Origin: Chitinophagales bacterium
GTDB taxonomy: Bacteria > Bacteroidota > Bacteroidia > Chitinophagales > Chitinophagaceae
Direction of reading: 5' to 3'
Assembly (NCBI GenBank): GCA_021323755.1
Contig: JAJPKJ010000009.1
Coordinates: 124,001 to 188,000, forward strand
Length of the DNA stretch: 64,000 bases
Shown one piece after another: positions 1-64,000 of this stretch (position 1 is its first letter; every line of letters begins with the position of its first letter). The notes below the pieces were generated by a model. The model saw only the letters and a program-made list of their open reading frames with translations. It was not told where the DNA came from and did no database searches. The translations under genes and the position numbers were made by a program.

Positions 1-1
1 C

Positions 2-553
2 AACCAACCTTCCCTGGTTATTTTTTTGGACGGGTTGAATGATTGTCTGCAGGCAAATTCATCCGTTAATCGCCAGCCATATTATACATCAGCATTTGAG
101 CAATTGTTTTTGAATAACGATAAAGACACGCATTTCAATGATTCCTCCGTAATCATGTATGCGCCACCTGCGTCAACGGATATACCTGGTTTTTCAGAGA
201 GGATTGTTGTTAATCTTCTGGAAAACTTTTCATCAATCAAAAAAATCAGCAGCGCATTTAACACAAAGCCTTTTTTCTTTATTCAACCTGTCCCATATTA
301 TCATTATCCCAATCGCGCTAAAGATCCGATATGTATCAAGAATGATCTTCCGCAATTCAATTATGTTTATCCTGCCTTGCAGCAAAAAAGCAAAGAAGCA
401 AATGATATGTTTTTTTTAGGTGACATGCTTCAGAACGAAAAAGACTATCCCTTTATTGATAACATTCATTACTCACCGATGATGAATAAAAAGATCGCCC
501 AAAGTATCGCAGACAAAGTCTTTGACAAGATCATACATTTTTCAAAAAACTAA
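2..553 (+). CDS. SGNH/GDSL-type hydrolase, C-terminal part (5' end outside window)
   Basis: The frame is already open at the window edge, so the true start lies upstream; the first in-frame start-like codon (TTG at 26) falls inside the protein core. The visible part opens with VIFLDGLND, which carries the GxND block of SGNH hydrolases (oxyanion-hole Asn). Near the end it has DNIHYS, the DxxH catalytic pair (Asp at 458-460, His at 467-469). The nucleophilic Ser block would be outside the window. The family cleaves esters on lipids, sugars or polymers; the substrate cannot be told. It ends 12 bp before the next gene on the same strand. Confidence 0.75.
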   Translation, partial: NQPSLVIFLDGLNDCLQANSSVNRQPYYTSAFEQLFLNNDKDTHFNDSSVIMYAPPASTDIPGFSERIVVNLLENFSSIKKISSAFNTKPFFFIQPVPYYHYPNRAKDPICIKNDLPQFNYVYPALQQKSKEANDMFFLGDMLQNEKDYPFIDNIHYSPMMNKKIAQSIADKVFDKIIHFSKN

Positions 554-565
554 ATTCCTTGTATT

Positions 566-1339
566 ATGAAAGTGGTAATCATCGGTTCGGGGAATGTGGC
601 AACAATTTTGGGTAGAAGGATCTTAAAAGCCGAACATGAAATAATTCAGGTCATTAGCCGAAATGAGTTACATGCAAAACCACTTGCTGCTGAATTGGGG
701 TGCGACTATGCAACCGATCTTTCAAAGATCAGTCTCTTGGCTGACCTTTATATTATCGCCGTTTCAGATAATGCAATTGAAGACATTGCCCATTCAATTT
801 CATTATCGAACAAAATCATGGTGCACACTGCCGGTTCTGTTTCAAAAAATATTTTACAAAGAACAAGCAAGAATTATGGTGTTCTTTATCCATTGCAAAG
901 TCTCCGGAAGGAGACAAACATCAATGTAAAAATTCCGCTACTGACAGATGCAAACACTGAAGAAACATTAACCTTCATCACTGATTTTGCGAAAACCATC
1001 TCTGCAGAAGTTCAGTTCGCCGATGATTATGCAAGGCTACAATTACATATTGCAGCCATTATCGTTAATAATTTCACCAATCATTTATATACACTCACAG
1101 CAGATTTTTGCAAACAACAAAATGTCGATTTTGGATTATTATTACCATTAATAAAGGAAACAGCCGACAGGCTTGAGCACTTTCGGCCAGCGGAAATGCA
1201 GACAGGTCCGGCGATCCGGCGTGATGAAAGAACCATTCAGACTCATCTTGAATTATTAAATGGCTTTCACGAATTAAAAAAAATATACCAATTGTTCACG
1301 GAAAGTATTCAATCTCAGCAGTCCGGCAAATCGATTTAA
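566..1339 (+). CDS. Rossmann-fold DUF2520 domain protein
   Basis: 257 residues. The N-terminus (MKVVIIGSGNVA) has the GxGxxA nucleotide-binding turn of an NAD(P)-binding Rossmann fold. The middle has HTAGSVS and YPLQSLRKE, and the second half (about residues 130-250) is the helical DUF2520 domain with a conserved LHIAAIIVNNFTNHL helix. The architecture resembles 6-phosphogluconate and pyrroline-5-carboxylate reductase-like oxidoreductases, and these genes are often named F420-dependent NADP oxidoreductase by similarity. The substrate is unknown. It sits ahead of ubiA-like and maf genes on the same strand. Confidence 0.8.
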   Translation: MKVVIIGSGNVATILGRRILKAEHEIIQVISRNELHAKPLAAELGCDYATDLSKISLLADLYIIAVSDNAIEDIAHSISLSNKIMVHTAGSVSKNILQRTSKNYGVLYPLQSLRKETNINVKIPLLTDANTEETLTFITDFAKTISAEVQFADDYARLQLHIAAIIVNNFTNHLYTLTADFCKQQNVDFGLLLPLIKETADRLEHFRPAEMQTGPAIRRDERTIQTHLELLNGFHELKKIYQLFTESIQSQQSGKSI

Positions 1340-1415
1340 GAAAAAGTTTACGCGGTTTTAATTTATTTCTTAAGGCGATAACTTATATTGCAGGTAGTAA
1401 TCTCCCAATAGCGCT

Positions 1416-2354
1416 ATGAAATTAATCGTTGCTTTTTTTCGCCTTATACGCTGGACTAATCTGATCTTCATTATTCTCACTCAATTTCTTTTTTATTTTT
1501 TCCTAATGATCCCTGCATTTAATGAAGAAAAGATTATTAATTATAAGAATGTGCTCACCCCATTTTATTTTTATCTGCTCTGCCTTTCGTCTGTTTTGAT
1601 CGCTGCAGCGGGTTATATTATTAATGACTATTTTGATCTTAATATTGATCGGGTCAATAAACCTGAAAAATTGGTGGTCGAAAAAATAATCAAGCGTCGT
1701 TGGACCATCGTATGGCATTGGATCCTGTCAGGACTCGGAATAATCATCGGCGCATATATCAGTTGGAAATTGCATAATCTAATCATAATACTTTCTCACA
1801 TCGGTTGCACATTTTTACTTTGGGTCTACAGCACGACATTCAAAAGAAAGATATTGATCGGCAATATCATTGTTTCATTACTCACTTCATGGACGGTCAT
1901 GGTTTTATATTTTTGCGAATTCAGGCGAACGATTTTCCTTGATCCCGTCTACCATCACGTGTTAGCAAGAATTTTCAAATTTGCTATTTTATATGCCGGC
2001 TTTGCATTTATCATTTCCTTGGTTCGCGAAGTGGTGAAAGATATCGAAGACATGGAAGGGGACGCAGCCTATGATTGCCGCACGATGCCGATCGTTTGGG
2101 GTATTAATGTATCAAAGGTATTTGCCGCAACTTGGCTGATCGTTTTAATTGCATCACTGGTGGTCATCGAATTTTATGTACTGCAATATAGCTGGTGGTG
2201 GGCGGTTGTCTATTGTGGCGTGTTTATCATTTTACCATTATTGCTGGTGTTGCGGAATTTATACCGCGCTTCATCTGTGAAAGATTATCATCAACTCAGT
2301 AATTTTATAAAAGCGATCATGATTTCCGGAGTTCTATCCATGTTATTTTTCTAA
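1416..2354 (+). CDS. UbiA-family prenyltransferase
   Basis: 312 residues, strongly hydrophobic with about eight or nine membrane segments. Both Asp-rich motifs of the UbiA superfamily are present: NDYFDLNIDRVNKPEK (about residues 70-85), which binds the Mg-diphosphate of the prenyl donor, and KDIEDMEGD (about 209-217). Members transfer prenyl groups to aromatic or glycerol-phosphate acceptors; Bacteroidota copies beside maf are usually named geranylgeranylglycerol-phosphate geranylgeranyltransferase, a label not proven here. The stop is 10 bp before maf, so the two genes are probably co-transcribed. Confidence 0.85.
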   Translation: MKLIVAFFRLIRWTNLIFIILTQFLFYFFLMIPAFNEEKIINYKNVLTPFYFYLLCLSSVLIAAAGYIINDYFDLNIDRVNKPEKLVVEKIIKRRWTIVWHWILSGLGIIIGAYISWKLHNLIIILSHIGCTFLLWVYSTTFKRKILIGNIIVSLLTSWTVMVLYFCEFRRTIFLDPVYHHVLARIFKFAILYAGFAFIISLVREVVKDIEDMEGDAAYDCRTMPIVWGINVSKVFAATWLIVLIASLVVIEFYVLQYSWWWAVVYCGVFIILPLLLVLRNLYRASSVKDYHQLSNFIKAIMISGVLSMLFF

Positions 2355-2364
2355 TTGAAATTTC

Positions 2365-2937
2365 ATGCAAAAAATAATTTTAGCATCACAATCACCGAGA
2401 AGAAAACAATTATTGGAATGGGCTGAAATTAATTTCGAAATTATCGTTCAATCAACTGATGAATCGTATCCTGATAACTTATCAGTTGAAGAAATTCCCA
2501 TACATATCGCACGCAATAAAGCGTTTGCTGTCAAAAAAGATCTGCCAGCTGAATCAATTATTCTTGCTGCCGACACTGTTGTGGTAGCAGATAATAAAAT
2601 AATCGGCAAGCCGGAAAATAAAGAAGCCGCAATTAAAACCCTTTCTTTTTTATCAAACAAAAAACACTTGGTCATTACCGGGGTTGTAATACTGCATCAG
2701 CAAAAAGAAATTGCGTTTTCAGATACCACTGAAGTTTGGTTTAATGAATTATCACCCTGGCAAATTGAATACTACGTCGACAAATACCAACCTTTCGATA
2801 AGGCCGGTGCTTATGCCATCCAAGAATGGATCGGTGTTATCGGAATAAAAAAAATCAACGGCGATTTTTATAATGTAATGGGATTACCTGTTAGCAGGGT
2901 CGTGATGGAATTGGGCACTTTAACAGCCAGCAAGTAG
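2365..2937 (+). CDS. maf: Maf-family nucleoside triphosphate pyrophosphatase
   Basis: 190 residues, the normal length. It begins with the Maf signature ASQSPRRKQLL, followed by AADTVV and GKPENKEAA, and later YQPFDKAGAYAIQ, all diagnostic of the Maf/Ham1-like fold. Maf proteins hydrolyse dTTP, UTP or modified nucleotides to monophosphates in the cytoplasm, a house-cleaning role; overexpression affects septum formation in Bacillus. The DKAGAY block fits the dTTP/UTP (YhdE-type) subgroup. The start ATG is 10 bp after the ubiA-like stop. Confidence 0.92.
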   Translation: MQKIILASQSPRRKQLLEWAEINFEIIVQSTDESYPDNLSVEEIPIHIARNKAFAVKKDLPAESIILAADTVVVADNKIIGKPENKEAAIKTLSFLSNKKHLVITGVVILHQQKEIAFSDTTEVWFNELSPWQIEYYVDKYQPFDKAGAYAIQEWIGVIGIKKINGDFYNVMGLPVSRVVMELGTLTASK

Positions 2938-3049
2938 GAAATGGTTTGTAGGAATTTGGAGCTTTTCGAAGATGATCAATTGCAATTATCAAGAAAATAT
3001 TCTTTTTAAAAAGAAATACCACCGGCGCTGTTCGAGTGACCGGTTCTGA

Positions 3050-3472
3050 CTATATTCTGGCTTCTATCTGCCAGTTAAAAACGACGTTAACCTCAATTTC
3101 AGGATTGATGCTAAAGATAACCGGACAGCTGTGTGCGGCTCTTTCAAAAATTATTCTTTCTTTTTCATTAAGCGAAAGGCTTTCAGGAAAGTGAAATGTT
3201 AAATTAATGCCGCCGATACGACGCGGATCCGCTTTCATCAATTTTTGAATCTCTATTTTTGTTCCTCTCAGATCAATTTGCATGTCTCTTGCTTTAATGC
3301 CCATTATCGTCAACATACAGCTTCCAAGGGCCGTAGCAACAAGATCGGTAGGGGAAAACCGTTCAGCCTTTCCCTGGTTATCCAGGGGCGCATCTGTTTC
3401 AATTACTGAACCGGATTGTAAATGCGTGGCAACCGTACGTAAATCACCTTCGTAAATAACTGTAGATGTCAT
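3050..3472 (-). CDS. OsmC-family protein
   Basis: 140 residues. SPTDLVATALGSCMLTIMG (about residues 40-58) carries the first reactive Cys of the OsmC/Ohr fold, and AHSCPVIFSINPEIEV carries the second, so the peroxidatic Cys pair is complete. OsmC/Ohr proteins are cytoplasmic thiol peroxidases that remove organic hydroperoxides. The spacing and shorter N-terminus look more like a general OsmC-like (YhfA-type) protein than true Ohr. It converges with maf. The gene on the other side diverges, so both promoters lie within about 70 bp of it. Confidence 0.85.
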   Translation of the reverse strand: MTSTVIYEGDLRTVATHLQSGSVIETDAPLDNQGKAERFSPTDLVATALGSCMLTIMGIKARDMQIDLRGTKIEIQKLMKADPRRIGGINLTFHFPESLSLNEKERIIFERAAHSCPVIFSINPEIEVNVVFNWQIEARI

Positions 3473-3519
3473 TCTGTATTTTTTACATAAATTTACGCCA
3501 GATAATTTAAATCGTTACC

Positions 3520-4322
3520 GTGAAGAAATTTTTCTTATCAGCGCTCATTTGAATTTTACCGTTAGTTTATGGGCACAGGATTCAGCCTATAGGGCACCTT
3601 CCCAAAGCGTCAAAGATAAAAAGAACGAAAAGAGAGAACGCGTAAACCGTTTATTACGAATGGAAGAAGAAGGCGACCTCATCTTTAATAAGCATAATAT
3701 TTTTGGCATTCATGTAGCCACCGATGGCTATGGGATTTCATTTGAAAAAGGAAAATTCAAAACCCCCTCAAAAACTTTACTGTTTCAGTTTGAACTCAAC
3801 GAAAAGAAAAGTCAAAAAGAAAAGAGATTGTCTGCCGGCGATTTTAGCTCTGTTGTTGCGTACAAGCTTAATAATTTTTACCAATTCAAAGTGGCAATGG
3901 GCGAGCAATTTCTTATTGGCGGAAAAGGAAACAAAAATGGAGTTGCTGTTACCGCAATTTATACAGGCGGATTATCCCTGGGTATTTTGAAACCTTATTA
4001 TATTAATGTAGTTGACAGTACGGGGAATCAAACACAACAAACCTGGACCCAATTTCTTAACGATCCCTATAATTACAATGCGACAATATCCGGCGGCTCA
4101 GGCGTTTTTGTTGGCTGGGGACATGTAACCCTAAAACCCGGAATTAACGCAAAAACGGCGCTTCGATTCGATTATGGACGATTTAATGAAACCATCACTG
4201 CCATTGAGGTTGGACTTACCGGAGAATATTATTTCAGCAAGATTCCCCTCGTTTATATTGTCCCTTACAAAAACTTTTTCTTCAATGCTTATGTAGCCAT
4301 CATGTTTGGCAGCAGAAAGTGA
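3520..4322 (+). CDS. Outer-membrane-type protein with probable frameshift in the signal peptide
   Basis: The main frame (from TTG 3549) encodes 257 residues that start abruptly inside a hydrophobic stretch (NFTVSLWAQDSA). A GTG at 3520 in another frame encodes KKFFLSALI and then meets TGA at 3550. One extra T in the short T run at 3548-3550 would join them into KKFFLSALILNFTVSLWAQ, a textbook signal peptide ending at AQ. I therefore annotate from 3520 and suggest a one-base loss, either real or a sequence error. The mature part has a charged linker (DKKNEKRER) and then amphipathic beta-rich segments ending in FNAYVAIMFGSRK, as in small outer-membrane barrels. Function unknown. Confidence 0.6.
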
Positions 4323-4457
4323 TGTATTTTTGCGATAACTTTCTTGTGGTCGACGATAGCAATGCCATTGAGTCGTTTGCGTTGCTTTCTTGAAGTGTTG
4401 TTCATTATTGAACTTTCCGATGGCACAAGTTGTTAATGTAAACCGGATAAGAAAACC

Positions 4458-5381
4458 ATGATCGAAGAACTGTCAATAACAAATTCAAACGAAACAGAAT
4501 CAAAAATAAAAAAGCCAAACTGGCTTCGTGTAAAATTGCCTATCGGTGAAAGCTATAAGCACGTTCGCGGTTTGGTGGATACCCACAAGCTGCATACGAT
4601 TTGTGAGAGCGGCAATTGCCCAAATATGGGTGAATGCTGGGGCGCAGGCACGGCAACATTTATGATTCTGGGAAACATCTGCACCCGCAGTTGTGGATTT
4701 TGCGCCGTTGCTACCGGAAGACCGGAAGCCGTTGATTGGGATGAACCGCAGCGCGTTGCTGAAGCAATTTATTTAATGAAAGTGAAACATGCGGTTATCA
4801 CTTCTGTCGACAGAGATGAACTGAAGGATGGAGGGAGCATTATTTGGCAAAACACCATTCGTGCAGTAAAAGCATTGAACAATGACACGACTTTAGAAAC
4901 GCTTATTCCCGATTTTAAAGCCGAACGCGAAAATATCCAACGCATTATTGATGTTGCGCCGGAAGTGGTATCACACAATATCGAAACCGTGGAAAGACTT
5001 ACCAAACAGGTTCGCATCCAGGCAAAATATTGGCGCAGTATGGAAACGCTTAAATTCTTGAAACAAGGAAACATGCGCACAAAAAGCGGCATTATGCTTG
5101 GGCTGGGTGAGCACAAAGATGAAGTGGTTCAAACCCTGACCGATCTGCGTAATAATGGCGTCGATGTAATTACATTGGGACAGTATTTGCAGCCTTCAAA
5201 AAAACATTTGCCGGTTATGCGTTTTGTGCATCCGGATGAATTTAAGGAACTTCGAAATATTGGCTACGAACTTGGTTTTGATTATGTGGAAAGCGGTCCT
5301 TTGGTGCGCTCATCGTATCATAGCGAGCGTCATGTCTTTGCGGGATTGGGAAGAAAAGAATGGTTGAACGAAAATTTATAG
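4458..5381 (+). CDS. lipA: Lipoyl synthase
   Basis: 307 residues, full length. LipA inserts two sulfur atoms into octanoyl groups on lipoyl carrier domains using two 4Fe-4S clusters. The auxiliary-cluster cysteines are C49, C54 and C60 ([12 protein letters not shown]). The radical-SAM cysteines are C75, C79 and C82 (CTRSCGFC). The C-terminal RSSYHSER holds the Ser ligand of the auxiliary cluster. GLGEHKDEV and TLGQYLQPS are further family blocks. The start ATG gives the usual length. It is separated from its neighbours by about 135 bp upstream and 55 bp downstream and may be a single transcript. Confidence 0.97.
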
Positions 5382-5436
5382 TTTTGAGTTCGGAGAAAGT
5401 AAAATTGCTTTCAAAAGCAGTTCCCAAAAATGAATA

Positions 5437-6432
5437 ATGAATTCCGTTCATCAAAGACATAAACTCCAATTTCAAAATTCAAAACGAACTTACCGTCTGG
5501 TTTCATTATTTTCTGCATGCTTGTTTTTAAGTTCATTTTCCTTTTCGCAGGTTCATTGGAAAAAAGTCGATTCTTTATATCAGCCGCTTCCGTCTTCCAT
5601 ACATATCTTCAAGACAGCTGATTCAATAAACGGCAAAGCATTTATTGCTTATTATATTTCAGCGAAATTAAAAGACAAAAAGCTTTTTTTTACCACGCAA
5701 ACAGGTAGTGGTAACCGTTATACCCCTTTACAGTATTATCAGCAGGAGCGATTTCCATTGGTTGTCGTTAACTGTAGTTTTTTTTCAATTATCAATAACC
5801 AAAATCTTAGTGTAATAATAAAAAATGGAAAGATAGTCTCCCGCAATGTTACTTCATTGCATGGCGCCGGTAAAGATTCCATGCTTTATTATTATGTAAC
5901 AAGAAGTGCCCTTGGAATTGATAAGAAGGGAAATGCAGATGTTGCCTGGACCTTTACGCATCCTTCAAAAAAGAAAGTTTATGCTTTTGAATCCGCTCCG
6001 GTTCTGGCGAAAAATGAATATATCAAACCGGATATTTTCGATCTGAAAAATGTAGAATGGAAATGGTGGAGAATGCAAACGGCAGTTGGCGGCGGCCCAA
6101 CCCTTGTACATGAAGGGGAGATCAATATTACAGACAAAGAAGAACAAATCGTTGGCAGGGAAGATAATCAGGAAGCACGAACAGCCATGGGCTATACAAA
6201 AGATAATCGGTTGATCATACTGGTTATTCAAGGTGGGATTTCCAGAGTAGCCCAAGGCGCAACATTTGATGACGAAGCAAGTATATTGAAATCACTCGGT
6301 TGTTATGAAGCACTTAACTTAGATGGAGGCGCAAATAGTTATATGCTTATTAATGGCAAGGAGACTATTCGACCTTCAGATGCAAACGGAGCCCGGGCTT
6401 TACCGGCGGTTTTTTTAATAAAATCAAACTAA
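5437..6432 (+). CDS. Secreted phosphodiester glycosidase (NAGPA-domain) family protein
   Basis: 331 residues. A long basic N-region is followed by a hydrophobic core (LVSLFSACLFLSSFSFSQ), consistent with export through Sec. The body matches the NAGPA/DUF2233 fold: VVNCSFF early, TAMGYTKDNRLIILVIQGG in the middle and ALNLDGGANSYMLINGK near the end, the LNLDGGxSS-type signature of this family. The family includes the human enzyme that uncovers mannose-6-phosphate and bacterial phosphodiester glycosidases acting on polysaccharide side groups. The bacterial substrate is unknown. It stands 55 bp after lipA on the same strand. Confidence 0.82.
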   Translation: MNSVHQRHKLQFQNSKRTYRLVSLFSACLFLSSFSFSQVHWKKVDSLYQPLPSSIHIFKTADSINGKAFIAYYISAKLKDKKLFFTTQTGSGNRYTPLQYYQQERFPLVVVNCSFFSIINNQNLSVIIKNGKIVSRNVTSLHGAGKDSMLYYYVTRSALGIDKKGNADVAWTFTHPSKKKVYAFESAPVLAKNEYIKPDIFDLKNVEWKWWRMQTAVGGGPTLVHEGEINITDKEEQIVGREDNQEARTAMGYTKDNRLIILVIQGGISRVAQGATFDDEASILKSLGCYEALNLDGGANSYMLINGKETIRPSDANGARALPAVFLIKSN

Positions 6433-6515
6433 ATTATTTTTTCACAAGCAGTGGCAGTTACAGCAATTTTTTTGATATTTACTTTACGTAAAACCCAAAA
6501 ACAAATTGTATTACC

Positions 6516-6641
6516 ATGCGAGATTGGCTCAGAGCATTAATTGCAGCATATGGCGCACATAAATTAGGCGGTGGCTGTTTCAGCACTATTGTTATTTTCT
6601 TTGTTATTTATTGGTTGCTTGGACATACGGGTTGCCATTGA
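6516..6641 (+). CDS. 41-residue single-pass membrane protein
   Basis: ATG at 6516 to TGA at 6639-6641. The product starts MRDWLRALIAAYGAHKLGGG, continues with one hydrophobic helix (about residues 22-37, STIVIFFVIYWLLG) and ends HTGCH. A GAxKLGGGC turn followed by one membrane helix occurs in short Bacteroidota proteins as I remember them, but I cannot confirm this by search. Support is the tidy reading frame, the membrane helix and its place in an otherwise empty 300-bp gap between convergent genes. Function unknown; it could be a small envelope or regulatory peptide. Confidence 0.55.
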   Translation: MRDWLRALIAAYGAHKLGGGCFSTIVIFFVIYWLLGHTGCH

Positions 6642-6737
6642 TATAAATGCAGACTGGTGCGACCTGAGCGGGGTGGGGCAATCGTCAATCTGAATATTTT
6701 TACAATCTATTTACGTCTTGGTCCTTGCAACCCACCA

Positions 6738-7724
6738 CTAACTTTTCATTTCCCAAACCAATGCGCTGGCGCCAAGTATTGCAGCGTCTGATTCCTTTAA
6801 ATGACTGACCAATATTTTTATTTTATTTTGGAAGACCTGGATGAGATTTGCTTCCATGTGCTCGCGCGTTGGTTTTAAAATGAGATCGCCTGCTTTGGTA
6901 AGTCCGCCAAATAATATGATCGCTTCGGGGCTGCTGAACATCACAAAATTGGCAAGTGCAATCCCTAAAATATTTCCGGTGTAATCAAAAATTTCTTTGG
7001 CTAATTTATCGCCCTGCATTGCCGCATCATAAACTTTTTTGGAATCCAATTGATCCGGCGGGATATCGCGTAATAAACTAGGCTCATTACTGTTTTGCAA
7101 AACTTCAATTGCATTCAATCGAACTCCGGTTGCCGATGCATATACTTCAAGCGGTCCGCGTTTTCCTGTTCCTTCATGCAATCTCCCATTGGGGATAATA
7201 ATGGTGTGCCCAAGTTCACCGGCAAACCCATCGTGACCATAGATCAATTTTCCGTTTGCCACAATGCCGCTGCCAACGCCGGTACCCAGCGTGATCATAA
7301 TAAAGTCTTTCATTCCTTTTGCAGCGCCGTACATCATTTCGCCAATCGCTGCTGCGTTTGCATCGTTGGTTAATACAGTTGGCAATTGAAATTTATTTTC
7401 TATCAATTTGGCCAGGGGGAGAATTCCTTTCCAGGGAAGATTCGGAGCATATTCGACTGTGCCACTGTAATAATTTCCATTTGGAGCGCCAACCCCAATA
7501 CCGCGAATTCTTCCTGAGCCACCTGCGTTTTCGATCAATGGCAATAATGCTTCGTATAATTCATTTATGAACCCATCGATCTCTGAATGATTCCGGGATG
7601 AGATTTCGCTTGAAAACAAAACGTTTCCGTTGCGATCGACGATCCCGAATTTCGTTCCCGTTCCACCAATATCAATTCCAATTGCGAGCGGTTGTAATGA
7701 TGATGTTGATTTTGTTTTTGCCAT
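6738..7724 (-). CDS. ROK-family sugar kinase (glucokinase-like)
   Basis: 328 residues from the ATG at 7724. I prefer it to the ATG at 7757, which would add a stretch overlapping a hairpin at 7752-7779. DIGGTGTKFG near residue 20 is the phosphate-1 motif, LTNDANAAAIGE and GTGVGSGIVANGKL follow, and GELGHTI is the ROK signature. ROK kinases phosphorylate glucose or related sugars in the cytoplasm. The zinc-finger part of the family (CxCGxxGCxE) is here GTGKRGPLEVY with no cysteine, so the usual structural zinc site is missing. It lies downstream of a sugar transporter on the same strand, which fits uptake followed by phosphorylation. Confidence 0.87.
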   Translation of the reverse strand: MAKTKSTSSLQPLAIGIDIGGTGTKFGIVDRNGNVLFSSEISSRNHSEIDGFINELYEALLPLIENAGGSGRIRGIGVGAPNGNYYSGTVEYAPNLPWKGILPLAKLIENKFQLPTVLTNDANAAAIGEMMYGAAKGMKDFIMITLGTGVGSGIVANGKLIYGHDGFAGELGHTIIIPNGRLHEGTGKRGPLEVYASATGVRLNAIEVLQNSNEPSLLRDIPPDQLDSKKVYDAAMQGDKLAKEIFDYTGNILGIALANFVMFSSPEAIILFGGLTKAGDLILKPTREHMEANLIQVFQNKIKILVSHLKESDAAILGASALVWEMKS

Positions 7725-7751
7725 GAAGAAAAATGTGAAACTGTGAAAATA

Positions 7752-7779
7752 GCTCAATCCCTCGATCGAAACATTGAGC
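7752..7779 (-). terminator. Hairpin between sugar transporter and ROK kinase genes
   Basis: GCTCAAT at 7752-7758 pairs with ATTGAGC at 7773-7779 around a 14-nt loop. On the minus strand the stem is followed by TATTTTC, a weak T tract; on the plus strand by ATTTTT. It may be a partial terminator that lets some transcription from the transporter gene into the kinase gene. Confidence 0.4.
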
Positions 7780-7797
7780 CATTTTTAAATTGAATAA

Positions 7798-9411
7798 TCA
7801 ATGTCCTCCGCCGATCTGCTCATCAAAATTCAATCCTTGCGATTTTAATACCGTTCTCAATCTTAATGCAAGAAATGCTAGGGCAGCAAAACAACAGGCA
7901 GCCACCAAATACGAAATATGCATGTTATTTGTTTTATCTCCAACCGATCCCTGCAATGGCGGAATGACTGCTCCACCAAGGATCATCATGATTAAAAATG
8001 CTGATCCCTGGCTTGTATATTTTCCTAACCCTGCGATGCCTAAAGAAAAAATACAAGGCCACATTATAGAGCAACAAAGTCCGCCACTCATAAATGCGTA
8101 AACCGAAACAATTCCTTTTGTTGCGACTCCGAATACCATTGCAAATGCGGCGAGCAGGGCAAGTGTAAGTAATGTTTTAACAGGCTTTTCCTGACCGTAA
8201 AAGAAGGCAATTATTGCAATAATAATGCAAACAGCGTAGGCCCAAAGATCATGAATATCATTTCCTTTGAGAACATTGGCAACCAACACTACGCCAAATG
8301 CGATGAAAGGAACAACAATGGTAGCTATCCGTTTTCCCATTTTAGATAAATTAAAAACGCTGATCGCCCCGGTCCATCTTCCGATCATTAAACTTCCCCA
8401 ATACAATGAAATATATTTTGATATTTCGTTGTCATGAAGACCCGCCTCAGTAATATAACCCGGCGTTTTCAGCAGGGCGCCAAAATTATTATCGATGGTT
8501 ACTTCGACACCAACATATAAAAAGATGCCAATCATTCCCAATATCAGTTGCTGATATTTCATCGCCCCCCAACCTTCACTGTTCTTTGATGCGCTGGAAT
8601 AAGATGAAAATAAAATTATTAATATCATGACGAGCGTAACTGCTAATAATTCTACTTTGCCAATATTGGTGAGTTGTCCGATAATGATGATAACAATTAA
8701 AAACCCGGTCATTAAGGACAAGGACAAAGATGCTTTTCGAGAGCTTTCAAATATTGAATCATCCTTACCGGAAGGAAGTTTAGAAAATGTAAAAAATAAA
8801 GCCACTGCGGCGAACACACAGGCGACCAGGATATAGAAGTTATCAATATTGGCAACAGTTACGATTTTACTGGCGCCGCTGCCAACACTTCCAAATAAAA
8901 AGAAACTGATGATGAGTGGCCCGAGTGTTGTTCCTAAAGAATTAACGCCGCCGGCCAAATTCAATCTATGGGAACCAGTAGAAGGATCACCAAGTGCAAC
9001 AGCAAACGGTTGTGCCGCTGTTTGCTGCAATGAAAATCCCAATGCAACAATAAAATAAGAAACCAATATCAGCGGAAACGAATGCGCGTTCGCAGAAGGG
9101 ATCACCGCCAATGCACCTATAACGGATATCCATATCCCAACAATGATACCTCTTTTATAACCCATTTTATTGAGGATATCATAGCCCACCGCACTTGATA
9201 ATAAATATAAGATCAGGGAACCAACGAAATAAGCCCCATAAAAAGCGGAACCTATCAATTGCGATTCAAATTGGGTTAAATTGAATTGCGTTCGGCAAAA
9301 TGGAATGAACACACTGGATGATGCAGCTATAAATCCCCAGAAAAAAAATACAAGCACTAATGTAGCAAGCGCTCCCGTATTGGTTGGTTGTTTTGGTTGG
9401 TTCATGTGCAA
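7798..9411 (-). CDS. FucP/GluP-type sugar MFS transporter
   Basis: 537 residues with about twelve or more membrane segments. FFFWGFIAASSSVFIPF at the start and QQTAAQPFAVALGDPSTG plus RLNLAGGVNSLGTTLGPL near residue 150 are typical of the fucose-galactose-glucose:H+ symporter subfamily. It is longer than E. coli FucP (about 440 residues), with extra membrane segments in the middle (about residues 230-275). It would import a hexose by proton symport. A second ATG two codons in (9405) is an equally good start. The ROK kinase follows, and glgA starts divergently 233 bp away. Confidence 0.87.
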   Translation of the reverse strand: MHMNQPKQPTNTGALATLVLVFFFWGFIAASSSVFIPFCRTQFNLTQFESQLIGSAFYGAYFVGSLILYLLSSAVGYDILNKMGYKRGIIVGIWISVIGALAVIPSANAHSFPLILVSYFIVALGFSLQQTAAQPFAVALGDPSTGSHRLNLAGGVNSLGTTLGPLIISFFLFGSVGSGASKIVTVANIDNFYILVACVFAAVALFFTFSKLPSGKDDSIFESSRKASLSLSLMTGFLIVIIIIGQLTNIGKVELLAVTLVMILIILFSSYSSASKNSEGWGAMKYQQLILGMIGIFLYVGVEVTIDNNFGALLKTPGYITEAGLHDNEISKYISLYWGSLMIGRWTGAISVFNLSKMGKRIATIVVPFIAFGVVLVANVLKGNDIHDLWAYAVCIIIAIIAFFYGQEKPVKTLLTLALLAAFAMVFGVATKGIVSVYAFMSGGLCCSIMWPCIFSLGIAGLGKYTSQGSAFLIMMILGGAVIPPLQGSVGDKTNNMHISYLVAACCFAALAFLALRLRTVLKSQGLNFDEQIGGGH

Positions 9412-9522
9412 TCGTAGTTTTGGTGATTAGGCATCCAAAATAGAAAGTTTTTGTGAACTTAAAAATTTTTTCATTCCTTGATGATAGAATTAAAAAACCT
9501 TGCTAAATTGAATTGCAATTAA

Positions 9523-9609
9523 GAAGTCGGAAGTCCGAAGATGTCGGATGTCAGATGTCAGAAGATAAATTTCCTACTTCAGACCTCTAACTTGGAACTC
9601 CTGGCTTCC
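9523..9609. repeat. Intergenic heptad-phased inverted repeat
   Basis: Left arm 9523-9564 is made of seven-base units related to GAAGTCG / GAAGTCC / GATGTCG / GATGTCA. Right arm 9571-9609, read on the minus strand, uses the same vocabulary (GGAAGCC, GGAGTTC, GGTCTGAAG). The two arms can fold into an imperfect hairpin. It lies between the divergent sugar transporter and glgA. Confidence 0.5.
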
Positions 9610-9643
9610 GCCTCAGTTAATAATCATCTTTTCAAATTGCCGA

Positions 9644-11056
9644 ATGGAAATAATACACGTTAGCGCCGAATGTTATCCTGTAGCAAAAGCCGGAGGATTA
9701 GGCGATGTTGTTGGTGCATTACCCAAATATTTGAATGAAGCCGGTCATATTGCAAAGGTGGTCATGCCCATGTACCGCACTAAATTTCTGAACGATAACG
9801 ATTGGGAGGTGGTGCACAAGGGTTATACTAATCTTGGAAGCTATTGGTTCACCTATACCATTATTAAGGAAAGAACAAACATACTCGGTTTCGATCTTTA
9901 TCTTGTCGATATCTTCGGATTGCTCGACAGAACAATGATCTATGGCTACGAGGACGATGCGCAACGCTTCACTTCATTTCAAATCGCAGTGGTGGACTGG
10001 ATCTCTTCCTGGTCACATCGTCCGGATGTAATTCATGTTCACGACCATCATGCAGGATTAATTCCTTTCATGGTGAAATATTGCTATCGTTATCAGCATT
10101 TGCAAAATATTCCCACCGTATTAACCATTCACAACGCACAATACCAAGGTTGGATGGGATGGGATAAGAGTTCATATATTCCAGCCTGGGATCCATGGAA
10201 AAGAGGAATGCTTGACTGGAAAGAAATGATAAACCCGTTGGCAAGTGGGGTGAAATGCGCGTGGAAAGTAACCACGGTAAGTCATAGTTATCTGGATGAA
10301 TTACGGGTTACAGCAAATGGAATGGAAGCTTTATTTGAGTACGAAAAAGGAAAATGCGTTGGGATATTGAATGGAATTGATAATATAGTTTGGGATCCCT
10401 CAACGGATAAATATATTAATGACCATTACTCGGTGAAGACCGTTGAAGAAGGAAAACTGAAAAACAAAAAATTGCTTTGCGAGACTTTTGATCTTGACAT
10501 TAATAAACCATTAATTGTATTTATTGGAAGACTGGTTGGAGAAAAAGGCGCAGATTTGTTACCGGCGGCAATTGGCGATTCTTATTATTATATCGGAAGA
10601 AAAATGAATTTTTTAATCCTTGGCAGTGGCTTTCCGCAGGTTGAAATTGAGTTGGAGCATTTGAAATCATTAAGCCAGGGCGACTACAATTTTTATGCAG
10701 GTTATAATGAAAGCCTGAGTCATCTAATGTATGCAGGCTCAGATTTTATATTAATGCCATCGCGTGTTGAACCCTGCGGTTTGAACCAGATGTATGCCAT
10801 GCGTTATGGGACAGTGCCAATGGTTCGTAACACAGGCGGATTGCGCGACACCGTAATTGATTATGGTGAGGCGGGTGGTTATGGAATAAGATTTAATAAT
10901 GCGATCGTGGGAGATATCACTCAATCCATCTGGCGTGCAGTGGAATTGTATCATGATTCAGAGAAAATGGAAGAAATTAGAAAGCAGATGATGGAGTTGG
11001 ATTTTAGTTGGGAATCGAGTGTAAAACAATATATAGATTTGTATAAAAGTTTGTGA
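9644..11056 (+). CDS. glgA: Glycogen synthase, GT5 (ADP-glucose)
   Basis: 470 residues, the usual length. KAGGLGDV at residues 15-22 is the ADP-glucose-binding KxGGLGDV motif of bacterial and plastid starch/glycogen synthases. HVHDHHAGLIP and LTIHNAQYQGW lie in the GT5 domain. FIGRLVGEKGADLL opens the GT-B C-terminal domain, and PSRVEPCGLNQMYAMRYG carries the catalytic-site EX7E segment. The enzyme extends alpha-1,4-glucan from ADP-glucose. glgC, which makes ADP-glucose, follows 83 bp downstream. No branching enzyme (glgB) is in the window. Confidence 0.96.
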   Translation: MEIIHVSAECYPVAKAGGLGDVVGALPKYLNEAGHIAKVVMPMYRTKFLNDNDWEVVHKGYTNLGSYWFTYTIIKERTNILGFDLYLVDIFGLLDRTMIYGYEDDAQRFTSFQIAVVDWISSWSHRPDVIHVHDHHAGLIPFMVKYCYRYQHLQNIPTVLTIHNAQYQGWMGWDKSSYIPAWDPWKRGMLDWKEMINPLASGVKCAWKVTTVSHSYLDELRVTANGMEALFEYEKGKCVGILNGIDNIVWDPSTDKYINDHYSVKTVEEGKLKNKKLLCETFDLDINKPLIVFIGRLVGEKGADLLPAAIGDSYYYIGRKMNFLILGSGFPQVEIELEHLKSLSQGDYNFYAGYNESLSHLMYAGSDFILMPSRVEPCGLNQMYAMRYGTVPMVRNTGGLRDTVIDYGEAGGYGIRFNNAIVGDITQSIWRAVELYHDSEKMEEIRKQMMELDFSWESSVKQYIDLYKSL

Positions 11057-11139
11057 GAAAAGGGGTGGTATAGCAGAACCCCGTAGGTTCAAAGCAATCG
11101 TTAACAGCTCATAGCAATAAATATTTTCACATTTTCAAA

Positions 11140-12423
11140 TTGCAAACCATGTCAAAAGATGTTTTAGCAGTAATCCTCGGAGGTGGCGCTGGTACCAGGT
11201 TGTATCCGCTTACAGCAAGTCGTTCAAAACCAGCAGTACCAATTGCGGGTAAATATCGTTTGGTTGATATACCGATTTCAAATTGCCTGAATTCCGGTAT
11301 TAACCGAATGTTTGTATTAACGCAATTCAATTCTGCTTCATTAAATCGGCACATCAAAAACACCTATCATTTCAGTGCGTTCAGTTCCGCGTTTGTGGAT
11401 ATTCTTGCGGCAGAACAAACACCTGATAATCCAACATGGTACCAGGGAACTGCAGATGCGGTGCGCCAATGTTTACGGCATCTGGGCCCTTTCGATAGCG
11501 AATATGTGTTGATACTTTCAGGCGATCAGTTGTACCAGATGGATTTCATGGAAATGATCAATCACCACAAAGAACTGAAGGCGGATATTTCCATCGCTAC
11601 CATTCCGGTTCCCGACAGAGAAGCATCTGATTTCGGTATTATGAAAAAAGATGAAAATGGTTTGATAACTTCTTTCATTGAAAAACCTAAAAAAGATATT
11701 CTGCCTCAATGGATGAGCGATACCGGCGCGGAAATGCAAAGCAAGGGCAAACATTATCTTGCCTCAATGGGGATCTATGTTTTCAACAGAAAACTGCTGG
11801 CAGATCTTTTACAGAATGTGTATGTTGAAGCAACTGATTTTGGAAAAGAAATTATTCCGCAGTCCTTGAGTGAATATAGAGTGGTCAGTTATCAATACAA
11901 TGGCTACTGGACAGACATCGGGAATATTTATTCTTTCTTTGAAGCCAATTTGGGATTAACGGACGAAATCCCGGATTTCAATTTGTTTGATAACAGCAAT
12001 GCAATTTACACCCGCGCACGCATGTTGCCACCGGCCAAGATCAGTGGAACAACTTTAGAAAAAACAATTATTGCAGAAGGTTGTATCATCAATGCATCAA
12101 GAATTGAAAACAGTGTGATCGGTATTCGCACACGAGTCGGCAGCGGAACAACCATTGTCAGCAGTTATTTGATGGGTAACGATTATTATGAAACATTGCA
12201 GGAAATAGAACAAGCTAATTCGCACGGCATGCCCACTGTTGGCATCGGGCACCGCTGCTATATACGCAACGCTATCGTAGATAAGAATTGCAGGATCGGT
12301 AATGATGTGCGCATCAATGGCGGTAATCATTTGGAAAATGCTGACCACAGTTTATACACCATTAAAGATGGAATTGTGGTTGTGAAAAAAGGCGCCATCT
12401 TACCAAACGGATTCGTGATCTGA
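11140..12423 (+). CDS. glgC: Glucose-1-phosphate adenylyltransferase
   Basis: 427 residues. It begins with GGGAGTRLYPLTASRSKPAVP, the pyrophosphorylase signature, followed by WYQGTADAVRQCL and FIEKPKKD (the glucose-1-phosphate site Lys). The last 120 residues form a left-handed beta-helix, with hexapeptide-like steps such as IIAEGCIINASRIENSVIG. The enzyme makes ADP-glucose from glucose-1-phosphate and ATP and is usually the regulated step of glycogen synthesis. ATG at 11140 (MQTMSKDVLAV) or 11149 are both possible starts. A strong terminator follows the stop. Confidence 0.96.
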   Translation: MQTMSKDVLAVILGGGAGTRLYPLTASRSKPAVPIAGKYRLVDIPISNCLNSGINRMFVLTQFNSASLNRHIKNTYHFSAFSSAFVDILAAEQTPDNPTWYQGTADAVRQCLRHLGPFDSEYVLILSGDQLYQMDFMEMINHHKELKADISIATIPVPDREASDFGIMKKDENGLITSFIEKPKKDILPQWMSDTGAEMQSKGKHYLASMGIYVFNRKLLADLLQNVYVEATDFGKEIIPQSLSEYRVVSYQYNGYWTDIGNIYSFFEANLGLTDEIPDFNLFDNSNAIYTRARMLPPAKISGTTLEKTIIAEGCIINASRIENSVIGIRTRVGSGTTIVSSYLMGNDYYETLQEIEQANSHGMPTVGIGHRCYIRNAIVDKNCRIGNDVRINGGNHLENADHSLYTIKDGIVVVKKGAILPNGFVI

Positions 12424-12441
12424 TTTTATTTTTAATTGTAG

Positions 12442-12467
12442 AAATCCCGCGGTACGCGGGATTTTTT
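12442..12467 (+). terminator. Rho-independent terminator after glgC
   Basis: ATCCCGC at 12444-12450, loop GGTAC, GCGGGAT at 12456-12462, then a run of T. The stem can be extended by A-T pairs into the T tract. It closes the glgA-glgC transcript 20 bp after the glgC stop and separates it from the transporter gene. Confidence 0.88.
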
Positions 12468-12481
12468 ATTTACTTTTAAAG

Positions 12482-12500
12482 ACATGTAATTTTTACATGT
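12482..12500. promoter_or_regulatory. Perfect palindrome at the transporter gene start (operator candidate)
   Basis: ACATGTAA (12482-12489), TTT, TTACATGT (12493-12500): an 8-bp perfect inverted repeat with a 3-bp centre, overlapping the first possible ATG (12497) of the SLC45-like transporter gene. A -7-like TACTTTTA lies at 12471-12478. Placement just downstream of a possible promoter suits a repressor site. It lacks the central CG usual for LacI operators. Confidence 0.45.
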
Positions 12501-13918
12501 TAATCAAAACGATTGCTATGGCTTCTTCTGCAAGTTTATCTTCCGCTGCAGGCGCAACATTCAAACCAAAACTTTCTTTTTTACAAATATTCAATATGAG
12601 TTTTGGATTCTTTGGAATCCAATTTGGATGGGACTTGCAACGAGCAAACATGGGACCGATCTATGAATATCTCAAAGCTTCCCCCGATCAAATACCATTG
12701 TTGTTTCTTGCTGCGCCATTAACCGGATTGTTGGTACAGCCGATCATCGGTTATATGAGCGACAGAACCTGGCACCCTTGGTGGGGCAGAAGAAGACCAT
12801 ATTTTTTTGTCGGGGCTGTATTAAGTACGATCTGTTTATTCCTGATGCCAAACAGCGGATCCTTATGGATGGCTGCAGGATTGTTATGGATATTAGATAC
12901 ATCAGGCAATATAGCCATGGAACCATTTCGCGCATTTGTTGCAGATAAATTGCCCGATAGTCAGCGCACGCGGGGATTTGCCATGCAGAGTTTGATGATT
13001 GGTTTAGGCGGAAGCATTGCCTCTGCATTGCCCTGGATAATGTCCAATGTTTTTGATGTTTCCAGAGTATCAGAAAACGGAAGCATACCCCATTCAGTAA
13101 AATTTTCCTTTTATATCGGCGCTTCAATTTTTTTTGCAGCGATATTATATACCATTTTAAGCACTAAAGAATATCCTCCCGCGGATTTAGGATTTAAAGA
13201 AAAAGTGAAAGAAAGTAACAAAGGATTTGGTGGAGGAATAAAAGAGATCAACCATGCGATCTTTAACATGCCTAAGAAAATGCGGCAGTTGGCGCTGGTA
13301 CAATTTTTTACCTGGCCCGGGTTGTTTTTGATGTGGTTTTATTATAGCACCGCCGTTGCACGGAATGTTTTTCATGCAACCAGTGAATCAGATGCTGTTT
13401 ATACAAAAGGAGTTGAATTTGCTGGTTTAACCTTATCGTTTTATAATGTCGTTGCATTTGTGTTCGCACTGATCATTCCAATTGCTGCCAATAAAATGGG
13501 CAGGAAATTAACGCATTCTATTTGCCTGTTTTGCGGCGCCCTGGGATTATTATCGGTGGGTTTTGTAACACAAAAATTTGAATTGTATTTGTGTATGATC
13601 GGCGTTGGCATTGCATGGAGCAGCATTCTTTCTATGCCGTATGCCATGCTGGCCGGGGCTTTGCCAGAAGACAAGATCGGCGTGTACATGGGCATATTTA
13701 ATTTCTTTATCGTACTGCCGGAAATAATCGCCTCATTATTCTTTGGATGGATAATGGAGCATTTGTTAAATAATAACCGGATGCTTGCCGTGCAGATCGG
13801 TGGCGGATTAATGATACTCGCAGCCGTGATCTGCTATTTAATAGTGAGTGAAAAACAGGAGAGTAGTGACGACGCAAAAATTGCCTTTCTTGAAATTGAA
13901 GGAGAACGTTCAGTTTAA
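12497..13918 (+). CDS. SLC45-like MFS transporter (maltose/maltodextrin-type)
   Basis: 473 residues with about twelve membrane helices. FGIQFGWDLQRANMGPIYEYL near residue 40, PIIGYMSDRTWHPWWGRRRPYF near 90 and a DTSGNIAMEPFRAFVAD block are the hallmarks of the SLC45/sucrose-maltose transporter branch of the MFS. Its position before a secreted GH13 amylase, 11 bp apart, suggests uptake of maltose or maltodextrins released outside the inner membrane. The start may be ATG 12497 or ATG 12518 (MASSASLSS); the later one would leave the palindrome at 12482-12500 entirely in the leader. Confidence 0.85.
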   Translation: MLIKTIAMASSASLSSAAGATFKPKLSFLQIFNMSFGFFGIQFGWDLQRANMGPIYEYLKASPDQIPLLFLAAPLTGLLVQPIIGYMSDRTWHPWWGRRRPYFFVGAVLSTICLFLMPNSGSLWMAAGLLWILDTSGNIAMEPFRAFVADKLPDSQRTRGFAMQSLMIGLGGSIASALPWIMSNVFDVSRVSENGSIPHSVKFSFYIGASIFFAAILYTILSTKEYPPADLGFKEKVKESNKGFGGGIKEINHAIFNMPKKMRQLALVQFFTWPGLFLMWFYYSTAVARNVFHATSESDAVYTKGVEFAGLTLSFYNVVAFVFALIIPIAANKMGRKLTHSICLFCGALGLLSVGFVTQKFELYLCMIGVGIAWSSILSMPYAMLAGALPEDKIGVYMGIFNFFIVLPEIIASLFFGWIMEHLLNNNRMLAVQIGGGLMILAAVICYLIVSEKQESSDDAKIAFLEIEGERSV

Positions 13919-13929
13919 TCATCAATAAA

Positions 13930-15804
13930 ATGAAAAAGATATTTATACTTTTTAATTTCTTATTTTTTATTTCCTATTTCTCATTTTCTCAATCCAGCGT
14001 TGAGGTATATCCCACCCATTGGTGGGTCGGAATGAAATGGAATAAAGTGCAGGTATTGATTCGTGGAAAGAATATTGCTACCGAGGCAAACGTCCACTTA
14101 TCTTACCCAGGAGTTCAATTGCTAAAAACAGACAAAACAGAGAACCCAAATTATCTTTTTTTGAATCTGGTGATTTCGTCAGCCGCAAAACCCGGCAAAA
14201 TAAAAATCGAAATTCATCAGCACGATAAAAATACGGTAATAACTTATGAATTAAAGGAAAGAAGAAAGGCTAACGGCAATGAGTATGCGAAAGGGGTAAC
14301 GGCTGCAGATCTGATCTATCTCATCATGCCAGATCGCTTCAGCAATGGCGATCCCTCCAACGATAAATTTGCTGACATGAATGATACAGCAAGCGATCGT
14401 AATAATCCGTTTCTACGCCATGGTGGCGATTTACAGGGTATCATTAATCATCTTGATTACTTTAATGATCTTGGCGTCACTGCATTATGGCTCACCCCGG
14501 TAATTGAAAATGACCAGTTCCTGACAAATGAAGGCGGAGCCAAGCGCAGCGCTTATCATGGTTATGCATTCACCAATCAATATAAAATCGATAGACGTTT
14601 TGGCGGCAACGAAGTCTATAAAAAATTCGTCACCGAAGCCCATGGTCATGGGCTGAAGATCATTCAGGATGCGGTATACAATCATTTCGGAAATAAGCAT
14701 TTTCTATTTCTTGACCCGCCGGCAAAGGATTGGTTCAATCAATGGCCAAAATATACCAACACCACTTATAAGGACCAACCGCTGGTTGATGAATATGCAT
14801 CAAAATATGACTATAATATTTCGGTGAATGGTTGGTTTACCCCATTCATGCCGGATGTCAATCAGCGTAATCCATATGTAGCCAATTTTCTTATTCAATA
14901 TGCGATATGGGCTGTTGAAGAATTTGGAATTGATGGGTGGCGCGTTGACACTTACTATTACAGTGACCGCGACTTTTTGAATAAAATCAACAAAGCGTTA
15001 TATGATGAGTTTCCCCATATCAGCATTTTTGGAGAAACCACAACACAATCTGTGACGGAACAAGCTTATTTCATGCAGAATAATCTGAACGTGGCCTGGA
15101 AAAGCAATTTGCAAGGCGTTACTGATTACGAATGGTTTGGCGGCGCGCTTGCCGCATTGAATGAAAATTACGGGTGGAGCAATGGAGTGAATCGTTTGTA
15201 CAACAAATTGATTCAGGATATTTTGTATAAAGATCCAATGCGTAACGAAATATTTTTGGATAATCATGATCAGGATCGCTTTTATTCGGTGATCGGCGAA
15301 AACTTTGATAAATACAAAATGGCAATCGCCTTATTACTTACCCAGCGCGGCATTCCCCAGATCTATTATGGAACGGAAATATTGATGAAGAATTTTAAGA
15401 ATCCCAGTGATGCAGAAGTGCGCCGAGATTTTCCAGGAGGATGGAAAGAAGATTCTGCCAATAAATTTATCGCTTCAGGAAGAACAGCTCAGGAAAACGA
15501 AGCATACAATTATGTAAAAACCTTAGCGCATTTCAGACAAAATTCTTCGGCGATCAAATCAGGCAGGTTCATGCAATTTGTTCCGGACAATGCGGTGTAT
15601 GTTTATTTTCGGTATGATAAGAATCAAACTTTAATGTGCATCATGAACTCTGCCGATGACGAAAAAACAATTGATTTTAGTAAATATGCAGAACGAACAA
15701 AGGGATTTGCGACCGCAAAAAATATCGTGGATAATACGGTTTATAAGATTGCAGAAAAAATTACTATCCCTTCAAAACACTTGTGGGTGCTCGAGTTGAA
15801 GTAA
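13930..15804 (+). CDS. Secreted GH13 alpha-amylase / cyclomaltodextrinase-like (SusA-type)
   Basis: 624 residues. A signal peptide (MKKIFILFNFLFFISYFSFSQ) is followed by an N-terminal beta domain of the cyclomaltodextrinase type (VEVYPTHWWVGMKWN, about residues 25-115), the GH13 barrel and a C-terminal beta domain. Catalytic regions are visible: IIQDAVYNHFG (region I), GWRVDTYYYSD (nucleophile Asp), ISIFGETTTQS (acid/base Glu) and IFLDNHDQDRF (region IV, transition-state Asp). This matches periplasmic neopullulanase-like enzymes such as SusA, which cut maltodextrin, pullulan or cyclodextrin. It follows the transporter gene by 11 bp, so import and hydrolysis are probably co-expressed. Confidence 0.92.
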   Translation: MKKIFILFNFLFFISYFSFSQSSVEVYPTHWWVGMKWNKVQVLIRGKNIATEANVHLSYPGVQLLKTDKTENPNYLFLNLVISSAAKPGKIKIEIHQHDKNTVITYELKERRKANGNEYAKGVTAADLIYLIMPDRFSNGDPSNDKFADMNDTASDRNNPFLRHGGDLQGIINHLDYFNDLGVTALWLTPVIENDQFLTNEGGAKRSAYHGYAFTNQYKIDRRFGGNEVYKKFVTEAHGHGLKIIQDAVYNHFGNKHFLFLDPPAKDWFNQWPKYTNTTYKDQPLVDEYASKYDYNISVNGWFTPFMPDVNQRNPYVANFLIQYAIWAVEEFGIDGWRVDTYYYSDRDFLNKINKALYDEFPHISIFGETTTQSVTEQAYFMQNNLNVAWKSNLQGVTDYEWFGGALAALNENYGWSNGVNRLYNKLIQDILYKDPMRNEIFLDNHDQDRFYSVIGENFDKYKMAIALLLTQRGIPQIYYGTEILMKNFKNPSDAEVRRDFPGGWKEDSANKFIASGRTAQENEAYNYVKTLAHFRQNSSAIKSGRFMQFVPDNAVYVYFRYDKNQTLMCIMNSADDEKTIDFSKYAERTKGFATAKNIVDNTVYKIAEKITIPSKHLWVLELK

Positions 15805-15812
15805 TTGAATGG

Positions 15813-17912
15813 CTAATTATTACTTGTTGGCAATATAATGACAAACTCTGCAGATTCTCCTTCAACACTATTTACTTTTATTTCACCGCCATGTGCTTTA
15901 ATAATATCGTAACTCAAACTCAGTCCCAATCCGGTTCCTTGTCCCGTAGGTTTTGTAGTGAAGAAAGGCTGAAATATCTTATCCATAACTTTTCTTGAGA
16001 TACCGTACCCATTGTCTTTTATACTAATGCTTATCTCATTTTTGTCCGCGAGTTTTTTGGTAGTTACCACAATAACTGGCTTGTATTCCTGCGAACTATT
16101 TTTTTGTTTTTCTGAAAGGGAATAAAACGCATTGTTGCAAATATTCAGAATCACTTTCGCGATATCTTGCTGAATAATATTTATCGTTCCGATTGATCTG
16201 TCAAAATCCAGGTGTATGGTTGTATTGAAATCCTTGTGCTTGGTTAATATTCCCCGATATGACAATTTCAGATATTCATCGGCCAAAACATTGATGTCTG
16301 TTTCTTCTTTTTGTCCAACACTCGATCCCGAATGCTGCAACATGCTTTTAACAATAGCGTCGGCGCGTTTGCCATGATGTGTTATTTTTTCAAGATTTTG
16401 TTCTATACTACCGGCTATTGTTTTTGCTTCATCGGTATTTCCTTTATCAATTTCCTCTTTCATCTCATGCATTAATTCCCTGCTTACTTCAGAAAAATTA
16501 TTTACAAAATTCAACGGGTTTTGAATTTCGTGGGCAATGCCCGCGGTAAGCTCACCAAGCGAAGCCAATTTTTCCCTTTGGATCAACTGTGCTTGTGTTT
16601 CATTCAATTCTTTAAGTAAATGTTCAAGTTCTTTGGTGCGTTCAGTCACTTTTGTTTCCAATATCACATTTTGTTCGAGGACCAGTTTTTCATTTGCCTT
16701 GAGCTGATTAAAGGCTTCGGCTTTTGCCTCTTCCTTTTCTTCCCGGTAAATATTTATTTTATTGGCAAGAGCGAAGGATAGCAACAATGCTTCAATGCCC
16801 GAGCCAATACGCAGCGCATTTACCGTAAGCTGATTGTAGGGAACAACATTAAAGTCCTTTAATATAAAGACCGAAACGCCGATTAGCAAGGTTGCCCAGC
16901 CAATGAGATAATATTTTGCCGGCTTAAATCCCCTGCTGTATACAAACACGCCGGTGATAAAAAGCAGGATAATTGAAACAAGTGACACAACTTCCGTAGC
17001 GATCATTCCTAAAAAGCGGTAGCCAATAAGGATGGTAATGATGCTGGCGATGTAAAAGGAGATCAAAACATAAAAAAACCGGTGCATGCGTTTTGCATTT
17101 TCACTGGTATGCAAAAACGAAGCAGAAAACATAATGGCGAAGCTGCCGGCAAGACAGGCAACTATATTCACGTAATGATTCAGGTGCGGGACGGTGGGCC
17201 AAAGATATTCAAAGGCCAACCCTTCTTCGATTACGTTTGTAAGTGTAATGAAGGTAACATACAAAACATAAAAAAGATAAGCAGAATCCTTAAGTGAAGC
17301 ATAAATAAATAAATTGTATAGGATCATCAGGATCATAAATCCAACATAAATCCCGTAAAGAATATTGGTATGTTGAATCGAACTCAGCGAAAGCTCCAGT
17401 GATGAAACATGCATCGGAAATTGCAATCCGGTTGCCGTTTTTACTCTGAGATAGAATAGCTGAATACTGTCTTTGGGAATATCGAGAAGAAATAAATTCT
17501 CATTTACAGAAATCTCTCTTTTCCTAAAGGGGTTATAAACGCTAAGTGATTTGATGATAAGCGAATCCTTTTTAGGGATATACAGATCAATCCACTCCAG
17601 TTCGGTATTCTCAATTGTAAGCGCAAGCTTTTCACCGAAGCTGTTTTTTATGGAGAACCTGCACCATACCGGAGTAGAGTCCGTACCAAAATCCGGGACA
17701 TTTTGATTGCTTTGTACAAATTTATTTTGAAAACCCGCAGCAGAAATAGCTGCGTATGAAAGTTGCGATGAAGTATCGGAGAATACGGAGATCATTTTCC
17801 CGATATTGATGTTTTGCTGCGCTGCTTCCGGCACAATGACCGGTTGCGCAAAACAATTCAGCACAGAAATAATTAATGGAAATACGAAAACAATATTGCG
17901 TTTCTGCGACAT
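15813..17912 (-). CDS. 7TM-DISM sensor histidine kinase
   Basis: About 699 residues from ATG 17912 (MSQKRNIVF); ATG 17924 would add four. A signal peptide leads into an extracellular 7TMR-DISMED2-type domain (about residues 40-180), then seven membrane helices (about 185-390), a coiled coil (about 395-450) and the kinase core. The H-box GIAHEIQNPLNFVNNFSE holds the phospho-accepting His. The ATPase has ICNNAFYSL (N box), IKDNGYGI (G1), FQPFFTTK (F box) and GTGLGLS (G2). No receiver domain or partner regulator lies next to it. DISM domains often sense carbohydrates, which would suit the nearby glucan genes, but that is inference. It converges with the amylase gene, 8 bp apart. Confidence 0.9.
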   Translation of the reverse strand: MSQKRNIVFVFPLIISVLNCFAQPVIVPEAAQQNINIGKMISVFSDTSSQLSYAAISAAGFQNKFVQSNQNVPDFGTDSTPVWCRFSIKNSFGEKLALTIENTELEWIDLYIPKKDSLIIKSLSVYNPFRKREISVNENLFLLDIPKDSIQLFYLRVKTATGLQFPMHVSSLELSLSSIQHTNILYGIYVGFMILMILYNLFIYASLKDSAYLFYVLYVTFITLTNVIEEGLAFEYLWPTVPHLNHYVNIVACLAGSFAIMFSASFLHTSENAKRMHRFFYVLISFYIASIITILIGYRFLGMIATEVVSLVSIILLFITGVFVYSRGFKPAKYYLIGWATLLIGVSVFILKDFNVVPYNQLTVNALRIGSGIEALLLSFALANKINIYREEKEEAKAEAFNQLKANEKLVLEQNVILETKVTERTKELEHLLKELNETQAQLIQREKLASLGELTAGIAHEIQNPLNFVNNFSEVSRELMHEMKEEIDKGNTDEAKTIAGSIEQNLEKITHHGKRADAIVKSMLQHSGSSVGQKEETDINVLADEYLKLSYRGILTKHKDFNTTIHLDFDRSIGTINIIQQDIAKVILNICNNAFYSLSEKQKNSSQEYKPVIVVTTKKLADKNEISISIKDNGYGISRKVMDKIFQPFFTTKPTGQGTGLGLSLSYDIIKAHGGEIKVNSVEGESAEFVIILPTSNN

Positions 17913-17945
17913 GTAAGCTCTCATTTTAGTATTTACAAAAGCAAT

Positions 17946-19499
17946 TTATAACAAAGGGCTCAATTGATTCTGCCAATACTCAGTAACGAAAACATTATTG
18001 GGATCAAGTGTTTTTCTAATCGCATTCCACTTGTCAAAATTCGGAAATTGTTGTAGGAGATATGTTCCGCCTGGTTTTCCATTTATTGTCAAAGGAAGGT
18101 ATTTCCCCCAATGACATCTGAAATTAAAACTTTCAAAAGCGTTCCAATAATTTTGAAACAGGGACTGAACCGGATCTTTATTCGTATTGGCGAACCAAAG
18201 GACATCCAGACGGATCATATTATTGCTGCCATACGATGGGCTCATCCAGAAGTCGCTGGCTTTCGCTCCATAAATTTCGATATTAAAATAACCGGTATGA
18301 TCTGTATTTTCTCCATTCACTCCATAAAAGTTTTGTAATGCTAACATTACTTGCTGTGCCTGATCGATCGGAATCCACATTTCTGTGAATTTCATCGGCA
18401 ATAATTTATCGCTGATATTATTATCCATGCACAGTCCGGTGTACCAGTAATCCTGGAACTTCTGATCTTCTCCGATCGTCACAAACTGAGAAAGAATCGC
18501 GGGCAGAATAACCGGATAAAAAGCAGCTGTGATCAGGTCGGCAATTGTTTTTGCGCCATCCCAGTCTTTAAACACTTTTAAAAACCAATCCGGCCAATAA
18601 CCGATCGCTGAATAAAGAATATCTGCGCCCACTGTTGCGGGCATTTCCGAACCTAATAATGGTGGAACTTCTTCATAAGGGTGCCTGACAAATCCCGGCT
18701 CTGCCTCAATTTTTGTAGCCTGCCAAACCACCACCTTTTGAACATTGAGTTGTGGATACCAAAACAGACGGGAATAATCTACATTCTGAAAGAAATTCTG
18801 AATGTTATTTGATCCTGATCCAAACAGGTCAATAGGACAGTCTTTTGCATAGGTTGTTGTTTCGGTTCCCTGAATATTAAATGTAGGGAGACAATTGAAT
18901 GTTGCCGATACGATAATTCCAAACATGCCCATCGCAATTCCTGCAGCATAGAAATTATCCGTATTTGCATCAGACTTTGAAAAAGTGCGGAGCTGCGGCG
19001 TAGTTTCTGCTGTCATTACCGTAATGCTTTGCAACATTTCATCAAAGGAATATTTCAAAGACCCCCCCGATGAGCCCGTTGACAGAAATCCACCCACCGT
19101 TTGGTGCTTAATACCACCCATTTCAGGAATAGACCATTTATGCTCCCAAACCTGGGTAAACAAACTATTGGCATCTGTTGATTTAACGCCAGTGGATTCA
19201 GGAGTCGGGTCCATCGGATCATACCCTAGATGGCAGCCGCCTCCAACAGTCACCTGGTTGTTGGCGTCGTTGAAGCTAACCGTATTAAAATACGATAATA
19301 AGATATAAGTACAGGCAGCAAAATTACCCGATTCCTGGTAAGTGGTCAATGGGAAAGAATGCCCTGAACCCCGGACGCTTATTTTTTTATTGTTGGTAAT
19401 AGCATCCGAAACAAGTGCGGTCAGTTCATCAATATTTTTTGGCAAATAGTAGGTTGCGCCACCGACAGGCACTGTGCTGATGTTTGAAATGGAACTCAT
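17946..19499 (-). CDS. FAD-binding oxidoreductase, aldonolactone oxidase-like
   Basis: 517 residues. The N-terminal PCMH-type FAD domain has RGSGHSFPLT, VTVGGGCHLGYDP and TVGGFLSTGSSGGS. The C-terminal part ends with FRCHWGKYLP and DKWNAIRKTLDPNNVFVTEYW, matching the ALO domain of D-arabinono- and L-gulono-1,4-lactone oxidases, whose conserved HWGK is present. Such enzymes oxidise sugar lactones or related alcohols. No signal peptide is evident, so it is probably cytoplasmic. The true substrate is unknown. The stop is 34 bp before the sensor kinase start, on the same strand. Confidence 0.82.
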   Translation of the reverse strand: MSSISNISTVPVGGATYYLPKNIDELTALVSDAITNNKKISVRGSGHSFPLTTYQESGNFAACTYILLSYFNTVSFNDANNQVTVGGGCHLGYDPMDPTPESTGVKSTDANSLFTQVWEHKWSIPEMGGIKHQTVGGFLSTGSSGGSLKYSFDEMLQSITVMTAETTPQLRTFSKSDANTDNFYAAGIAMGMFGIIVSATFNCLPTFNIQGTETTTYAKDCPIDLFGSGSNNIQNFFQNVDYSRLFWYPQLNVQKVVVWQATKIEAEPGFVRHPYEEVPPLLGSEMPATVGADILYSAIGYWPDWFLKVFKDWDGAKTIADLITAAFYPVILPAILSQFVTIGEDQKFQDYWYTGLCMDNNISDKLLPMKFTEMWIPIDQAQQVMLALQNFYGVNGENTDHTGYFNIEIYGAKASDFWMSPSYGSNNMIRLDVLWFANTNKDPVQSLFQNYWNAFESFNFRCHWGKYLPLTINGKPGGTYLLQQFPNFDKWNAIRKTLDPNNVFVTEYWQNQLSPLL

Positions 19500-19731
19500 A
19501 AATTTCGATAATTAAGGGTTGTTGAAATGATTTGAGTTCAAATAAGGAGGGAATAATTTTCAATTTAATTAGATAGGCAGGGTTTATTTGCTGGGCTTCT
19601 AAAGTTAATTAAAAGAAATGTGATTAACCTTTCTTATTTACAAGATGATGATTAAATTCTCAAAAATATTTTTCTTCAACTTGCAGATAATAAGGCAGAT
19701 TAGCCTTTTATCTAGATATATATTAGAGGAG

Positions 19732-19804
19732 AGCGGCAAAAGAGGCTCGAACTCTCGACCCTCAGCTTGGGAAGCTGATGCTCTACCAACTGAGCTACTG
19801 CCGC
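19732..19804 (-). tRNA. tRNA-Gly (anticodon CCC)
   Basis: On the minus strand a full cloverleaf can be drawn. The acceptor stem is GCGGCAG / TTGCCGC with U73, as expected for bacterial tRNA-Gly. The D arm is GCTC-AGTTGGTA-GAGC. The anticodon stem TCAGC / GCTGA encloses TTCCCAA, giving anticodon CCC (codon GGG). The T arm is GAGAG-TTCGAGC-CTCTT. CCA is not encoded. Confidence 0.95.
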
Positions 19805-19823
19805 TTATTATGAAAAACAGGAG

Positions 19824-19867
19824 TTAGAAGATGGGATTTAAAGATTTCTTTAAATTCCATCTTCTAA
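19824..19867. repeat. 20-bp hairpin (possible bidirectional terminator)
   Basis: TTAGAAGATGGGATTTAAAG at 19824-19843 pairs with 19848-19867 around a 4-nt loop, with one G-T pair. On the minus strand it lies just after the basic secreted protein gene and is followed by TGTTTTTC, so it can act as that gene's terminator before tRNA-Gly. Confidence 0.6.
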
Positions 19868-19881
19868 GTTCCCCAAAGATC

Positions 19882-20265
19882 TTACTTCTCTTTCTTTATA
19901 TATTCTTTGTTTCCGCTTGGCGATAAAGTATATCGTCCGCCGCGAGGCCCTTCATAAATGGTCCTTCCCTTTGCATCCGTCCCTACCGCTTTATCAGCAG
20001 ATTTGTTTACAGGCTGTGTTTTCGGTGTTGTTGTTTTTGGAGTGGCAGGAGTGGTTGTGGTTGGTGTTGTTGTCGTTGTTGTCGGGTTTTTTACATCTTT
20101 TGCCTTAGCTGCATCTGCTGCAGCTTTCTTTTCTGCTTTTTCCTGTGCGCGCGCAGCTTTTTTTGCAGCTTTTGCAGAATCTTTGGCAGCTGAAGTTTGT
20201 GCAAAACTGTTTGTTGCAATCGTTAAGAAGAATAAAGCAAACAATAATGAAAGTGTTTTTCTCAT
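19882..20265 (-). CDS. Secreted Ala/Lys/Thr-rich protein with PBCV-type basic adaptor tail
   Basis: 127 residues. A clear signal peptide (MRKTLSLLFALFFLTIATNSFAQ) is followed by an Ala/Lys helix-forming stretch (about residues 25-57), a Thr/Pro/Lys linker (about 58-85) and a compact C-terminal motif, GRTIYEGPRGGRYTLSPSG. The GPRGGRY core followed by a G-N-K-x-Y ending resembles the PBCV-specific basic adaptor domain, first noted in large DNA virus proteins. It is probably periplasmic or surface-exposed. Function unknown. The low-complexity middle makes homology by composition alone unreliable; only the tail is informative. Confidence 0.7.
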   Translation of the reverse strand: MRKTLSLLFALFFLTIATNSFAQTSAAKDSAKAAKKAARAQEKAEKKAAADAAKAKDVKNPTTTTTTPTTTTPATPKTTTPKTQPVNKSADKAVGTDAKGRTIYEGPRGGRYTLSPSGNKEYIKKEK

Positions 20266-20308
20266 AATAAAATAATTTAGGGAATGAATGTAAGATAATT
20301 TGTAAATA

Positions 20309-20842
20309 CTAATCTTTTTGTGCTAGGTTATTTTTTAGCACAAGGATTATCTTTTTAAAAAGCCAACTCTGTTTAACCGTAATGATCCAGTGATTTTCCA
20401 ATTCCACTTTGTTTGAAACGGTATTATTGAAGTACAAAGTTTCTTCATTGATAAAATTATTTTCTGCGGCGTAGTTCAATTGTGACAATGGCAATAATTG
20501 AATCTTGTCTTTTATCACAAATGCCAGCAATTGTCTGTCAAAAAGAGCTACTGAAAATTGTTTTTCAATTTCTTTTATCAATCGAACAGAGCTGTCCGTG
20601 CTGCAACCACTCACCCCACTTGCCGTCTCATCTGCCATTAAAATAATAAACTGACCAAAAAATACAGTGGCAAATCCTTTGACCGGAGTCCCATGGGAGT
20701 TCCAGGTCTTTACAAATTCATTCAGCTTATCTTCAACCTGCAAAACCTCACTGATGGTGAATAATCTGTTGCATTGATAGATCCAGACACGACTATCCTC
20801 TGCAAAATCTAAGGGGAGTAAATCTTTATAATCTAAGTTCAT
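20309..20842 (-). CDS. Conserved Bacteroidota protein (often mislabelled 'ABC transporter ATPase')
   Basis: 177 residues from ATG 20842 (MNLDYKDLLP), a start that fits the family better than ATG 20872. It has DSRVWIYQCNR near the start, VFFGQFIILMADE and GCSTDSSVRLIKEIEK in the middle, blocks I associate with a conserved Bacteroidota family that databases sometimes call ABC transporter ATPase. No Walker A, Walker B or ABC signature is present, so that name is not supported. No signal peptide; probably cytoplasmic. Function unknown. It lies on the same strand as the Fe-S protein gene 118 bp upstream. Confidence 0.65.
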   Translation of the reverse strand: MNLDYKDLLPLDFAEDSRVWIYQCNRLFTISEVLQVEDKLNEFVKTWNSHGTPVKGFATVFFGQFIILMADETASGVSGCSTDSSVRLIKEIEKQFSVALFDRQLLAFVIKDKIQLLPLSQLNYAAENNFINEETLYFNNTVSNKVELENHWIITVKQSWLFKKIILVLKNNLAQKD

Positions 20843-20989
20843 TTGATCATTAAAAATGGGTGACACAAACAATTACTAATTACACGAATTCATTTCTTTT
20901 AAAGTTTCCCGGTCATTTTGTAAAGATCCATACAATTGGCGGTATAAGATTGTTGTAATAAAAAACGTAAATAAGGGACAAAGATAACG

Positions 20990-21766
20990 TTAAATTGATG
21001 CTGCGATCAGTTCCGCAACATCCATCACTTTAACCTGGTCTTCTTTTTCTTTATGCTTTACACCGTCGGTTAGCATCGTATTACAGAACGGACAGGCCGC
21101 CGCTATAATATTTGCTCCCGTATCGATCGCTTCATCACTTCGTTCAAAATTTATCCGTGTTGCCCCTTTTTCTTCTTCCTTAAACATTTGGGCTCCGCCC
21201 GCCCCGCAACACAAACCTTTACTTCCACAGCGTTTCATCTCTACCAATTCCGCATCCAGGGCTTCCAAAACTTTTCGCGGCGCTTCATAAATATTATTGG
21301 ACCGGCCGAGATAACAACTGTCATGATAGGTTATTTTTTTGCCTTTATAATCTCCGCCATCCTTTAGTTTTATTTTCCCTTCATCAATAAGTTGTTGGAG
21401 GAATACGGTGTGATGAAGCACTTCATAGTTTCCCCCTAATTCGGGATATTCATTTTTAAAAATGTTAAAGCAATGCGGACATGCTGTTACCATTTTTTTT
21501 ATGCCGTAATTATTTAAGGTTTGAATGTTTTGGTACGCCATCATCTGAAACATAAATTCATTACCGGCGCGACGAACAGGATCACCGGTACACATTTCTT
21601 CCTTGCCCAGAATGGCGTATTTGATACCGACTTTATTCAAAATACTGGCAAAAGCCCTGGTAATTTTTTGAGCCCTTTGATCAAAACTTCCGGAGCAACC
21701 AACCCAAAATAAAATTTCAGGTGTTTCACCGCTTGCAGCAAATTCAGCCATTGTTCGAACGACCAT
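20990..21766 (-). CDS. (Fe-S)-binding protein with two CCG domains
   Basis: 258 residues. Two cysteine-rich CCG repeats are complete. The first has WVGCSG, the CTGDP block and CPHCFN. The second has HDSCYLG, LCCGAGG and CPFCNTML. This matches heterodisulfide reductase subunit B, LutA and glycolate oxidase GlcF-type electron-transfer proteins, which bind an unusual 4Fe-4S cluster. In many genomes a partner ferredoxin-type subunit adjoins it; none is visible here. A Crp/Fnr regulator starts divergently 180 bp away, which could tie expression to redox state (inference). Confidence 0.88.
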   Translation of the reverse strand: MVVRTMAEFAASGETPEILFWVGCSGSFDQRAQKITRAFASILNKVGIKYAILGKEEMCTGDPVRRAGNEFMFQMMAYQNIQTLNNYGIKKMVTACPHCFNIFKNEYPELGGNYEVLHHTVFLQQLIDEGKIKLKDGGDYKGKKITYHDSCYLGRSNNIYEAPRKVLEALDAELVEMKRCGSKGLCCGAGGAQMFKEEEKGATRINFERSDEAIDTGANIIAAACPFCNTMLTDGVKHKEKEDQVKVMDVAELIAASI

Positions 21767-21946
21767 GAGATAGAGTTTGGGTAAAGTTAAGGACTTTAAG
21801 ATTTAGGCATTAGGAGTTTTAAAGTGGGTTGATTTTTCTTTTTTTTATGCACAAAACCCTACTGCTAAGATTGCACTTTTGGCTGGATCGTACTCGGGCG
21901 CTTTAGTTTTCTATTCAACATTATGTAACTTCACAAAAAAACGAAT

Positions 21947-22648
21947 ATGGCTATTGAAGACGAAATGTTGCTGGTAAGAAATTACGATCTCTGGTGCCAT
22001 TTGAGTGATGAAGAATATGCGGATCTGAAAATAGAGCATCATTATATGGAAGTGCCAAAGGGTGAATACATTTATTTTGAAGCGCAGAATCATAATAAGA
22101 TTTATTTTGTAAAGAATGGTTATATCAAGATCGGATATATTGATAATGAAGGAAAGGAAATTGTGAAAGAAATTATTCAAAAAGGTGAACTGTTCGGGCA
22201 ATTTACTTTGGAGAGAAATAATTTGCACGGAGAATTTGCGCAGGCATATAAAAACAAAGTAAGCATTTGTGCTTTTACCATTGACGATTTTGAAAAATTG
22301 CTGAAACGCAGACCAGACCTGGCTTTGAAATACAGTAAACAGGTGGGCGCGAAATTGCGCAATATTGAAAACCGGTTGGTCAACCTGCTTAATAAAGATG
22401 TAAAAACGCGATTGGAAAATTTTTTGTGGCAACTGGTCGAACAGAAATTAGGCAGATCAATGCCCGAAGGCTTTTGTATTCCCAATTACCTGACTCACGA
22501 AGATATTGCCAATCTAATTGGTTCAAGCCGGCAAACAGTTACCACAATGCTTAATGAACTGGAGCACGAAAAAATCGTTTCCTACAACCGCCAGCAAATT
22601 TGCTTTCTGGATGTAAAAAAATTACAGCAACGCATTGAAGCCGCTTAA
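21947..22648 (+). CDS. Crp/Fnr-family transcriptional regulator
   Basis: 233 residues. The cyclic-nucleotide-binding fold covers about residues 20-140 (YIYFEAQNHNKIYFVKNGYIKIG, then KGELFGQF). The Crp-type winged helix-turn-helix is near the C-terminus: THEDIANLIGSSRQTVTTML, the typical LAxxxGxSRxTVSR recognition-helix region. The N-terminus has no Fnr-type cysteine cluster; the single Cys near residue 19 is not enough. The ligand is unknown. It transcribes toward the YceI gene 66 bp downstream and away from the Fe-S protein gene. Confidence 0.9.
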   Translation: MAIEDEMLLVRNYDLWCHLSDEEYADLKIEHHYMEVPKGEYIYFEAQNHNKIYFVKNGYIKIGYIDNEGKEIVKEIIQKGELFGQFTLERNNLHGEFAQAYKNKVSICAFTIDDFEKLLKRRPDLALKYSKQVGAKLRNIENRLVNLLNKDVKTRLENFLWQLVEQKLGRSMPEGFCIPNYLTHEDIANLIGSSRQTVTTMLNELEHEKIVSYNRQQICFLDVKKLQQRIEAA

Positions 22649-22714
22649 TAAATTTAACATTGTAAATACCACAAGTCAATTTCTACGTATTTATTTTTGA
22701 CGGAACATCCCAGC

Positions 22715-23251
22715 ATGAAAAAAATTACCTTTTCTTTTCTTTTTCTTTTCAGTATGATGACCGCCTTTGCACAGGATTATAAGGTTGTTGATGATGGATC
22801 TTCGATTAAATTCAAACTAAAAAATTTTGGATTCAATACCGGCGGAACTTTTTCAGGTTTGCAGGGTAATATTCATTTTGAAGAAAACGATCCTGCCACC
22901 GCAAGTTTTGACGTTAGCATCGATGCAAATTCCGTAAATACGGGTATTGATATGCGTGATAATCATTTGCGCGAGGAAGATTATTTCGATGTAAAAAAAT
23001 ATCCACGCATTCATTTTGTTTCTACGAATGTCAAATCAACATCAAAACAAGGCTCGTTCATCATTTCAGGGAAACTTACGATCAAAGATGTAACAAAAGA
23101 CATAAGCTTTCCATTTACCGTCGTACAATCCAATGCTGATTATGTTTTCCAGGGTGAATTTAAAATCAATCGTAAGGATTTTCATGTCGGCGGCTCCAGC
23201 ACCGTTTCAGATAATGTTACCATTACATTAACGGTGGTAGCCAAAAAATGA
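22715..23251 (+). CDS. YceI-family periplasmic lipid-binding protein
   Basis: 178 residues from ATG 22715; an in-frame TTG at 22697 gives a poorer leader. Signal peptide MKKITFSFLFLFSMMTAFAQ. The YceI lipocalin-like barrel is shown by IKFKLKNFGFNTGGTFSG, SIDANSVNTGIDMRDNHL, YPRIHFVSTN and GKLTIKDVTKDISFPF. Members bind polyisoprenoids or other lipids in the periplasm. A TAnnTTTG box (TATTTTTG, 22692-22699) lies just before the start and may be its promoter. Confidence 0.9.
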   Translation: MKKITFSFLFLFSMMTAFAQDYKVVDDGSSIKFKLKNFGFNTGGTFSGLQGNIHFEENDPATASFDVSIDANSVNTGIDMRDNHLREEDYFDVKKYPRIHFVSTNVKSTSKQGSFIISGKLTIKDVTKDISFPFTVVQSNADYVFQGEFKINRKDFHVGGSSTVSDNVTITLTVVAKK

Positions 23252-23392
23252 GTAGTGGGGGGTCTCGGATTATCCATTGACCACAACAATTCACATTTAC
23301 TGCACTAAATAGAATATATGCGCGTTTTATAAAAATGTGGCCCAGTTTTCGTGAGTAATCAGTCGGTTACTGACCTTTTAAATCCTAAATTA

Positions 23393-25630
23393 ATGGCGCG
23401 CCTGATAATCATATCTAATAGACTTCCCTTTTCGGTTGATCGGGACGGAGACAAAGTAAGCGTGCGCCAGAGTTCCGGCGGTTTGGTATCGGCTATCAAA
23501 AGTTATTTTGAGAATACGCATGATTCTGAAAAAATCATCACTGAAAAATTATGGGTTGGTGTGGCGGATTTTCCACAAGAAGACTGGCAGGCAGTAGAAG
23601 AAGAACAGAACCAACGCGGCGATTTTAAGGTGCTGCCCTTATTTGCGTTCAATGATAAACAGTTGTACGAGGATTATTACAACGGTTTTTCTAATTCCGT
23701 TTTATGGCCTCTGTTTCATTATTTTTCTTCCCTGGCTGAATATAAAACCAGTTATTTTGAAGCATACCTGAAAGTGAATTTGTTTTTTGCCGATCAGTTG
23801 ACGCCGATGCTACATCCTGATGACATCATCTGGATTCACGATTACCAACTCATGCTATTGCCGCAATTATTGCGGGGCGAAAATCCTGAATTAAGCATCG
23901 GCTTCTTTCTGCATATCCCATTTCCATCTTATGAAATATTCAGATTGTTGCCAACTGAATGGAAAAAAACCTTGCTGCAAGGCATAATGGGCGCAGATCT
24001 TATCGGTTTTCACACCCACGATTACGTTCAGCATTTTATTCAATCCGTGAAAATGGTGCTGGGAGTTGATAATTATTTTCAAAGTCTTCAATACCAGGAT
24101 AGATTAGTCAAGGTTGATCTGTTTCCTATCGGAATTGATTTCAAAAAATTCCATTCCACCGGTAATGATCCATCGATCATTCAAATGCGCGACGATCTGA
24201 GGAAGAATTTCGAAAACAAAAAGATCATTTTTTCTGTTGACCGGTTGGATTATACAAAAGGATTAATGTCGAGGTTGGAAGCCATAGAATATTTCTTGGA
24301 TAAATATCCGCAATGGCGCGAAAAAGTGGCTTTCATATTGAATGTTGTTCCTTCACGGGATACGATAAAAGCGTACGATGAGAGAAAAAAAGCAATTGAA
24401 GAAAGGGTGGGAACCATTAATGGAAAATTTTCAACCATTAGCTGGCAACCGATCGTTTATCGCTATAATCATCTTGCCTTTAATGAACTGATGGCATTGT
24501 TTCAGGCTGCTGACGCAGCGTTGGTAACGCCTCTGCGTGATGGAATGAATCTTGTTGCCAAGGAATATGTTGCCACCTGCATCAATGGTGGCGTTTTAAT
24601 TTTGAGTGAATTGGCTGGCGCTGCAAGCGAATTAAATGAAGCATTACTCGTCAATCCAACCGATATAGTTGATATCGCCGGCGCAATCAACAAGGCGTTG
24701 ATCATGCCTATTGCAGAACAAAAGAACCGGATAACGATAATGCAAAAACGCTTGCAGGATTATGATGTCGTTAAATGGGTCAATGATTTTCTGGAGCAGT
24801 TATATGCCATAAAACGCGAACAGCAGAAATTTGAAGTAAGAATGGTTGATGAAAAGATCATCGAGATGTTGAAACAGCGTTACGAAGAATCTGAGAAAAG
24901 ATGTTTGCTGTTGGATTACGATGGCACGCTGGCTCCGATTGCGCGAATACCTTCACAGGCCATTCCTTCAGCACAATTATTAAGTTTTTTGAATCGCATT
25001 GCCGCAGATAATAATAATAATGTAACCATTATCAGTGGGAGGGAGGCCGACGTTCTTGAAAAATGGTTTGGTAATATGCCTTTGACCTTGGTTGCAGAAC
25101 ATGGGGCAAGCATCAGGAAAAAAGGTGAGCAATGGAAACTGGAAGTCTCTGCATCAGATAAATGGAAAGAGCAGATCCGCCCTATATTAAAATTTTTTGT
25201 GAGCCGTTGCGCAGGTTCTTTTATCGAAGAAAAAAAGAACACTATTGCCTGGCATTATCGTAACACGCAGGCCGGGCTCGGCTTTACCCGCTCAAGAGAG
25301 TTGTTGAACAACCTTACCCAACTTATACAAAACACATCACTGCAGGTAATTGATGGCAATAAAGTGATCGAGGTCAGGTTATCCGGATTTGATAAAGGTG
25401 CAACGACCCTGAAAATCATAAATGAACTATCGCCGGACTTTATTTTGTGCATTGGAGATGATATTACCGACGAAGATATGTTCAAGGCACTTGAACAAAA
25501 ATCAAAAGCATATACCATTAAAGTTGGTTATGGTTCGACAACAGCAAAGTATACAATCGTTTCGCAAGCACAGGTCTTACCATTATTGAATCACCTAACC
25601 GAAAAAAAATATGCAGCCTCACAAATATAA
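23393..25630 (+). CDS. Fused trehalose-6-phosphate synthase / trehalose-6-phosphate phosphatase (OtsA-OtsB)
   Basis: 745 residues from ATG 23393 (MARLIIISNRLPF); the in-frame GTG at 23351 would add 14 atypical residues. The N-terminal GT20 domain (about 1-470) has WIHDYQLMLLPQLLR, FSVDRLDYTKG and TPLRDGMNLVAKEYVA. The C-terminal HAD phosphatase (about 485-740) has LLLDYDGTLAP (nucleophile Asp), TIISGRE, VAEHGA and GDDITDEDMF. The enzyme joins UDP- or ADP-glucose to glucose-6-phosphate and then dephosphorylates the product to trehalose, an osmoprotectant. The last 20 bases overlap the next gene. Confidence 0.95.
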   Translation: MARLIIISNRLPFSVDRDGDKVSVRQSSGGLVSAIKSYFENTHDSEKIITEKLWVGVADFPQEDWQAVEEEQNQRGDFKVLPLFAFNDKQLYEDYYNGFSNSVLWPLFHYFSSLAEYKTSYFEAYLKVNLFFADQLTPMLHPDDIIWIHDYQLMLLPQLLRGENPELSIGFFLHIPFPSYEIFRLLPTEWKKTLLQGIMGADLIGFHTHDYVQHFIQSVKMVLGVDNYFQSLQYQDRLVKVDLFPIGIDFKKFHSTGNDPSIIQMRDDLRKNFENKKIIFSVDRLDYTKGLMSRLEAIEYFLDKYPQWREKVAFILNVVPSRDTIKAYDERKKAIEERVGTINGKFSTISWQPIVYRYNHLAFNELMALFQAADAALVTPLRDGMNLVAKEYVATCINGGVLILSELAGAASELNEALLVNPTDIVDIAGAINKALIMPIAEQKNRITIMQKRLQDYDVVKWVNDFLEQLYAIKREQQKFEVRMVDEKIIEMLKQRYEESEKRCLLLDYDGTLAPIARIPSQAIPSAQLLSFLNRIAADNNNNVTIISGREADVLEKWFGNMPLTLVAEHGASIRKKGEQWKLEVSASDKWKEQIRPILKFFVSRCAGSFIEEKKNTIAWHYRNTQAGLGFTRSRELLNNLTQLIQNTSLQVIDGNKVIEVRLSGFDKGATTLKIINELSPDFILCIGDDITDEDMFKALEQKSKAYTIKVGYGSTTAKYTIVSQAQVLPLLNHLTEKKYAASQI

Positions 25631-27389
25631 TCTCGGCATTATCGGCAACTGTTCTTACCTCGCTTATATTGACACAAAAGCTGATGTTAAATGGATGTGT
25701 CTTCCGCGCTTCGACAGTAGTTTTCTTTTTGGTTCACTATTAGATGAGGAAAATGGCGGTCATTTTTCAATCAGCCCTACTGCAGAACAATACAGCTCAC
25801 ATCAATATTATATTCCCAACACCAATGTATTATGCACAGAATTCACTGCCTCTGATGGAAGTTTTGTAGTGAAGGACTGCGCACCGCGGATGCTTATTTA
25901 TGAAAGACAATTTCGTCCTTTAATGCTGGTTCGTAAAATTGAATTATTAAGTGGCGCCCCTGCCATAAAAATCAATTGCAGCCCGCGTGGAGATTATGGC
26001 AATATTATTCCGGAAACCGTAATTGCAAGTAACCATATCCGTTATCTTAATCTTGGTCAGCAAGTGCGCCTCACCACGGATGTCCCGCTCACCTATATTC
26101 AGAAAGAACAATCATTTATCCTCGATCAGGATCGCTATCTTGTTTTGGCCTATGGCGAACCCTTGGAAGCAGCTTTGCAGGAGACCGCCGAAGAATTCAT
26201 TAGAAAAACCGTTCAGTATTGGCAGCACTGGGTAAAAAGTTCTTACATACCGGATATTTACCAGGATGAAGTAATTCGATCTGCATTGGTTTTAAAATTG
26301 CATCAGTACGAAGATACAGGCGGGATCATCGCTTCGGGCTCAACAAGTCTTCCTGAATTTCACGACAGTACCCGTAACTGGGATTATCGCTATTGCTGGT
26401 TTCGCGATGCATATTATACCTTGAAGGCATTCAATCAGATCGGGCATTTCCAGGAACTCGAAAAATATTTCGATTTCATCCACAATATTCTTCGAAATGC
26501 TGAAGATTTTTTGCAGCCGCTTTATTCCATTACCGGCGACAGAAAATTATTTGAACGCACGTTGAGTTTGAATGGCTACATGGGGAACAAACCGGTGCGC
26601 GTTGGCAATAAAGCCTACATTCAATTGCAGCACGATGTATATGGTCAGGTATTGGTGAGTTTATTACCATTGTATACAGACAAACGTTTAATATTTACCA
26701 AGAAAAACAGCTATCAGCAAATTGTTCCGTGGTTATTAAAACAAATTGAGCGAACAATGAATGAACCGGATTCGGGGCTGTGGGAATTTCGAAGCCATGT
26801 GCAGGTTCATACCTACACCTTATTGTTTCATTGGGCCGGGGCGAAGGCGGCCTACAAGATCGGATCAATGTTCAATGATCAGGAATTGATGGAGAAAGCT
26901 CAAAAACTTGCTGCTGCTGCAGATGCCCTGATTGATAAAGCTTACGACCCGGAAAGAAAACTATACACCCAGGCCATTGGCAGCAATAATCTTGATGCAA
27001 GCACTTTGGCAATGATAACCATGGATTACCTTGATCACGATTCGGAAAAAGCAAAGAATCATATTGCCGCCCTTGAAAAGGAATTACTCGCAGAACACGG
27101 ACTTTTTTATCGTTACAAACATTACGATGATTTTGGTTTTCCTGAGAGTACATTTTTAGTTTGCGCATTTTGGTATGTAGATGCGCTTGCCTGTGTAGGA
27201 AGAGTCGACGACGCGAGAAAAAACCTTGAGCAGTTATTTACATTCAGTAATCATCTCGGAATTTTTAGTGAAGATGTAACTACTGACGGATCGCAATGGG
27301 GAAATTTTCCACAAACATATAGTCATGTCGGCCTTATCAATGCCGTATCGCGCATTTCCAAAAAAATAGATAAGACCGACTTCATGTAA
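25611..27389 (+). CDS. GH15 glucoamylase/trehalase-family glycoside hydrolase
   Basis: 592 residues, no signal peptide, so cytoplasmic. It starts MQPHKYNLGIIGNCSYLAYI and has DVKWMCLPRFDSSFLFG, the N-terminal beta domain of short GH15 enzymes. The (alpha/alpha)6 barrel has TRNWDYRYCWFRDAYYTLKAF (catalytic-site segment) and DSGLWEFR (general acid Glu). Bacterial enzymes of this type hydrolyse trehalose or short alpha-glucans to glucose. The ATG at 25611 overlaps the trehalose-synthesis gene by 20 bp, so the two genes are translationally linked, pairing synthesis with breakdown. Confidence 0.92.
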   Translation: MQPHKYNLGIIGNCSYLAYIDTKADVKWMCLPRFDSSFLFGSLLDEENGGHFSISPTAEQYSSHQYYIPNTNVLCTEFTASDGSFVVKDCAPRMLIYERQFRPLMLVRKIELLSGAPAIKINCSPRGDYGNIIPETVIASNHIRYLNLGQQVRLTTDVPLTYIQKEQSFILDQDRYLVLAYGEPLEAALQETAEEFIRKTVQYWQHWVKSSYIPDIYQDEVIRSALVLKLHQYEDTGGIIASGSTSLPEFHDSTRNWDYRYCWFRDAYYTLKAFNQIGHFQELEKYFDFIHNILRNAEDFLQPLYSITGDRKLFERTLSLNGYMGNKPVRVGNKAYIQLQHDVYGQVLVSLLPLYTDKRLIFTKKNSYQQIVPWLLKQIERTMNEPDSGLWEFRSHVQVHTYTLLFHWAGAKAAYKIGSMFNDQELMEKAQKLAAAADALIDKAYDPERKLYTQAIGSNNLDASTLAMITMDYLDHDSEKAKNHIAALEKELLAEHGLFYRYKHYDDFGFPESTFLVCAFWYVDALACVGRVDDARKNLEQLFTFSNHLGIFSEDVTTDGSQWGNFPQTYSHVGLINAVSRISKKIDKTDFM

Positions 27390-27488
27390 AAGTTGAAAGT
27401 TCCACCGTTTTCTTTTATAATTATCTGGTTTTTCTTTTCTATTGCTCAAAGAAAAAATGATACATTTATTCATCCTTAAAAATTATTG

Positions 27489-28409
27489 ATGAATAAAGAT
27501 TTATTACCTCCACAAAATGGAAGAAGACAATTTATCAACACTTCCCTAAAACTCGCGGGATCGGCCGCGCTTTTGAATCTTCCGCATCTCAGTAATGCCG
27601 CTGCGGTCTTCGCTATCCGAAAAGATTATACGGTGCAGGATGTTATTGACATTATTTTGAAAGAAATTCCGGGCGCTCCTTTCAAAGGAACCGTGGATAC
27701 GATAAAAAGTGGAAACGCGAATAACAAAGTATCAGGAATTGTTACCACCATGTTTACCACCGTTCCGGTAATCGAAGCGGCAGCAAAACTAAATGCAAAT
27801 TTCATCGTTGCGCATGAGCCTATATTCTATAATCATGAGGACAATATCAATTTTGTTCCCAACAACGAGGTAGTGAAACAAAAGCAACAATTGTTGCAAC
27901 AACACAATATTACGGTATGGCGCTTTCACGATGGGTGGCATGTTTACAAACCAGATGGAATTTTACATGGAGTTTTAAAAAATGCCAATTGGCTGCCATA
28001 TTATGAACCGGGAAAACCGGTGATGAAGATCCCCACAGCGAGTTTGAAAGAAATTGTTGCGCATTTAAAATCGTCACTGGGAATCGAGCAGGTCCAGGTA
28101 GAAGGAAATCTGAACCAATCATGCGAGCGGATCATCATGATCCCTGGCGCCGCCGGCGCTGAAATGCAAATAGGTTTGGTTGAAAAAGAAAAACCGGATG
28201 TATTGATAGTAGGAGAGCTTCGGGAATGGGAAACTGCGGAATATATTCGCGATTCATTGGCATTCGGCAAGAAGACTTCGTTGATCGTCTTGGGTCATTC
28301 ACAAAGCGAAGAGCCTGGAATGGAATGGCTCGTGGATTGGCTTCAACCAAAGATACCTGAATTAAAGGTCACACACATCGCATCTGGTAATGCTTTCACC
28401 TGGATATAA
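27489..28409 (+). CDS. Exported Nif3-like dinuclear metal-centre protein
   Basis: 306 residues from ATG 27489. The leader has a twin-arginine-like GRRQFINTS, then a hydrophobic stretch (AGSAALLNLPHL) and SNAAAVFA, as in Tat-exported proteins. The remainder is a Nif3/YbgI-type fold: VSGIVTTMFTTVPVIEAA, NFIVAHEPIFYNHED (metal ligands His and Glu), VWRFHDGWH and, near the end, LGHSQSEEPGMEW. Nif3 proteins are usually cytoplasmic toroidal hexamers with two metal ions and are sometimes called GTP cyclohydrolase I type 2. An exported copy is unusual. Function unknown. Confidence 0.8.
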   Translation: MNKDLLPPQNGRRQFINTSLKLAGSAALLNLPHLSNAAAVFAIRKDYTVQDVIDIILKEIPGAPFKGTVDTIKSGNANNKVSGIVTTMFTTVPVIEAAAKLNANFIVAHEPIFYNHEDNINFVPNNEVVKQKQQLLQQHNITVWRFHDGWHVYKPDGILHGVLKNANWLPYYEPGKPVMKIPTASLKEIVAHLKSSLGIEQVQVEGNLNQSCERIIMIPGAAGAEMQIGLVEKEKPDVLIVGELREWETAEYIRDSLAFGKKTSLIVLGHSQSEEPGMEWLVDWLQPKIPELKVTHIASGNAFTWI

Positions 28410-28426
28410 TCTGACTTCCAATTTTT

Positions 28427-29587
28427 ATGAACCAACAGCCCGGATCAATTGATCTTCCAGATAAAAAACTTTATGGGCTTGATCATCTTCGTGCGCTGGC
28501 CATTACGCTTGTTCTTCTTTTTCACTATCAGATATTCAGTCACCCGAAATGGATCGAAGCAGCAGGCAAATTTGGCTGGACAGGTGTTGATCTTTTTTTT
28601 GTATTGAGTGGCTATCTTATCGCTTCCCAACTATTCTTCGCAATAGCAAAAGGAAACCAAATTTCCTTTCCGGAATTTTTTCTTAAAAGATTTTTCAGGA
28701 TAATACCGGCGTATATCGTTGTTGTTATTATTTATTTCTGTGTTCCTGCATTTCACGAAAGAGAGGCGCTTTCTCCGCTCTGGCGATTTTTAACCTTTAC
28801 TCAAAATTTTGGACTTGATTTAAGTACTCGCGGAACATTTTCTCATTCCTGGTCATTATGCATTGAAGAACAATTTTATTTGTTACTTCCGCTGATACTG
28901 ATAGGGCTGGTTTATTTTAAGAAAATTAAAAAAGGCTACATCATTTTAATTGTTTTATTTGTTGCAGGTTTCATAGCCAGAATAGCCAGTTGGTATCTTT
29001 TGGTTAATCCATTACATGATTCCGAAAATTATTGGGTTGCCTGGGATGAATTTATTTATTATCCAACCTATAACAGGCTGGACGGGCTTTTGACGGGCGT
29101 TAGCATTGCCGCAATTTTCCAATTCAGACCAAACATGAAAAAATGGATCACTGACCATGCAATGCTTTTTTTTGTTGCGGGCATTATTCTTTTAATCTGT
29201 TCTTATTTTATTTGCATTCATGAACAAAGTTTTATCGCATCCGTTTTTGGCTTTCCACTAATTTCTATTTCCTACGGGTTGATTGTCATTGCGGCAATTT
29301 GCCCGTCTACTTTCCTGTATAAGACTAATTCTAAAATTACCACGAACCTGGCCATGTTGTCATACGCAACTTATCTTACGCATAAAGGAGTCATTCATGT
29401 CGCGCAACAACAATTGGTAAAGTTGGGCATCCCCACAGATGGAACATTGATGTTTATTTTGTGCATCGTTATTGCCACCCTCGCCGCATTATTAATGAAT
29501 AAAGCAATTGAAAGACCTTTTTTAAAACTCAGGGAAAAGTTATTAAAGAAAAAACAATATTCTTTGCAAGTACAGGTTAAGCAGTAA
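28427..29587 (+). CDS. Acyltransferase 3 family membrane protein (OafA-like)
   Basis: 386 residues with about ten membrane helices. LDHLRALAITLVLLFHY near residue 20 carries the active-site His region of acyltransferase-3 proteins, followed by FGWTGVDLFFVLSGYLIA, FFLKRFFRIIPAY and WSLCIEEQFYLLLP, all standard for the family. These proteins move acetyl or other acyl groups onto extracytoplasmic sugars such as O-antigen, peptidoglycan or glycolipid. The acceptor is unknown. It follows the Nif3-like gene by 17 bp and precedes the GNAT gene by 22 bp. Confidence 0.9.
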   Translation: MNQQPGSIDLPDKKLYGLDHLRALAITLVLLFHYQIFSHPKWIEAAGKFGWTGVDLFFVLSGYLIASQLFFAIAKGNQISFPEFFLKRFFRIIPAYIVVVIIYFCVPAFHEREALSPLWRFLTFTQNFGLDLSTRGTFSHSWSLCIEEQFYLLLPLILIGLVYFKKIKKGYIILIVLFVAGFIARIASWYLLVNPLHDSENYWVAWDEFIYYPTYNRLDGLLTGVSIAAIFQFRPNMKKWITDHAMLFFVAGIILLICSYFICIHEQSFIASVFGFPLISISYGLIVIAAICPSTFLYKTNSKITTNLAMLSYATYLTHKGVIHVAQQQLVKLGIPTDGTLMFILCIVIATLAALLMNKAIERPFLKLREKLLKKKQYSLQVQVKQ

Positions 29588-29609
29588 TGCGATATTTTTA
29601 TAATAGAAA

Positions 29610-30194
29610 ATGACATCCATGAACTTCCCTTTTGCCGAAGATATTATTCTTGAAAATGAAAGAGCGCATATAAGAGCTTTGCAAACTACTGACCTTGAAA
29701 ATCTCCTGGGCATTGCATTAGCAGATTTAAAATTGATTCAATATTCGCCTTCACAAATTCATTCAGAGAAATTATTGCGGGAATATATCGAAAAAGCTGT
29801 TGAGGAAAGAGCAAAACGAATTCGTTATGCCTTTATCATATTCGATAAAAAGCAAAATGCTTATGGGGGATGCACCAGTTTCATGAATATTGCCAATGCC
29901 GACAGCAGGCTTGAAATAGGATCTACATGGATAGGCAGAAATTTCCAAAAAACAGGATTGAACAGGAACTGCAAATTTTTATTGCTCGATTTTGCTTTTA
30001 ATAAACTGGAAGTAGAAAGGGTAGAATTCAGAACTGATGAAAGAAATATTCAGTCAAGAACTGCCATTGAAAAAATCGGCGGAGTATTTGAAGGCAGATT
30101 AAGGAGTCACACATTAATGCCGGATGGCTTCAGGCGAAATACAGTAGTGTACAGCATTTTGCGCAGCGAGTGGAGCGGATCATTATCGCGCTGA
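29610..30194 (+). CDS. GNAT-family N-acetyltransferase (RimJ/RimL-like)
   Basis: 194 residues; ATG 29619 (MNFPFAEDI) is an alternative start. It has AHIRALQTTDLENLLGIAL at the start, AFIIFDKKQNAYGGCTSFMNI, WIGRNFQKTGLNRNCK (acetyl-CoA pyrophosphate-binding region) and RVEFRTDERNIQSRTAIEKIGGVFEG, the block typical of RimJ/RimL-like acetyltransferases. The substrate may be a protein N-terminus, an amino acid or a small molecule. Its stop directly abuts that of the convergent methyltransferase gene. Confidence 0.87.
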   Translation: MTSMNFPFAEDIILENERAHIRALQTTDLENLLGIALADLKLIQYSPSQIHSEKLLREYIEKAVEERAKRIRYAFIIFDKKQNAYGGCTSFMNIANADSRLEIGSTWIGRNFQKTGLNRNCKFLLLDFAFNKLEVERVEFRTDERNIQSRTAIEKIGGVFEGRLRSHTLMPDGFRRNTVVYSILRSEWSGSLSR

Positions 30195-30878
<684 letters not shown>

Positions 30879-30999
30879 CTAAAATTAATATAATTAAATC
30901 TTTTTATCGCGAATAATAAAACAAATCCTAAAAACTAACAGTAATACGCACACGTAGGTTTTGAATGTAGAATAATTTACACACCCTCATCAAAAAAAA

Positions 31000-31014
31000 T
31001 GGCACAGTACTTGT
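31000..31014 (+). promoter_or_regulatory. Sigma-54-type -24/-12 promoter candidate
   Basis: TGGCAC at 31000-31005 and TTGT at 31011-31014 have exactly the spacing of the RpoN consensus TGGCACG-N4-TTGC, with one change in the -12 box (T for C). A poly-A stretch precedes it. The inferred start point lies near 31025, about 80 nt before the ATG at 31105. Confidence 0.5.
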
Positions 31015-31104
31015 CATCAACAAAAATGTTCCCCTCTCTAATGCGTGGTTTTCCTGATATCAATTAAGGAAGCAGGTTTTTATTTAATCTTTAAAATTTT
31101 ATTT

Positions 31105-31422
31105 ATGAAATTATCTAAAATCAGGATGGTTATATTAGGCATTATGGCTGCGGGGTTATTTGCTTTTACTGGTTTACAATCGGGTTCAATAAAAGGAACG
31201 GTTTCACCTTCAGATGGTGCGGTGCGTGCCTGGGCTGAATCTTCATCAGATACTTTAAAGGCTGATGTAATCAATGGCAGTTATGAAATCACTAATGTAA
31301 AACCTGGTTCTTACCGGGTGATTATTGAAGCAAAACCGCCATACAGGAATGCTGCGAAAGAAAATGTGACCGTTAATGACGGACAAGCTGCCGATGCGGG
31401 TGAAATCAAATTGGAAAAATGA
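31105..31422 (+). CDS. Small secreted carboxypeptidase-regulatory-like domain protein
   Basis: 105 residues from ATG 31105 (MKLSKIRMVILG); an upstream in-frame ATG (31045) would add 20 residues that spoil the signal peptide. The leader MVILGIMAAGLFAFTG is hydrophobic. The rest is one prealbumin-like beta sandwich: SIKGTVSPSDGAVRAWAES, then GSYEITNVKPGSYRVIIEAK and AGEIKLEK, the CarboxypepD_reg pattern. It is probably periplasmic. A sigma-54-like promoter lies upstream and a strong terminator downstream, so it appears to be a single-gene transcript. Confidence 0.72.
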   Translation: MKLSKIRMVILGIMAAGLFAFTGLQSGSIKGTVSPSDGAVRAWAESSSDTLKADVINGSYEITNVKPGSYRVIIEAKPPYRNAAKENVTVNDGQAADAGEIKLEK

Positions 31423-31455
31423 GCATGGTTTAGTTGTAATGGAATATTCCAATGT

Positions 31456-31484
31456 ACAAAGCAGCATGGCAATGCTGCTTTTGT
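31456..31484. terminator. Bidirectional terminator
   Basis: AGCAGCAT (31460-31467), loop GGCA, ATGCTGCT (31472-31479), extended by A-T pairs on both sides, with TTTTGT following on the plus strand and T-rich sequence on the minus strand. It lies between the convergent small secreted protein gene and msrA and can serve both. Confidence 0.8.
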
Positions 31485-31501
31485 ATTTATTGACCAGCGT
31501 C

Positions 31502-32140
31502 TTATTGTTTAAAATTTCCGTTAAATTCTTTTTTGAAGCGCAAGAAATCCGGAATGGAAACATGCGCCACATATGGGTTATCGGGATGATGGAATATATA
31601 TTCCTGGTGATAATCTTCCGCCGGATAAAATTTAGTGAAGGGAATAACTTCGGTCACAATTTTATCACGGTATTTTTTTGAATCGGTCAATTTTTTTATC
31701 TCTGATTCAATGATCTGTTTTTCCTGTGCGTTCCTGTAAAATGCAATTGAACGGTATTGAGTGCCCTCATCATTACCCTGGCGATTTAATTCCGTTGGAT
31801 CCTGGCTGGCAAAAAAAGCTTCAACCAAGGTTTGAAATGATATTTTAGCAGGGTCATAATAGACCTGCACCGTTTCTGCATGACCGGTGGATCCGGTACA
31901 GACTTTTTCATAGTCAGGATTAGCGTCGGTTCCGCCAGCGTAACCACTCACCGCATCGCGGACGCCAACCAGACTTTGAAAAACAATTTCTGAATGCCAA
32001 AAACATCCTTCTGCAAAGGTTGCAACAGCTTCATTTTTTGACGCATTCCCTTTTACGCCCAAGGGAATTTTCACCGGCGATGTTTGGGCACAAGACATCA
32101 ATGACATAAAACAGAGAGCAGCAAAAAAATAAGATCTCAT
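31502..32140 (-). CDS. msrA: Peptide-methionine (S)-S-oxide reductase, lipoprotein form
   Basis: 212 residues. The leader ends in a lipobox (LMSC, Cys17), predicting an outer-face lipoprotein. FAEGCFWHSEIVFQ holds the catalytic Cys46 and the Phe-Trp of MsrA; YAGGTDANPDYEKVCTGSTGHAE and DPAKISFQTLVEAFF are family blocks. MsrA repairs the S epimer of methionine sulfoxide. The gene lies 8 bp after msrB on the same strand, so the two form a two-gene operon for both epimers outside the cytoplasm. Confidence 0.94.
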   Translation of the reverse strand: MRSYFFAALCFMSLMSCAQTSPVKIPLGVKGNASKNEAVATFAEGCFWHSEIVFQSLVGVRDAVSGYAGGTDANPDYEKVCTGSTGHAETVQVYYDPAKISFQTLVEAFFASQDPTELNRQGNDEGTQYRSIAFYRNAQEKQIIESEIKKLTDSKKYRDKIVTEVIPFTKFYPAEDYHQEYIFHHPDNPYVAHVSIPDFLRFKKEFNGNFKQ

Positions 32141-32148
32141 TTTTGTAA

Positions 32149-32685
32149 TTATTTAGATTTTGTCGGTGGTTTTCCGCCTTCGGGCACAAATATCAATGCA
32201 TCGGAATTCAGGCAGTATCGCTTGCCGGTTGGAGCAGGTCCATCATCAAAAACATGACCGAGATGGGAGCCACTTTTGCTATCAACAACTTCCCATCTTT
32301 CCATTCCATAACTATTATCTTTCACCAATCGCACAGCATCCGGGGTGATGGGCGCATAAAAACTCGGCCAGCCAGTTCCCGAATTAAATTTTGTTTCAGA
32401 GCTAAAAACCGGTTGCAAGGAAGCTGCAGAATAGTAAGTTCCTTTTTCATAAAAATGATCATACTTTCCCGAAAAAGATCTTTCCGTTCCCTGCTGGCGA
32501 AGAATATAATATTGTGCTGTTGTTAATTTTTCTTTCCATTCTGCATCCGTCAATTTCATTGGATAAACCGTTTTGCTATCCCCAACAGGAGGATCGGGAT
32601 ATTTTTTATTTTTTGTTTGAGCAAAACTAAAACTGGCGATGAATATTAATAATAAAGGGAGCAGGTGAATATGGGTCCTTTTCAT
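32149..32685 (-). CDS. msrB: Peptide-methionine (R)-S-oxide reductase, exported, zinc-free form
   Basis: 178 residues. A signal peptide (LLPLLLIFIASFSFAQ) targets it for export. SGTGWPSFYAP, SHLGHVFDDGPAPTGKRYCLNSD and the catalytic Cys158 (RYCLNS) identify MsrB. Both CxxC pairs that hold zinc in many MsrB proteins are absent: the first region reads EKGTYYSAASLQPVF and the second DSKSGSHLGHVF. It is thus the zinc-less type. It repairs the R epimer of methionine sulfoxide and is transcribed just ahead of msrA. Confidence 0.93.
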   Translation of the reverse strand: MKRTHIHLLPLLLIFIASFSFAQTKNKKYPDPPVGDSKTVYPMKLTDAEWKEKLTTAQYYILRQQGTERSFSGKYDHFYEKGTYYSAASLQPVFSSETKFNSGTGWPSFYAPITPDAVRLVKDNSYGMERWEVVDSKSGSHLGHVFDDGPAPTGKRYCLNSDALIFVPEGGKPPTKSK

Positions 32686-32767
32686 AAAAATTGATTGATA
32701 ACTTTACAATTCAATAATACGAAGGTATTAATGAAGTAGATTTATCAATATAAAATTTTAAGGAATT

Positions 32768-33208
32768 TTATTGTTTTGATAAGGGAGCCATAATTTCACC
32801 CCCTGAATATTTTGTGGTGTGGATCATTACATAAATGTAACCGGAAGCGAGATCGGAGGCCTGTGTACTTGTAAATTTTGCCGTACCGGAAAAAGTTTGA
32901 TCGGTGGCCACAGGATAACCAGTAATACTAACGATAACGGGCCCATTGTCATGGAAGTGCATAGCAATTGGCTCGCTGCTCAACGAATGCCAGGTTATGG
33001 TGTAGGATAAGGTCAATGTAGAAGGATTAAAAACAACGCTAACCTTTCCATTTGCGGATGTAGTTGAAGAATCAGTTTTCATAAAATTCCCGGCATAATT
33101 TACCGTCGTGGAAGGAATATTCGATGAAGCGTTTGAATTTGTCTTACCGCAGGAAATCAAACTCACCAATATTATACAGCCCGAAAAAGCAGCAAACTTG
33201 TTTTTCAT
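32768..33208 (-). CDS. CHRD-domain lipoprotein
   Basis: 146 residues. The leader ends LVSLISC with a lipobox Cys at residue 20. The mature part has GKVSVVFNPSTLTLSYTITW, AMHFHDNGPVIVSI, FSGTAKFTSTQASDLASGYIYVMIHTTKYSGGEI, the pattern of the CHRD domain first described in chordin and common in secreted bacterial proteins. Usually such proteins have HxH-type segments near the middle, here HFH. Role unknown; probably anchored in the outer or inner membrane facing outward. Confidence 0.85.
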   Translation of the reverse strand: MKNKFAAFSGCIILVSLISCGKTNSNASSNIPSTTVNYAGNFMKTDSSTTSANGKVSVVFNPSTLTLSYTITWHSLSSEPIAMHFHDNGPVIVSITGYPVATDQTFSGTAKFTSTQASDLASGYIYVMIHTTKYSGGEIMAPLSKQ

Positions 33209-33376
33209 AAACTGAAATTTTAATAGTCAGCAAATCCTTTTAAAAACATACGCATAAAAGAATTAAAGGTTTGTTGGTGAATGAATATTGTTTTATCGTT
33301 TTGGACAGTCAGTGTATCTTTATCGCTTTAAGCGTTGATAAAAAATCAAAAAAATAATTTTGCATTCAATTAACTA

Positions 33377-33404
33377 TTGACACTAAGTTTGTTAATTATC
33401 TTTA
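33377..33404 (+). promoter_or_regulatory. Bacteroidota sigma-A-type promoter candidate
   Basis: TTG (33377-33379), 17-bp spacer, TATCTTTA (33397-33404), one mismatch from TAnnTTTG. The next ATG (33412) is only 7 bp away, implying a very short leader for the outer-membrane protein gene. Confidence 0.4.
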
Positions 33405-33411
33405 TTTTTCT

Positions 33412-34023
33412 ATGAGCAAATTTCTTATCGTTACCATTACACTGCTTTTCTCCATTGCCGCAAGTGCGCAGGACAGTTCCTTTTTAGATCTGAGCAATAA
33501 TTCCGACAGTATCCCGGCCGATAAAATTTCAGTAGGGGTAGGCGGCGGATATGAATTCGGGGGAATAGGGGGAAATGTAACTTATTATGCCACCCGGGGT
33601 GTTGGCATTTTTTTCGGCGCTGGTTATCCACTGACCGGCTTTGGCTATAACGCAGGGGTTAAATTAAGAATCGTTTCGGATCAATCTGCATATAAGTTCA
33701 TGCCCTTTCTCGTTGGCATGTATGGATACAATGCAACGGTGTTAATTCCCAATTATAATCAATGGAGTAAGGTGTTTTATGGAGCCACTGTGGGTGCAGG
33801 CATTGATTTTCGTCCCGGTAATTCAAAGTTTGGCTATATTACTGTAACTGTTTATGTTCCAATCAGGAGCACAGCGATGAAGGATTATATCAAATACTTG
33901 AACGATTTTCGCGGTATTACTTACAGTACCAGCAGAATATTCTCACTCAGCGCTTCTATTGGATACAAATTCATCTTTGCCAATTTTAAGAATACGCCGC
34001 GCAAGGAAGAGCCATTGCCTTAA
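33412..34023 (+). CDS. Outer-membrane beta-barrel protein, hypothetical
   Basis: 203 residues. Signal peptide MSKFLIVTITLLFSIAASAQ. The mature protein has alternating hydrophobic strands separated by Gly-rich turns (VGVGGGYEFGGIGGNVTYYAT, GIFFGAGYPLTGFGYNAGVKLRI, FYGATVGAGIDF), and ends with SASIGYKFIFANF plus a short basic tail. This is the usual look of a small eight-stranded barrel. No family-specific function can be assigned. Confidence 0.68.
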   Translation: MSKFLIVTITLLFSIAASAQDSSFLDLSNNSDSIPADKISVGVGGGYEFGGIGGNVTYYATRGVGIFFGAGYPLTGFGYNAGVKLRIVSDQSAYKFMPFLVGMYGYNATVLIPNYNQWSKVFYGATVGAGIDFRPGNSKFGYITVTVYVPIRSTAMKDYIKYLNDFRGITYSTSRIFSLSASIGYKFIFANFKNTPRKEEPLP

Positions 34024-34097
34024 TGCTATCTTCTCTATTTTATTCTTCCTGCGTTCAACATCAATAATTTTAAGAAATTTGTTGAAATGAAGATACC

Positions 34098-34451
34098 ATG
34101 GCTTATAACGAAGAATTGGCCAACAAAATAAGAGAAGCGCTTGGACGCATAAAAAAAGTTGAAGAAAAAAGGATGTTCAGTGGCGTCTGCTTTATGGTTA
34201 AGGGTAAGATGTGCATTTGCGTTAGTGGGGATGATCTGATGTGCAGGATCGATCCGGAGAAATATGATGAAGCCATGGAAAGAAATGGCGTCAGACCCAT
34301 GATCATGCGCGGCAAAACAATGAATGGATTTTTATTTGTAAGTAAAGAAGGATTCAGGTCAAAAAAAGATTTTGATTTCTGGGTAGATCTTTGTCTTGAC
34401 TTTAATGAAAAAGCAAAATCATCGAAAGTAAAAAAGAAAAAGAAGGCCTGA
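34098..34451 (+). CDS. TfoX N-terminal domain protein
   Basis: 117 residues: one TfoX/Sxy N-terminal domain (about residues 5-100), with KRMFSGVCFMVKGKMCICVSGDDLMCRIDPE and GKTMNGFLFVSKEGF, then a Lys-rich tail (KSSKVKKKKKA). In Haemophilus full-length TfoX induces competence. Stand-alone N-terminal domain proteins are widespread, often uncharacterised, and should not be read as competence regulators. It converges with the HMA protein gene 10 bp away. Confidence 0.85.
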   Translation: MAYNEELANKIREALGRIKKVEEKRMFSGVCFMVKGKMCICVSGDDLMCRIDPEKYDEAMERNGVRPMIMRGKTMNGFLFVSKEGFRSKKDFDFWVDLCLDFNEKAKSSKVKKKKKA

Positions 34452-34461
34452 TCAATAGGTA

Positions 34462-34821
34462 TTAATTCTTCTTTGTATGACCACCGCCATCCTCTGGCTT
34501 TTTACAACATGTTGGTAGTTTTTGATAGGCTTCAGGATTAGCAATTACATCATCCGCATCATAACCTGCATTGGCAATGTCTGATTTTATTGTTTCGATA
34601 TTAATCCTGTCGGTGATATAAGTGACTTTTGCTGTTTTTCTTTTATAATCAACAACTATTTTTTGAATACCATCTTCTTTCTGCAAATAATTTTCAATTC
34701 TTTCTTTGCATTCCTGGCATTGAACCGTAGGAACTTTTATGGTAGCTGTTTTGATTACTTGGGCGGAGGCAAAAAAGGTCATGCACAAGAGTGACACAAT
34801 CAACAGTTTTATCTTTTTCAT
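34462..34821 (-). CDS. Secreted heavy-metal-associated (HMA) domain protein
   Basis: 119 residues. Signal peptide MKKIKLLIVSLLCMTFFASAQ. The HMA fold follows (about residues 24-92): IKVPTVQCQECKERIENYL carries a CxxC metal pair (Cys35, Cys38), then GIQKIVVDYKRKTAKVTY and IKSDIANAGYDAD. A short tail holds a second Cys pair (TCCKK) and a His-Lys end. It is likely a periplasmic metallochaperone-like protein for copper or zinc, or a mercury-type binding protein; the metal is not certain. Confidence 0.85.
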   Translation of the reverse strand: MKKIKLLIVSLLCMTFFASAQVIKTATIKVPTVQCQECKERIENYLQKEDGIQKIVVDYKRKTAKVTYITDRINIETIKSDIANAGYDADDVIANPEAYQKLPTCCKKPEDGGGHTKKN

Positions 34822-34846
34822 GATATTTATTTTAAAATTAAAAGCA

Positions 34847-35479
34847 TTAAACGCCTTGCCATGCCGCCGGATTACTTCTCCAGTTTAGTAAGATCATTTC
34901 CTGTTCTGCAGAAACAATTCCTTTTTCTATCGCCAGTTCAACTAATGTTCCATAGTTTGTTAATGACGCGTAATCAAGTTTCGCTTCATCAAAAGCCTTT
35001 TGCGCTACATCAAATCCGTATGTAAAAATAGAAACCATTCCGATAACATCCAATCCCGATTCCTTTAAAACATCAACAACCTGCAAACTGCTTTTCCCTG
35101 TAGATACAAGATCTTCAATAACGACCGTCTTTTGTCCCTTTTCATAAAAGCCTTCAACCTGGTTCCCCAGTCCGTGTTCCTTTGGTTTTGAGCGCACATA
35201 TATATACGGCAATTTTAGCTGGTCGGCTGCCATCGCGCCCCAAGGTATTCCCGCCGTTGCGACGCCAGCCAACAATGCTGCCTCCGGGAATTTTTCAAAG
35301 ATAACATTGCACATTTCGGATTTGATGAAATCGCGTATGTAAGGAAAAGAAAGCGCTTTGCGATTGTCACAATACACCGGGCTTTTCCAGCCCGAAGCCC
35401 AGGTGAATGGCTGATTAGGGTTTAATTTTACCGCATTGATCTGCAATAATTTTTCAGCTACTGCCTTTTCGTTTGTCAT
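34847..35479 (-). CDS. pyrE: Orotate phosphoribosyltransferase
   Basis: 210 residues from ATG 35479 (MTNEKAVAEKLLQ), chosen because the upstream ATG 35521 adds atypical sequence. GWKSPVYCDNRKALSFP near the start, GVATAGIPWGAMAAD, YVRSKPKEHGLGNQVEG and the PRPP loop VVIEDLVSTGKSSLQVV identify PyrE. It makes orotidine-5'-phosphate from orotate and PRPP in pyrimidine synthesis. pyrB and pyrR lie farther along the same strand. A TTG-N20-TATCTTCG promoter-like pair ends 4 bp before the ATG. Confidence 0.95.
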   Translation of the reverse strand: MTNEKAVAEKLLQINAVKLNPNQPFTWASGWKSPVYCDNRKALSFPYIRDFIKSEMCNVIFEKFPEAALLAGVATAGIPWGAMAADQLKLPYIYVRSKPKEHGLGNQVEGFYEKGQKTVVIEDLVSTGKSSLQVVDVLKESGLDVIGMVSIFTYGFDVAQKAFDEAKLDYASLTNYGTLVELAIEKGIVSAEQEMILLNWRSNPAAWQGV

Positions 35480-35569
35480 GCTGCGAAGATAAAGATTCAA
35501 AGAACAAAGTACAAGAATCAAAAAGTCGTTTCGTTTTCTATTGCGTTGCCTTTTTAGTTTGCCCTTTTC

Positions 35570-35622
35570 TCTTCTGCACTGAATCCTGTACCTTGTGTCT
35601 TATCATCTAACTGCTGTCTGAT
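35570..35622 (-). repeat. Heptad-like intergenic repeat
   Basis: Read on the minus strand, the sequence before the NUDIX gene runs through roughly seven-base steps (ACAAGGT, ACAGGAT, TCAGTGC, AGAAGAG), similar in vocabulary to the 9523-9609 repeat. It contains no gene. Confidence 0.3.
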
Positions 35623-35625
35623 ATT

Positions 35626-36252
35626 ATGCAAGTGAAAATTTATTTTGACAACCGTCCGCTTTTTTTGTGTGATGAAATTACTGATGAGATCAATCAATAT
35701 ATTCATCATGACGATGCCATCTTTATTGATGAATTCTCTTCGCCTGCCATCAATTCTATCATTCACGAAATGCGTTCACCAAAAATTCATGCGGGCGTTT
35801 TATATCATAATAATTTAAAAAAATTACAAAATGCTTTCTGGAGAAAATTTACAATCATCCAGGCTGCAGGAGGACTGGTAAAGAACGAAGAAGGCGAATT
35901 GCTTTTTATTTTCAGAAGAGGCAAATGGGACCTGCCAAAAGGCAAATTAGATAAGGGCGAAACATTAGAGCAGTGTGCTGTGCGCGAGGTTGAGGAAGAA
36001 ACAGGAGTGAAAAATATCAAACTGAAAAAAAATTTAACAGTAACTTATCACACTTATAACGAAAATGGAAAACACTGTTTGAAAGAATCGCATTGGTTCA
36101 ATATGTCAACAAGAGGGGAGCAGTCGCTGGTACCACAACAGGAAGAGCAAATAACCCAACTGCAATGGGTAACCGAAAATAAGATCGCCGGGCTTTTAAA
36201 AAATACCTACCCCTCAATTATAGATGTGCTGATCGCCGGGGGTTATTATTAA
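35626..36252 (+). CDS. NUDIX hydrolase
   Basis: 208 residues. An N-terminal extension of about 85 residues (VKIYFDNRPLFLCDEITDEI...) precedes the NUDIX domain. The NUDIX box begins GKLDKGETLEQCAVREVE and ends EETGV (about residues 105-127), with all catalytic residues of GX5EX7REUXEEXGU. FRRGKWDLPKGK leads into it. It hydrolyses a nucleoside diphosphate linked to another group; the substrate is unknown. The extension looks like a conserved Bacteroidota arrangement. Its 3' end overlaps the convergent thioesterase gene by 35 bp. Confidence 0.9.
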   Translation: MQVKIYFDNRPLFLCDEITDEINQYIHHDDAIFIDEFSSPAINSIIHEMRSPKIHAGVLYHNNLKKLQNAFWRKFTIIQAAGGLVKNEEGELLFIFRRGKWDLPKGKLDKGETLEQCAVREVEEETGVKNIKLKKNLTVTYHTYNENGKHCLKESHWFNMSTRGEQSLVPQQEEQITQLQWVTENKIAGLLKNTYPSIIDVLIAGGYY

Positions 36253-36691
36253 AATGATCATTTTCGTTACGCGGTAAAATGGCAACAGTCAGCCGGCTGA
36301 TGCAAACCAACTTTTCTTGATTATCAACAATTTTTATTTCCCAGACATGTGTTTTATTACCGAGATGAACCGGGGTAACAGTGCCAACCACAAAACCACT
36401 TTTTGCACTGCGGATATGATTTGCGTTGATCTCCAACCCCACGCAATAATATTTTTCTTTATCAACGACCGATGCAGAGGCAATGCTGCCAATCGTCTCT
36501 GCCAGTGTTACAGAAGCGCCACCATGTAACAAGCCATAGGATTGAATTGTACGATTATCAACGGGCATTGTTGCTTTTAAAAAATTTTCACCGACTTCGG
36601 TGAATTTGATACCAATATATTCAATCATGGTTTGGTTGCCGAATGATTGAAGTTGTTCTGTATTTATCGATTTATCAAACCATATTGACAT
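36218..36691 (-). CDS. PaaI/YdiI-like hotdog-fold thioesterase
   Basis: 157 residues. SYGLLHGGASVTLAETIGSIAS (about residues 50-71) is the hotdog-fold signature with HGG and the catalytic Glu. YYCVGLEINANHIRSAKSGFVVGTV and THVWEIKIVDNQEKLVCISRLTVAIL complete the fold. Members hydrolyse acyl-CoAs such as DHNA-CoA (menaquinone pathway) or phenylacetyl-CoA derivatives. The last dozen residues are encoded in the overlap with the NUDIX gene. It is 2 bp after coaD, so the two genes share a transcript. Confidence 0.88.
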   Translation of the reverse strand: MSIWFDKSINTEQLQSFGNQTMIEYIGIKFTEVGENFLKATMPVDNRTIQSYGLLHGGASVTLAETIGSIASASVVDKEKYYCVGLEINANHIRSAKSGFVVGTVTPVHLGNKTHVWEIKIVDNQEKLVCISRLTVAILPRNENDHFNNNPRRSAHL

Positions 36692-36693
36692 GT

Positions 36694-37167
36694 TCAGCTT
36701 TTTTTGTTTAAAGAATCTGCAACAACTTTTGGAAGAAACTGAGAAGCATCGCCGCCATTACGCAGTACATCCCGCACTAGGGTAGAGGCCACCGAGGTAT
36801 ATTGTGGAAGACAGGTGAGAAAGATTGTTTCTATATTTTTATTCAAACTCCTGTTCATATCTGCAATTGCTTTTTCATATTCAAAATCATTCACGTAACG
36901 GATGCCGCGCAAAATAAAATGAGCATCAACATTTATGCAAGCATTGATCGTCAAGCCGTCGTAAACTATGGCATCCACTTTCGGGTTGTCTTTATAAATC
37001 TCTTTCACCCATCCCAATCTTTGTTCTTCCGAAAACATAGCCTGCTTATTTGCGTTTCGTCCGATGCCGATGACTAATTTATCGAACAATGGAAGGGAAC
37101 GATTTATAATATCCAAATGCCCGATCGTGATCGGATCAAAAGTACCCGGAAATAATGCAATGCGCAT
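36694..37167 (-). CDS. coaD: Pantetheine-phosphate adenylyltransferase
   Basis: 157 residues, standard length. FPGTFDPITIGHLDII at the start contains the nucleotidyltransferase TxGH motif. LVIGIGRNANKQ, VDAIVYDGLTINAC, LRGIRYVNDFEYE and VASTLVRDVLRNGGDAS are all CoaD blocks, the last being the ISSTxVR equivalent. It transfers AMP from ATP to 4'-phosphopantetheine, the penultimate step of coenzyme A synthesis. The thioesterase gene follows 2 bp downstream. Confidence 0.96.
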   Translation of the reverse strand: MRIALFPGTFDPITIGHLDIINRSLPLFDKLVIGIGRNANKQAMFSEEQRLGWVKEIYKDNPKVDAIVYDGLTINACINVDAHFILRGIRYVNDFEYEKAIADMNRSLNKNIETIFLTCLPQYTSVASTLVRDVLRNGGDASQFLPKVVADSLNKKS

Positions 37168-37348
37168 GCGATTTAATTTACGATTTTAGGTATGTGATCT
37201 CTGGTTTCCGATTTAACCCCACAAATTCTTAATTGCTAATCATTGATTTATTTATTGTCAACCATTGTCCCGATTTCGGCAGCGTTGGTCACGATACCGT
37301 TTAGGCAACAATTGCCGGAAATATGAAAAAAAAATCAGCTATTCTGCG

Positions 37349-38281
37349 TTAGTTTTCCGTTTTTCCACCGGCAAGCAAATACAAGACAGCCATTCTAACG
37401 GCAACCCCATTTTCTACCTGCTGCAAAATTATTGATTGTTTACTATCGGCGGCATCACTATCTAATTCAACACCACGATTGATCGGACCAGGATGCATAA
37501 TAATGATCTCTTTTTTCAGGCTATCGAGCAATTTCTTATTAACACCATATGCCAGACTGTATTCGCGCAGTGAAGAAAACAAAACCTGGTTTTGTCTTTC
37601 TAACTGAATGCGCAATACGTTTGCAACATCACACCATTCCAAAGCTTTTTTAAGATCGTATTCTACGCGAATATCAAAAGCCTGCTGAATATATTTGGGA
37701 ATTAAGGTTGGAGGTCCGGCAACAGTTATTTCAGCACCCATTTTTTTTAGCAGATGAATATTGCTTAAGGCCACGCGCGAGTGCATAATATCGCCGATGA
37801 TCGCTACTTTTTTCCCTTCCAGCGTTCCTAATTTTTCACGAATGGAGAATGCATCGAGCAATGCCTGCGTTGGATGCTCATTGATCCCGTCGCCGGCATT
37901 TACAATGGCTGCAGGAATGTGTTTGGCCAAAAAATGGGGAGCGCCGCTTGCGCTGTGGCGCATCACCACCATATCCACTTTCATGGATAAAATATTATTC
38001 ACCGTATCCAATAATGTTTCGCCTTTGGAGACGGACGATGCAGATGCGGTAAAATTAATCGTGTCTGCAGACAATCTTTTTTCAGCCAACTCAAAAGAAA
38101 TCCTGGTGCGCGTGGAATTTTCATAAAACAAGTTTACGATGGTCACATCGCGTAAGGTTGGCACTTTCTTTATCGGTCGCTGTAAAACTTCTTTGAATTG
38201 AGTGGCAGTATCTAAAATGAGTTGAATATCGGTAGGCGCGAGATCTCTAATGCCAAGAAGATGTCTGGTGCTTAGTTGCAT
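37349..38281 (-). CDS. pyrB: Aspartate carbamoyltransferase, catalytic subunit
   Basis: 310 residues. FYENSTRTRISFE (STRTR at about 56-60) binds carbamoyl phosphate. VVMRHSASGAP, AGDGINEHPTQALLDAFSI, VAIIGDIMHSRVA and IMHPGPINRGVE are all present, so the enzyme is complete. It makes carbamoyl aspartate, the first committed step of pyrimidine synthesis. In many bacteria pyrR lies directly upstream; here pyrR is 2.4 kb away on the same strand with other genes in between. Confidence 0.97.
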   Translation of the reverse strand: MQLSTRHLLGIRDLAPTDIQLILDTATQFKEVLQRPIKKVPTLRDVTIVNLFYENSTRTRISFELAEKRLSADTINFTASASSVSKGETLLDTVNNILSMKVDMVVMRHSASGAPHFLAKHIPAAIVNAGDGINEHPTQALLDAFSIREKLGTLEGKKVAIIGDIMHSRVALSNIHLLKKMGAEITVAGPPTLIPKYIQQAFDIRVEYDLKKALEWCDVANVLRIQLERQNQVLFSSLREYSLAYGVNKKLLDSLKKEIIIMHPGPINRGVELDSDAADSKQSIILQQVENGVAVRMAVLYLLAGGKTEN

Positions 38282-38334
38282 TAAAAAGCGAAATTAGGGG
38301 AAAAGATTGAATTTATTTTAAAATCTCAAAAGTC

Positions 38335-38358
38335 GGTAATGACGCGTTTTGAAATTAT
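38335..38358 (+). repeat. Left copy of 24-nt inverted repeat flanking the pyrR-pyrB insert
   Basis: Starts GGTAATGACGCG and ends TTTTGAAATTAT. It matches the reverse complement of 40635-40658 at 22 of 24 positions. It lies 54 bp upstream of the pyrB start. Confidence 0.75.
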
Positions 38359-38373
38359 TTGAAATATGTTCGT

Positions 38374-38817
38374 CTACCTTTTAAATATTGTATGTTCTTT
38401 GATATAGTCATAATATCCGCGATCAGGATTTATGCCGGCCGAGCCGGAGTCTCTTGCATGCCCTTTGCTTCCTACCCATTCTATACTTTGAGATGCATTG
38501 ATGTTTAGCGTATCACCTAGTTTTCTTGGGGAGGCATAATCATAGACTTCAGCACTCTTGCCTTTAATTATACAGAAATAAAATTCTACAGAATCTCTAG
38601 GATCATAATTTTGCACATTCGAATTCAGAATCTCTAATCTAAGAATGCCATAATTATGGTTGCTGGGAATCTCTATAATCTTTGTTATTACACCCGAAAA
38701 AATAAGATGAGTTTGTTCGAATGATGATTTGTTTCGAGCACGTTCTATACCCCACCGATTCACCCAATACCCAAACCAAATAATGCCAACAATAATAAGG
38801 ATAAGGAATCGCCTCAT
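38374..38817 (-). CDS. Hypothetical single-pass membrane protein
   Basis: 147 residues. The N-terminus RRFLILIIVGIIWFGYWVN is one membrane helix or uncleaved signal. The rest (LIFSGVITKIIEIPSNHNYGILRLEIL, SVEFYFCIIKGKSAEVYDYA) looks like a small beta-rich domain, possibly exposed outside the cytoplasm, and ends with a basic HTIFKR. I recognise no family. It lies inside the segment bounded by the 24-nt inverted repeat between pyrB and pyrR, on their strand. Confidence 0.6.
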   Translation of the reverse strand: MRRFLILIIVGIIWFGYWVNRWGIERARNKSSFEQTHLIFSGVITKIIEIPSNHNYGILRLEILNSNVQNYDPRDSVEFYFCIIKGKSAEVYDYASPRKLGDTLNINASQSIEWVGSKGHARDSGSAGINPDRGYYDYIKEHTIFKR

Positions 38818-38923
38818 AGATCAATATTTTGTCGGGTTGGTTAAATGTGGCAATTAAAGTTAGCAATTATTTAGTTTCACTTATTTTCTTGTATGAGCCT
38901 CTTTTATTAGGCGCTTCGACTGG

Positions 38924-38940
38924 AACTAAGTTAGCAATAT
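38924..38940 (+). repeat. Left copy of 17-bp inner inverted repeat
   Basis: AACTAAGTTAGCAATAT, an exact reverse-complement match to 39756-39772. The core AAGTTAGCAAT also occurs at 38857-38867 in the same direction. Confidence 0.7.
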
Positions 38941-38962
38941 CTTCAAAAGTCGTTACTTTTAA

Positions 38963-38988
38963 GAAAAAACTGCCTGTATTTTAGGCAG
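38963..38988 (-). terminator. Rho-independent terminator (minus strand)
   Basis: CTGCCT (38970-38975), 7-nt loop, AGGCAG (38983-38988). On the minus strand it is followed by six T. The nearest upstream gene on that strand is pyrR, 1.7 kb away, so it terminates no close gene and may be a relic within the insert. Confidence 0.5.
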
Positions 38989-39092
38989 AATAGAATTAGT
39001 CTATATTCAACTAGCGCTTTGATGTTATAATTTTTATAAGGAAACAATTTTTCCTTCTGTCATTCTATCAATAAATCTATGTTGCGGAAACT

Positions 39093-39527
39093 ATGCGACT
39101 GAAAAAAATGACAATTTTATTTTTAGCTTCACTTCCAGTAGCAGTTGGAATTTTGTGCAATACTTGTTTTTCCTTGCGTGCATATAGAAAAGATTTGCTT
39201 TCTGATAACAAAGACCTCATTGATAATGCTTGTTTTAAGTTGGGAGAAATAAAGGATACTGCCGCGGTGAAACTATTATTAACGAAAATCTTAGACCCGA
39301 GAATGTCGACAGATTTTAGGTTTAAGGGAATGACCGTGAACTATTGTAAGCTTTCTGCATTACAGAAGATTTCCGGAGTTGGAAAAGGGATTAAGCTCGA
39401 CCAATTTAAAGTTGACACTCTCACAACAATTTTTTATATCGATTGGGCGATAAAAAGCGGTTACATTAAAAGCAGAGAAGAAGTTGATATCTACTTCTAC
39501 AAAGAGGGACTGCATATCAAAAATTGA
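39093..39527 (+). CDS. Hypothetical exported HEAT-like repeat protein
   Basis: 144 residues. The N-terminus (MTILFLASLPVAVGILCNTC) is hydrophobic and probably an export signal, perhaps with a lipobox-like LCNTC. The section YRKDLLSDNKDLIDNACFKLGEIKDTAAVKLLL resembles one HEAT-type helix pair, where a unit loses or gains by 'lifting' a repeat of about 30 residues. The rest is unassigned. It is AT-rich and lies between the two 17-bp inverted repeat copies. Confidence 0.55.
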   Translation: MRLKKMTILFLASLPVAVGILCNTCFSLRAYRKDLLSDNKDLIDNACFKLGEIKDTAAVKLLLTKILDPRMSTDFRFKGMTVNYCKLSALQKISGVGKGIKLDQFKVDTLTTIFYIDWAIKSGYIKSREEVDIYFYKEGLHIKN

Positions 39528-39600
39528 TTCTTATTTCAAAACCTGAATGGGGATACGCATTTCCGTTAATTATGTAAATGATGGGCACTAACTATTTATT

Positions 39601-39668
39601 GTGGTCAAATACTTCCGGCGGATCATGATCATGCAAATCGGCGCCAGGTGGTCAAGGTCCTCCGGCGC
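39601..39668. mobile_element. Possible IS21-family terminus relic
   Basis: Two imperfect direct repeats, GTGGTCAAATACTTCCGGCGG's first 20 bases at 39601-39620 and a 21-bp copy at 39648-39668, share 16 of 21 positions and are 47 bp apart. Tandem copies of about 20 bp at each end are characteristic of IS21-family elements, and the GTGGTCAA...TCCGGCG wording resembles such ends as I remember them. No istA/istB transposase gene is present in the window. Confidence 0.4.
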
Positions 39669-39755
39669 TAACTCGAACCCAATAGAACTGAAAAATTATC
39701 AGAATTTGCCGAAAATTTTAACCTAATTCTGTCCAAGAATTAAGGGGTCGATACA

Positions 39756-39772
39756 ATATTGCTAACTTAGTT
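39756..39772 (-). repeat. Right copy of 17-bp inner inverted repeat
   Basis: ATATTGCTAACTTAGTT, the exact reverse complement of 38924-38940, 816 bp downstream of it. The two copies enclose the HEAT-like gene and the IS21-like relic. Confidence 0.7.
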
Positions 39773-39843
39773 GTTATTGAAGCATCTAAGAAAAGAGATA
39801 AATATAAACACACCAACAAATAACCAAAACAAGAAACTAGAAT

Positions 39844-40596
39844 ATGGAAGTACACCACCACCCTGACCTGCATCATAGACCCAAAAAATGGAAGGAATAT
39901 CTATTAGAATTCTTAATGATATTTCTTGCTGTGACACTTGGTTTTTTTGCAGAGAATATACGCGAATCTTTAGTGGAACAGAATAAGGAAAAGCAGTTTA
40001 TTTTATCAATGATTGAAGACTTGAAGTCAGATACTATCATATTTCGCCAAAACATTGATAACTGGTATGGAAACACAATCCAGATAGATACATTGGTGGC
40101 CTTATTAACTAATGCCGATATTAAAAATAAATCAGGACGTATCTATAATCTGGAAAGAGTAGCTACTCGCAATATTACTCTACCATTTTACAATAGTCGC
40201 ACATTTGAGCAAATGAAAAATTCAGGGAGTCTCACGCTCATACGAAAGGCAGCAATAGCAAATGCAATTACGAATTATTATAATAGCATCAGGAGGCTCG
40301 ATGAATTTAGAGCCCTTTTTAGTGGAACTCATGAACAATTGATAAAAGATGAATACCTGATTTTCGACAGTTACACTCTTTTTCAAACAAAGCAGAAGAG
40401 ACCGTACAAATTGCTAACCATCACTGGAAACCCTTCATTTACCAAGTTCGACACAAAAGATTTTAATCAGTATCTGGCTCGTCTTAACCGCTATTATACC
40501 TTGAATCTGGTTATATTAGATTGGGTAGCGAATTATTACCTCCCTGCAACAAAAAAACTGCTTTCCTTATTACAAACTAATTACGGAAATGAATGA
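39844..40596 (+). CDS. His-rich membrane-anchored protein of a Bacteroidota-specific family
   Basis: 250 residues. The start MEVHHHPDLHHRPKKWKEYL is His-rich and basic, followed by one membrane helix (LLEFLMIFLAVTLGFFAEN) and then long helices (NKEKQFILSMIEDLKSDTIIF..., RKAAIANAITNYYNSIRRL). The combination of an HHH-type leader, EFLMIFLAVTLGF and RESL/EQNKEKQF is a recurrent, still poorly described family in Chitinophagaceae as I remember it. Probably the helical part is outside or beneath the inner membrane; direction uncertain. Function unknown. It sits at the pyrR end of the inserted segment. Confidence 0.68.
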   Translation: MEVHHHPDLHHRPKKWKEYLLEFLMIFLAVTLGFFAENIRESLVEQNKEKQFILSMIEDLKSDTIIFRQNIDNWYGNTIQIDTLVALLTNADIKNKSGRIYNLERVATRNITLPFYNSRTFEQMKNSGSLTLIRKAAIANAITNYYNSIRRLDEFRALFSGTHEQLIKDEYLIFDSYTLFQTKQKRPYKLLTITGNPSFTKFDTKDFNQYLARLNRYYTLNLVILDWVANYYLPATKKLLSLLQTNYGNE

Positions 40597-40634
40597 AGAA
40601 AAGCACGAACGCACAACATTCGGTTTGCCGCTGG

Positions 40635-40658
40635 ATAATTTCAAAATGCGTCACTACC
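40635..40658 (-). repeat. Right copy of 24-nt inverted repeat flanking the pyrR-pyrB insert
   Basis: On the plus strand starts ATAATTTCAAAA and ends TGCGTCACTACC; reverse complement of 38335-38358 with two mismatches. It lies 63 bp past the pyrR stop, outside the third inserted gene. Confidence 0.75.
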
Positions 40659-40720
40659 CAAAAGTCGGGAGATGCCCATTTCTGCATGCTGGTCACCGGT
40701 AACCGGCAATCATGATTTTT

Positions 40721-41290
40721 TTATACTAATGCCACCTGCTCTTCTCCATCTTTTTCTTTCCAAAAGACTTTTACTTTTTGTGAAATGATCGAATCGATGG
40801 ATTTGCCGATATAATCTGCCTGTATGGGTAATTGGCGACTAAATCTTCTGTCAATTAAAATACACAATTCAACTTTGGATGGTCTGCCATAATCGAGCAG
40901 TGCGTCAAGCGCCGCGCGGATGGTTCTGCCCGTATATAATACATCATCAATTAAGATGACATTTTTATTTTCGATCGAAAAAGGAATATTGGTTTGATTG
41001 ACATTATGCAAACCCTGTCGCACATCATCACGGTAAAAAGTGATATCTAATTTGCCATAACAGATCTTTTCGCCAGGCAGTTGTTTTTTTATTTCTGCGA
41101 CAATTCTGTCAGAAAAAAATATTCCTCTTGGCTGAAGCCCGATTAAGACGGTGTTTGCAAGATCAATATGATTTTCGAGCAATTGATTGCTTAACCGCTG
41201 AATGGTAAAAGCCAATTGTTGTTCGCTGAGAATGGTTTTCAAAAATGAAAATTTGTATAAAAATAATTCAAACGCTTTTAATATAAACAA
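40721..41290 (-). CDS. pyrR: PyrR: pyrimidine regulator / uracil phosphoribosyltransferase
   Basis: 189 residues from ATG 41290. A TTG at 41242 would start MKTILSEQQ, closer to typical PyrR proteins (about 175 residues), so the first 16 residues may not be translated. RLSNQLLENH, LIGLQPRGIFFSDRI, YGKLDITFYRDD and the PRPP loop VILIDDVLYTGRTIRAAL define PyrR. In firmicutes it binds pyr mRNA to control attenuation and also has weak uracil phosphoribosyltransferase activity; whether it binds RNA here is unknown. pyrB lies downstream but behind the inserted segment. Confidence 0.92.
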   Translation of the reverse strand: MFILKAFELFLYKFSFLKTILSEQQLAFTIQRLSNQLLENHIDLANTVLIGLQPRGIFFSDRIVAEIKKQLPGEKICYGKLDITFYRDDVRQGLHNVNQTNIPFSIENKNVILIDDVLYTGRTIRAALDALLDYGRPSKVELCILIDRRFSRQLPIQADYIGKSIDSIISQKVKVFWKEKDGEEQVALV

Positions 41291-41321
41291 ATAAAAAAGC
41301 TGCTATTGGATAGCAGCTTTT
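41291..41321 (-). terminator. Rho-independent terminator of outer-membrane protein gene
   Basis: AAAAGCTGCTA (41295-41305), loop TTGGA, TAGCAGCTTTT (41311-41321), 11-bp stem. On the minus strand it is followed by TTTTTTAT. It ends the transcript of the beta-barrel gene and lies flush against the pyrR ATG at 41290, supporting a separate pyrR start. Confidence 0.85.
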
Positions 41322-41347
41322 ACAATACAATAAAAATTCAGGTGATT

Positions 41348-41941
41348 TTATTTTTTCTTCGATTGACCAAATAAATAGAATAACCCAATTTGGATAACCC
41401 CGTTCTTTAGCGTTCCGGTACTTCCGCCACTTGTGGTTTTTTCAATATTGGTTAATCCAAGATTATATCTTGCATCAATACCAACATTTGCAGTGGTTAA
41501 AAAGCCAACACCGAAAGCCCATGAAAAATCTACGGATTGGGCTTGTGATTTGAGATCAACGCTTACACCCTGTGATTCAGCTTTAGCGCTTAATAAAAAC
41601 CCAATTTGTGGACCTGTCTGAACGAAAAAGCCGGAGGATGTTGTGTACTTCAGCAGGACAGGCACATTAATATATCCCAGTTTGTATGCACCCGTTTCGC
41701 TGTTCTGATTAAATTTTGCACCTTGATCAGAATAGTAAACTTCTGGTTGAACACTAAATGCATCTGTAACGGAAAATTGAGCCAATGCTCCTACATGGAA
41801 ACTGACTCTGATCGAGTTTCCAGATGCATCAGAACCGGAGAGATTAGCGAGATTAAAACCGGCTTTTGCACCAAAATTAACCTGCGCTTGGGTGAGAGAA
41901 AATGAAATGGCTGCGATCAACAATAAAATTGATTTTTTCAT
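41348..41941 (-). CDS. Porin-like outer-membrane beta-barrel protein
   Basis: 197 residues. Signal peptide MKKSILLLIAAISFSLTQAQ. VNFGAKAGFNLANLSGSDAS at the mature N-terminus, then VGALAQFSVTDAFSVQPEVYYSDQGAKF and SWAFGVGFLTTANVGIDARYN, match the OMP_b-brl_2 (porin family, PorT-like) group of small Bacteroidota barrels. It ends in an aromatic-rich strand with a Lys tail. Expected in the outer membrane; role unknown. A strong terminator follows. TTG and TAACTTTT boxes lie just ahead of the start. Confidence 0.82.
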   Translation of the reverse strand: MKKSILLLIAAISFSLTQAQVNFGAKAGFNLANLSGSDASGNSIRVSFHVGALAQFSVTDAFSVQPEVYYSDQGAKFNQNSETGAYKLGYINVPVLLKYTTSSGFFVQTGPQIGFLLSAKAESQGVSVDLKSQAQSVDFSWAFGVGFLTTANVGIDARYNLGLTNIEKTTSGGSTGTLKNGVIQIGLFYLFGQSKKK

Positions 41942-42020
41942 AAGTCATATTTTTGTGTTAGGAATAAAAAAAGTTAAGCGTGATTTTGATATTATTACAA
42001 CGGAGTAGTTGTAAAAGAAA

Positions 42021-42046
42021 GAGCCGATATGAGAATATATCAGCTC
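42021..42046 (-). terminator. Hairpin after second outer-membrane protein gene
   Basis: GAGC-C-GATAT (42021-42030) pairs with ATATC-A-GCTC (42037-42046) with one mismatch. On the minus strand GGCTC is followed by TTTCTTTT. It is consistent with a terminator for the gene ending at 42068. Confidence 0.6.
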
Positions 42047-42067
42047 CTGAAATTATTTTCTTAAATA

Positions 42068-42595
42068 TTACTTGCCGCTATTAAATTTATAAATAAAGGA
42101 AAGATCAAGATGATTTAGACTTCCGCCCGTTACTGAAACACCGTTATACCCAAGAGCTACCTGGAATTTATCTGCATTATATCCAACTTGCGGAAAATAA
42201 TCAAGTCCACTATTGCCACTGCTGCTACCAGTATTGGTAAAAACTCCGTATCCCAATTGAATCCCGACGAAGAAATTCTCAGAAGGATAAAATCTTGCAC
42301 CAACCAAAATAGGAATAAGTCCAACACTTGGCGCATTACCCGTTCCGTCGCCATATGATTTTCCAAAAAAGTCAGCATATCCAATAGATCCAACCCCGGA
42401 AATTTGATCAGTAAACATTTTTTCAGCCTGTAGTTTTACTCCAATGCCAAGTGACCAATAAGTACCAAAATTACCTGTAGGAAGTCCTAAATTTACACCT
42501 CCTCCAAAAACAACACCATCGCTTGTTTTTGATTGAGCATTAACAGAAATAATTGAAGTGGTAAAAACGGCAAGAATCAACAATAGCTTCTTCAT
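42068..42595 (-). CDS. Outer-membrane beta-barrel protein
   Basis: 175 residues. Signal peptide MKKLLLILAVFTTSIISVNAQ. Mature part has VVFGGGVNLGLPTGNFGTYW, GVGSIGYADFFGKSYGDG, GARFYPSENFFVGIQLGYGVF and ends LSFIYKF plus a short tail, alternating Gly-aromatic strands of a small barrel, distinct in sequence from the adjacent porin-like protein. Function unknown. The promoter candidate is TTG-N20-TATCTTAG at 42624-42654. Confidence 0.78.
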   Translation of the reverse strand: MKKLLLILAVFTTSIISVNAQSKTSDGVVFGGGVNLGLPTGNFGTYWSLGIGVKLQAEKMFTDQISGVGSIGYADFFGKSYGDGTGNAPSVGLIPILVGARFYPSENFFVGIQLGYGVFTNTGSSSGNSGLDYFPQVGYNADKFQVALGYNGVSVTGGSLNHLDLSFIYKFNSGK

Positions 42596-42623
42596 AAGTT
42601 TTATTTTTTGGTTTAAAGATGCG

Positions 42624-42654
42624 CTAAGATATGCTTCATTTTTCGTATTAACAA
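42624..42654 (-). promoter_or_regulatory. Bacteroidota sigma-A-type promoter candidate
   Basis: On the minus strand TTG (42654-42652), a 20-bp spacer and TATCTTAG (42631-42624), one mismatch from TAnnTTTG. It lies about 28 bp ahead of the outer-membrane protein ATG at 42595. Confidence 0.45.
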
Positions 42655-42715
42655 TAGTACAATCAGGTAATTATTTAAGCTACATTCACTTAAATTCACT
42701 ACATTAATGGGTAGT

Positions 42716-44347
42716 CTAATCTTCCATCAAAAAGGGATATTTATAGTCAGTAGCGGCAACAAAAGTTTCCTTTATTGTCCTTGCACTAAGCCAGCGATAT
42801 AAATTTAGGATTGAGCCCGCTTTGTCATTGGTTCCGCTTCCCCTTGCCCCGCCGAAAGGTTGTTGTCCGACAACGGCGCCCGTGGGTTTATCATTAATGT
42901 AAAAATTTCCGGCGCAATTGCGAAGTCTGTTCGTCGCAAGTTCAACGGCATTTCTATCCTGCGCGATTATTGAACCTGTCAATGCATAAGAAGAAGTTGA
43001 ATCAACAATATCCATTATCCTTTCAAATCCATTTGCAGGATAGACATATACAGTTAAAACAGGTCCAAAAATTTCTTCACACATGGTCACATATTTTGGA
43101 TCTTTGGCTTCGATAACGGTTGGCTGAATAAAATATCCTTTCGATTTATCACATTTGCCACCAACCCATATTTCAGCCTTTTTGTCTTTTTTCGCGGCGT
43201 CGATATATGCTTTGATCTTATCAAAACTTTTTTCATCGATCACGGCATTAATAAAGTTGGAGAAATCTTCAACATTACCCATCTTAAAACTTTTTGCTCC
43301 CGCAATCAATTTCTTCTTCACTTCTTCCGCGATATTGGACGGGATATATGCGCGTGAGGCAGCAGAACATTTTTGTCCCTGGTATTCAAAAGCGCCCCGC
43401 AATAATGCTGTTACTAAAACATCAACATCGGCGCTTTTATGAGCAAGGACAAAATCTTTTCCGCCTGTTTCCCCGACGATCCGCGGATATGATTTAAAAA
43501 GATGAATATTTTCTCCAATGGTTTTCCAGATATTGTTGAATACGCCTGTTGACCCCGTGAAATGTATTCCTGCAAAATCACGATGACGGAAACAAATATT
43601 ACCGAGTGTGGGTCCATCGACATAAATTAAATTGATGACACCATCGGGCAATCCTGCTTCTTTTAAAATACGCATGAACATTTGAGCCGCGAAGATCTGT
43701 GTATGTGCGGGTTTCCACACAACAACATTGCCGCACATTGCCGCCGAAGTTGGCAAATTACCGCCGATCGCGGTGAAATTAAATGGAGTAATGGCAAGGA
43801 CAAAACCTTCGAGCGGGCGATATTCCATACGGTTATGGATGCCCGTAGCACTGATCGGTTGTTGTTTATATATTTCACTGAGAAAATGAACATTAAAGCG
43901 AAGAAAATCTATTATCTCGCATGCAGAATCAATTTCCGCCTGGTATGCGTTTTTACTTTGTCCGAGCATGGTTGTCCCATTCATATAAGGACGATATTTT
44001 GTGGCGATCAGATCAGCGGCTTTTAGAAATATATTTGCCCGATTTTCCCAGCTTAGGTTCTCCCAGTTTTTCTTTGCGTTTAACGCAGCATCGATTGCCT
44101 GCTGAACATGTTTTTCATTGCCTTCGTGAAAATATCCAAGTGTGTGTGCAATTTCATGGGGCGGATGAATTGCCGTTCTTTTACCGGTTCTTACTTCCTT
44201 ATTTCCAATAAACATAGGTATATCGGCTTCCTGCTTTTTTAGCTCCGCAACCACTTCTTTTAATCTCTTCTTTTCAGCACTTCCGGGCATATAATGTAAG
44301 ACAGGTTCGTTAGCCGGCAAAGGATATGAAAACGTACCAATACTCAT
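42716..44347 (-). CDS. pruA: L-glutamate gamma-semialdehyde dehydrogenase (P5C dehydrogenase)
   Basis: 543 residues, the single-function form. VVWKPAHTQIFAAQ, GIHFTGSTGVFN, RIVGETGGKDFVLAH (general base Glu) and FEYQGQKCSAASRAYIP (catalytic Cys) define the aldehyde dehydrogenase fold, and QPFGGARGSGTNDKAGS near the end is typical of the P5C dehydrogenase branch. It oxidises glutamate semialdehyde to glutamate with NAD, the second step of proline breakdown. Proline dehydrogenase is not in the window. A perfect TAnnTTTG box lies 17 bp upstream of the start. Confidence 0.96.
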   Translation of the reverse strand: MSIGTFSYPLPANEPVLHYMPGSAEKKRLKEVVAELKKQEADIPMFIGNKEVRTGKRTAIHPPHEIAHTLGYFHEGNEKHVQQAIDAALNAKKNWENLSWENRANIFLKAADLIATKYRPYMNGTTMLGQSKNAYQAEIDSACEIIDFLRFNVHFLSEIYKQQPISATGIHNRMEYRPLEGFVLAITPFNFTAIGGNLPTSAAMCGNVVVWKPAHTQIFAAQMFMRILKEAGLPDGVINLIYVDGPTLGNICFRHRDFAGIHFTGSTGVFNNIWKTIGENIHLFKSYPRIVGETGGKDFVLAHKSADVDVLVTALLRGAFEYQGQKCSAASRAYIPSNIAEEVKKKLIAGAKSFKMGNVEDFSNFINAVIDEKSFDKIKAYIDAAKKDKKAEIWVGGKCDKSKGYFIQPTVIEAKDPKYVTMCEEIFGPVLTVYVYPANGFERIMDIVDSTSSYALTGSIIAQDRNAVELATNRLRNCAGNFYINDKPTGAVVGQQPFGGARGSGTNDKAGSILNLYRWLSARTIKETFVAATDYKYPFLMED

Positions 44348-44364
44348 AGTAAAATTTTAGGGTG

Positions 44365-44372
44365 CAAAGATA
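44365..44372 (-). promoter_or_regulatory. pruA -7 box candidate
   Basis: On the minus strand TATCTTTG, a perfect match to the Bacteroidota TAnnTTTG -7 element, 17 bp before the pruA ATG. I see no clear TTG at the expected -33 distance. Confidence 0.45.
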
Positions 44373-44425
44373 ATCACTATTAAGCTTACCATCTTCAGTT
44401 GAACCGCATGATCAAATCAGGAATT

Positions 44426-46264
44426 TTACTTTGCATGAATAATGAATTGTGAGAAGACTGCTTTCATATCGGGTTTCATTTTGGGTCCGTCTCCTGAAAA
44501 AGCCGCAAAAGTGGCCAATCCAACCTCCAATTTTCCACCTAACCATGCTAAATCATACTCATCTATTTTTTTGTACCTCATATCATTTTCGGCTCTGAAA
44601 AAGGCGGTTATTTTATTCCCCGATTTTTCTATGCGTAACCATTCAGTCATATTGTCGAGTTTATTAACCTCTGTTTTGCTTTTACTATCACTTGTTCTTT
44701 TTAAAAATATTTTTGGATTTGAATTACCTCCTGTCCCCAATGAAAGCATAATATAATTTTCTTTGGGACCATCGGCGCTTCTCACCATAATGCCTGCCTG
44801 CTGGAAACCTCTGTCTGGAAGATCGCTATCGGCGGAATTCTTTGTTACCGTGATTTTTGATTCAATAACAAAGTCATCATCCAATTCATGAAAAATCATT
44901 CCCCCCTGAGCCTCATCTTTCCAGTAACACTTCATTATTGGAATCAATATAATTGTATCATTTTGTTTATAGGTAAGGAAAAGATTTGGGTTAAGGTATT
45001 TCCAGTCAGATAATGTATTTGCAACCGGAAGATCATTATTGTTTTTTGAGATTGCAGCAATAATATCCTTCACTTTTTGTGTTGGTGAAATGATATTTTT
45101 ATTTCCCCAGAACGTTTCGTCAAATGCAGTTGGCAAATCGGCAACAATATCTTTTTTCTTCCATTCTTCCTCTTTTGATATTTCTTTATTGACAGTTTTA
45201 AACAGATCGGTATACAGCAGTTCAATATTAACGGTGAGATCAAGATCAAGATGTTTTTTGGGTTGTTTATAACTGATGGCGTATTCTGTTTCTGCATGAC
45301 TCATTATCCACTTGTCATCAATCTTCGTGAAATCAACACGGGTATGCCATCCTTTCCTTTTAAGATCAATATTCAAAAGCGCTGCAAAGATCTTGTCGGT
45401 GCCGGTAAGGTTCTTGATGTAGGGAGTTCCTTCCGGGCTATTATGTATTTCGTAACATACAACTGCATAATCATCCATATCGATCAACATGTAACCTTTG
45501 TCCAGTGCTTCTTTCACGCCATCCTTCTGATCAAAGCTAATATGGTATAATTGCCTGCCATCAAATTCAACAACGGAATCAATTTTGTAATTGAACTTAT
45601 TGATGTCTTTATTATTCAGGAATGAAGGAACATTGATTACAAAACCACTTCCGGCAACTGCCTGTGGTCCACCGCCGGGATGAAAGTCTTCAAACAAGCG
45701 GGTGTAGGAAACATCCTCTTTGCTTCTGCCACGAATGAGTTTTAGTTTATAATTTTTTGCAGCAGGAAAATACTGCGATTGAAAAACGGCTTCCGCAATC
45801 GAAAAATAATTTTCTTTGTCTTTAATGATCTCACGATAGAAACCATTATTCTCAAAATTAGTCTGAGGCTGATTAGCAGGTATATTTGCTATCACTTTTT
45901 TGACTACTTCAATTGGATTGACGGGTTTTATTACGACTTCATTCAGCAGGGAAGGAGCAGCGACCAACAAAATTTCCGACAAATCGGAGTTATTCAAATT
46001 TTCGAAAGAAAGAACTGCAGAATGATAACCGATCATCGAAACGCGAATTGAATCAAATGGAGCTGTGCCGCCAATTTCAAATCTTCCTTCCTTGTTTGCT
46101 ACCAGTCCGGTTATATTCCCTGAATGATAAAGGAGAATGCTTGCGCCCGCTAAAACCGCTTTGGAGTGATTATCTAAGACAATACCATGGAGCTCTTTAT
46201 TACGTTGACAAAAACCAGTACTAAAGAGAAATGAAAATAAGAATAAGAGTTTCAACCGATGCAT
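44426..46264 (-). CDS. Secreted protein with carboxypeptidase regulatory-like and DUF1349-like domains
   Basis: 612 residues. Signal peptide LLFLFSFLFSTGFCQ. An N-terminal carboxypeptidase-D regulatory-like domain follows (about residues 22-105, ELHGIVLDNHSKAVLAGAS). The middle (about 110-380) resembles Bacteroidota proteins with an outer-membrane lipoprotein-sorting-like fold (NNGFYREIIKDKENYFSIAE). The last 200 residues (MIFHELDDDFVIESKI, RGFQQAGIMVRSADGPKENY, EWLRIEKSGNKITAFFR) look like a DUF1349-type concanavalin-like domain. This suggests a surface or periplasmic sugar- or polymer-binding protein. Function unknown. The gene is alone between pruA and prfB. Confidence 0.72.
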   Translation of the reverse strand: MHRLKLLFLFSFLFSTGFCQRNKELHGIVLDNHSKAVLAGASILLYHSGNITGLVANKEGRFEIGGTAPFDSIRVSMIGYHSAVLSFENLNNSDLSEILLVAAPSLLNEVVIKPVNPIEVVKKVIANIPANQPQTNFENNGFYREIIKDKENYFSIAEAVFQSQYFPAAKNYKLKLIRGRSKEDVSYTRLFEDFHPGGGPQAVAGSGFVINVPSFLNNKDINKFNYKIDSVVEFDGRQLYHISFDQKDGVKEALDKGYMLIDMDDYAVVCYEIHNSPEGTPYIKNLTGTDKIFAALLNIDLKRKGWHTRVDFTKIDDKWIMSHAETEYAISYKQPKKHLDLDLTVNIELLYTDLFKTVNKEISKEEEWKKKDIVADLPTAFDETFWGNKNIISPTQKVKDIIAAISKNNNDLPVANTLSDWKYLNPNLFLTYKQNDTIILIPIMKCYWKDEAQGGMIFHELDDDFVIESKITVTKNSADSDLPDRGFQQAGIMVRSADGPKENYIMLSLGTGGNSNPKIFLKRTSDSKSKTEVNKLDNMTEWLRIEKSGNKITAFFRAENDMRYKKIDEYDLAWLGGKLEVGLATFAAFSGDGPKMKPDMKAVFSQFIIHAK

Positions 46265-46348
46265 GAGAAGGGTTTGATATTATACGTTCATGCGGCGTAT
46301 TCGTTACATCATTTATAAACTGGGAGATGAAGAAATGCAAATGATTAA

Positions 46349-47438
46349 TCAGGCGGTTTCTTTTTCATTCATCAGGTAAGCCTTGATAAAGCCGTCCAAT
46401 TCGCCATCCATCACCGGCTGCACATTTCCTACTTCATAATCCGTTCGGTGATCTTTGATCATCTTATAAGGATGAAAAACATAACTGCGTATCTGAGAAC
46501 CCCATTCGATTTTTTTCTTGGTAGAGTTGGCGGCATTTTTAATTTCTTCGCGCCTGCGCAATTCCTCTTCATACAGCCTGCTCTTGAGCATTTTCAGCGC
46601 CTTTTCCCGATTCTCACCCTGGGTTCGCGCTTGCTGGCATTCGACGATGATGCCGCTGGGAATATGTTTCAGCCTCACGGCAGTTTCAACCTTATTTACA
46701 TTTTGTCCGCCTTTACCCCCACTGCGATAAAACTCCCATTCCAGGTCTGCCGGACTTACTTCAATTTCAATCGAGTCATCAACCAAAGGATATACATAAA
46801 CACTGGCAAAGGACGTATGCCGGCGCGCATTGCTGTCAAAAGGGGAGATCCGAACCAACCGATGAACTCCACTTTCTGCTTTTAGGAAACCATAAGCAAA
46901 GGGTCCGTCAAATTGTAAAGTAGCGCTTTTTATCCCTGCGCCTTCACCATCCTGGATATCCAGTTCGGTAACGCCCCAGCCATGTTTTTCGCCATACATT
47001 CTGTACATGCGCATCAGCATTTCCGCCCAATCCTGGCTTTCGGTCCCGCCCGCACCACTGTTAATCTGCAAAACGGCTGGCAATTCATCCTCTGGCTGAT
47101 TCAGTGTGCTTTTGAATTCTGCTTCTTCAATCAAATCTAACGCTTTGGTGTAAGCCGATTTAGTCTCTTCTTCGCTTGCTTCGCCCGCTTTCCAGAAATC
47201 AAATAATACAACAAAATCCTCTACGGCGTTTTGCACCGAATCGAATAATTTTACCCAATACTCGTTTAGCTTAATGTTTTTCAGTATCTCGGTCGCCCGC
47301 TTATTATCATTCCAAAACCCCGGGCTAACTGATAATTGCTTTTCTTCAGTAATTTTATATTGACGATTCTCAACGTCAAAGAAACCTCCTCAGGACGGCA
47401 ACGCGATCCCTCATAGTCTTGATTTGTTCTTGAGTCAT
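46349..47438 (-). CDS. prfB: Peptide chain release factor 2 with programmed +1 frameshift
   Basis: The first 20 codons run from ATG 47438 to CTT 47379 and meet an in-frame TGA at 47378-47376. Skipping one base at the TGA lets the ribosome read on from 47377 ([12 protein letters not shown]...) to the stop at 46349, giving 362 residues, the normal RF2 length. [13 protein letters not shown] (RF2-type SPF tripeptide) and [16 protein letters not shown] (GGQ, which triggers peptide release) are both present. RF2 recognises UAA and UGA. A start in the downstream frame only (47236) would lose the first 67 residues. Confidence 0.95.
47376..47390 (-). promoter_or_regulatory. prfB programmed frameshift signal
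   Basis: On the minus strand AGGAGG (47390-47385), a 3-base spacer TTT, then CTT TGA C. This is the classic RF2 autoregulatory +1 site: a Shine-Dalgarno-like hexamer just before a slippery CTT and an RF2-specific stop. Low RF2 promotes the shift; high RF2 terminates at the TGA. Confidence 0.95.
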
Positions 47439-47645
47439 AGGGCGCAAAGTTAATTGAAAGTTTAATTTGAACTTTTAGTTATTTTAAAGTTATTATGTTG
47501 ATTTACGGACCGGTAATAAATAATTTTGAAAAAAAGCCGTTTAGATAGAGCAGTATTACCGGGCTGTGGGCGAGATAATTATAAATAAAGCAATAAGTTT
47601 AGCTGTGCTGTTTTTTTTGGTACAAAATATGTTAATTTGCTCGGG

Positions 47646-48863
47646 ATGAAAAAAGATTGTGACATCATTTGTTTTGCGCTTTCCAGGTGGGATTCGGAAA
47701 TATCTTCTCCATCCTTGTGGCTTGTGAAGGAATTTGCCAAAACAAACAGGGTTTTTTACGTAGAACATCCTTTTTCATGGAAAGACTTTCTTACTTATCG
47801 GGATACCTCCTTCGTTCAAACGCGTAAGAAAGCCTTATTACATAGCAAGAACATCTATAGTAATCCAGCTTCTTTGCCTGCCAATATTACCATCGTAACC
47901 CCAGGTGTCACCCTTCCGATCAATTTTTTGCCTTCAGGCTTCATATATAACCAGTTCCTGCACTTCAACAATAAGATCGTCTTAAAGGTCATTCGAAGGC
48001 TTATAAAGGATTATGCAGTAAAGGATTTTATTTACATAAACTTTTTTGACCCGTATTTCATTCAACAATTGCCCCCTGATATAAAACCATTGCGAACAGT
48101 ATATCAATCAATGGATGATATTTCACAAGTAAAGTATTCAAGAAGACATGGAGAAAGACTGGAAGAAGAAGTGATCCGCAACAGCGATTATACATTATGC
48201 ACTTCCAAAGAATTGACCAGGCTGAAGCAGCCATTCTCACCCAATGTTCATTACCACCCCAATGGTGCCGATATTGATATTTTTGTAAAAGCTGCTACCG
48301 AAAAATTAGCAAAGCCGGAAGAAATGGCCAATATCAGTAAAAAGATAATCGGGTATATGGGAAGCATAGAATACAGATCGGATTTCGAATTGCTGCGCGA
48401 AATAGCAACCTACCACCAGGACAAAATTTTATTTTTTGTAGGACCTGTACATGGAAATGATTACAAAGAAGTGGGATTACACGAAATGGATAATGTGATT
48501 TTTGCAGGCCCGAAAAAAGTGAATGAACTCGCTTCTTATTTACAATATTTTGATTGCGTGATCGTGCCTTTCAAAAAAAATATTCTTACCAAAAGCATCT
48601 ATCCTTTAAAGATCAACGAATATCTGGCAGCTGGCAAACCTGTTATTACCACACATTTTTCTGAGGACATCTATTCATTTAAAAATGTAATTTATGTTGC
48701 TGAAGATAATAATGAGTTTTTGAAAGCCATAGATATTGCCATCAAAGAAAACAATGATGAAAAAATAAAAGATAGAATCGCAGTAGCCCGTCAAAACACA
48801 TGGGCATCTAGGGTTGAGCAATTTTGGGAGATCATTACCCCGGAGCCAAAACCAAAATATTAA
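47646..48863 (+). CDS. Glycosyltransferase, GT-B fold (family 1/4-like)
   Basis: 405 residues from ATG 47646 (MKKDCDIICFALSRWD); an upstream TTG at 47637 adds three residues. The N-terminal half has RWDSEISSPSLWLVKEFAK and FYVEHPFSWKDF, resembling TuaH-like enzymes. The C-terminal half has IIGYMGSIEYRSDFELL, VIFAGPKKVNELASYLQYFD and PLKINEYLAAGKPVITTHF, the nucleotide-sugar-binding region with a conserved Glu. No signal peptide. It likely adds a sugar to a surface glycan; the donor is unknown. Neighbouring genes do not form a glycan cluster. Confidence 0.85.
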   Translation: MKKDCDIICFALSRWDSEISSPSLWLVKEFAKTNRVFYVEHPFSWKDFLTYRDTSFVQTRKKALLHSKNIYSNPASLPANITIVTPGVTLPINFLPSGFIYNQFLHFNNKIVLKVIRRLIKDYAVKDFIYINFFDPYFIQQLPPDIKPLRTVYQSMDDISQVKYSRRHGERLEEEVIRNSDYTLCTSKELTRLKQPFSPNVHYHPNGADIDIFVKAATEKLAKPEEMANISKKIIGYMGSIEYRSDFELLREIATYHQDKILFFVGPVHGNDYKEVGLHEMDNVIFAGPKKVNELASYLQYFDCVIVPFKKNILTKSIYPLKINEYLAAGKPVITTHFSEDIYSFKNVIYVAEDNNEFLKAIDIAIKENNDEKIKDRIAVARQNTWASRVEQFWEIITPEPKPKY

Positions 48864-49133
48864 AAAGCATTGGGGATATGCTGGACAAAATGATTGTGGA
48901 TAACCAAGTGCAAAACGCGTTAATAACAAAATAGAAAAAAATTTGGATTCGCCTGTTTCATAAACGTATCTTCACTGTACAACAATTGAGAAACGGAAGT
49001 CCGTAAAAAGATGGAAGTGACTCAATGTCGAAAGCATCGGGTTAGTAAGAGTACATGAGTTTGAGCAATCAGGCAAGTGTATAAAAAACAAAACTTGGTG
49101 CTTTCCCTTTTTATATAATCTCCGCTTTTTTTA

Positions 49134-50978
49134 TCAGATATAGATCACTTTCGACCTGCGCTTTGTTTCTTTGAGCTTTTTAAGAATTTCTTGTTGCTGC
49201 TGAATAAACTTTTGTTGGAGCTTTAATTGGTTCAGTTTTATTTCACCAAACAATTTTTTCGATTGCGACTGGTTTGTTTTCACACTGACCAGCGCTTGCA
49301 CCTGAACCTGGATATCATTTTTTATGCGATTGGCTTCCTGTTCACTGGAAGATGATACCACCTCATTGTTTATTTTTTCCAAATCTATGGTACCAACGGC
49401 CTTTTGCAATTCAGTATTTATTTTATGCAGATTGATCACAATATCTTTACTATTTACTTTCATCTCTTTTTCAATTTTTTTCCACTCGTTCGGGGTTAAG
49501 ATTTTTATTGTGGTCGTCTTTGAATTCCCTTCCCCCATATCATTCGGGCTAACACTAAACTCTTTCACGAGGCTGGTATCCTGTATGGCCTGATAGCTAA
49601 AACTCGCTGAAGGAACATATGGATAATCGGATTGAGACTGAACAATATTTTCTTCAGCGATATTATTTGGCTTTTGTGTTTGAATTGAGAAATCCATTGC
49701 TACAGGCTGTGATTGTGCAACAGCAACAGCATTATCAGTTGATTGCTGATCTTCTGCAAGATCAGGACTTACCTCACCGGGCATAGTCTGATCATCTTCC
49801 GAAACATTTGCGTCATCCTTATTTACTGCAGCAGATTTATTTTTGGTCTTTGCCCTTGGCGGCAGGTTATCACTTTTATTATTCATTAGCGACAAAGCAC
49901 TAAAAAAAACGGGTTGCTGCGTTTCCGTATTAATCAAACCATTTTTATTCGATGCTTTTGTAATGGTGGACTGAAGCGTTGTTTGCAAAACCTTAAATTG
50001 CACGACACCGCAAAGGACAATTGAAATAAAAAAGAAAAAAAATAATTTTGGTTTAACAGGCGTCTGCGCATGTTTTTGTCCCGTTATTCTTTTGACTCTT
50101 TGCAGCAAGAGTTTATTATTTTTCCCAATGGCAGCCATGGCCAGCTGATGAGCTGTATGTCTCGATTTTTCAAGAGACAGCAATGCCATCACATAAAGAT
50201 GAGGGTCGTAATTGAACTGCATCACCAAATCATCACAACTGTTCTCTCTTTCTTTTTTGATAACGTTGATGAATAACCGGGAAAAAGGATTGAAGAAAAA
50301 TATTATTTCAACGATCGTCATTAATAGATTCAGCAGGTAATCGTTGCGTTTTATATGAGCCAGTTCATGCAATAAGATCGCTTCTATCTGTTGCGTTGAC
50401 AAATTATTTATTGTTGCCAGCGGAATAAGAATAATGTATTTAAAGAATCCAAGTGTCATCGGACTATCGACCAAAGAAGATAAATAGATTTTTACTTTTT
50501 TATTAATGCCCAGGCGATAGGCAATTTCCTGTGAGAACAGTCTGAGGTCTGCATTTATTTTATGCAACCCATCGTTCATTAATCTTTTTGATGCCAGGTA
50601 ATCCTTTGAATATTGGGAAAGCTGAAAAGCAAGAACCACCAAATAAACACAAGTAAGATAAGGCAAGGCCTGCTCAACGAAGATCTTTACATTATTAAAA
50701 AAGATCGCGGGCAAATTGCCATCACCCATAACGGAAAAAGTAAAAAATGAAACACCATTTTCTGATTGGATATAATAATTCAGAAATGAAAATAAGAACC
50801 ACCCAAAGCCTGCACACAACAATACTACCGCAAGATTGTGTTTTGCATTTGCAGTGATCTTTTTTGAAGAAAAATTTATTACAAAATAAACCAGCCACAA
50901 AAATGACATTTGCCAAAGACTATTAAGCAAGCTCCAGCCTAATGCTTTAAGGAATGCAGATTGTGCCAGCATTTGCAT
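49134..50978 (-). CDS. BlaR1-type M56 membrane metallopeptidase/sensor
   Basis: 614 residues. Four membrane helices occupy about residues 1-320. LLHELAHIKRNDYLL holds the HExxH zinc motif of M56 peptidases. A fifth helix (PKLFFFFFISIVLCGVVQF) precedes a long Gln/Asn/Ser-rich region and a C-terminal coiled coil (KKLFGEIKLNQLKLQQKFIQQQQEIL). The extracellular sensor does not look like a penicillin-binding domain. It forms an operon with the BlaI-like repressor ahead of it (1-bp gap), so it probably triggers cleavage of that repressor in response to an unknown signal, most likely not only beta-lactams. Confidence 0.88.
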   Translation of the reverse strand: MQMLAQSAFLKALGWSLLNSLWQMSFLWLVYFVINFSSKKITANAKHNLAVVLLCAGFGWFLFSFLNYYIQSENGVSFFTFSVMGDGNLPAIFFNNVKIFVEQALPYLTCVYLVVLAFQLSQYSKDYLASKRLMNDGLHKINADLRLFSQEIAYRLGINKKVKIYLSSLVDSPMTLGFFKYIILIPLATINNLSTQQIEAILLHELAHIKRNDYLLNLLMTIVEIIFFFNPFSRLFINVIKKERENSCDDLVMQFNYDPHLYVMALLSLEKSRHTAHQLAMAAIGKNNKLLLQRVKRITGQKHAQTPVKPKLFFFFFISIVLCGVVQFKVLQTTLQSTITKASNKNGLINTETQQPVFFSALSLMNNKSDNLPPRAKTKNKSAAVNKDDANVSEDDQTMPGEVSPDLAEDQQSTDNAVAVAQSQPVAMDFSIQTQKPNNIAEENIVQSQSDYPYVPSASFSYQAIQDTSLVKEFSVSPNDMGEGNSKTTTIKILTPNEWKKIEKEMKVNSKDIVINLHKINTELQKAVGTIDLEKINNEVVSSSSEQEANRIKNDIQVQVQALVSVKTNQSQSKKLFGEIKLNQLKLQQKFIQQQQEILKKLKETKRRSKVIYI

Positions 50979-50979
50979 A

Positions 50980-51363
50980 TTAATGCTTTTTAAGATTATT
51001 AAGCAACTGTTGAATTTCTTCCAGCTCCTGTGCAGAGGCCTTATGATTTCCCAAAGCCTGCATCACCAGTTCAGTTGATGAACCGCCAAAAAGATTATCA
51101 ATCATTTTACTCAATAAATGCTTCTGGGTTTTTTCTTTACTGACCGAAGGCTGGTAAATATGCGTCTTAAAAGTGTCATCGCGTTTTACCAATCCTTTTT
51201 CATGCATTATCTGCATCAATTTCAAAGTAGTGGTATACCCAACGTCTTTGGTCTTTGCCAGTTCTTCATGCACATCGCGAACGCTTGCGGTTTCTCTGTT
51301 CCACAAAACCTGCAAAATTTCCAACTCACTTTCAGTTGGTTTTATATACTTAGTTACGGACAT
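50980..51363 (-). CDS. BlaI/MecI-family transcriptional repressor
   Basis: 127 residues. The winged helix-turn-helix is at the N-terminus (PTESELEILQVLWNRETASVRDVHEELAKTKDVGYTTTLKLMQIM). The C-terminal half (SKEKTQKHLLSKMIDNLFGGSSTELVMQAL) is the dimer domain where BlaR1-type proteases cleave. It binds palindromic operators and shuts off its own operon until the M56 partner cuts it. That partner gene follows after one base. Which outside genes are controlled is not visible; none in the window is an obvious beta-lactamase. Confidence 0.92.
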   Translation of the reverse strand: MSVTKYIKPTESELEILQVLWNRETASVRDVHEELAKTKDVGYTTTLKLMQIMHEKGLVKRDDTFKTHIYQPSVSKEKTQKHLLSKMIDNLFGGSSTELVMQALGNHKASAQELEEIQQLLNNLKKH

Positions 51364-51560
51364 AAAAAAATGTTTCAGCCAATTTACGATGATTTTCGTA
51401 ATAAAAAGTTAAAAAAAGAAAAATATTTACAAGTGGCTTATTCAGAAAACTTGAGCAAAGTATTTTTTAACCATCATTTTTATTTCATGACCTGATCATG
51501 GCTTGGCAGTTTGGATCACCGGAATATAAATTGAACGGAATTTTGCCATCTTATTTATAC

Positions 51561-51598
51561 TAAAAATAAAAAGCCCCGATGTGGAAACATCGGGACTT
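51561..51598 (-). terminator. Rho-independent terminator of hppA
   Basis: AAGCCCCGATGT (51571-51582), loop GGAA, ACATCGGGACTT (51587-51598), one G-T pair. On the minus strand it is followed by TTTTTATTTTTA. It lies 38 bp past the hppA stop. Confidence 0.9.
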
Positions 51599-51636
51599 AA
51601 GGTATTTGGATCTGATTAGTTCTGTTGCTAAAATAA

Positions 51637-54057
51637 TTATTTCTCTGCTATCCGAATGGAAAAATTAAATTCTTTTTTGTCCCCGAAAAATTCCTGGTAC
51701 TTTTTTTCTACATCTTCAGATTGCTTTTTCCCATTAATGATTAATGAGCCGTTATTATATTCCACGGAAAGATTTCCATTATTATCCATTTTATCTTTCT
51801 TCAACGCATCAATTAAATCTTTAAATTCTTCTTCCGCTTTATTGCCATTGATCGTTAGATCAATATTCGAACTATCCTTATCATTGGCACTGGCTGTAAT
51901 TTTCATTTCAACAATTTTTCCTTCCTGTGCTATCCCTTTTGTATGATACAAACTGGCCAGCGTTGGCGCAATCACCAAAGAAACGATCGACATCAATTTT
52001 ATCAAAATATTCATTGAGGGTCCGGAAGTATCCTTGAACGGATCGCCAACAGTATCGCCGGTTACGGAAGCTTTATGCGGTTCTGATTTTTTATAATAGA
52101 CCTGTCCGTTTATTTCAACGCCTTTTTCAAAGGATTTTTTTGCATTGTCCCAAGCACCTCCGGCATTATTTTGAAACATGCCCATTAACACGCCACAAAC
52201 TGTTGCTCCGGCAAGGAATCCCCCCAGGGCTTCAGGCCCCAAACAAAAACCAATAATCAAAGGAGATAAAATGGTGATGGCGCCAGGCAAGATCATTTTT
52301 TTAATCGATGCTTCAGTAGATATGGCGACACATTTATCGTATTCTGGTTTTCCTGTTCCTTCCATGATACCCGGAATCACTTTGAATTGTCTTCTTACCT
52401 CTTCTACCATCGCCATCGCTGCCTGTCCAACAGCACGAATAGCTAATGAAGAAAAAATGAACGGTATCATGCCACCCACAAATAAACTGGCAAGAACTTT
52501 TGCCTTATAAATATCGATTCCGCCAATTCCGGCAACGCCAACAAAGGCTGCAAATAATGCCAATGCGGTCAACGCAGCCGAAGCAATGGCAAAACCTTTT
52601 CCGGTTGCAGCGGTGGTGTTTCCAACAGCATCCAGCACATCTGTTTTTTCCCGGACATCTTTAGGCAGCTCGCTCATTTCGGCAATACCGCCTGCGTTAT
52701 CAGCAATTGGACCAAAAGCGTCAATTGCCAGCTGCATGGCAGTAGTTGCCATCATTCCTGCAGCAGCGATAGCCACCCCATATAAACCTGCGCATTCGTG
52801 CGAGCCCCAAATTCCGGCAGCCAGCACAAGAATGGGTAAGCAGGTAGATTCCATGCCTATCGCCAAACCACCGATCACATTTGTAGCATGACCGGTTGAG
52901 GATTGCCGGATAATGGTCAACACCGGGCGTTTTCCCATTGCCGTATAGTATTCGGTAATGATGCTCATTAAGGTCCCGACCAACAATCCAACGGCAATGG
53001 CCCCCAGTACTCCCCATTTTGTGAATTCATGATGACGAAGTACCATCGTATCAGGAAGGATATAATAAACAAGACCAATACAGGCCAACGCAGTTAAGAT
53101 AATCGACCCCCAGTTACCCATATTAAGGGCTTTCTGCACACTGGAAGTATTGATGGCTGCAGAATCGCTCACCCGAACGAATAAAGTGCCAACGATTGAA
53201 AAAATGATTCCAACACTTGCAATAAGCATGGGTAATAAAATGGGAGCCAGTCCTCCAAAATGATCAACAGATTTTGTTTCCTGTCCCAAGACCATCGTCG
53301 CTAAAACGGTGGCAACATAAGAGCCAAAAAGATCGGCTCCCATTCCTGCAACGTCCCCAACATTATCACCTACATTATCGGCGATAGTTGCCGGGTTGCG
53401 CGGGTCATCTTCGGGAATGCCTGCTTCTACTTTTCCAACCAGATCAGCTCCCACATCAGCGGCTTTGGTATATATTCCTCCACCCACTCTTGCAAACAAT
53501 GCGATTGATTCTGCGCCCAGTGAAAATCCGGTGAGCACTTCGATCGTCCTGACCATTTCATCGGAATCTACTGCTGCTCCAGATGCGAATATGGATTTCA
53601 GGATGATAAATAATCCTCCCAATCCCAATACTGCTAATCCCGCCACACCAAGTCCCATAACAGAACCGCCGGTAAAAGAAACGGATAGTGCTTTGCTAAG
53701 ACTTGTACGTGCAGCCTGCGCGGTGCGCACATTCGCTTTTGTAGCGCTGCGCATGCCGATATAGCCTGCTGTCGCACTTAAGACAGCGCCAAGAATAAAC
53801 GCAATGGCAATTGACCAATGCGAATGCGAATTGCTATTGCCCATTATTCCGAGAAACAATGCAGCAATCACTACGAAATATGAAAGTATTTTCCATTCTG
53901 CTTTTAAGAAAGCCATGGCGCCTTCGGCAATGTACCTACTTATTTCTTGCATGCGTTCGGTTCCCGCATCTTGTTTTGATACCCATGAAAATTTAATAAG
54001 AGTGTAAAGCAAGCCGATAACTCCTGTAACAGGAACGAGGTATATCAATTTGTCCAT
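51637..54057 (-). CDS. hppA: Membrane-bound ion-pumping pyrophosphatase with C-terminal extension
   Basis: 806 residues, about 16 membrane helices in residues 1-700. [43 protein letters not shown] as positions about 215-258 holds the pyrophosphate-binding DVGADLVGK and DNVGD loops; [40 protein letters not shown] is the second set. [11 protein letters not shown] has Ala where K+-independent forms have Lys, so a K+-dependent Na+- or H+-pump is expected. After the last helix come about 105 residues (51640-51954) of charged, Asn-rich, probably exoplasmic sequence not usual for the family. Confidence 0.94.
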
Positions 54058-54091
54058 AAGCTTAGTGCCTGAATAAAATTTTCAGGGAGGG

Positions 54092-54099
54092 CAAAAATA
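54092..54099 (-). promoter_or_regulatory. hppA -7 box candidate
   Basis: On the minus strand TATTTTTG, a perfect TAnnTTTG, 34 bp ahead of the hppA ATG. No well-spaced TTG at -33 is evident. Confidence 0.4.
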
Positions 54100-54221
54100 G
54101 GGTAAAACAGCCAAAAATCTAAGAAAAGAAACTCATTATTACAATTTACATTCGCCGCTTCCCATTGGTTTTTTATTAGGAAAATGAATCGCCATTATTT
54201 TGGTAGCGTTATGACATAAAA

Positions 54222-54245
54222 AAATCCTCTCTTCCAGGAGGATTT
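54222..54245 (-). terminator. Orphan minus-strand terminator upstream of hppA
   Basis: AAATCCTC (54222-54229), 8-nt loop, GAGGATTT (54238-54245); on the minus strand it is followed by a run of seven T. No minus-strand gene lies just upstream of it, and hppA starts 165 bp beyond. Confidence 0.65.
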
Positions 54246-54514
54246 GCTTTTGCATTATTTTGATAACCCGTGAAAAAAATTCTTCTTCCAGCTTACCCAA
54301 TTAATACATCAACTCTTGAATAAGGCTGTAATGACTAATGGTAAGGTTACGGATTAATTATGATTCAGGGTATCTTGTCCCAACAACACGCCGATTTTTT
54401 AAAATATTGATTACCAAAATTTAAAGTTTTTTTGCCTTCGATTTTTCTTCCCCGAATTGGAAAAAAATTGCAAGATTGAATTTCACTTCTATCTTATTAA
54501 TATTGCCGTATTAA
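54246..54514. other. Gene-free stretch before the type IX-secreted protein
   Basis: No open frame of note on either strand. Minus-strand transcription across it would end at the terminator at 54222-54245, so a small non-coding transcript or hppA leader is possible, but I cannot define it. The plus-strand gene beginning near 54557 must have its promoter here. Confidence 0.4.
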
Positions 54515-56647
54515 TTGATCAACATAAGTTTTATTTTTTACTATTGCAACGAAGTGATGAATACTTCCGTCTTAATAAAAATGATGGTGAAGATTATATC
54601 TTTTTTATCTATTGTCTTGTTGCTAATGAATGATGTCAAATCTCAATCAACATGCACGACAATTGGGCAAACGCCATCAACCGCTTTCCCCATATGCGGC
54701 ACCACTATTTTTAGTCAGAAAACAGTACCGGAATGCGTAAATAAACAATTACCTGCCGGCAATTGCGGCTATTATCCGGACACAAATCCTTTCTGGTATC
54801 AATTCACCTGTTATAAAAGTGGAACGCTTGGTTTTTTAATAACCCCGAATAACCTTGATGATGATTATGACTGGGAATTGTTTGATATTACCAATCGCAA
54901 TCCTGTTAATGTATACGATAGCAGCAGTTTTGTGGTCAGTTATAATTGGTCAGGAAATTCATCTCTGGAGAGCAGCAGAGGGTATACCGGCAAAACAGGC
55001 GCCTCACCAGCGGGTACAATCGATTTTGCATGTGCAACAAATCCGATGGAGCTGGGAGGGCCTCCACCATATACCGATGCTCAGACGATCGATAGCATGC
55101 CGCAGATCATTCAAGGGCATACTTATTTACTACTCGTAAGTCATTATACGCAATCGCAAAGCGGATATCAATTATCATTTGGTGGCGGAACTGCAAGTAT
55201 CAACAACCCCATAACTCCCGGATTAAAAAGTGCCGCCATACAATGTGATGATGCAACAATTTCAATAAAATTGGACAAACAGGTAAGGTGCAGTTCTCTT
55301 GCTTTGGATGGAAGCGATTTTACCATTTCATCCCCGCTGAGTTCAGTGATTTCTGCCGTAGGGGTTAATTGCAATAATGCTTTTGATCTTGATTCAATAA
55401 TTTTGAAATTGAACAATCCTTTGCCGCCGGGCAATTATTCGGTTACGGCGAAAATAGGCACTGATGGTAATACTCTGCTAGACGATTGTGATAATAGTCT
55501 GCCTGTCGGAGCCAATGTTTCTTTCACTATTTTTCCGCAAGCCCCAACGCCATTTGATAGCATTGCGCCTGTAGGATGCGCGCCCGGGTTGCTGCAATTG
55601 GTTTTTCGAAAGCCGATCCAATGCAGCAGCATTGCTGCTGACGGAAGTGATTTTGTAATAACAGGATCAACGCCGGTTACTATTCAATCCGCATTTGCCA
55701 ATTGCGATAATAATAATGAAAGCAACATCATTTTTGTAAAATTAAATTCACCCATTCTTACAACAGGTTCTTATCAAATCAAATTAGTAACCGGCAATGA
55801 CCGGAATACAATTATTGATCAATGTAACCAGGCGACTCCAGCAGGGCAAACGGTCAATTTCTCGACAAAGGATACGGTTTCTGCACAGTTCAATTACCAG
55901 GTTTTTTTAGGATGTAAAGCAGACAGCATCCAATTTTCCAATGCTGGTGGAAATGGCATTTATCAATGGCAATGGACATTTGATAGCAGCACCAGCTCCT
56001 TACAAAATCCCCTGGAAACTTATTCGGTATTTGGGGACAAACATGCGCAGTTGATTGTAACAAATGGGGTTTGCAGTGACACGTCAAACGCAACGGTCTC
56101 TTTAGATAATGCAATCAATGCGGCTTTCACGGCACCGGATAATATTTGTCCAACTGATAAGGTGTTGTTTCAAAATAATAGTTCAGGAAATATTTCTTCC
56201 TGGTATTGGGATTTTGGCGATGGTACAAATTCTACTGATCAAAATCCGGTACAGCATACTTTTCCCACTACCACTAACCAGGAAATAAAATATACCGTTC
56301 AACTAATTATCGGGAACAATTTGGGTTGCTATGATACCGCAACAAAAGTGATAACAAAAGTGGTAAGCTGTTACATTACTGTCCCGACTGGTTTCACTCC
56401 CAATGGCGATGGACATAACGATTATCTATACCCGTTAAATGCCTTTAAGGCAACCAATCTTGAATTCAGGGTATATAATCGTTACGGGCAACTCATCTTT
56501 GAATCCAGGGACTGGACCAAAAAATGGGACGGAACTTTAAATGGCAAACCGCAGGATAGCGGAACATTTGTCTGGACACTGCAATATACCGATGGGGATA
56601 CGGGAAAGAGATTTTTCCTCAAAGGAACTTCTGTATTAATCAGATAA
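54515..56647 (+). CDS. Type IX-secreted protein with PKD domain and gliding-motility C-terminal domain
   Basis: Up to 710 residues; the likely start is ATG 54557 or 54581, giving a normal signal peptide (MVKIISFLSIVLLLMNDVKSQS). A Cys-containing N-terminal domain (about 45-230) is followed by two related Ig-like units (CDDATISIKLDKQVRCSSLALDGSDF... and CAPGLLQLVFRKPIQCSSIAADGSDF...), a PKD domain with WYWDFGDGTNSTDQNP, and the type B sorting domain at the end (VPTGFTPNGDGHNDYLYP, LEFRVYNRYGQLIFES, WDGTLNGKPQDSGTFVW). It is exported by Sec then T9SS and fixed to or released from the cell surface. Terminator follows. Confidence 0.9.
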   Translation: MINISFIFYYCNEVMNTSVLIKMMVKIISFLSIVLLLMNDVKSQSTCTTIGQTPSTAFPICGTTIFSQKTVPECVNKQLPAGNCGYYPDTNPFWYQFTCYKSGTLGFLITPNNLDDDYDWELFDITNRNPVNVYDSSSFVVSYNWSGNSSLESSRGYTGKTGASPAGTIDFACATNPMELGGPPPYTDAQTIDSMPQIIQGHTYLLLVSHYTQSQSGYQLSFGGGTASINNPITPGLKSAAIQCDDATISIKLDKQVRCSSLALDGSDFTISSPLSSVISAVGVNCNNAFDLDSIILKLNNPLPPGNYSVTAKIGTDGNTLLDDCDNSLPVGANVSFTIFPQAPTPFDSIAPVGCAPGLLQLVFRKPIQCSSIAADGSDFVITGSTPVTIQSAFANCDNNNESNIIFVKLNSPILTTGSYQIKLVTGNDRNTIIDQCNQATPAGQTVNFSTKDTVSAQFNYQVFLGCKADSIQFSNAGGNGIYQWQWTFDSSTSSLQNPLETYSVFGDKHAQLIVTNGVCSDTSNATVSLDNAINAAFTAPDNICPTDKVLFQNNSSGNISSWYWDFGDGTNSTDQNPVQHTFPTTTNQEIKYTVQLIIGNNLGCYDTATKVITKVVSCYITVPTGFTPNGDGHNDYLYPLNAFKATNLEFRVYNRYGQLIFESRDWTKKWDGTLNGKPQDSGTFVWTLQYTDGDTGKRFFLKGTSVLIR

Positions 56648-56663
56648 CTATGCTGCTTCAAAT

Positions 56664-56695
56664 AAAAAAGTTCTCTGCGATGAGAGAACTTTTTT
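56664..56695 (+). terminator. Rho-independent terminator after the type IX-secreted protein gene
   Basis: AAAAAAGTTCTCT (56664-56676), loop GCGATG, AGAGAACTTTTTT (56683-56695). Its long A/T flanks make it usable in both directions, but only the plus-strand gene ends nearby. Confidence 0.9.
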
Positions 56696-56988
56696 GATCA
56701 ACAATTCGGTGATAAAATGAGGAATATATTTTACTATTGATGGCCCTCAATTTTTCAAATCTTACCATCTCATTTTATTACCAATTCTTTTTGCGTTTCA
56801 GGGTTTAGTGATTACATATCCTGCCTGTCTTATTGCGAATAAGATGCCACTAATGTAATTGGTTGGTTATTAATACTCTTGAAAAAAGGCACCGCAAAGA
56901 TCTTTCCCATCAGCGGAAATAATTTCCGGTAATGAATAAATCCATCGCACCTAAATCTTAATTACTTTCGCTCACAATCAAAAAATAA
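56696..56988. other. Gene-free stretch before the TrmH-family gene
   Basis: No convincing open frame or RNA gene. A TACTTTCG box (one mismatch from TAnnTTTG) lies near 56964, about 20 bp ahead of the ATG at 56989, and may be part of its promoter. Confidence 0.35.
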
Positions 56989-57579
56989 ATGACGCCGGAA
57001 AGAGAAGAAAGACTAAGGTATGTATTGAACAATCGCCAACCCAATCTCACCATTGTGCTTGAAAATGTATTTGATCCGCATAATATTTCAGCGGTGATGC
57101 GTACCTGCGATGCCGTTGGCGTGCAGGAAATTCATGTGTTGAATACAAGGATTCCCCGTCATAAAAAATGGGGCACAAAAAGCAGCAGTAGTGCCGCAAA
57201 ATGGCTTACTGTCCATCAATACAGTGATGTGAAAGATTGTTATAGCGCTTTAAGAAATAAATACGAAAAAATTTTCACCACCTTTCTTGGCCATGATTCA
57301 ATGAGCTTGTACGAAATTGATTTTACCCAAAGTGTGGCGCTTGTATTTGGCAACGAACATGAAGGCGTGAGTGAAGAAATAAGGAACTTAGCCGATGGGA
57401 ATTTTATTATTCCACAGGTGGGTATTATCAGATCGCTGAACATTTCTGTTGCATGCGCTGTTACTCTGTACGAAGCGTTCAGGCAAAAAAAATTGGTCGG
57501 ACATTATGATAACAGAAGCATTTCATCCGAGCACTATCAAAGCCTGTTCACGAAATGGAGTATCAATAACGATGATTAG
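56989..57579 (+). CDS. TrmH-family tRNA/rRNA 2'-O-methyltransferase
   Basis: 196 residues. All three SPOUT knot motifs are present: VLENVFDPHNISAVMRTCDA (motif 1), ALVFGNEHEGVSEEI (motif 2) and PQVGIIRSLNISVACAVTLYEA (motif 3). The overall layout without an N-terminal RNA-binding domain matches TrmH, which methylates the ribose of G18 in tRNA; an rRNA target is possible. It is followed by a thioredoxin-like gene 21 bp away on the same strand. Confidence 0.9.
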   Translation: MTPEREERLRYVLNNRQPNLTIVLENVFDPHNISAVMRTCDAVGVQEIHVLNTRIPRHKKWGTKSSSSAAKWLTVHQYSDVKDCYSALRNKYEKIFTTFLGHDSMSLYEIDFTQSVALVFGNEHEGVSEEIRNLADGNFIIPQVGIIRSLNISVACAVTLYEAFRQKKLVGHYDNRSISSEHYQSLFTKWSINNDD

Positions 57580-57600
57580 CATTATTTAATAAATGTTTTT

Positions 57601-58083
57601 ATGGTAAAGCTTTTTTGTTGCTTTTTCTCTTTGATGGTTCTCCATACCAATTCATTTGAACAGGAAATTAAAAAAATGAAGATCGACGAATTGAAGAATT
57701 ATATTGAAAAAAGCGACCATCCTCTCATAATAAATTTTTGGGCAACCTATTGTGTTCCGTGTATCCATGAAATTCCATATTTTCAAACTGACGCAGAGAA
57801 ATATAAAAATGATGGAGTTGAATTAATGTTGGTAAGCCTGGATCTGCCAGATTATTATCCCGCCAGGATTTCTTCTTTTGTAAAAAAGGAAAATTTTTCA
57901 GCGTCTATCGTTTGGCTGAATGAAACGAACGCAGATTATTTTTGTCCGAAAATTGATAAGCAATGGACAGGAGGGATTCCATCAACGCTTTTTATTAATA
58001 ACAAAACGCATTATCGGAAATTCTTTGAACGCCAATTAACCGAACCACAAGTGGAAGAAAATATTAAAGCCTTGATAAAATAA
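57601..58083 (+). CDS. TlpA-like exported thioredoxin-fold protein
   Basis: 160 residues. A weak N-terminal hydrophobic leader (MVKLFCCFFSLMVLHTNS) suggests export. FWATYCVPCIHEIPYF has the redox CxxC (Cys51, Cys54). LVSLDLPDYYP, SIVWLNETNADYFCPKI and GIPSTLFINN (cis-Pro loop) complete the TlpA fold. It probably reduces disulfides in the periplasm, for example in cytochrome maturation or antioxidant repair. Partner unknown. The upstream neighbour is the TrmH-family gene. Confidence 0.82.
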   Translation: MVKLFCCFFSLMVLHTNSFEQEIKKMKIDELKNYIEKSDHPLIINFWATYCVPCIHEIPYFQTDAEKYKNDGVELMLVSLDLPDYYPARISSFVKKENFSASIVWLNETNADYFCPKIDKQWTGGIPSTLFINNKTHYRKFFERQLTEPQVEENIKALIK

Positions 58084-58121
58084 TATAACCCCTGTCATTG
58101 GGGATAGACGCCTTTATAATC

Positions 58122-58712
58122 CTAATTGGCGCGACTTATTGAACATCCAATTGAACGCGTTTCTTTAACACTCACTTCTTTGCCTGCAACAATTTCATTG
58201 ATCGCCTCTTGGAGATGATGACGTTTTACATGATTAACATCGCCGGGATTATCATCAATTGCGCCATGATAAACCAATCTTCCATTCTTGTCAAACAAAA
58301 AACATTCTGGTGTTTTATTTGCGCCGAAGGCATCAGCGAGCTCGCTGTTCTTGTCTAACGCATAAAACCAATGGTAATCCTGGTTATGCGCATATGACTG
58401 CATTTCTTCAAAGGAATTTCCGCCGCTACGATCACCTTCATTTGCATTTAAAAGAACAACACCGATTTTTTTATCCGATGCATATTGACAAATCTCTTTT
58501 GTACGCGATTGATTCCTGATGACCACCGGGCAAGTGTTGCAACTGAACATCACCAATAATCCATTATCTTTTTTTGCCTCACCCAAGGATATTTCTTTGC
58601 CAGAAACATCTTTTAATTTCATCGCCGCTTTTGGAATAGAAGAACCGATCGGCAATACTCCATATGAAGAAGCGAAAAGGATTACCGGAAAGAATGAAAG
58701 TAATTTTTTCAT
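58122..58712 (-). CDS. Thioredoxin-family protein (redoxin-like), exported
   Basis: 196 residues from ATG 58712 (MKKLLSFFPVILFASSYG, a signal peptide); ATG 58754 is a poorer start. VMFSCNTCPVVIRNQ has CxxC (Cys58, Cys61) followed by Pro. FGANKTPECFLFDKNG is the cis-Pro loop, and the C-terminal DNPGDVNHVKRHHLQEAINEIVAG is typical of a thioredoxin-like group seen in Bacteroidota with PF00578-type architecture. It is likely a periplasmic thiol oxidoreductase or peroxidase. It converges with the TlpA-like gene, but the two are not close homologues. Confidence 0.82.
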   Translation of the reverse strand: MKKLLSFFPVILFASSYGVLPIGSSIPKAAMKLKDVSGKEISLGEAKKDNGLLVMFSCNTCPVVIRNQSRTKEICQYASDKKIGVVLLNANEGDRSGGNSFEEMQSYAHNQDYHWFYALDKNSELADAFGANKTPECFLFDKNGRLVYHGAIDDNPGDVNHVKRHHLQEAINEIVAGKEVSVKETRSIGCSISRAN

Positions 58713-58781
58713 AAAATTCATTTTAAATGGTTGCGCAAAAAAAATGCCGGACAAATATTTTTCGGCAGATATGAATCTCTT

Positions 58782-59762
58782 TTATTTAAGCGGTCTGGTA
58801 TGCTTATCCTGGGATTTCTTTTCAGTCGCTCGCTCATCCGCAACCACTTTTAAATGGTGAATGCTGACATTCAATTCGTACCCGATTAATAAGATCAGCG
58901 AGTTAAAATACATAACAAGCATGAGGATCAAAATCGTCCCAATGGAACCATACACTTTATTATAGGTCCCGAATTTATTCACCCAAAAAGAAAAAAATAA
59001 GGTGGTGAGAATGATCAGGAATGTTGCCAGGATCGTCCCTGGCGAAGATAGCTTCCATCGTTTATGAACAGCAGGCGCGTATTTATAAATAAAAGCGATC
59101 GAATAATAAAATAACGGGATGATGATTACCCATCGAAATGTTTTGAAAAGCCATCGCGCATTATGTCGTTTTATGTTCAGCCATTCCAATAGATTCTTCA
59201 ACACTTCGTCTTGTGTAACAAGAATGATCATTGAACCGATGACCAGCAAGACCACAAGCACCGTAAGTTTTATGGCCATCCATCTTGTTTGAAAAAAATT
59301 CTGTCTTGTATTATAGATAAGCGATTTATTAAATGAGCGCATGATGCCCAGCATTGCGTTTGAAGAATAAAATATCGCCAGCACAAAGCCAAAGGATAAT
59401 AATCCACTTCTGGGTTTATTTAAGAAATCTTTCAAAAAATCGCTCACCATTACATAGGTGTTTTGATTGGGCGTGATTTCTTTGGTGAGCAGAAGCAATT
59501 GTTTGGTAATTTCTTTTGAGATAGGGAAATACGGAATCAGGGTGCAAAGGAAAATGGCCGCCGCAGGAATTGCTGTCAAAAAACTAAACGAAATGGAACG
59601 CGCACGATCATTGAGTCCGACCTTTTTTACCTGGTTAATAAAAAATTTTACCACATCATACAAAGGGACATGATCAAAGCCCGGCAAAATGATCTGTTTG
59701 CTTTTTGCAGCAGCAAATCGGACAATTGATGAATCGTAAAAAAATCTTTCAAACTTTGTCAT
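58782..59762 (-). CDS. YihY/BrkB-family inner-membrane protein
   Basis: 326 residues with about six membrane helices. NDRARSISFSFLTAIPAAAIFLC near residue 55 and SRSGLLSFGFVLAIFYSSNAMLGIMRSFNK (PRSGLL..., about 115-145) are typical of the family, as is SPGTILATFLIILTTLFFSFWVNKFGTYNKVYGSIGTILILMLVMYFNSLILLIGYELN spread over about 230-290. Once annotated as RNase BN, these are now considered envelope proteins of unknown function, sometimes called virulence factor BrkB-like. A short cytoplasmic tail ends it. It follows mltG by 21 bp. Confidence 0.88.
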   Translation of the reverse strand: MTKFERFFYDSSIVRFAAAKSKQIILPGFDHVPLYDVVKFFINQVKKVGLNDRARSISFSFLTAIPAAAIFLCTLIPYFPISKEITKQLLLLTKEITPNQNTYVMVSDFLKDFLNKPRSGLLSFGFVLAIFYSSNAMLGIMRSFNKSLIYNTRQNFFQTRWMAIKLTVLVVLLVIGSMIILVTQDEVLKNLLEWLNIKRHNARWLFKTFRWVIIIPLFYYSIAFIYKYAPAVHKRWKLSSPGTILATFLIILTTLFFSFWVNKFGTYNKVYGSIGTILILMLVMYFNSLILLIGYELNVSIHHLKVVADERATEKKSQDKHTRPLK

Positions 59763-59783
59763 TGAAAAAATGAATTGCCATTA

Positions 59784-60818
59784 TTATTTTGACAGACCTT
59801 TCGCTTTTATCATTTCGCTGTCTAGCGCTTCTTGATATTGTTTTGCAAATTTCATGTGCTGTTCAAAAGTTTCGGAAAAATTTGAATAGCCAGAGAAATC
59901 CGGTTTCGCCACAAAGTACAAATAGTTTGTTTTTGGCGCGTTTAAAACCGCATTTAAAGTTTCTTCACTTGGCGTGCAAATAGGTCCGGGTGGCAATCCT
60001 TCGTGAACATAAGTATTGTAAGGGGACTCAAAGGAGAGATATTTATCGTAGATACGCTTCAATTCAAAATTGTGCATCGCATATTTTATTGTTGGATCGG
60101 CAGCGAGTTTCATTTTTTTATCAAGTCTATTCAAATAAACGCTTGCAATCTTGCTTTTATCTTCCTGCTTATTTGTTTCTTCTTCAATGATGGAAGCAAG
60201 AATATAAGCAGTCGCCGGCGTCAATTTATGTTCTGTGGCAAATTGTTTTTTTTCAGGGGTCCAATATTCATTATAGGCTGCGAAAAATTTCTTGAAAATT
60301 CTTGTTGGAGTGGTGTTCCAGAAATAGGTATACGTATTGGGGAAGATAGCAGTCATCACCATATTGGAGTCAAGTCCATAATGTTTCAAGGAGTCATTGT
60401 TATCAAGGAAATTCAGGAACGAAATTGAATCACACTCAAAATGCCTTCCTACAAGTGCCGCCAGATCTTCTTTGGTCCTCAATTTGGTAATGATGAGATT
60501 GACAGGGACCTGTCTTCCATTACGCAGCATACGAATTAACTCGACCAGGTTAATCCCTTTTTTTATTTCATACTTTCCCGCTTTTACATTTGCGGGATAA
60601 TCAACTCTTTTTGCGATCCACTTAAAAAATGAAATGTTTCTGATCACATTATTTTCATCGAGGGATTGCACGACTTGCGGGTAGGTCATTCCCGTTTTAA
60701 TATAGAGATAGTATTCATCGCTTTTGAATGTGGTGCAGGAACCAAAGAACGCCCATGCTGCGGTGACCGCAGTGGCAAAAATCACAATGATAACGATAAG
60801 AAAGATTTTCTTCTTCAT
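59784..60818 (-). CDS. mltG: Endolytic peptidoglycan transglycosylase
   Basis: 344 residues from ATG 60818 (MKKKIFLIVIIVIFATAVTAAWAF), which gives a clean membrane anchor; ATG 60878 adds 20 unlikely residues. A LysM-like subdomain (about residues 45-95) precedes the YceG/MltG catalytic domain, with ILASIIEEETNKQEDKSKIASVYLNRL (catalytic Glu in EEE), LAADPTIKYAM, YNTYVHEGLPPGPICTPSEETLNAVL and YLYFVAKPD. It cuts nascent glycan strands and sets their length in the periplasm. A terminator separates it from secG upstream. Confidence 0.95.
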   Translation of the reverse strand: MKKKIFLIVIIVIFATAVTAAWAFFGSCTTFKSDEYYLYIKTGMTYPQVVQSLDENNVIRNISFFKWIAKRVDYPANVKAGKYEIKKGINLVELIRMLRNGRQVPVNLIITKLRTKEDLAALVGRHFECDSISFLNFLDNNDSLKHYGLDSNMVMTAIFPNTYTYFWNTTPTRIFKKFFAAYNEYWTPEKKQFATEHKLTPATAYILASIIEEETNKQEDKSKIASVYLNRLDKKMKLAADPTIKYAMHNFELKRIYDKYLSFESPYNTYVHEGLPPGPICTPSEETLNAVLNAPKTNYLYFVAKPDFSGYSNFSETFEQHMKFAKQYQEALDSEMIKAKGLSK

Positions 60819-60843
60819 AGGTAAACATATTGGGCTATCAAAA

Positions 60844-60875
60844 TAAATAAAAACCCTGTCATTAAGAAGACAGGG
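60844..60875 (-). terminator. Rho-independent terminator after secG
   Basis: CCCTGTC (60854-60860), 8-nt loop, GACAGGG (60869-60875); minus-strand T tract at 60853-60844. It ends the sigma-54 activator / lptE / TPR / secG transcript, and mltG starts 26 bp beyond. Confidence 0.88.
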
Positions 60876-60900
60876 CAATGAATTTTAAACAAATAATTTT

Positions 60901-61245
60901 TTATTTGGCAGGTTGTTGGGTCGGTTGATTTGTTGTTGGCGCTTGTTGTTGATTGGTAGAAGGCAATGGTGCAGAAGTGTTGCTGTTTGCCTTTACATCA
61001 CGAACCTGAATTGCTGAAGCGCGCGGGATAAACAAAGCAGAAAACAGACACAACACACCAACAATAATAGCCAGGGTCCATGTTCCTTTTTCCAGCACAT
61101 CGGTTGTTTGTTTTACACCCATGAACTGATTGCTGAAACCAGCAACATTACCAGCCAAACCACCCCCTTTAGGGTTTTGTATAAGCACGATCAATCCTAA
61201 AAAGATACAAGCCACAAATAATAATATAACAAAGAGAATAACCAT
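60901..61245 (-). CDS. secG: Preprotein translocase subunit SecG
   Basis: 114 residues. Two membrane helices (VILFVILLFVACIFLGLIVLIQ and WTLAIIVGVLCLFSALFI) flank the conserved NPKGGGLAGNVAGFSNQFMG. A Gln/Pro/Thr-rich cytoplasmic or periplasmic tail (SNTSAPLPSTNQQQAPTTNQ) lengthens it beyond the 75-110 residues usual elsewhere. SecG assists SecYE in exporting proteins. The upstream TPR-type gene lies 6 bp away. Confidence 0.93.
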   Translation of the reverse strand: MVILFVILLFVACIFLGLIVLIQNPKGGGLAGNVAGFSNQFMGVKQTTDVLEKGTWTLAIIVGVLCLFSALFIPRASAIQVRDVKANSNTSAPLPSTNQQQAPTTNQPTQQPAK

Positions 61246-61251
61246 ATCAAT

Positions 61252-61995
61252 CTATTTTAAATGCTCAATTTTGGCTGCAAAGTAAGCGTTTTTAGCGGGA
61301 TTAAGCAAACTTAATTTATGATATAATTCAATAGCACGCTCATTTCTGCCTTGTTTCACCAACACTTCAGCCATTGTTTCTGTAAGCACTTCTTTTTCTT
61401 CAATGGAATGGGATGCGAAATCTTCGATTGCAGCATCCTGTTCGGGCTCTGCTTCAATTTCAGCTGTTTGCCGTGGTAACTTTTTCATTGTTTTAAGCCA
61501 TTCCGTAAAACTTTTTAACTGTCGACCGAATTTATCATTCGGATTTTCTTCCTGCGTAATTTTAATTCCCTGTGAGGCGAAATAATCAATGGTGTGATAA
61601 GGTTCGAAAATTATGGCTTCCTCCTGCTTACTGACAATGGGTTCAGCCTTTTCTTCTGTCGCAACTACTTCCGCGGTCTTATTGGTAATATTCTCAACGA
61701 AATGATTTTCCGGCGTTGAAGGATCTTCTTTTTTCTCACCGGCTTCAGGTTTTTTATCTGGTTGCTGCAACAACCATTTTAGCCAGAAAGGATTGGTGAA
61801 ATACAAAGCCGTCTTATGGATCTCGTTTTCAAGCACATTTGAATTTTCCAACTGCAGTTTTTTTGTAAGCATATAATGCGCGAAATTGAAGGAAGGATAT
61901 TGTTCGGCAAATTCACGCAATTGTTTTAAAGAAAGATCTTCGAAAGATTCTACCTGAAAAATATTTTGAACGATATTGTTGATATTATTATCCAT
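61252..61995 (-). CDS. TPR-like hypothetical protein (lptE-secG operon)
   Basis: 247 residues, no signal peptide. A helical N-terminal domain (about 15-95, FEDLSLKQLREFAEQYPSFNFAHY) is followed by an acidic, low-complexity stretch and, near the end, one clear tetratricopeptide-like helix pair (TETMAEVLVKQGRNERAIELYHKLSLLNPAKNAYFAAKIEHLK). It is likely a cytoplasmic helper protein. It lies between lptE (11 bp) and secG (6 bp), and the same order is known in other Chitinophagaceae as I recall. Function unknown. Confidence 0.72.
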   Translation of the reverse strand: MDNNINNIVQNIFQVESFEDLSLKQLREFAEQYPSFNFAHYMLTKKLQLENSNVLENEIHKTALYFTNPFWLKWLLQQPDKKPEAGEKKEDPSTPENHFVENITNKTAEVVATEEKAEPIVSKQEEAIIFEPYHTIDYFASQGIKITQEENPNDKFGRQLKSFTEWLKTMKKLPRQTAEIEAEPEQDAAIEDFASHSIEEKEVLTETMAEVLVKQGRNERAIELYHKLSLLNPAKNAYFAAKIEHLK

Positions 61996-62006
61996 TAATG
62001 AAAATC

Positions 62007-62555
62007 TTACCAGTTAGAAAAAATACGATTGAACATTTCATCAGTCACATTGCTTACGATCGTACTAAGCAAAGAGCCTTCCGCCTGACTTAAAGTAAGT
62101 GTTGCCGAGTAATCAAAATTTCGCGTAACGTCTGCCGAGAAATTTCTTTTATCATCGAGCCTGTTCTTAAAATCAATATGAACAGTCACCGTTAAACGAT
62201 TGGTCGCAGCCTGTTGGCCGGAAACACCCGAGGTACTGGGATCGTAGCCGGTAACATAAGCACTCACATCAAAATCGGCATCGCTGGTGGGCAGTTGTGT
62301 AAGTTTTGAAACTCGGCTACTGATCTTTAGTTTTAACTGATCGGTCAACTGCGGACTTAAAAGCGGATTGACGTAGCGTGCCTTGTTTTCAATATAACCG
62401 ATATGAATTGTTTTTGCATTGGGTGGCTGTATGGACACATCCTTAAATGAATAAACGCCGCAGGCGGAGAAGAAAAAAATGCAAAGCGAAAAGCAAAAAA
62501 CAGTGAATATGTTTAAGACAGATCCCTTTTCTCTTTTTAATTCTTCAATTTTCAT
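62007..62555 (-). CDS. lptE: LptE-like lipopolysaccharide assembly lipoprotein
   Basis: 182 residues. The leader (FCFSLCIFFFSAC) ends at a lipobox Cys (residue 32), then GVYSFKDVSIQPPNAKTIHIGYIENKARYVNPLLSPQLTDQLKLKISSRV (as positions about 33-83) matches the Bacteroidota LptE family (PF04390-like). LptE plugs the LptD barrel and helps insert lipopolysaccharide in the outer membrane. It follows the sigma-54 activator by 28 bp and precedes the TPR-like gene by 11 bp. Confidence 0.9.
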   Translation of the reverse strand: MKIEELKREKGSVLNIFTVFCFSLCIFFFSACGVYSFKDVSIQPPNAKTIHIGYIENKARYVNPLLSPQLTDQLKLKISSRVSKLTQLPTSDADFDVSAYVTGYDPSTSGVSGQQAATNRLTVTVHIDFKNRLDDKRNFSADVTRNFDYSATLTLSQAEGSLLSTIVSNVTDEMFNRIFSNW

Positions 62556-62583
62556 TGTTCATTATTTCGTTTATCATTACCGA

Positions 62584-63843
62584 TTATAAATCCTCAATAT
62601 CATATTCTTTCAACTTGCGGTATAATGTTCTTTCACTGATGCCCAGGTCGGAGGCCGCATCCTTTCTTTTGCTTTTATGTTTTTTTAGCGCTTTGATGAT
62701 AAGCTCTTTTTCCTTATCCATTATATTCAACGATTCTTCCACTTCCACGTGATCTTGTATCGGCGTGTGATTATGCAAAACCATTGGCTGTGCATTATTG
62801 ATCGCCGGTTGCAATACAGATTGTTGAAAGGTTTCCTGAGGTTGTAAATCTTTCAATTCATTGGCGAAGGTTGAATGTTGCAAAGTGGAAGTGAGCGAAG
62901 GGTTTTTCAAGATTTCAACAAACATCTTTTTCAATTCCGTAACGTCTTTTTTCATGTCGAAAAAAAGTTTGTACAGAATATCACGTTCATTTGCAAATTC
63001 GTGACCATTTGTCGTAGCTGCACTATTATTTGAAATCAACATTGGCAAACGATTGTTATTTCCGGCAGGAATGAATCTGCTGATCTCGGCGCCCGTTACC
63101 TGTTTATCCTGCGACAACACTGAAATCTGTTCTGCAATATTCTTCAATTCGCGAACATTACCCGGCCATGAATAGTTAATTAACAGATTTCTTGCTTCTT
63201 CATCTAATTGGACTGGTGTGGATTTATATTTTTCTGCAAAATCAACGGCAAACTTTCTAAATAATAACGGAATATCTTCTTTCCTGTCGCGGAGTGCCGG
63301 AACACGAATCGGAACGGTGCTTAAACGATAATAAAGATCTTCTCTAAATCTGCCCCTATCGGTCAATTCGAGCAAATCCTTGTTGGTAGCGGCTATTACG
63401 CGAACATCCGTTTTTTGAACCTTGGATGAACCCACCCGGATAAATTCACCGGCTTCCAAAACGCGCAACAATCTCGCCTGGGTGCCAAGAGGTAGTTCAC
63501 CGATCTCATCTAAGAAAATCGTTCCTCCGTTTACAGTTTCAAAATATCCCTTTCGTGAATCAACTGCGCCTGTGAAAGAACCTTTTTCGTGACCAAATAA
63601 TTCCGAATCAATGGTTCCTTCCGGAATTGCGCCGCAATTCACCGCGATGAAGGGATTGTGTTTGCGTGCGGACAATGCATGAATGATTTGTGAGAACGCC
63701 TCTTTTCCGACGCCACTTTCGCCGATGATCAATACGGCCAAATCCGTGTTGGCAACCTGGGAGGCAACCTGCAATGCATAAGACAATGCCGGAGAATTAC
63801 CGATAATTCCAAAACGATTTTTTATTGCCTGAATATCTGCCAT
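62584..63843 (-). CDS. Sigma-54-dependent transcriptional activator without sensory domain
   Basis: 419 residues. The AAA+ domain starts at once: IIGESGVGKEAFSQII is Walker A (41-49), ELFGHEKGSFTGA has the sigma-54 contact loop as GSFTGA at 88-93 (usual GAFTGA), and GGTIFLDEIGEL is Walker B (105-116). ATNKDLLELTDRGRFREDLYYRLS and NYSWPGNVRELKN follow. A 120-residue linker leads to a Fis-type helix-turn-helix (RKDAASDLGISERTLYRKLKEY). No receiver, PAS or GAF input domain is present, as in PspF. It probably activates RpoN promoters. Confidence 0.94.
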   Translation of the reverse strand: MADIQAIKNRFGIIGNSPALSYALQVASQVANTDLAVLIIGESGVGKEAFSQIIHALSARKHNPFIAVNCGAIPEGTIDSELFGHEKGSFTGAVDSRKGYFETVNGGTIFLDEIGELPLGTQARLLRVLEAGEFIRVGSSKVQKTDVRVIAATNKDLLELTDRGRFREDLYYRLSTVPIRVPALRDRKEDIPLLFRKFAVDFAEKYKSTPVQLDEEARNLLINYSWPGNVRELKNIAEQISVLSQDKQVTGAEISRFIPAGNNNRLPMLISNNSAATTNGHEFANERDILYKLFFDMKKDVTELKKMFVEILKNPSLTSTLQHSTFANELKDLQPQETFQQSVLQPAINNAQPMVLHNHTPIQDHVEVEESLNIMDKEKELIIKALKKHKSKRKDAASDLGISERTLYRKLKEYDIEDL

Positions 63844-63898
63844 GCTAAACTGGTTTGCCGTTAAAACAATAACAGCGTTTGATTGGTTTACTTAATCA

Positions 63899-64000
63899 TT
63901 AAATTGTAGAAACTGTTCTGCCGATCAATGTTGCGCCGGTGCAATCATTTATTTTCACAAAGGCATAATCGCCTTTTCTAAAATCATTTTCGGCTTTGGG
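63899..64000 (-). CDS. miaB: tRNA methylthiotransferase MiaB, C-terminal end (partial)
   Basis: The window ends inside this gene. The visible last 33 residues, ending DCTGATLIGRTVSTI, form the end of a TRAM domain (GDYAFVKINDCTGATLIG). By position ahead of the sigma-54 activator and lptE this is most likely MiaB, which methylthiolates i6A37 in tRNA, though other TRAM proteins of the same superfamily cannot be excluded from this fragment. Confidence 0.7.
   Translation of the reverse strand, partial: PKAENDFRKGDYAFVKINDCTGATLIGRTVSTI

Follow-up and report, generated by a model that had tools for sequence, protein, structure and literature searches.

The pyrB-pyrR interval

The window, the 64-kb stretch of Chitinophagaceae DNA that was analysed, carries pyrB and pyrR on the same strand. 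Three small genes in mixed orientation lie between them, enclosed by two 24-nt arms that are inverted and identical at 22 of 24 positions (Table 1). The gene identities, the strands and the position and orientation of the repeat all agree with the initial annotation.

Table 1. Features of the pyrB-pyrR interval, in window positions.
Feature	Positions	Strand	Remarks
pyrB, aspartate carbamoyltransferase	37349..38281	-	flanking host gene
Left target-site duplication copy, CAAAAGTC	38327..38334	+	identical to 40659-40666, outer edge of arms
Terminal inverted repeat, pyrB side, GGTAATGACGCGTTTTGAAATTAT	38335..38358	+	24 nt
Cargo orf1	38374..38817	-	147 aa
Suspected IS1-type transposase C-terminal relic 1	38870..38965	-	32-residue open stretch, reads towards pyrB-side end
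Cargo orf2	39093..39527	+	144 aa
Dispersed non-coding repeat relic	39582..39755	.	copies elsewhere in same genome
Suspected transposase C-terminal relic 2	39755..39817	+	reads towards pyrR-side end
Cargo orf3	39844..40596	+	250 aa
Terminal inverted repeat, pyrR side, GGTAGTGACGCATTTTGAAATTAT	40635..40658	-	24 nt
Right target-site duplication copy, CAAAAGTC	40659..40666	+	exact 8-bp direct repeat
pyrR, pyr regulator/uracil phosphoribosyltransferase	40721..41290	-	flanking host gene

The transposed unit extends from 38335 to 40658 (2324 bp). Directly outside each arm is CAAAAGTC, matching at 8 of 8 positions, which is a target-site duplication. No such inverted arm pair was present in 100 shuffles of the window. 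The window was also scanned for pairs 60-6000 bp apart that have inverted ends matching at 14/20 or better and an exact 8-bp flanking duplication. A single pair was returned, the unit's own, at 18/20. Twenty first-order Markov surrogates gave, by the same scan, totals of 16 pairs at 14/20, two at 15/20 and one at 16/20, and no pair above 16/20. GG...TG ends are the rule for the IS1 family. The ends of the unit, GGTAATG and GGTAGTG, are of this type, and the 8-bp duplication agrees with the 8-9 bp known for the family. The ends of related transposons read GGTAGTG...TTTGAAATT.

The two pyr genes had been expected to be neighbors in related bacteria, and in 26 of 28 loci from the same genus they are adjacent without the unit. 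The interval in these relatives is 26-542 bp, and only 26-63 bp in 15 of the 26. When the unit and one copy of the duplication are subtracted, the interval in the window is 107 bp. By separating pyrR and pyrB, the unit may uncouple pyrB transcription from pyrR. A stronger claim is not warranted because the three relatives with the closest pyrB DNA (G014, G020, and G024) already have intervals of 542, 169, and 538 bp, respectively.

Contents of the unit

Among 294 genomes of the family, orf1 was matched in four other genomes and orf2 in eight. The third gene, orf3, belongs to a paralogous family of the host genus. None of the three had a hit above cut-off in Pfam or NCBIfam, a match in PADLOC, or a match to a transposase family. 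The unit contains no transposase ORF and is thus filed as an IS1 derivative, not as an IS1 element. The predicted structure of orf1, of low confidence (mean pLDDT 50), has a hydrophobic N-terminal helix followed by strands. The orf3 model is mostly helical (mean pLDDT 70, pTM 0.59), and a Foldseek search of it against PDB returned nothing at E <= 0.001.

The three genes were also tried as cargo of other full elements. In the fetched loci, no end of the strict pattern was found beside their homologues, and no homologue of orf1 or orf2 was near such an end. The only orf3 homologue near an end copy in these loci is on contig C34 of the host genome. That copy has two mismatches and is rejected by the strict pattern.

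Two stretches between the genes may be relics of an IS1-type transposase. Relic 1 matches a transposase C-terminus of G014 at E 8.1e-5. When a transposase HMM was run against 2550 frames of the window, relic 1 was the sole frame at E <= 1, with a weak value of 0.15, and relic 2 was missed. The peptide match of relic 2 has an E of 0.5. An internal inverted pair of 42 nt (38899-38940 and 39756-39797, 81%), longer than the terminal arms but less well matched, is located where the DNA of the two relics is complementary. Neither this pair nor the target-site duplication was part of the initial annotation. The dispersed non-coding repeat relic ends flush against relic 2; it is represented elsewhere by a copy on C22 (88% over 150 bp) and by several further copies of about 80-90 bp.

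Copies of the repeat in the host genome

The 24-nt repeat occurs three times in the host genome within three mismatches, namely the two arms and the C34 copy. Thus, the reading as a common intergenic repeat, which had been raised as a way to refute an inserted unit, does not hold for this genome. The C34 copy follows closely on the 3' side of an orf3 paralogue, and about 60 nt can be aligned with the window. It was considered as the end of a second complete unit and rejected; a partner end with a second CAGGATTC was absent from the 11.3 kb around it. A search of the host genome for a transposase of the matching kind gave none at E 0.001. Elsewhere in the genus, G031 has an intact transposase of the family on contig C37.

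Related transposons in other genomes

IS1-type transposons with these ends occur in several bacterial phyla. At least 543 relatives of the transposase were present in the genome collection, and the best 80 loci were explored. Both ends and an exact 8-bp duplication were found in 53 of the 80; in the control, the count was 0/80 at each of five shifted positions. A first set of genome stretches, with the duplications compared by eye, gave both ends with the exact duplication in 9 of 19, and two of the 53 elements are also among these nine. Plasmids carry them as well; both loci examined, from 31 records with a match, show the ends and the exact duplication. The end-pair rule failed at 27 of the 80 loci, many of which are short of flank. 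At six of them (L183, L200, L224, L232, L242, and L259), there was still no end pair with about 6 kb on each side.

The related full elements are 1.9-5 kb and carry cargo on one or both sides of the transposase. In the 53 elements, the left-hand stretch up to the transposase match measures 721-2897 bp, and 27 of them also have at least 200 bp on the right-hand side. Among the matches listed, many of the left ORFs belong to HTH, ImmA/IrrE, P63C, or candidate defence families. A small basic gene is found in 43 of 60 full elements by single-linkage BLAST clustering and in 20 of 60 by a stricter motif. Its protein is annotated as “histone H1” in one record and could be an accessory transposition factor. 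In two annotated plasmid copies, an “IS1 family transposase” is found amid hypothetical, HTH, and “histone H1” proteins, and the element itself is unmarked.

One possibility considered was that the right slot acquires its cargo when an older right end is bypassed. This was unsupported, as no internal right end of at least 16/20 was found in the 27 elements with long right arms (best 15/20). In G024, of the same genus, 15 stretches were compared. End pairs of MITE length with exact duplications were found in eight, and in three more the duplication was off by one base.

On a transposase tree of 85 rows, the phylum labels change 11 times, where the minimum is 9 and shuffled labels give 28.4. The labels are thus clustered, which indicates a wide spread and is not proof of transfer between phyla.

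Identity of the related transposase

All ten rows of the transposase alignment (A3) are matched by PF03400 (DDE_Tnp_IS1). Its first row, L112, scores 33.4 bits against a cut-off of 24.1. NCBIfam transpos_IS1 also matches 10/10. It is the top NCBIfam hit of L112, and this full-length transposase, at 67.1 bits, falls below the NCBI IS1 cut-off of 100; thus, the family is IS1-like yet divergent. DDE_Tnp_IS240 matches 8/10 too, and for P0001, which is N-terminally incomplete, it scores 28.4 bits against 27.9 for PF03400. Residues D66, D137, and E204, which we take to be catalytic, are invariant in the alignment. Several plasmid relatives are annotated as “IS1 family transposase.” One continuous transposase frame is present in eight of nine elements, and that of L123 is in three pieces. 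The insA/insB genes with programmed frameshift of the classic IS1 group are absent from the related full elements. Judged by these sequence matches, the related full elements are IS1-type DDE transposase elements.

Origin of the unit

The region 38335-40658 is best explained as a mobile insertion cassette of an IS1-type transposon family, putatively moved in trans by an IS1-type transposase, and we give this a probability of about 0.88. The initial annotation had proposed a discrete inserted unit and possibly a small mobile module. This is supported by the paired ends with their exact duplication, by relatives in which the interval is free of the unit, and by IS1-type transposons elsewhere that have the same ends. 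The end pairs of MITE length in G024 and the C34 copy beside an orf3 paralogue also speak for the cassette reading. The unit itself has no transposase gene. Against the reading count the 27 of 80 loci without an end pair, the divergence of the L112 transposase from IS1, the shortness and weakness of the suspected relics, the location of most orf1-3 homologues away from such ends in the fetched loci, and a third end copy on C34 that has neither a partner end nor a second copy of the duplication.

In this reading, the two 24-nt ends would be recognized by an IS1-type DDE transposase supplied in trans, which would move the unit, carrying three genes, and insert it between pyrR and pyrB. The insertion would duplicate 8 bp of the target, CAAAAGTC. 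The helper transposase would later have been lost; in the host genome it is hypothetical, as none reached E 0.001. Each half of the unit may once have been the right end of a full element, with a transposase C-terminus, a cargo gene, and a right terminal repeat. The unit would then be two right halves face to face with orf2 between them.

An ordinary full element could instead have inserted and then lost its transposase by internal deletion and rearrangement. The inverted relics would have arisen through rearrangement after the insertion, and the unit as it now stands would never have transposed. Only the order of events separates this from the cassette reading, so that the probabilities of the two overlap, and it is a tentative possibility that deserves some weight. 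The duplication dates only the original insertion, and the repeat relic abutting relic 2 shows that other events have taken place inside the unit. However, no small basic gene is beside either arm and its motif is unmatched in the unit. In addition, both ends look like right ends, with a suspected transposase C-terminus directed at each.

The alternative in the initial annotation was that two copies of a dispersed repeat mediated the insertion, taken here as recombination between intergenic copies that brought in the three genes. The arms are indeed inverted and near-identical, but we reject this as highly improbable because the genome has only three copies and because an 8-bp duplication beyond the two arms is not an expected outcome of homologous recombination. 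The same ends and 8-bp duplications also bound transposons elsewhere. That the arms are terminator-like or 3' untranslated sequence travelling with the genes, as the C34 copy just 3' of an orf3 paralogue might suggest, is hardly credible, since 8 bp would match by chance at a given position about 2 times in 100000 (an estimate, 0.26 to the power 8) and the strength of the pair was not reached in 20 surrogates.

The cassette may also be placed in a wider frame. There is perhaps an even chance that it belongs, as a fragment, to a transposon family that spans several phyla and has an IS1-type transposase. In such a family both slots would exchange cargo and the left slot would shuttle toxin-antitoxin or anti-phage-type genes. 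The family would shed MITEs and transposase-less cassettes, including units with two right ends. As part of this same proposal, the frame would be fixed and would run from the left end through a small basic protein, the left slot, the transposase, and the right slot to the right end.

Comparison with known systems

Mobile insertion cassettes such as MIC231 and the qnrD mic are described as having two inverted repeats, no transposase gene, a target duplication, and cargo (PMC3913671). The unit has two IS-related inverted repeats, a target-site duplication, cargo, and no inner transposase gene. In these features, it fits the definition. MIC231A1 is described as moved by the IS231A transposase, with one gene in the place of the transposase (PMC3913671), whereas the unit has IS1-type ends, three genes, and two halves that are both right-end-like.

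Members of the IS1 family are reported to make target duplications of 8 or 9 bp, and classic IS1 to span 768 bp and to carry insA/insB with a frameshift (PMC12428005). The related transposons share with the family the DDE_Tnp_IS1 domain (10/10), the GG...TG ends, and the 8-bp duplications. In contrast to classic IS1, they measure 1.9-5 kb, encode the transposase in a single continuous frame, and have cargo flanking it on one side or both. The unit itself lacks a transposase.

Transporter IS, for example IS1595, are described as IS-like elements with passenger genes unrelated to transposition (PMC3129680). The 53 related elements likewise carry passenger genes between IS ends. The ISMhu11 group of IS1 is also of the transporter IS type. 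No published description was found of the layout seen here, in which the left end is followed by a small basic gene and there are two slots for cargo. The initial annotation called the module undescribed. This holds in part: literature searches found no description of the element family, but mobile insertion cassettes and IS with passenger genes have been published.

Tn3-family transposons are reported to have toxin-antitoxin genes beside the transposition module (PMC7157771). The IS1-type elements differ from them in transposase, ends, and duplication, and no resolvase family is among the cargo Pfam matches listed (in the first list, the best 25 of 45 families). In Tn7-like transposons, defence genes are described as common cargo (PMC8649781). 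The IS1-type elements likewise carry candidate defence cargo; they differ in their transposase, which is of the IS1 type, and measure 2-5 kb.

Significance

In this bacterium, the unit has locally parted pyrR and pyrB. The ends and the 8-bp duplication set exact boundaries; thus, the cargo can be listed without guessing, including that of transposase-less cassettes. In this way, a pair of 24-nt repeats points to a family of elements whose cargo, in several bacterial phyla, consists of small sets of mostly unstudied genes. Many of these cargo genes resemble toxin-antitoxin or defence genes.

The unit between pyrB and pyrR

A unit of 2324 bp that lies between pyrB and pyrR is read here as a mobile insertion cassette (MIC) with orf1, orf2, and orf3 as its cargo. 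The initial annotation had placed three genes in mixed orientation and two near-identical inverted repeats, the arms, between the pyr genes, themselves on one strand. All of these features were confirmed. It had missed that CAAAAGTC, a sequence of 8 bp, flanks both arms externally as an exact duplication.

Features in and around the unit
Feature	Position	Strand	Remark
pyrB	37349-38281	minus	flanking gene, identity confirmed
arms (24-nt inverted repeat)	38335-38358 and 40635-40658	opposite directions	22/24 identical
orf1	38374-38817	minus	147 aa
first suspected transposase relic	38870-38965		
orf2	39093-39527	plus	144 aa
dispersed non-coding repeat	39582-39755		
second suspected transposase relic	39755-39817		
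orf3	39844-40596	plus	250 aa
pyrR	40721-41290	minus	flanking gene, identity confirmed

The whole window was scanned for pairs of ends 60-6000 bp apart that are at least 14/20 alike and flanked by an exact 8-bp duplication. The arms, with 18/20 ends, were the sole pair returned. Twenty first-order Markov surrogates of the window gave in total 16 pairs at 14/20, 2 at 15/20, and 1 at 16/20, and none above 16/20. A search for the 24-nt repeat across the window's own genome, as had been proposed, found only three copies. The third adjoins a paralogue of orf3 and has about 60 nt in common with the window. It is therefore probable that there were once two copies of a right half carrying an orf3-type gene.

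No Pfam family was matched by orf1, orf2, or orf3. Both orf1 and orf2 are rare: counting the genome of the window itself, orf1 occurs in 5 and orf2 in 9 of the family's 294 genomes. The third gene, orf3, is one of a group of paralogues, of which the window's genome and its genus hold several copies. Members of this orf3 family have MEVHHHP..KEYFLEFLMIFLAVTLGFFAEN in the N-terminal part and were located, besides orf3, on contigs C6, C34, and C63 of the same genome (G000) and in a related genome (G020:C15:764796-773561), where nine DNA matches lie within 9 kb. The orf3 family matched no Pfam family above cut-off. The dispersed non-coding repeat, which carries TTGACCACC/GGTGGTCAA motifs, has several copies in the window's genome (matches of about 80-163 bp), among them three in one stretch of contig C22 (L043, 2311-2398, 8282-8366, and 10443-10605). 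It probably represents relic ends of another transposable element.

The pyrB-pyrR interval in relatives

Of 33 genomes in the genus, counting that of the window, 32 gave some match when searched with the pyrB-pyrR stretch. A pyrB locus was obtained for 28 relatives; G005, G006, G007, and G021 had no pyrB match. The comparison of empty sites that had been suggested gave, at the level of the genus and not of the strain, a unit-free interval in 26 of the 28. The two genes are adjacent in these 26, at 26-542 bp, and no interval has room for orf1, orf2, and orf3. The window's own interval, minus the unit and one copy of the duplication, is computed at 107 bp. In the two exceptions, pyrB and pyrR are on separate contigs (G019) or the locus ends at a contig end (G028). 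The pair in G019 (L016, L048) may also have been split, by a different route.

In the three relatives whose pyrB DNA is most like the window's, the intervals are 542, 169, and 538 bp; the pyrB-pyrR pair may thus have loosened somewhat before the unit arrived. The intervals of 542 bp (L013, G014) and 538 bp (L015, G024) are alike by eye and seem to contain a related short reading frame.

Related IS1-type transposons

Two short, oppositely directed stretches in the unit are similar to the C-terminal end of IS1-type transposases, and in each half the order is relic, cargo ORF, and arm. The first relic matched one relative's transposase at E 8.1e-5. Against an HMM of 85 transposases its match was weak (E 0.15), but no other of the 2550 window frames was reported at E <= 1. 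The second relic also matched weakly (E 0.5), and the two are 81% complementary over 42 nt. Each relic, taken alone, is weak evidence; the strong evidence on the unit's ends comes from tracing the transposase to full elements.

Transposases related to the relics were matched in 25 of the 294 genomes of the family. In a first set, 9 of 19 stretches have both ends, GGTAGTG...TTTGAAA, and exactly agreeing 8-bp duplications, compared by eye from the flanks. Each pair of ends spans 2.1-5.0 kb and encloses an IS1-type transposase; in one element (L123) the transposase is broken. A scan of genome contigs gave at least 543 transposase relatives, and the ends were analyzed for the best 80. At 53 of these loci the ends show 18-20/20 identity and are flanked by an exact 8-bp duplication; these elements are 1947-4908 bp long (median 3072). 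Two of the 53 are also among the nine. When the duplication was read 20, 40, 60, 100, or 150 bp farther out, 0 of 80 agreed each time.

The tree of 85 transposases, 79 with a phylum from the record title, covers ten phyla altogether. All ten aligned transposases matched Pfam DDE_Tnp_IS1 and NCBIfam transpos_IS1, the latter below the model cut-off in L112 (67.1 of 100 bits), and eight also matched DDE_Tnp_IS240. GG...TG ends are the rule for IS1, and ISMhu11 is a group of IS1. Transposase matches were present in 31 plasmid records. The two examined, from Acidiphilium and Mesorhizobium, both have the ends and duplication and are annotated with an IS1 family transposase and hypothetical proteins; the Mesorhizobium element also has a 'histone H1' and an HTH protein.

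Layout and cargo of the full elements

The catalogue holds 60 elements (53 plus 7 of the first set). Small basic proteins (median 82 aa) that form one single-linkage cluster occur in 43 of them. Of the 48 ORFs in this cluster, 38 lie at the left, on the same strand as the transposase; by a strict motif, the protein was found in 20 of 60. The gene starts 15-72 bp inside the left end in 6 of 9 elements, and the protein there had no Pfam family. Bacteroidota copies beside left ends have the motif GG..GGKARA....AKKAA.ARW. The gene at this place in Mesorhizobium loti CP050295.1 (L274, 2075-2284) is the one annotated 'histone H1'. The small basic protein could possibly be an accessory transposition factor.

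Cargo can lie on either side of the transposase. In the 53 elements, 721-2897 bp lie left of the transposase match; on the right side, 26 elements have less than 200 bp and the other 27 have 200-1472 bp. The 100 left-slot ORFs include, among the Pfam matches listed (E <= 0.001; 25 of 45 families), 19 HTH_3, 16 Peptidase_M78 (ImmA/IrrE), 9 P63C, and one each of RhuM, an AbiEii-like AAA domain, and SocA. Among the PADLOC matches listed (E <= 1e-5; 25 of 204 models) were 12 PD-Lambda-2_B, up to 11 RmrA, and 8 capP, all raw counts, under names that show a likeness to defence genes only. The 32 right-slot ORFs, run together with the three window ORFs, gave 2 PemK/MazF, 2 NYN, 2 Abi_2, 1 dCTP deaminase, and 1 SocA.

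Two elements of one genome (L114 and L115 of G274) are alike in the left end (94% over 307 bp), in the transposase (93% over 884 bp), and in their final 25 bp; no further stretch matches at E 1e-3. Their slots differ, and their transposase and ends agree.

Proposed origin and movement of the unit

A motif search of the unit found no small basic gene beside either arm, and a suspected transposase C-terminus points toward each. Thus, both arms look like right ends. The unit is interpreted as a pair of right halves that face one another, separated by orf2 and the dispersed non-coding relic. Alternatively, a single element may have been inserted and then rearranged.

Derivatives without a transposase occur in the genus. 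The end pattern is matched 45 times in G024, a genome that gave no transposase match. Among 15 of its stretches (L161-L173, L179, and L180), which hold a MITE family with IS1-type ends, eight have an end pair of MITE length (60-241 bp) flanked by an exact 8-bp duplication, three have a pair with the duplication off by one base, and four lack such a pair. One further pair, of 392 bp, is in G010. The IS1-type family thus leaves transposase-less derivatives, and the unit in the window would be one that carries cargo. In a stretch of G010 (L175, contig C24), two right-type ends at 1803 and 2560, 757 bp apart, point the same way and enclose a reading frame of 215 aa. These are possibly stacked right ends or nested insertions.

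The unit has its ends, its duplication, a unit-free interval in relatives, and no transposase; elsewhere, related elements that do have a transposase are observed, as are MITEs. We infer that an IS1-type DDE transposase would act in trans to cut or copy the unit, that the unit would insert between pyrR and pyrB, and that the helper would be lost afterwards. No helper transposase was found in the window's own genome at E 0.001. A transposase match is present in 10 of the 33 genomes in the genus, one of which, G031, has a near-full frame without stops. According to PMC12428005, IS1 duplicates 8 or 9 bp on insertion, and preliminary work shows that a cat gene placed between IS1 ends transposes in E. 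coli. By this analogy, it is plausible that a cassette bounded by ends alone could move.

The unit has the structural features of an MIC, and its movement in trans is putative. Siguier, in 2009, reportedly treated IS1595, IS1, and passenger genes. Transporter ISs, which are IS copies with passenger genes, are already a known concept (PMC3129680). No description of this IS1-type family was found among the titles and abstract openings searched. The insertion comes between two genes that are 26-63 bp apart in 15 of the 26 relatives, so transcription of pyrB may no longer be coupled to that of pyrR.
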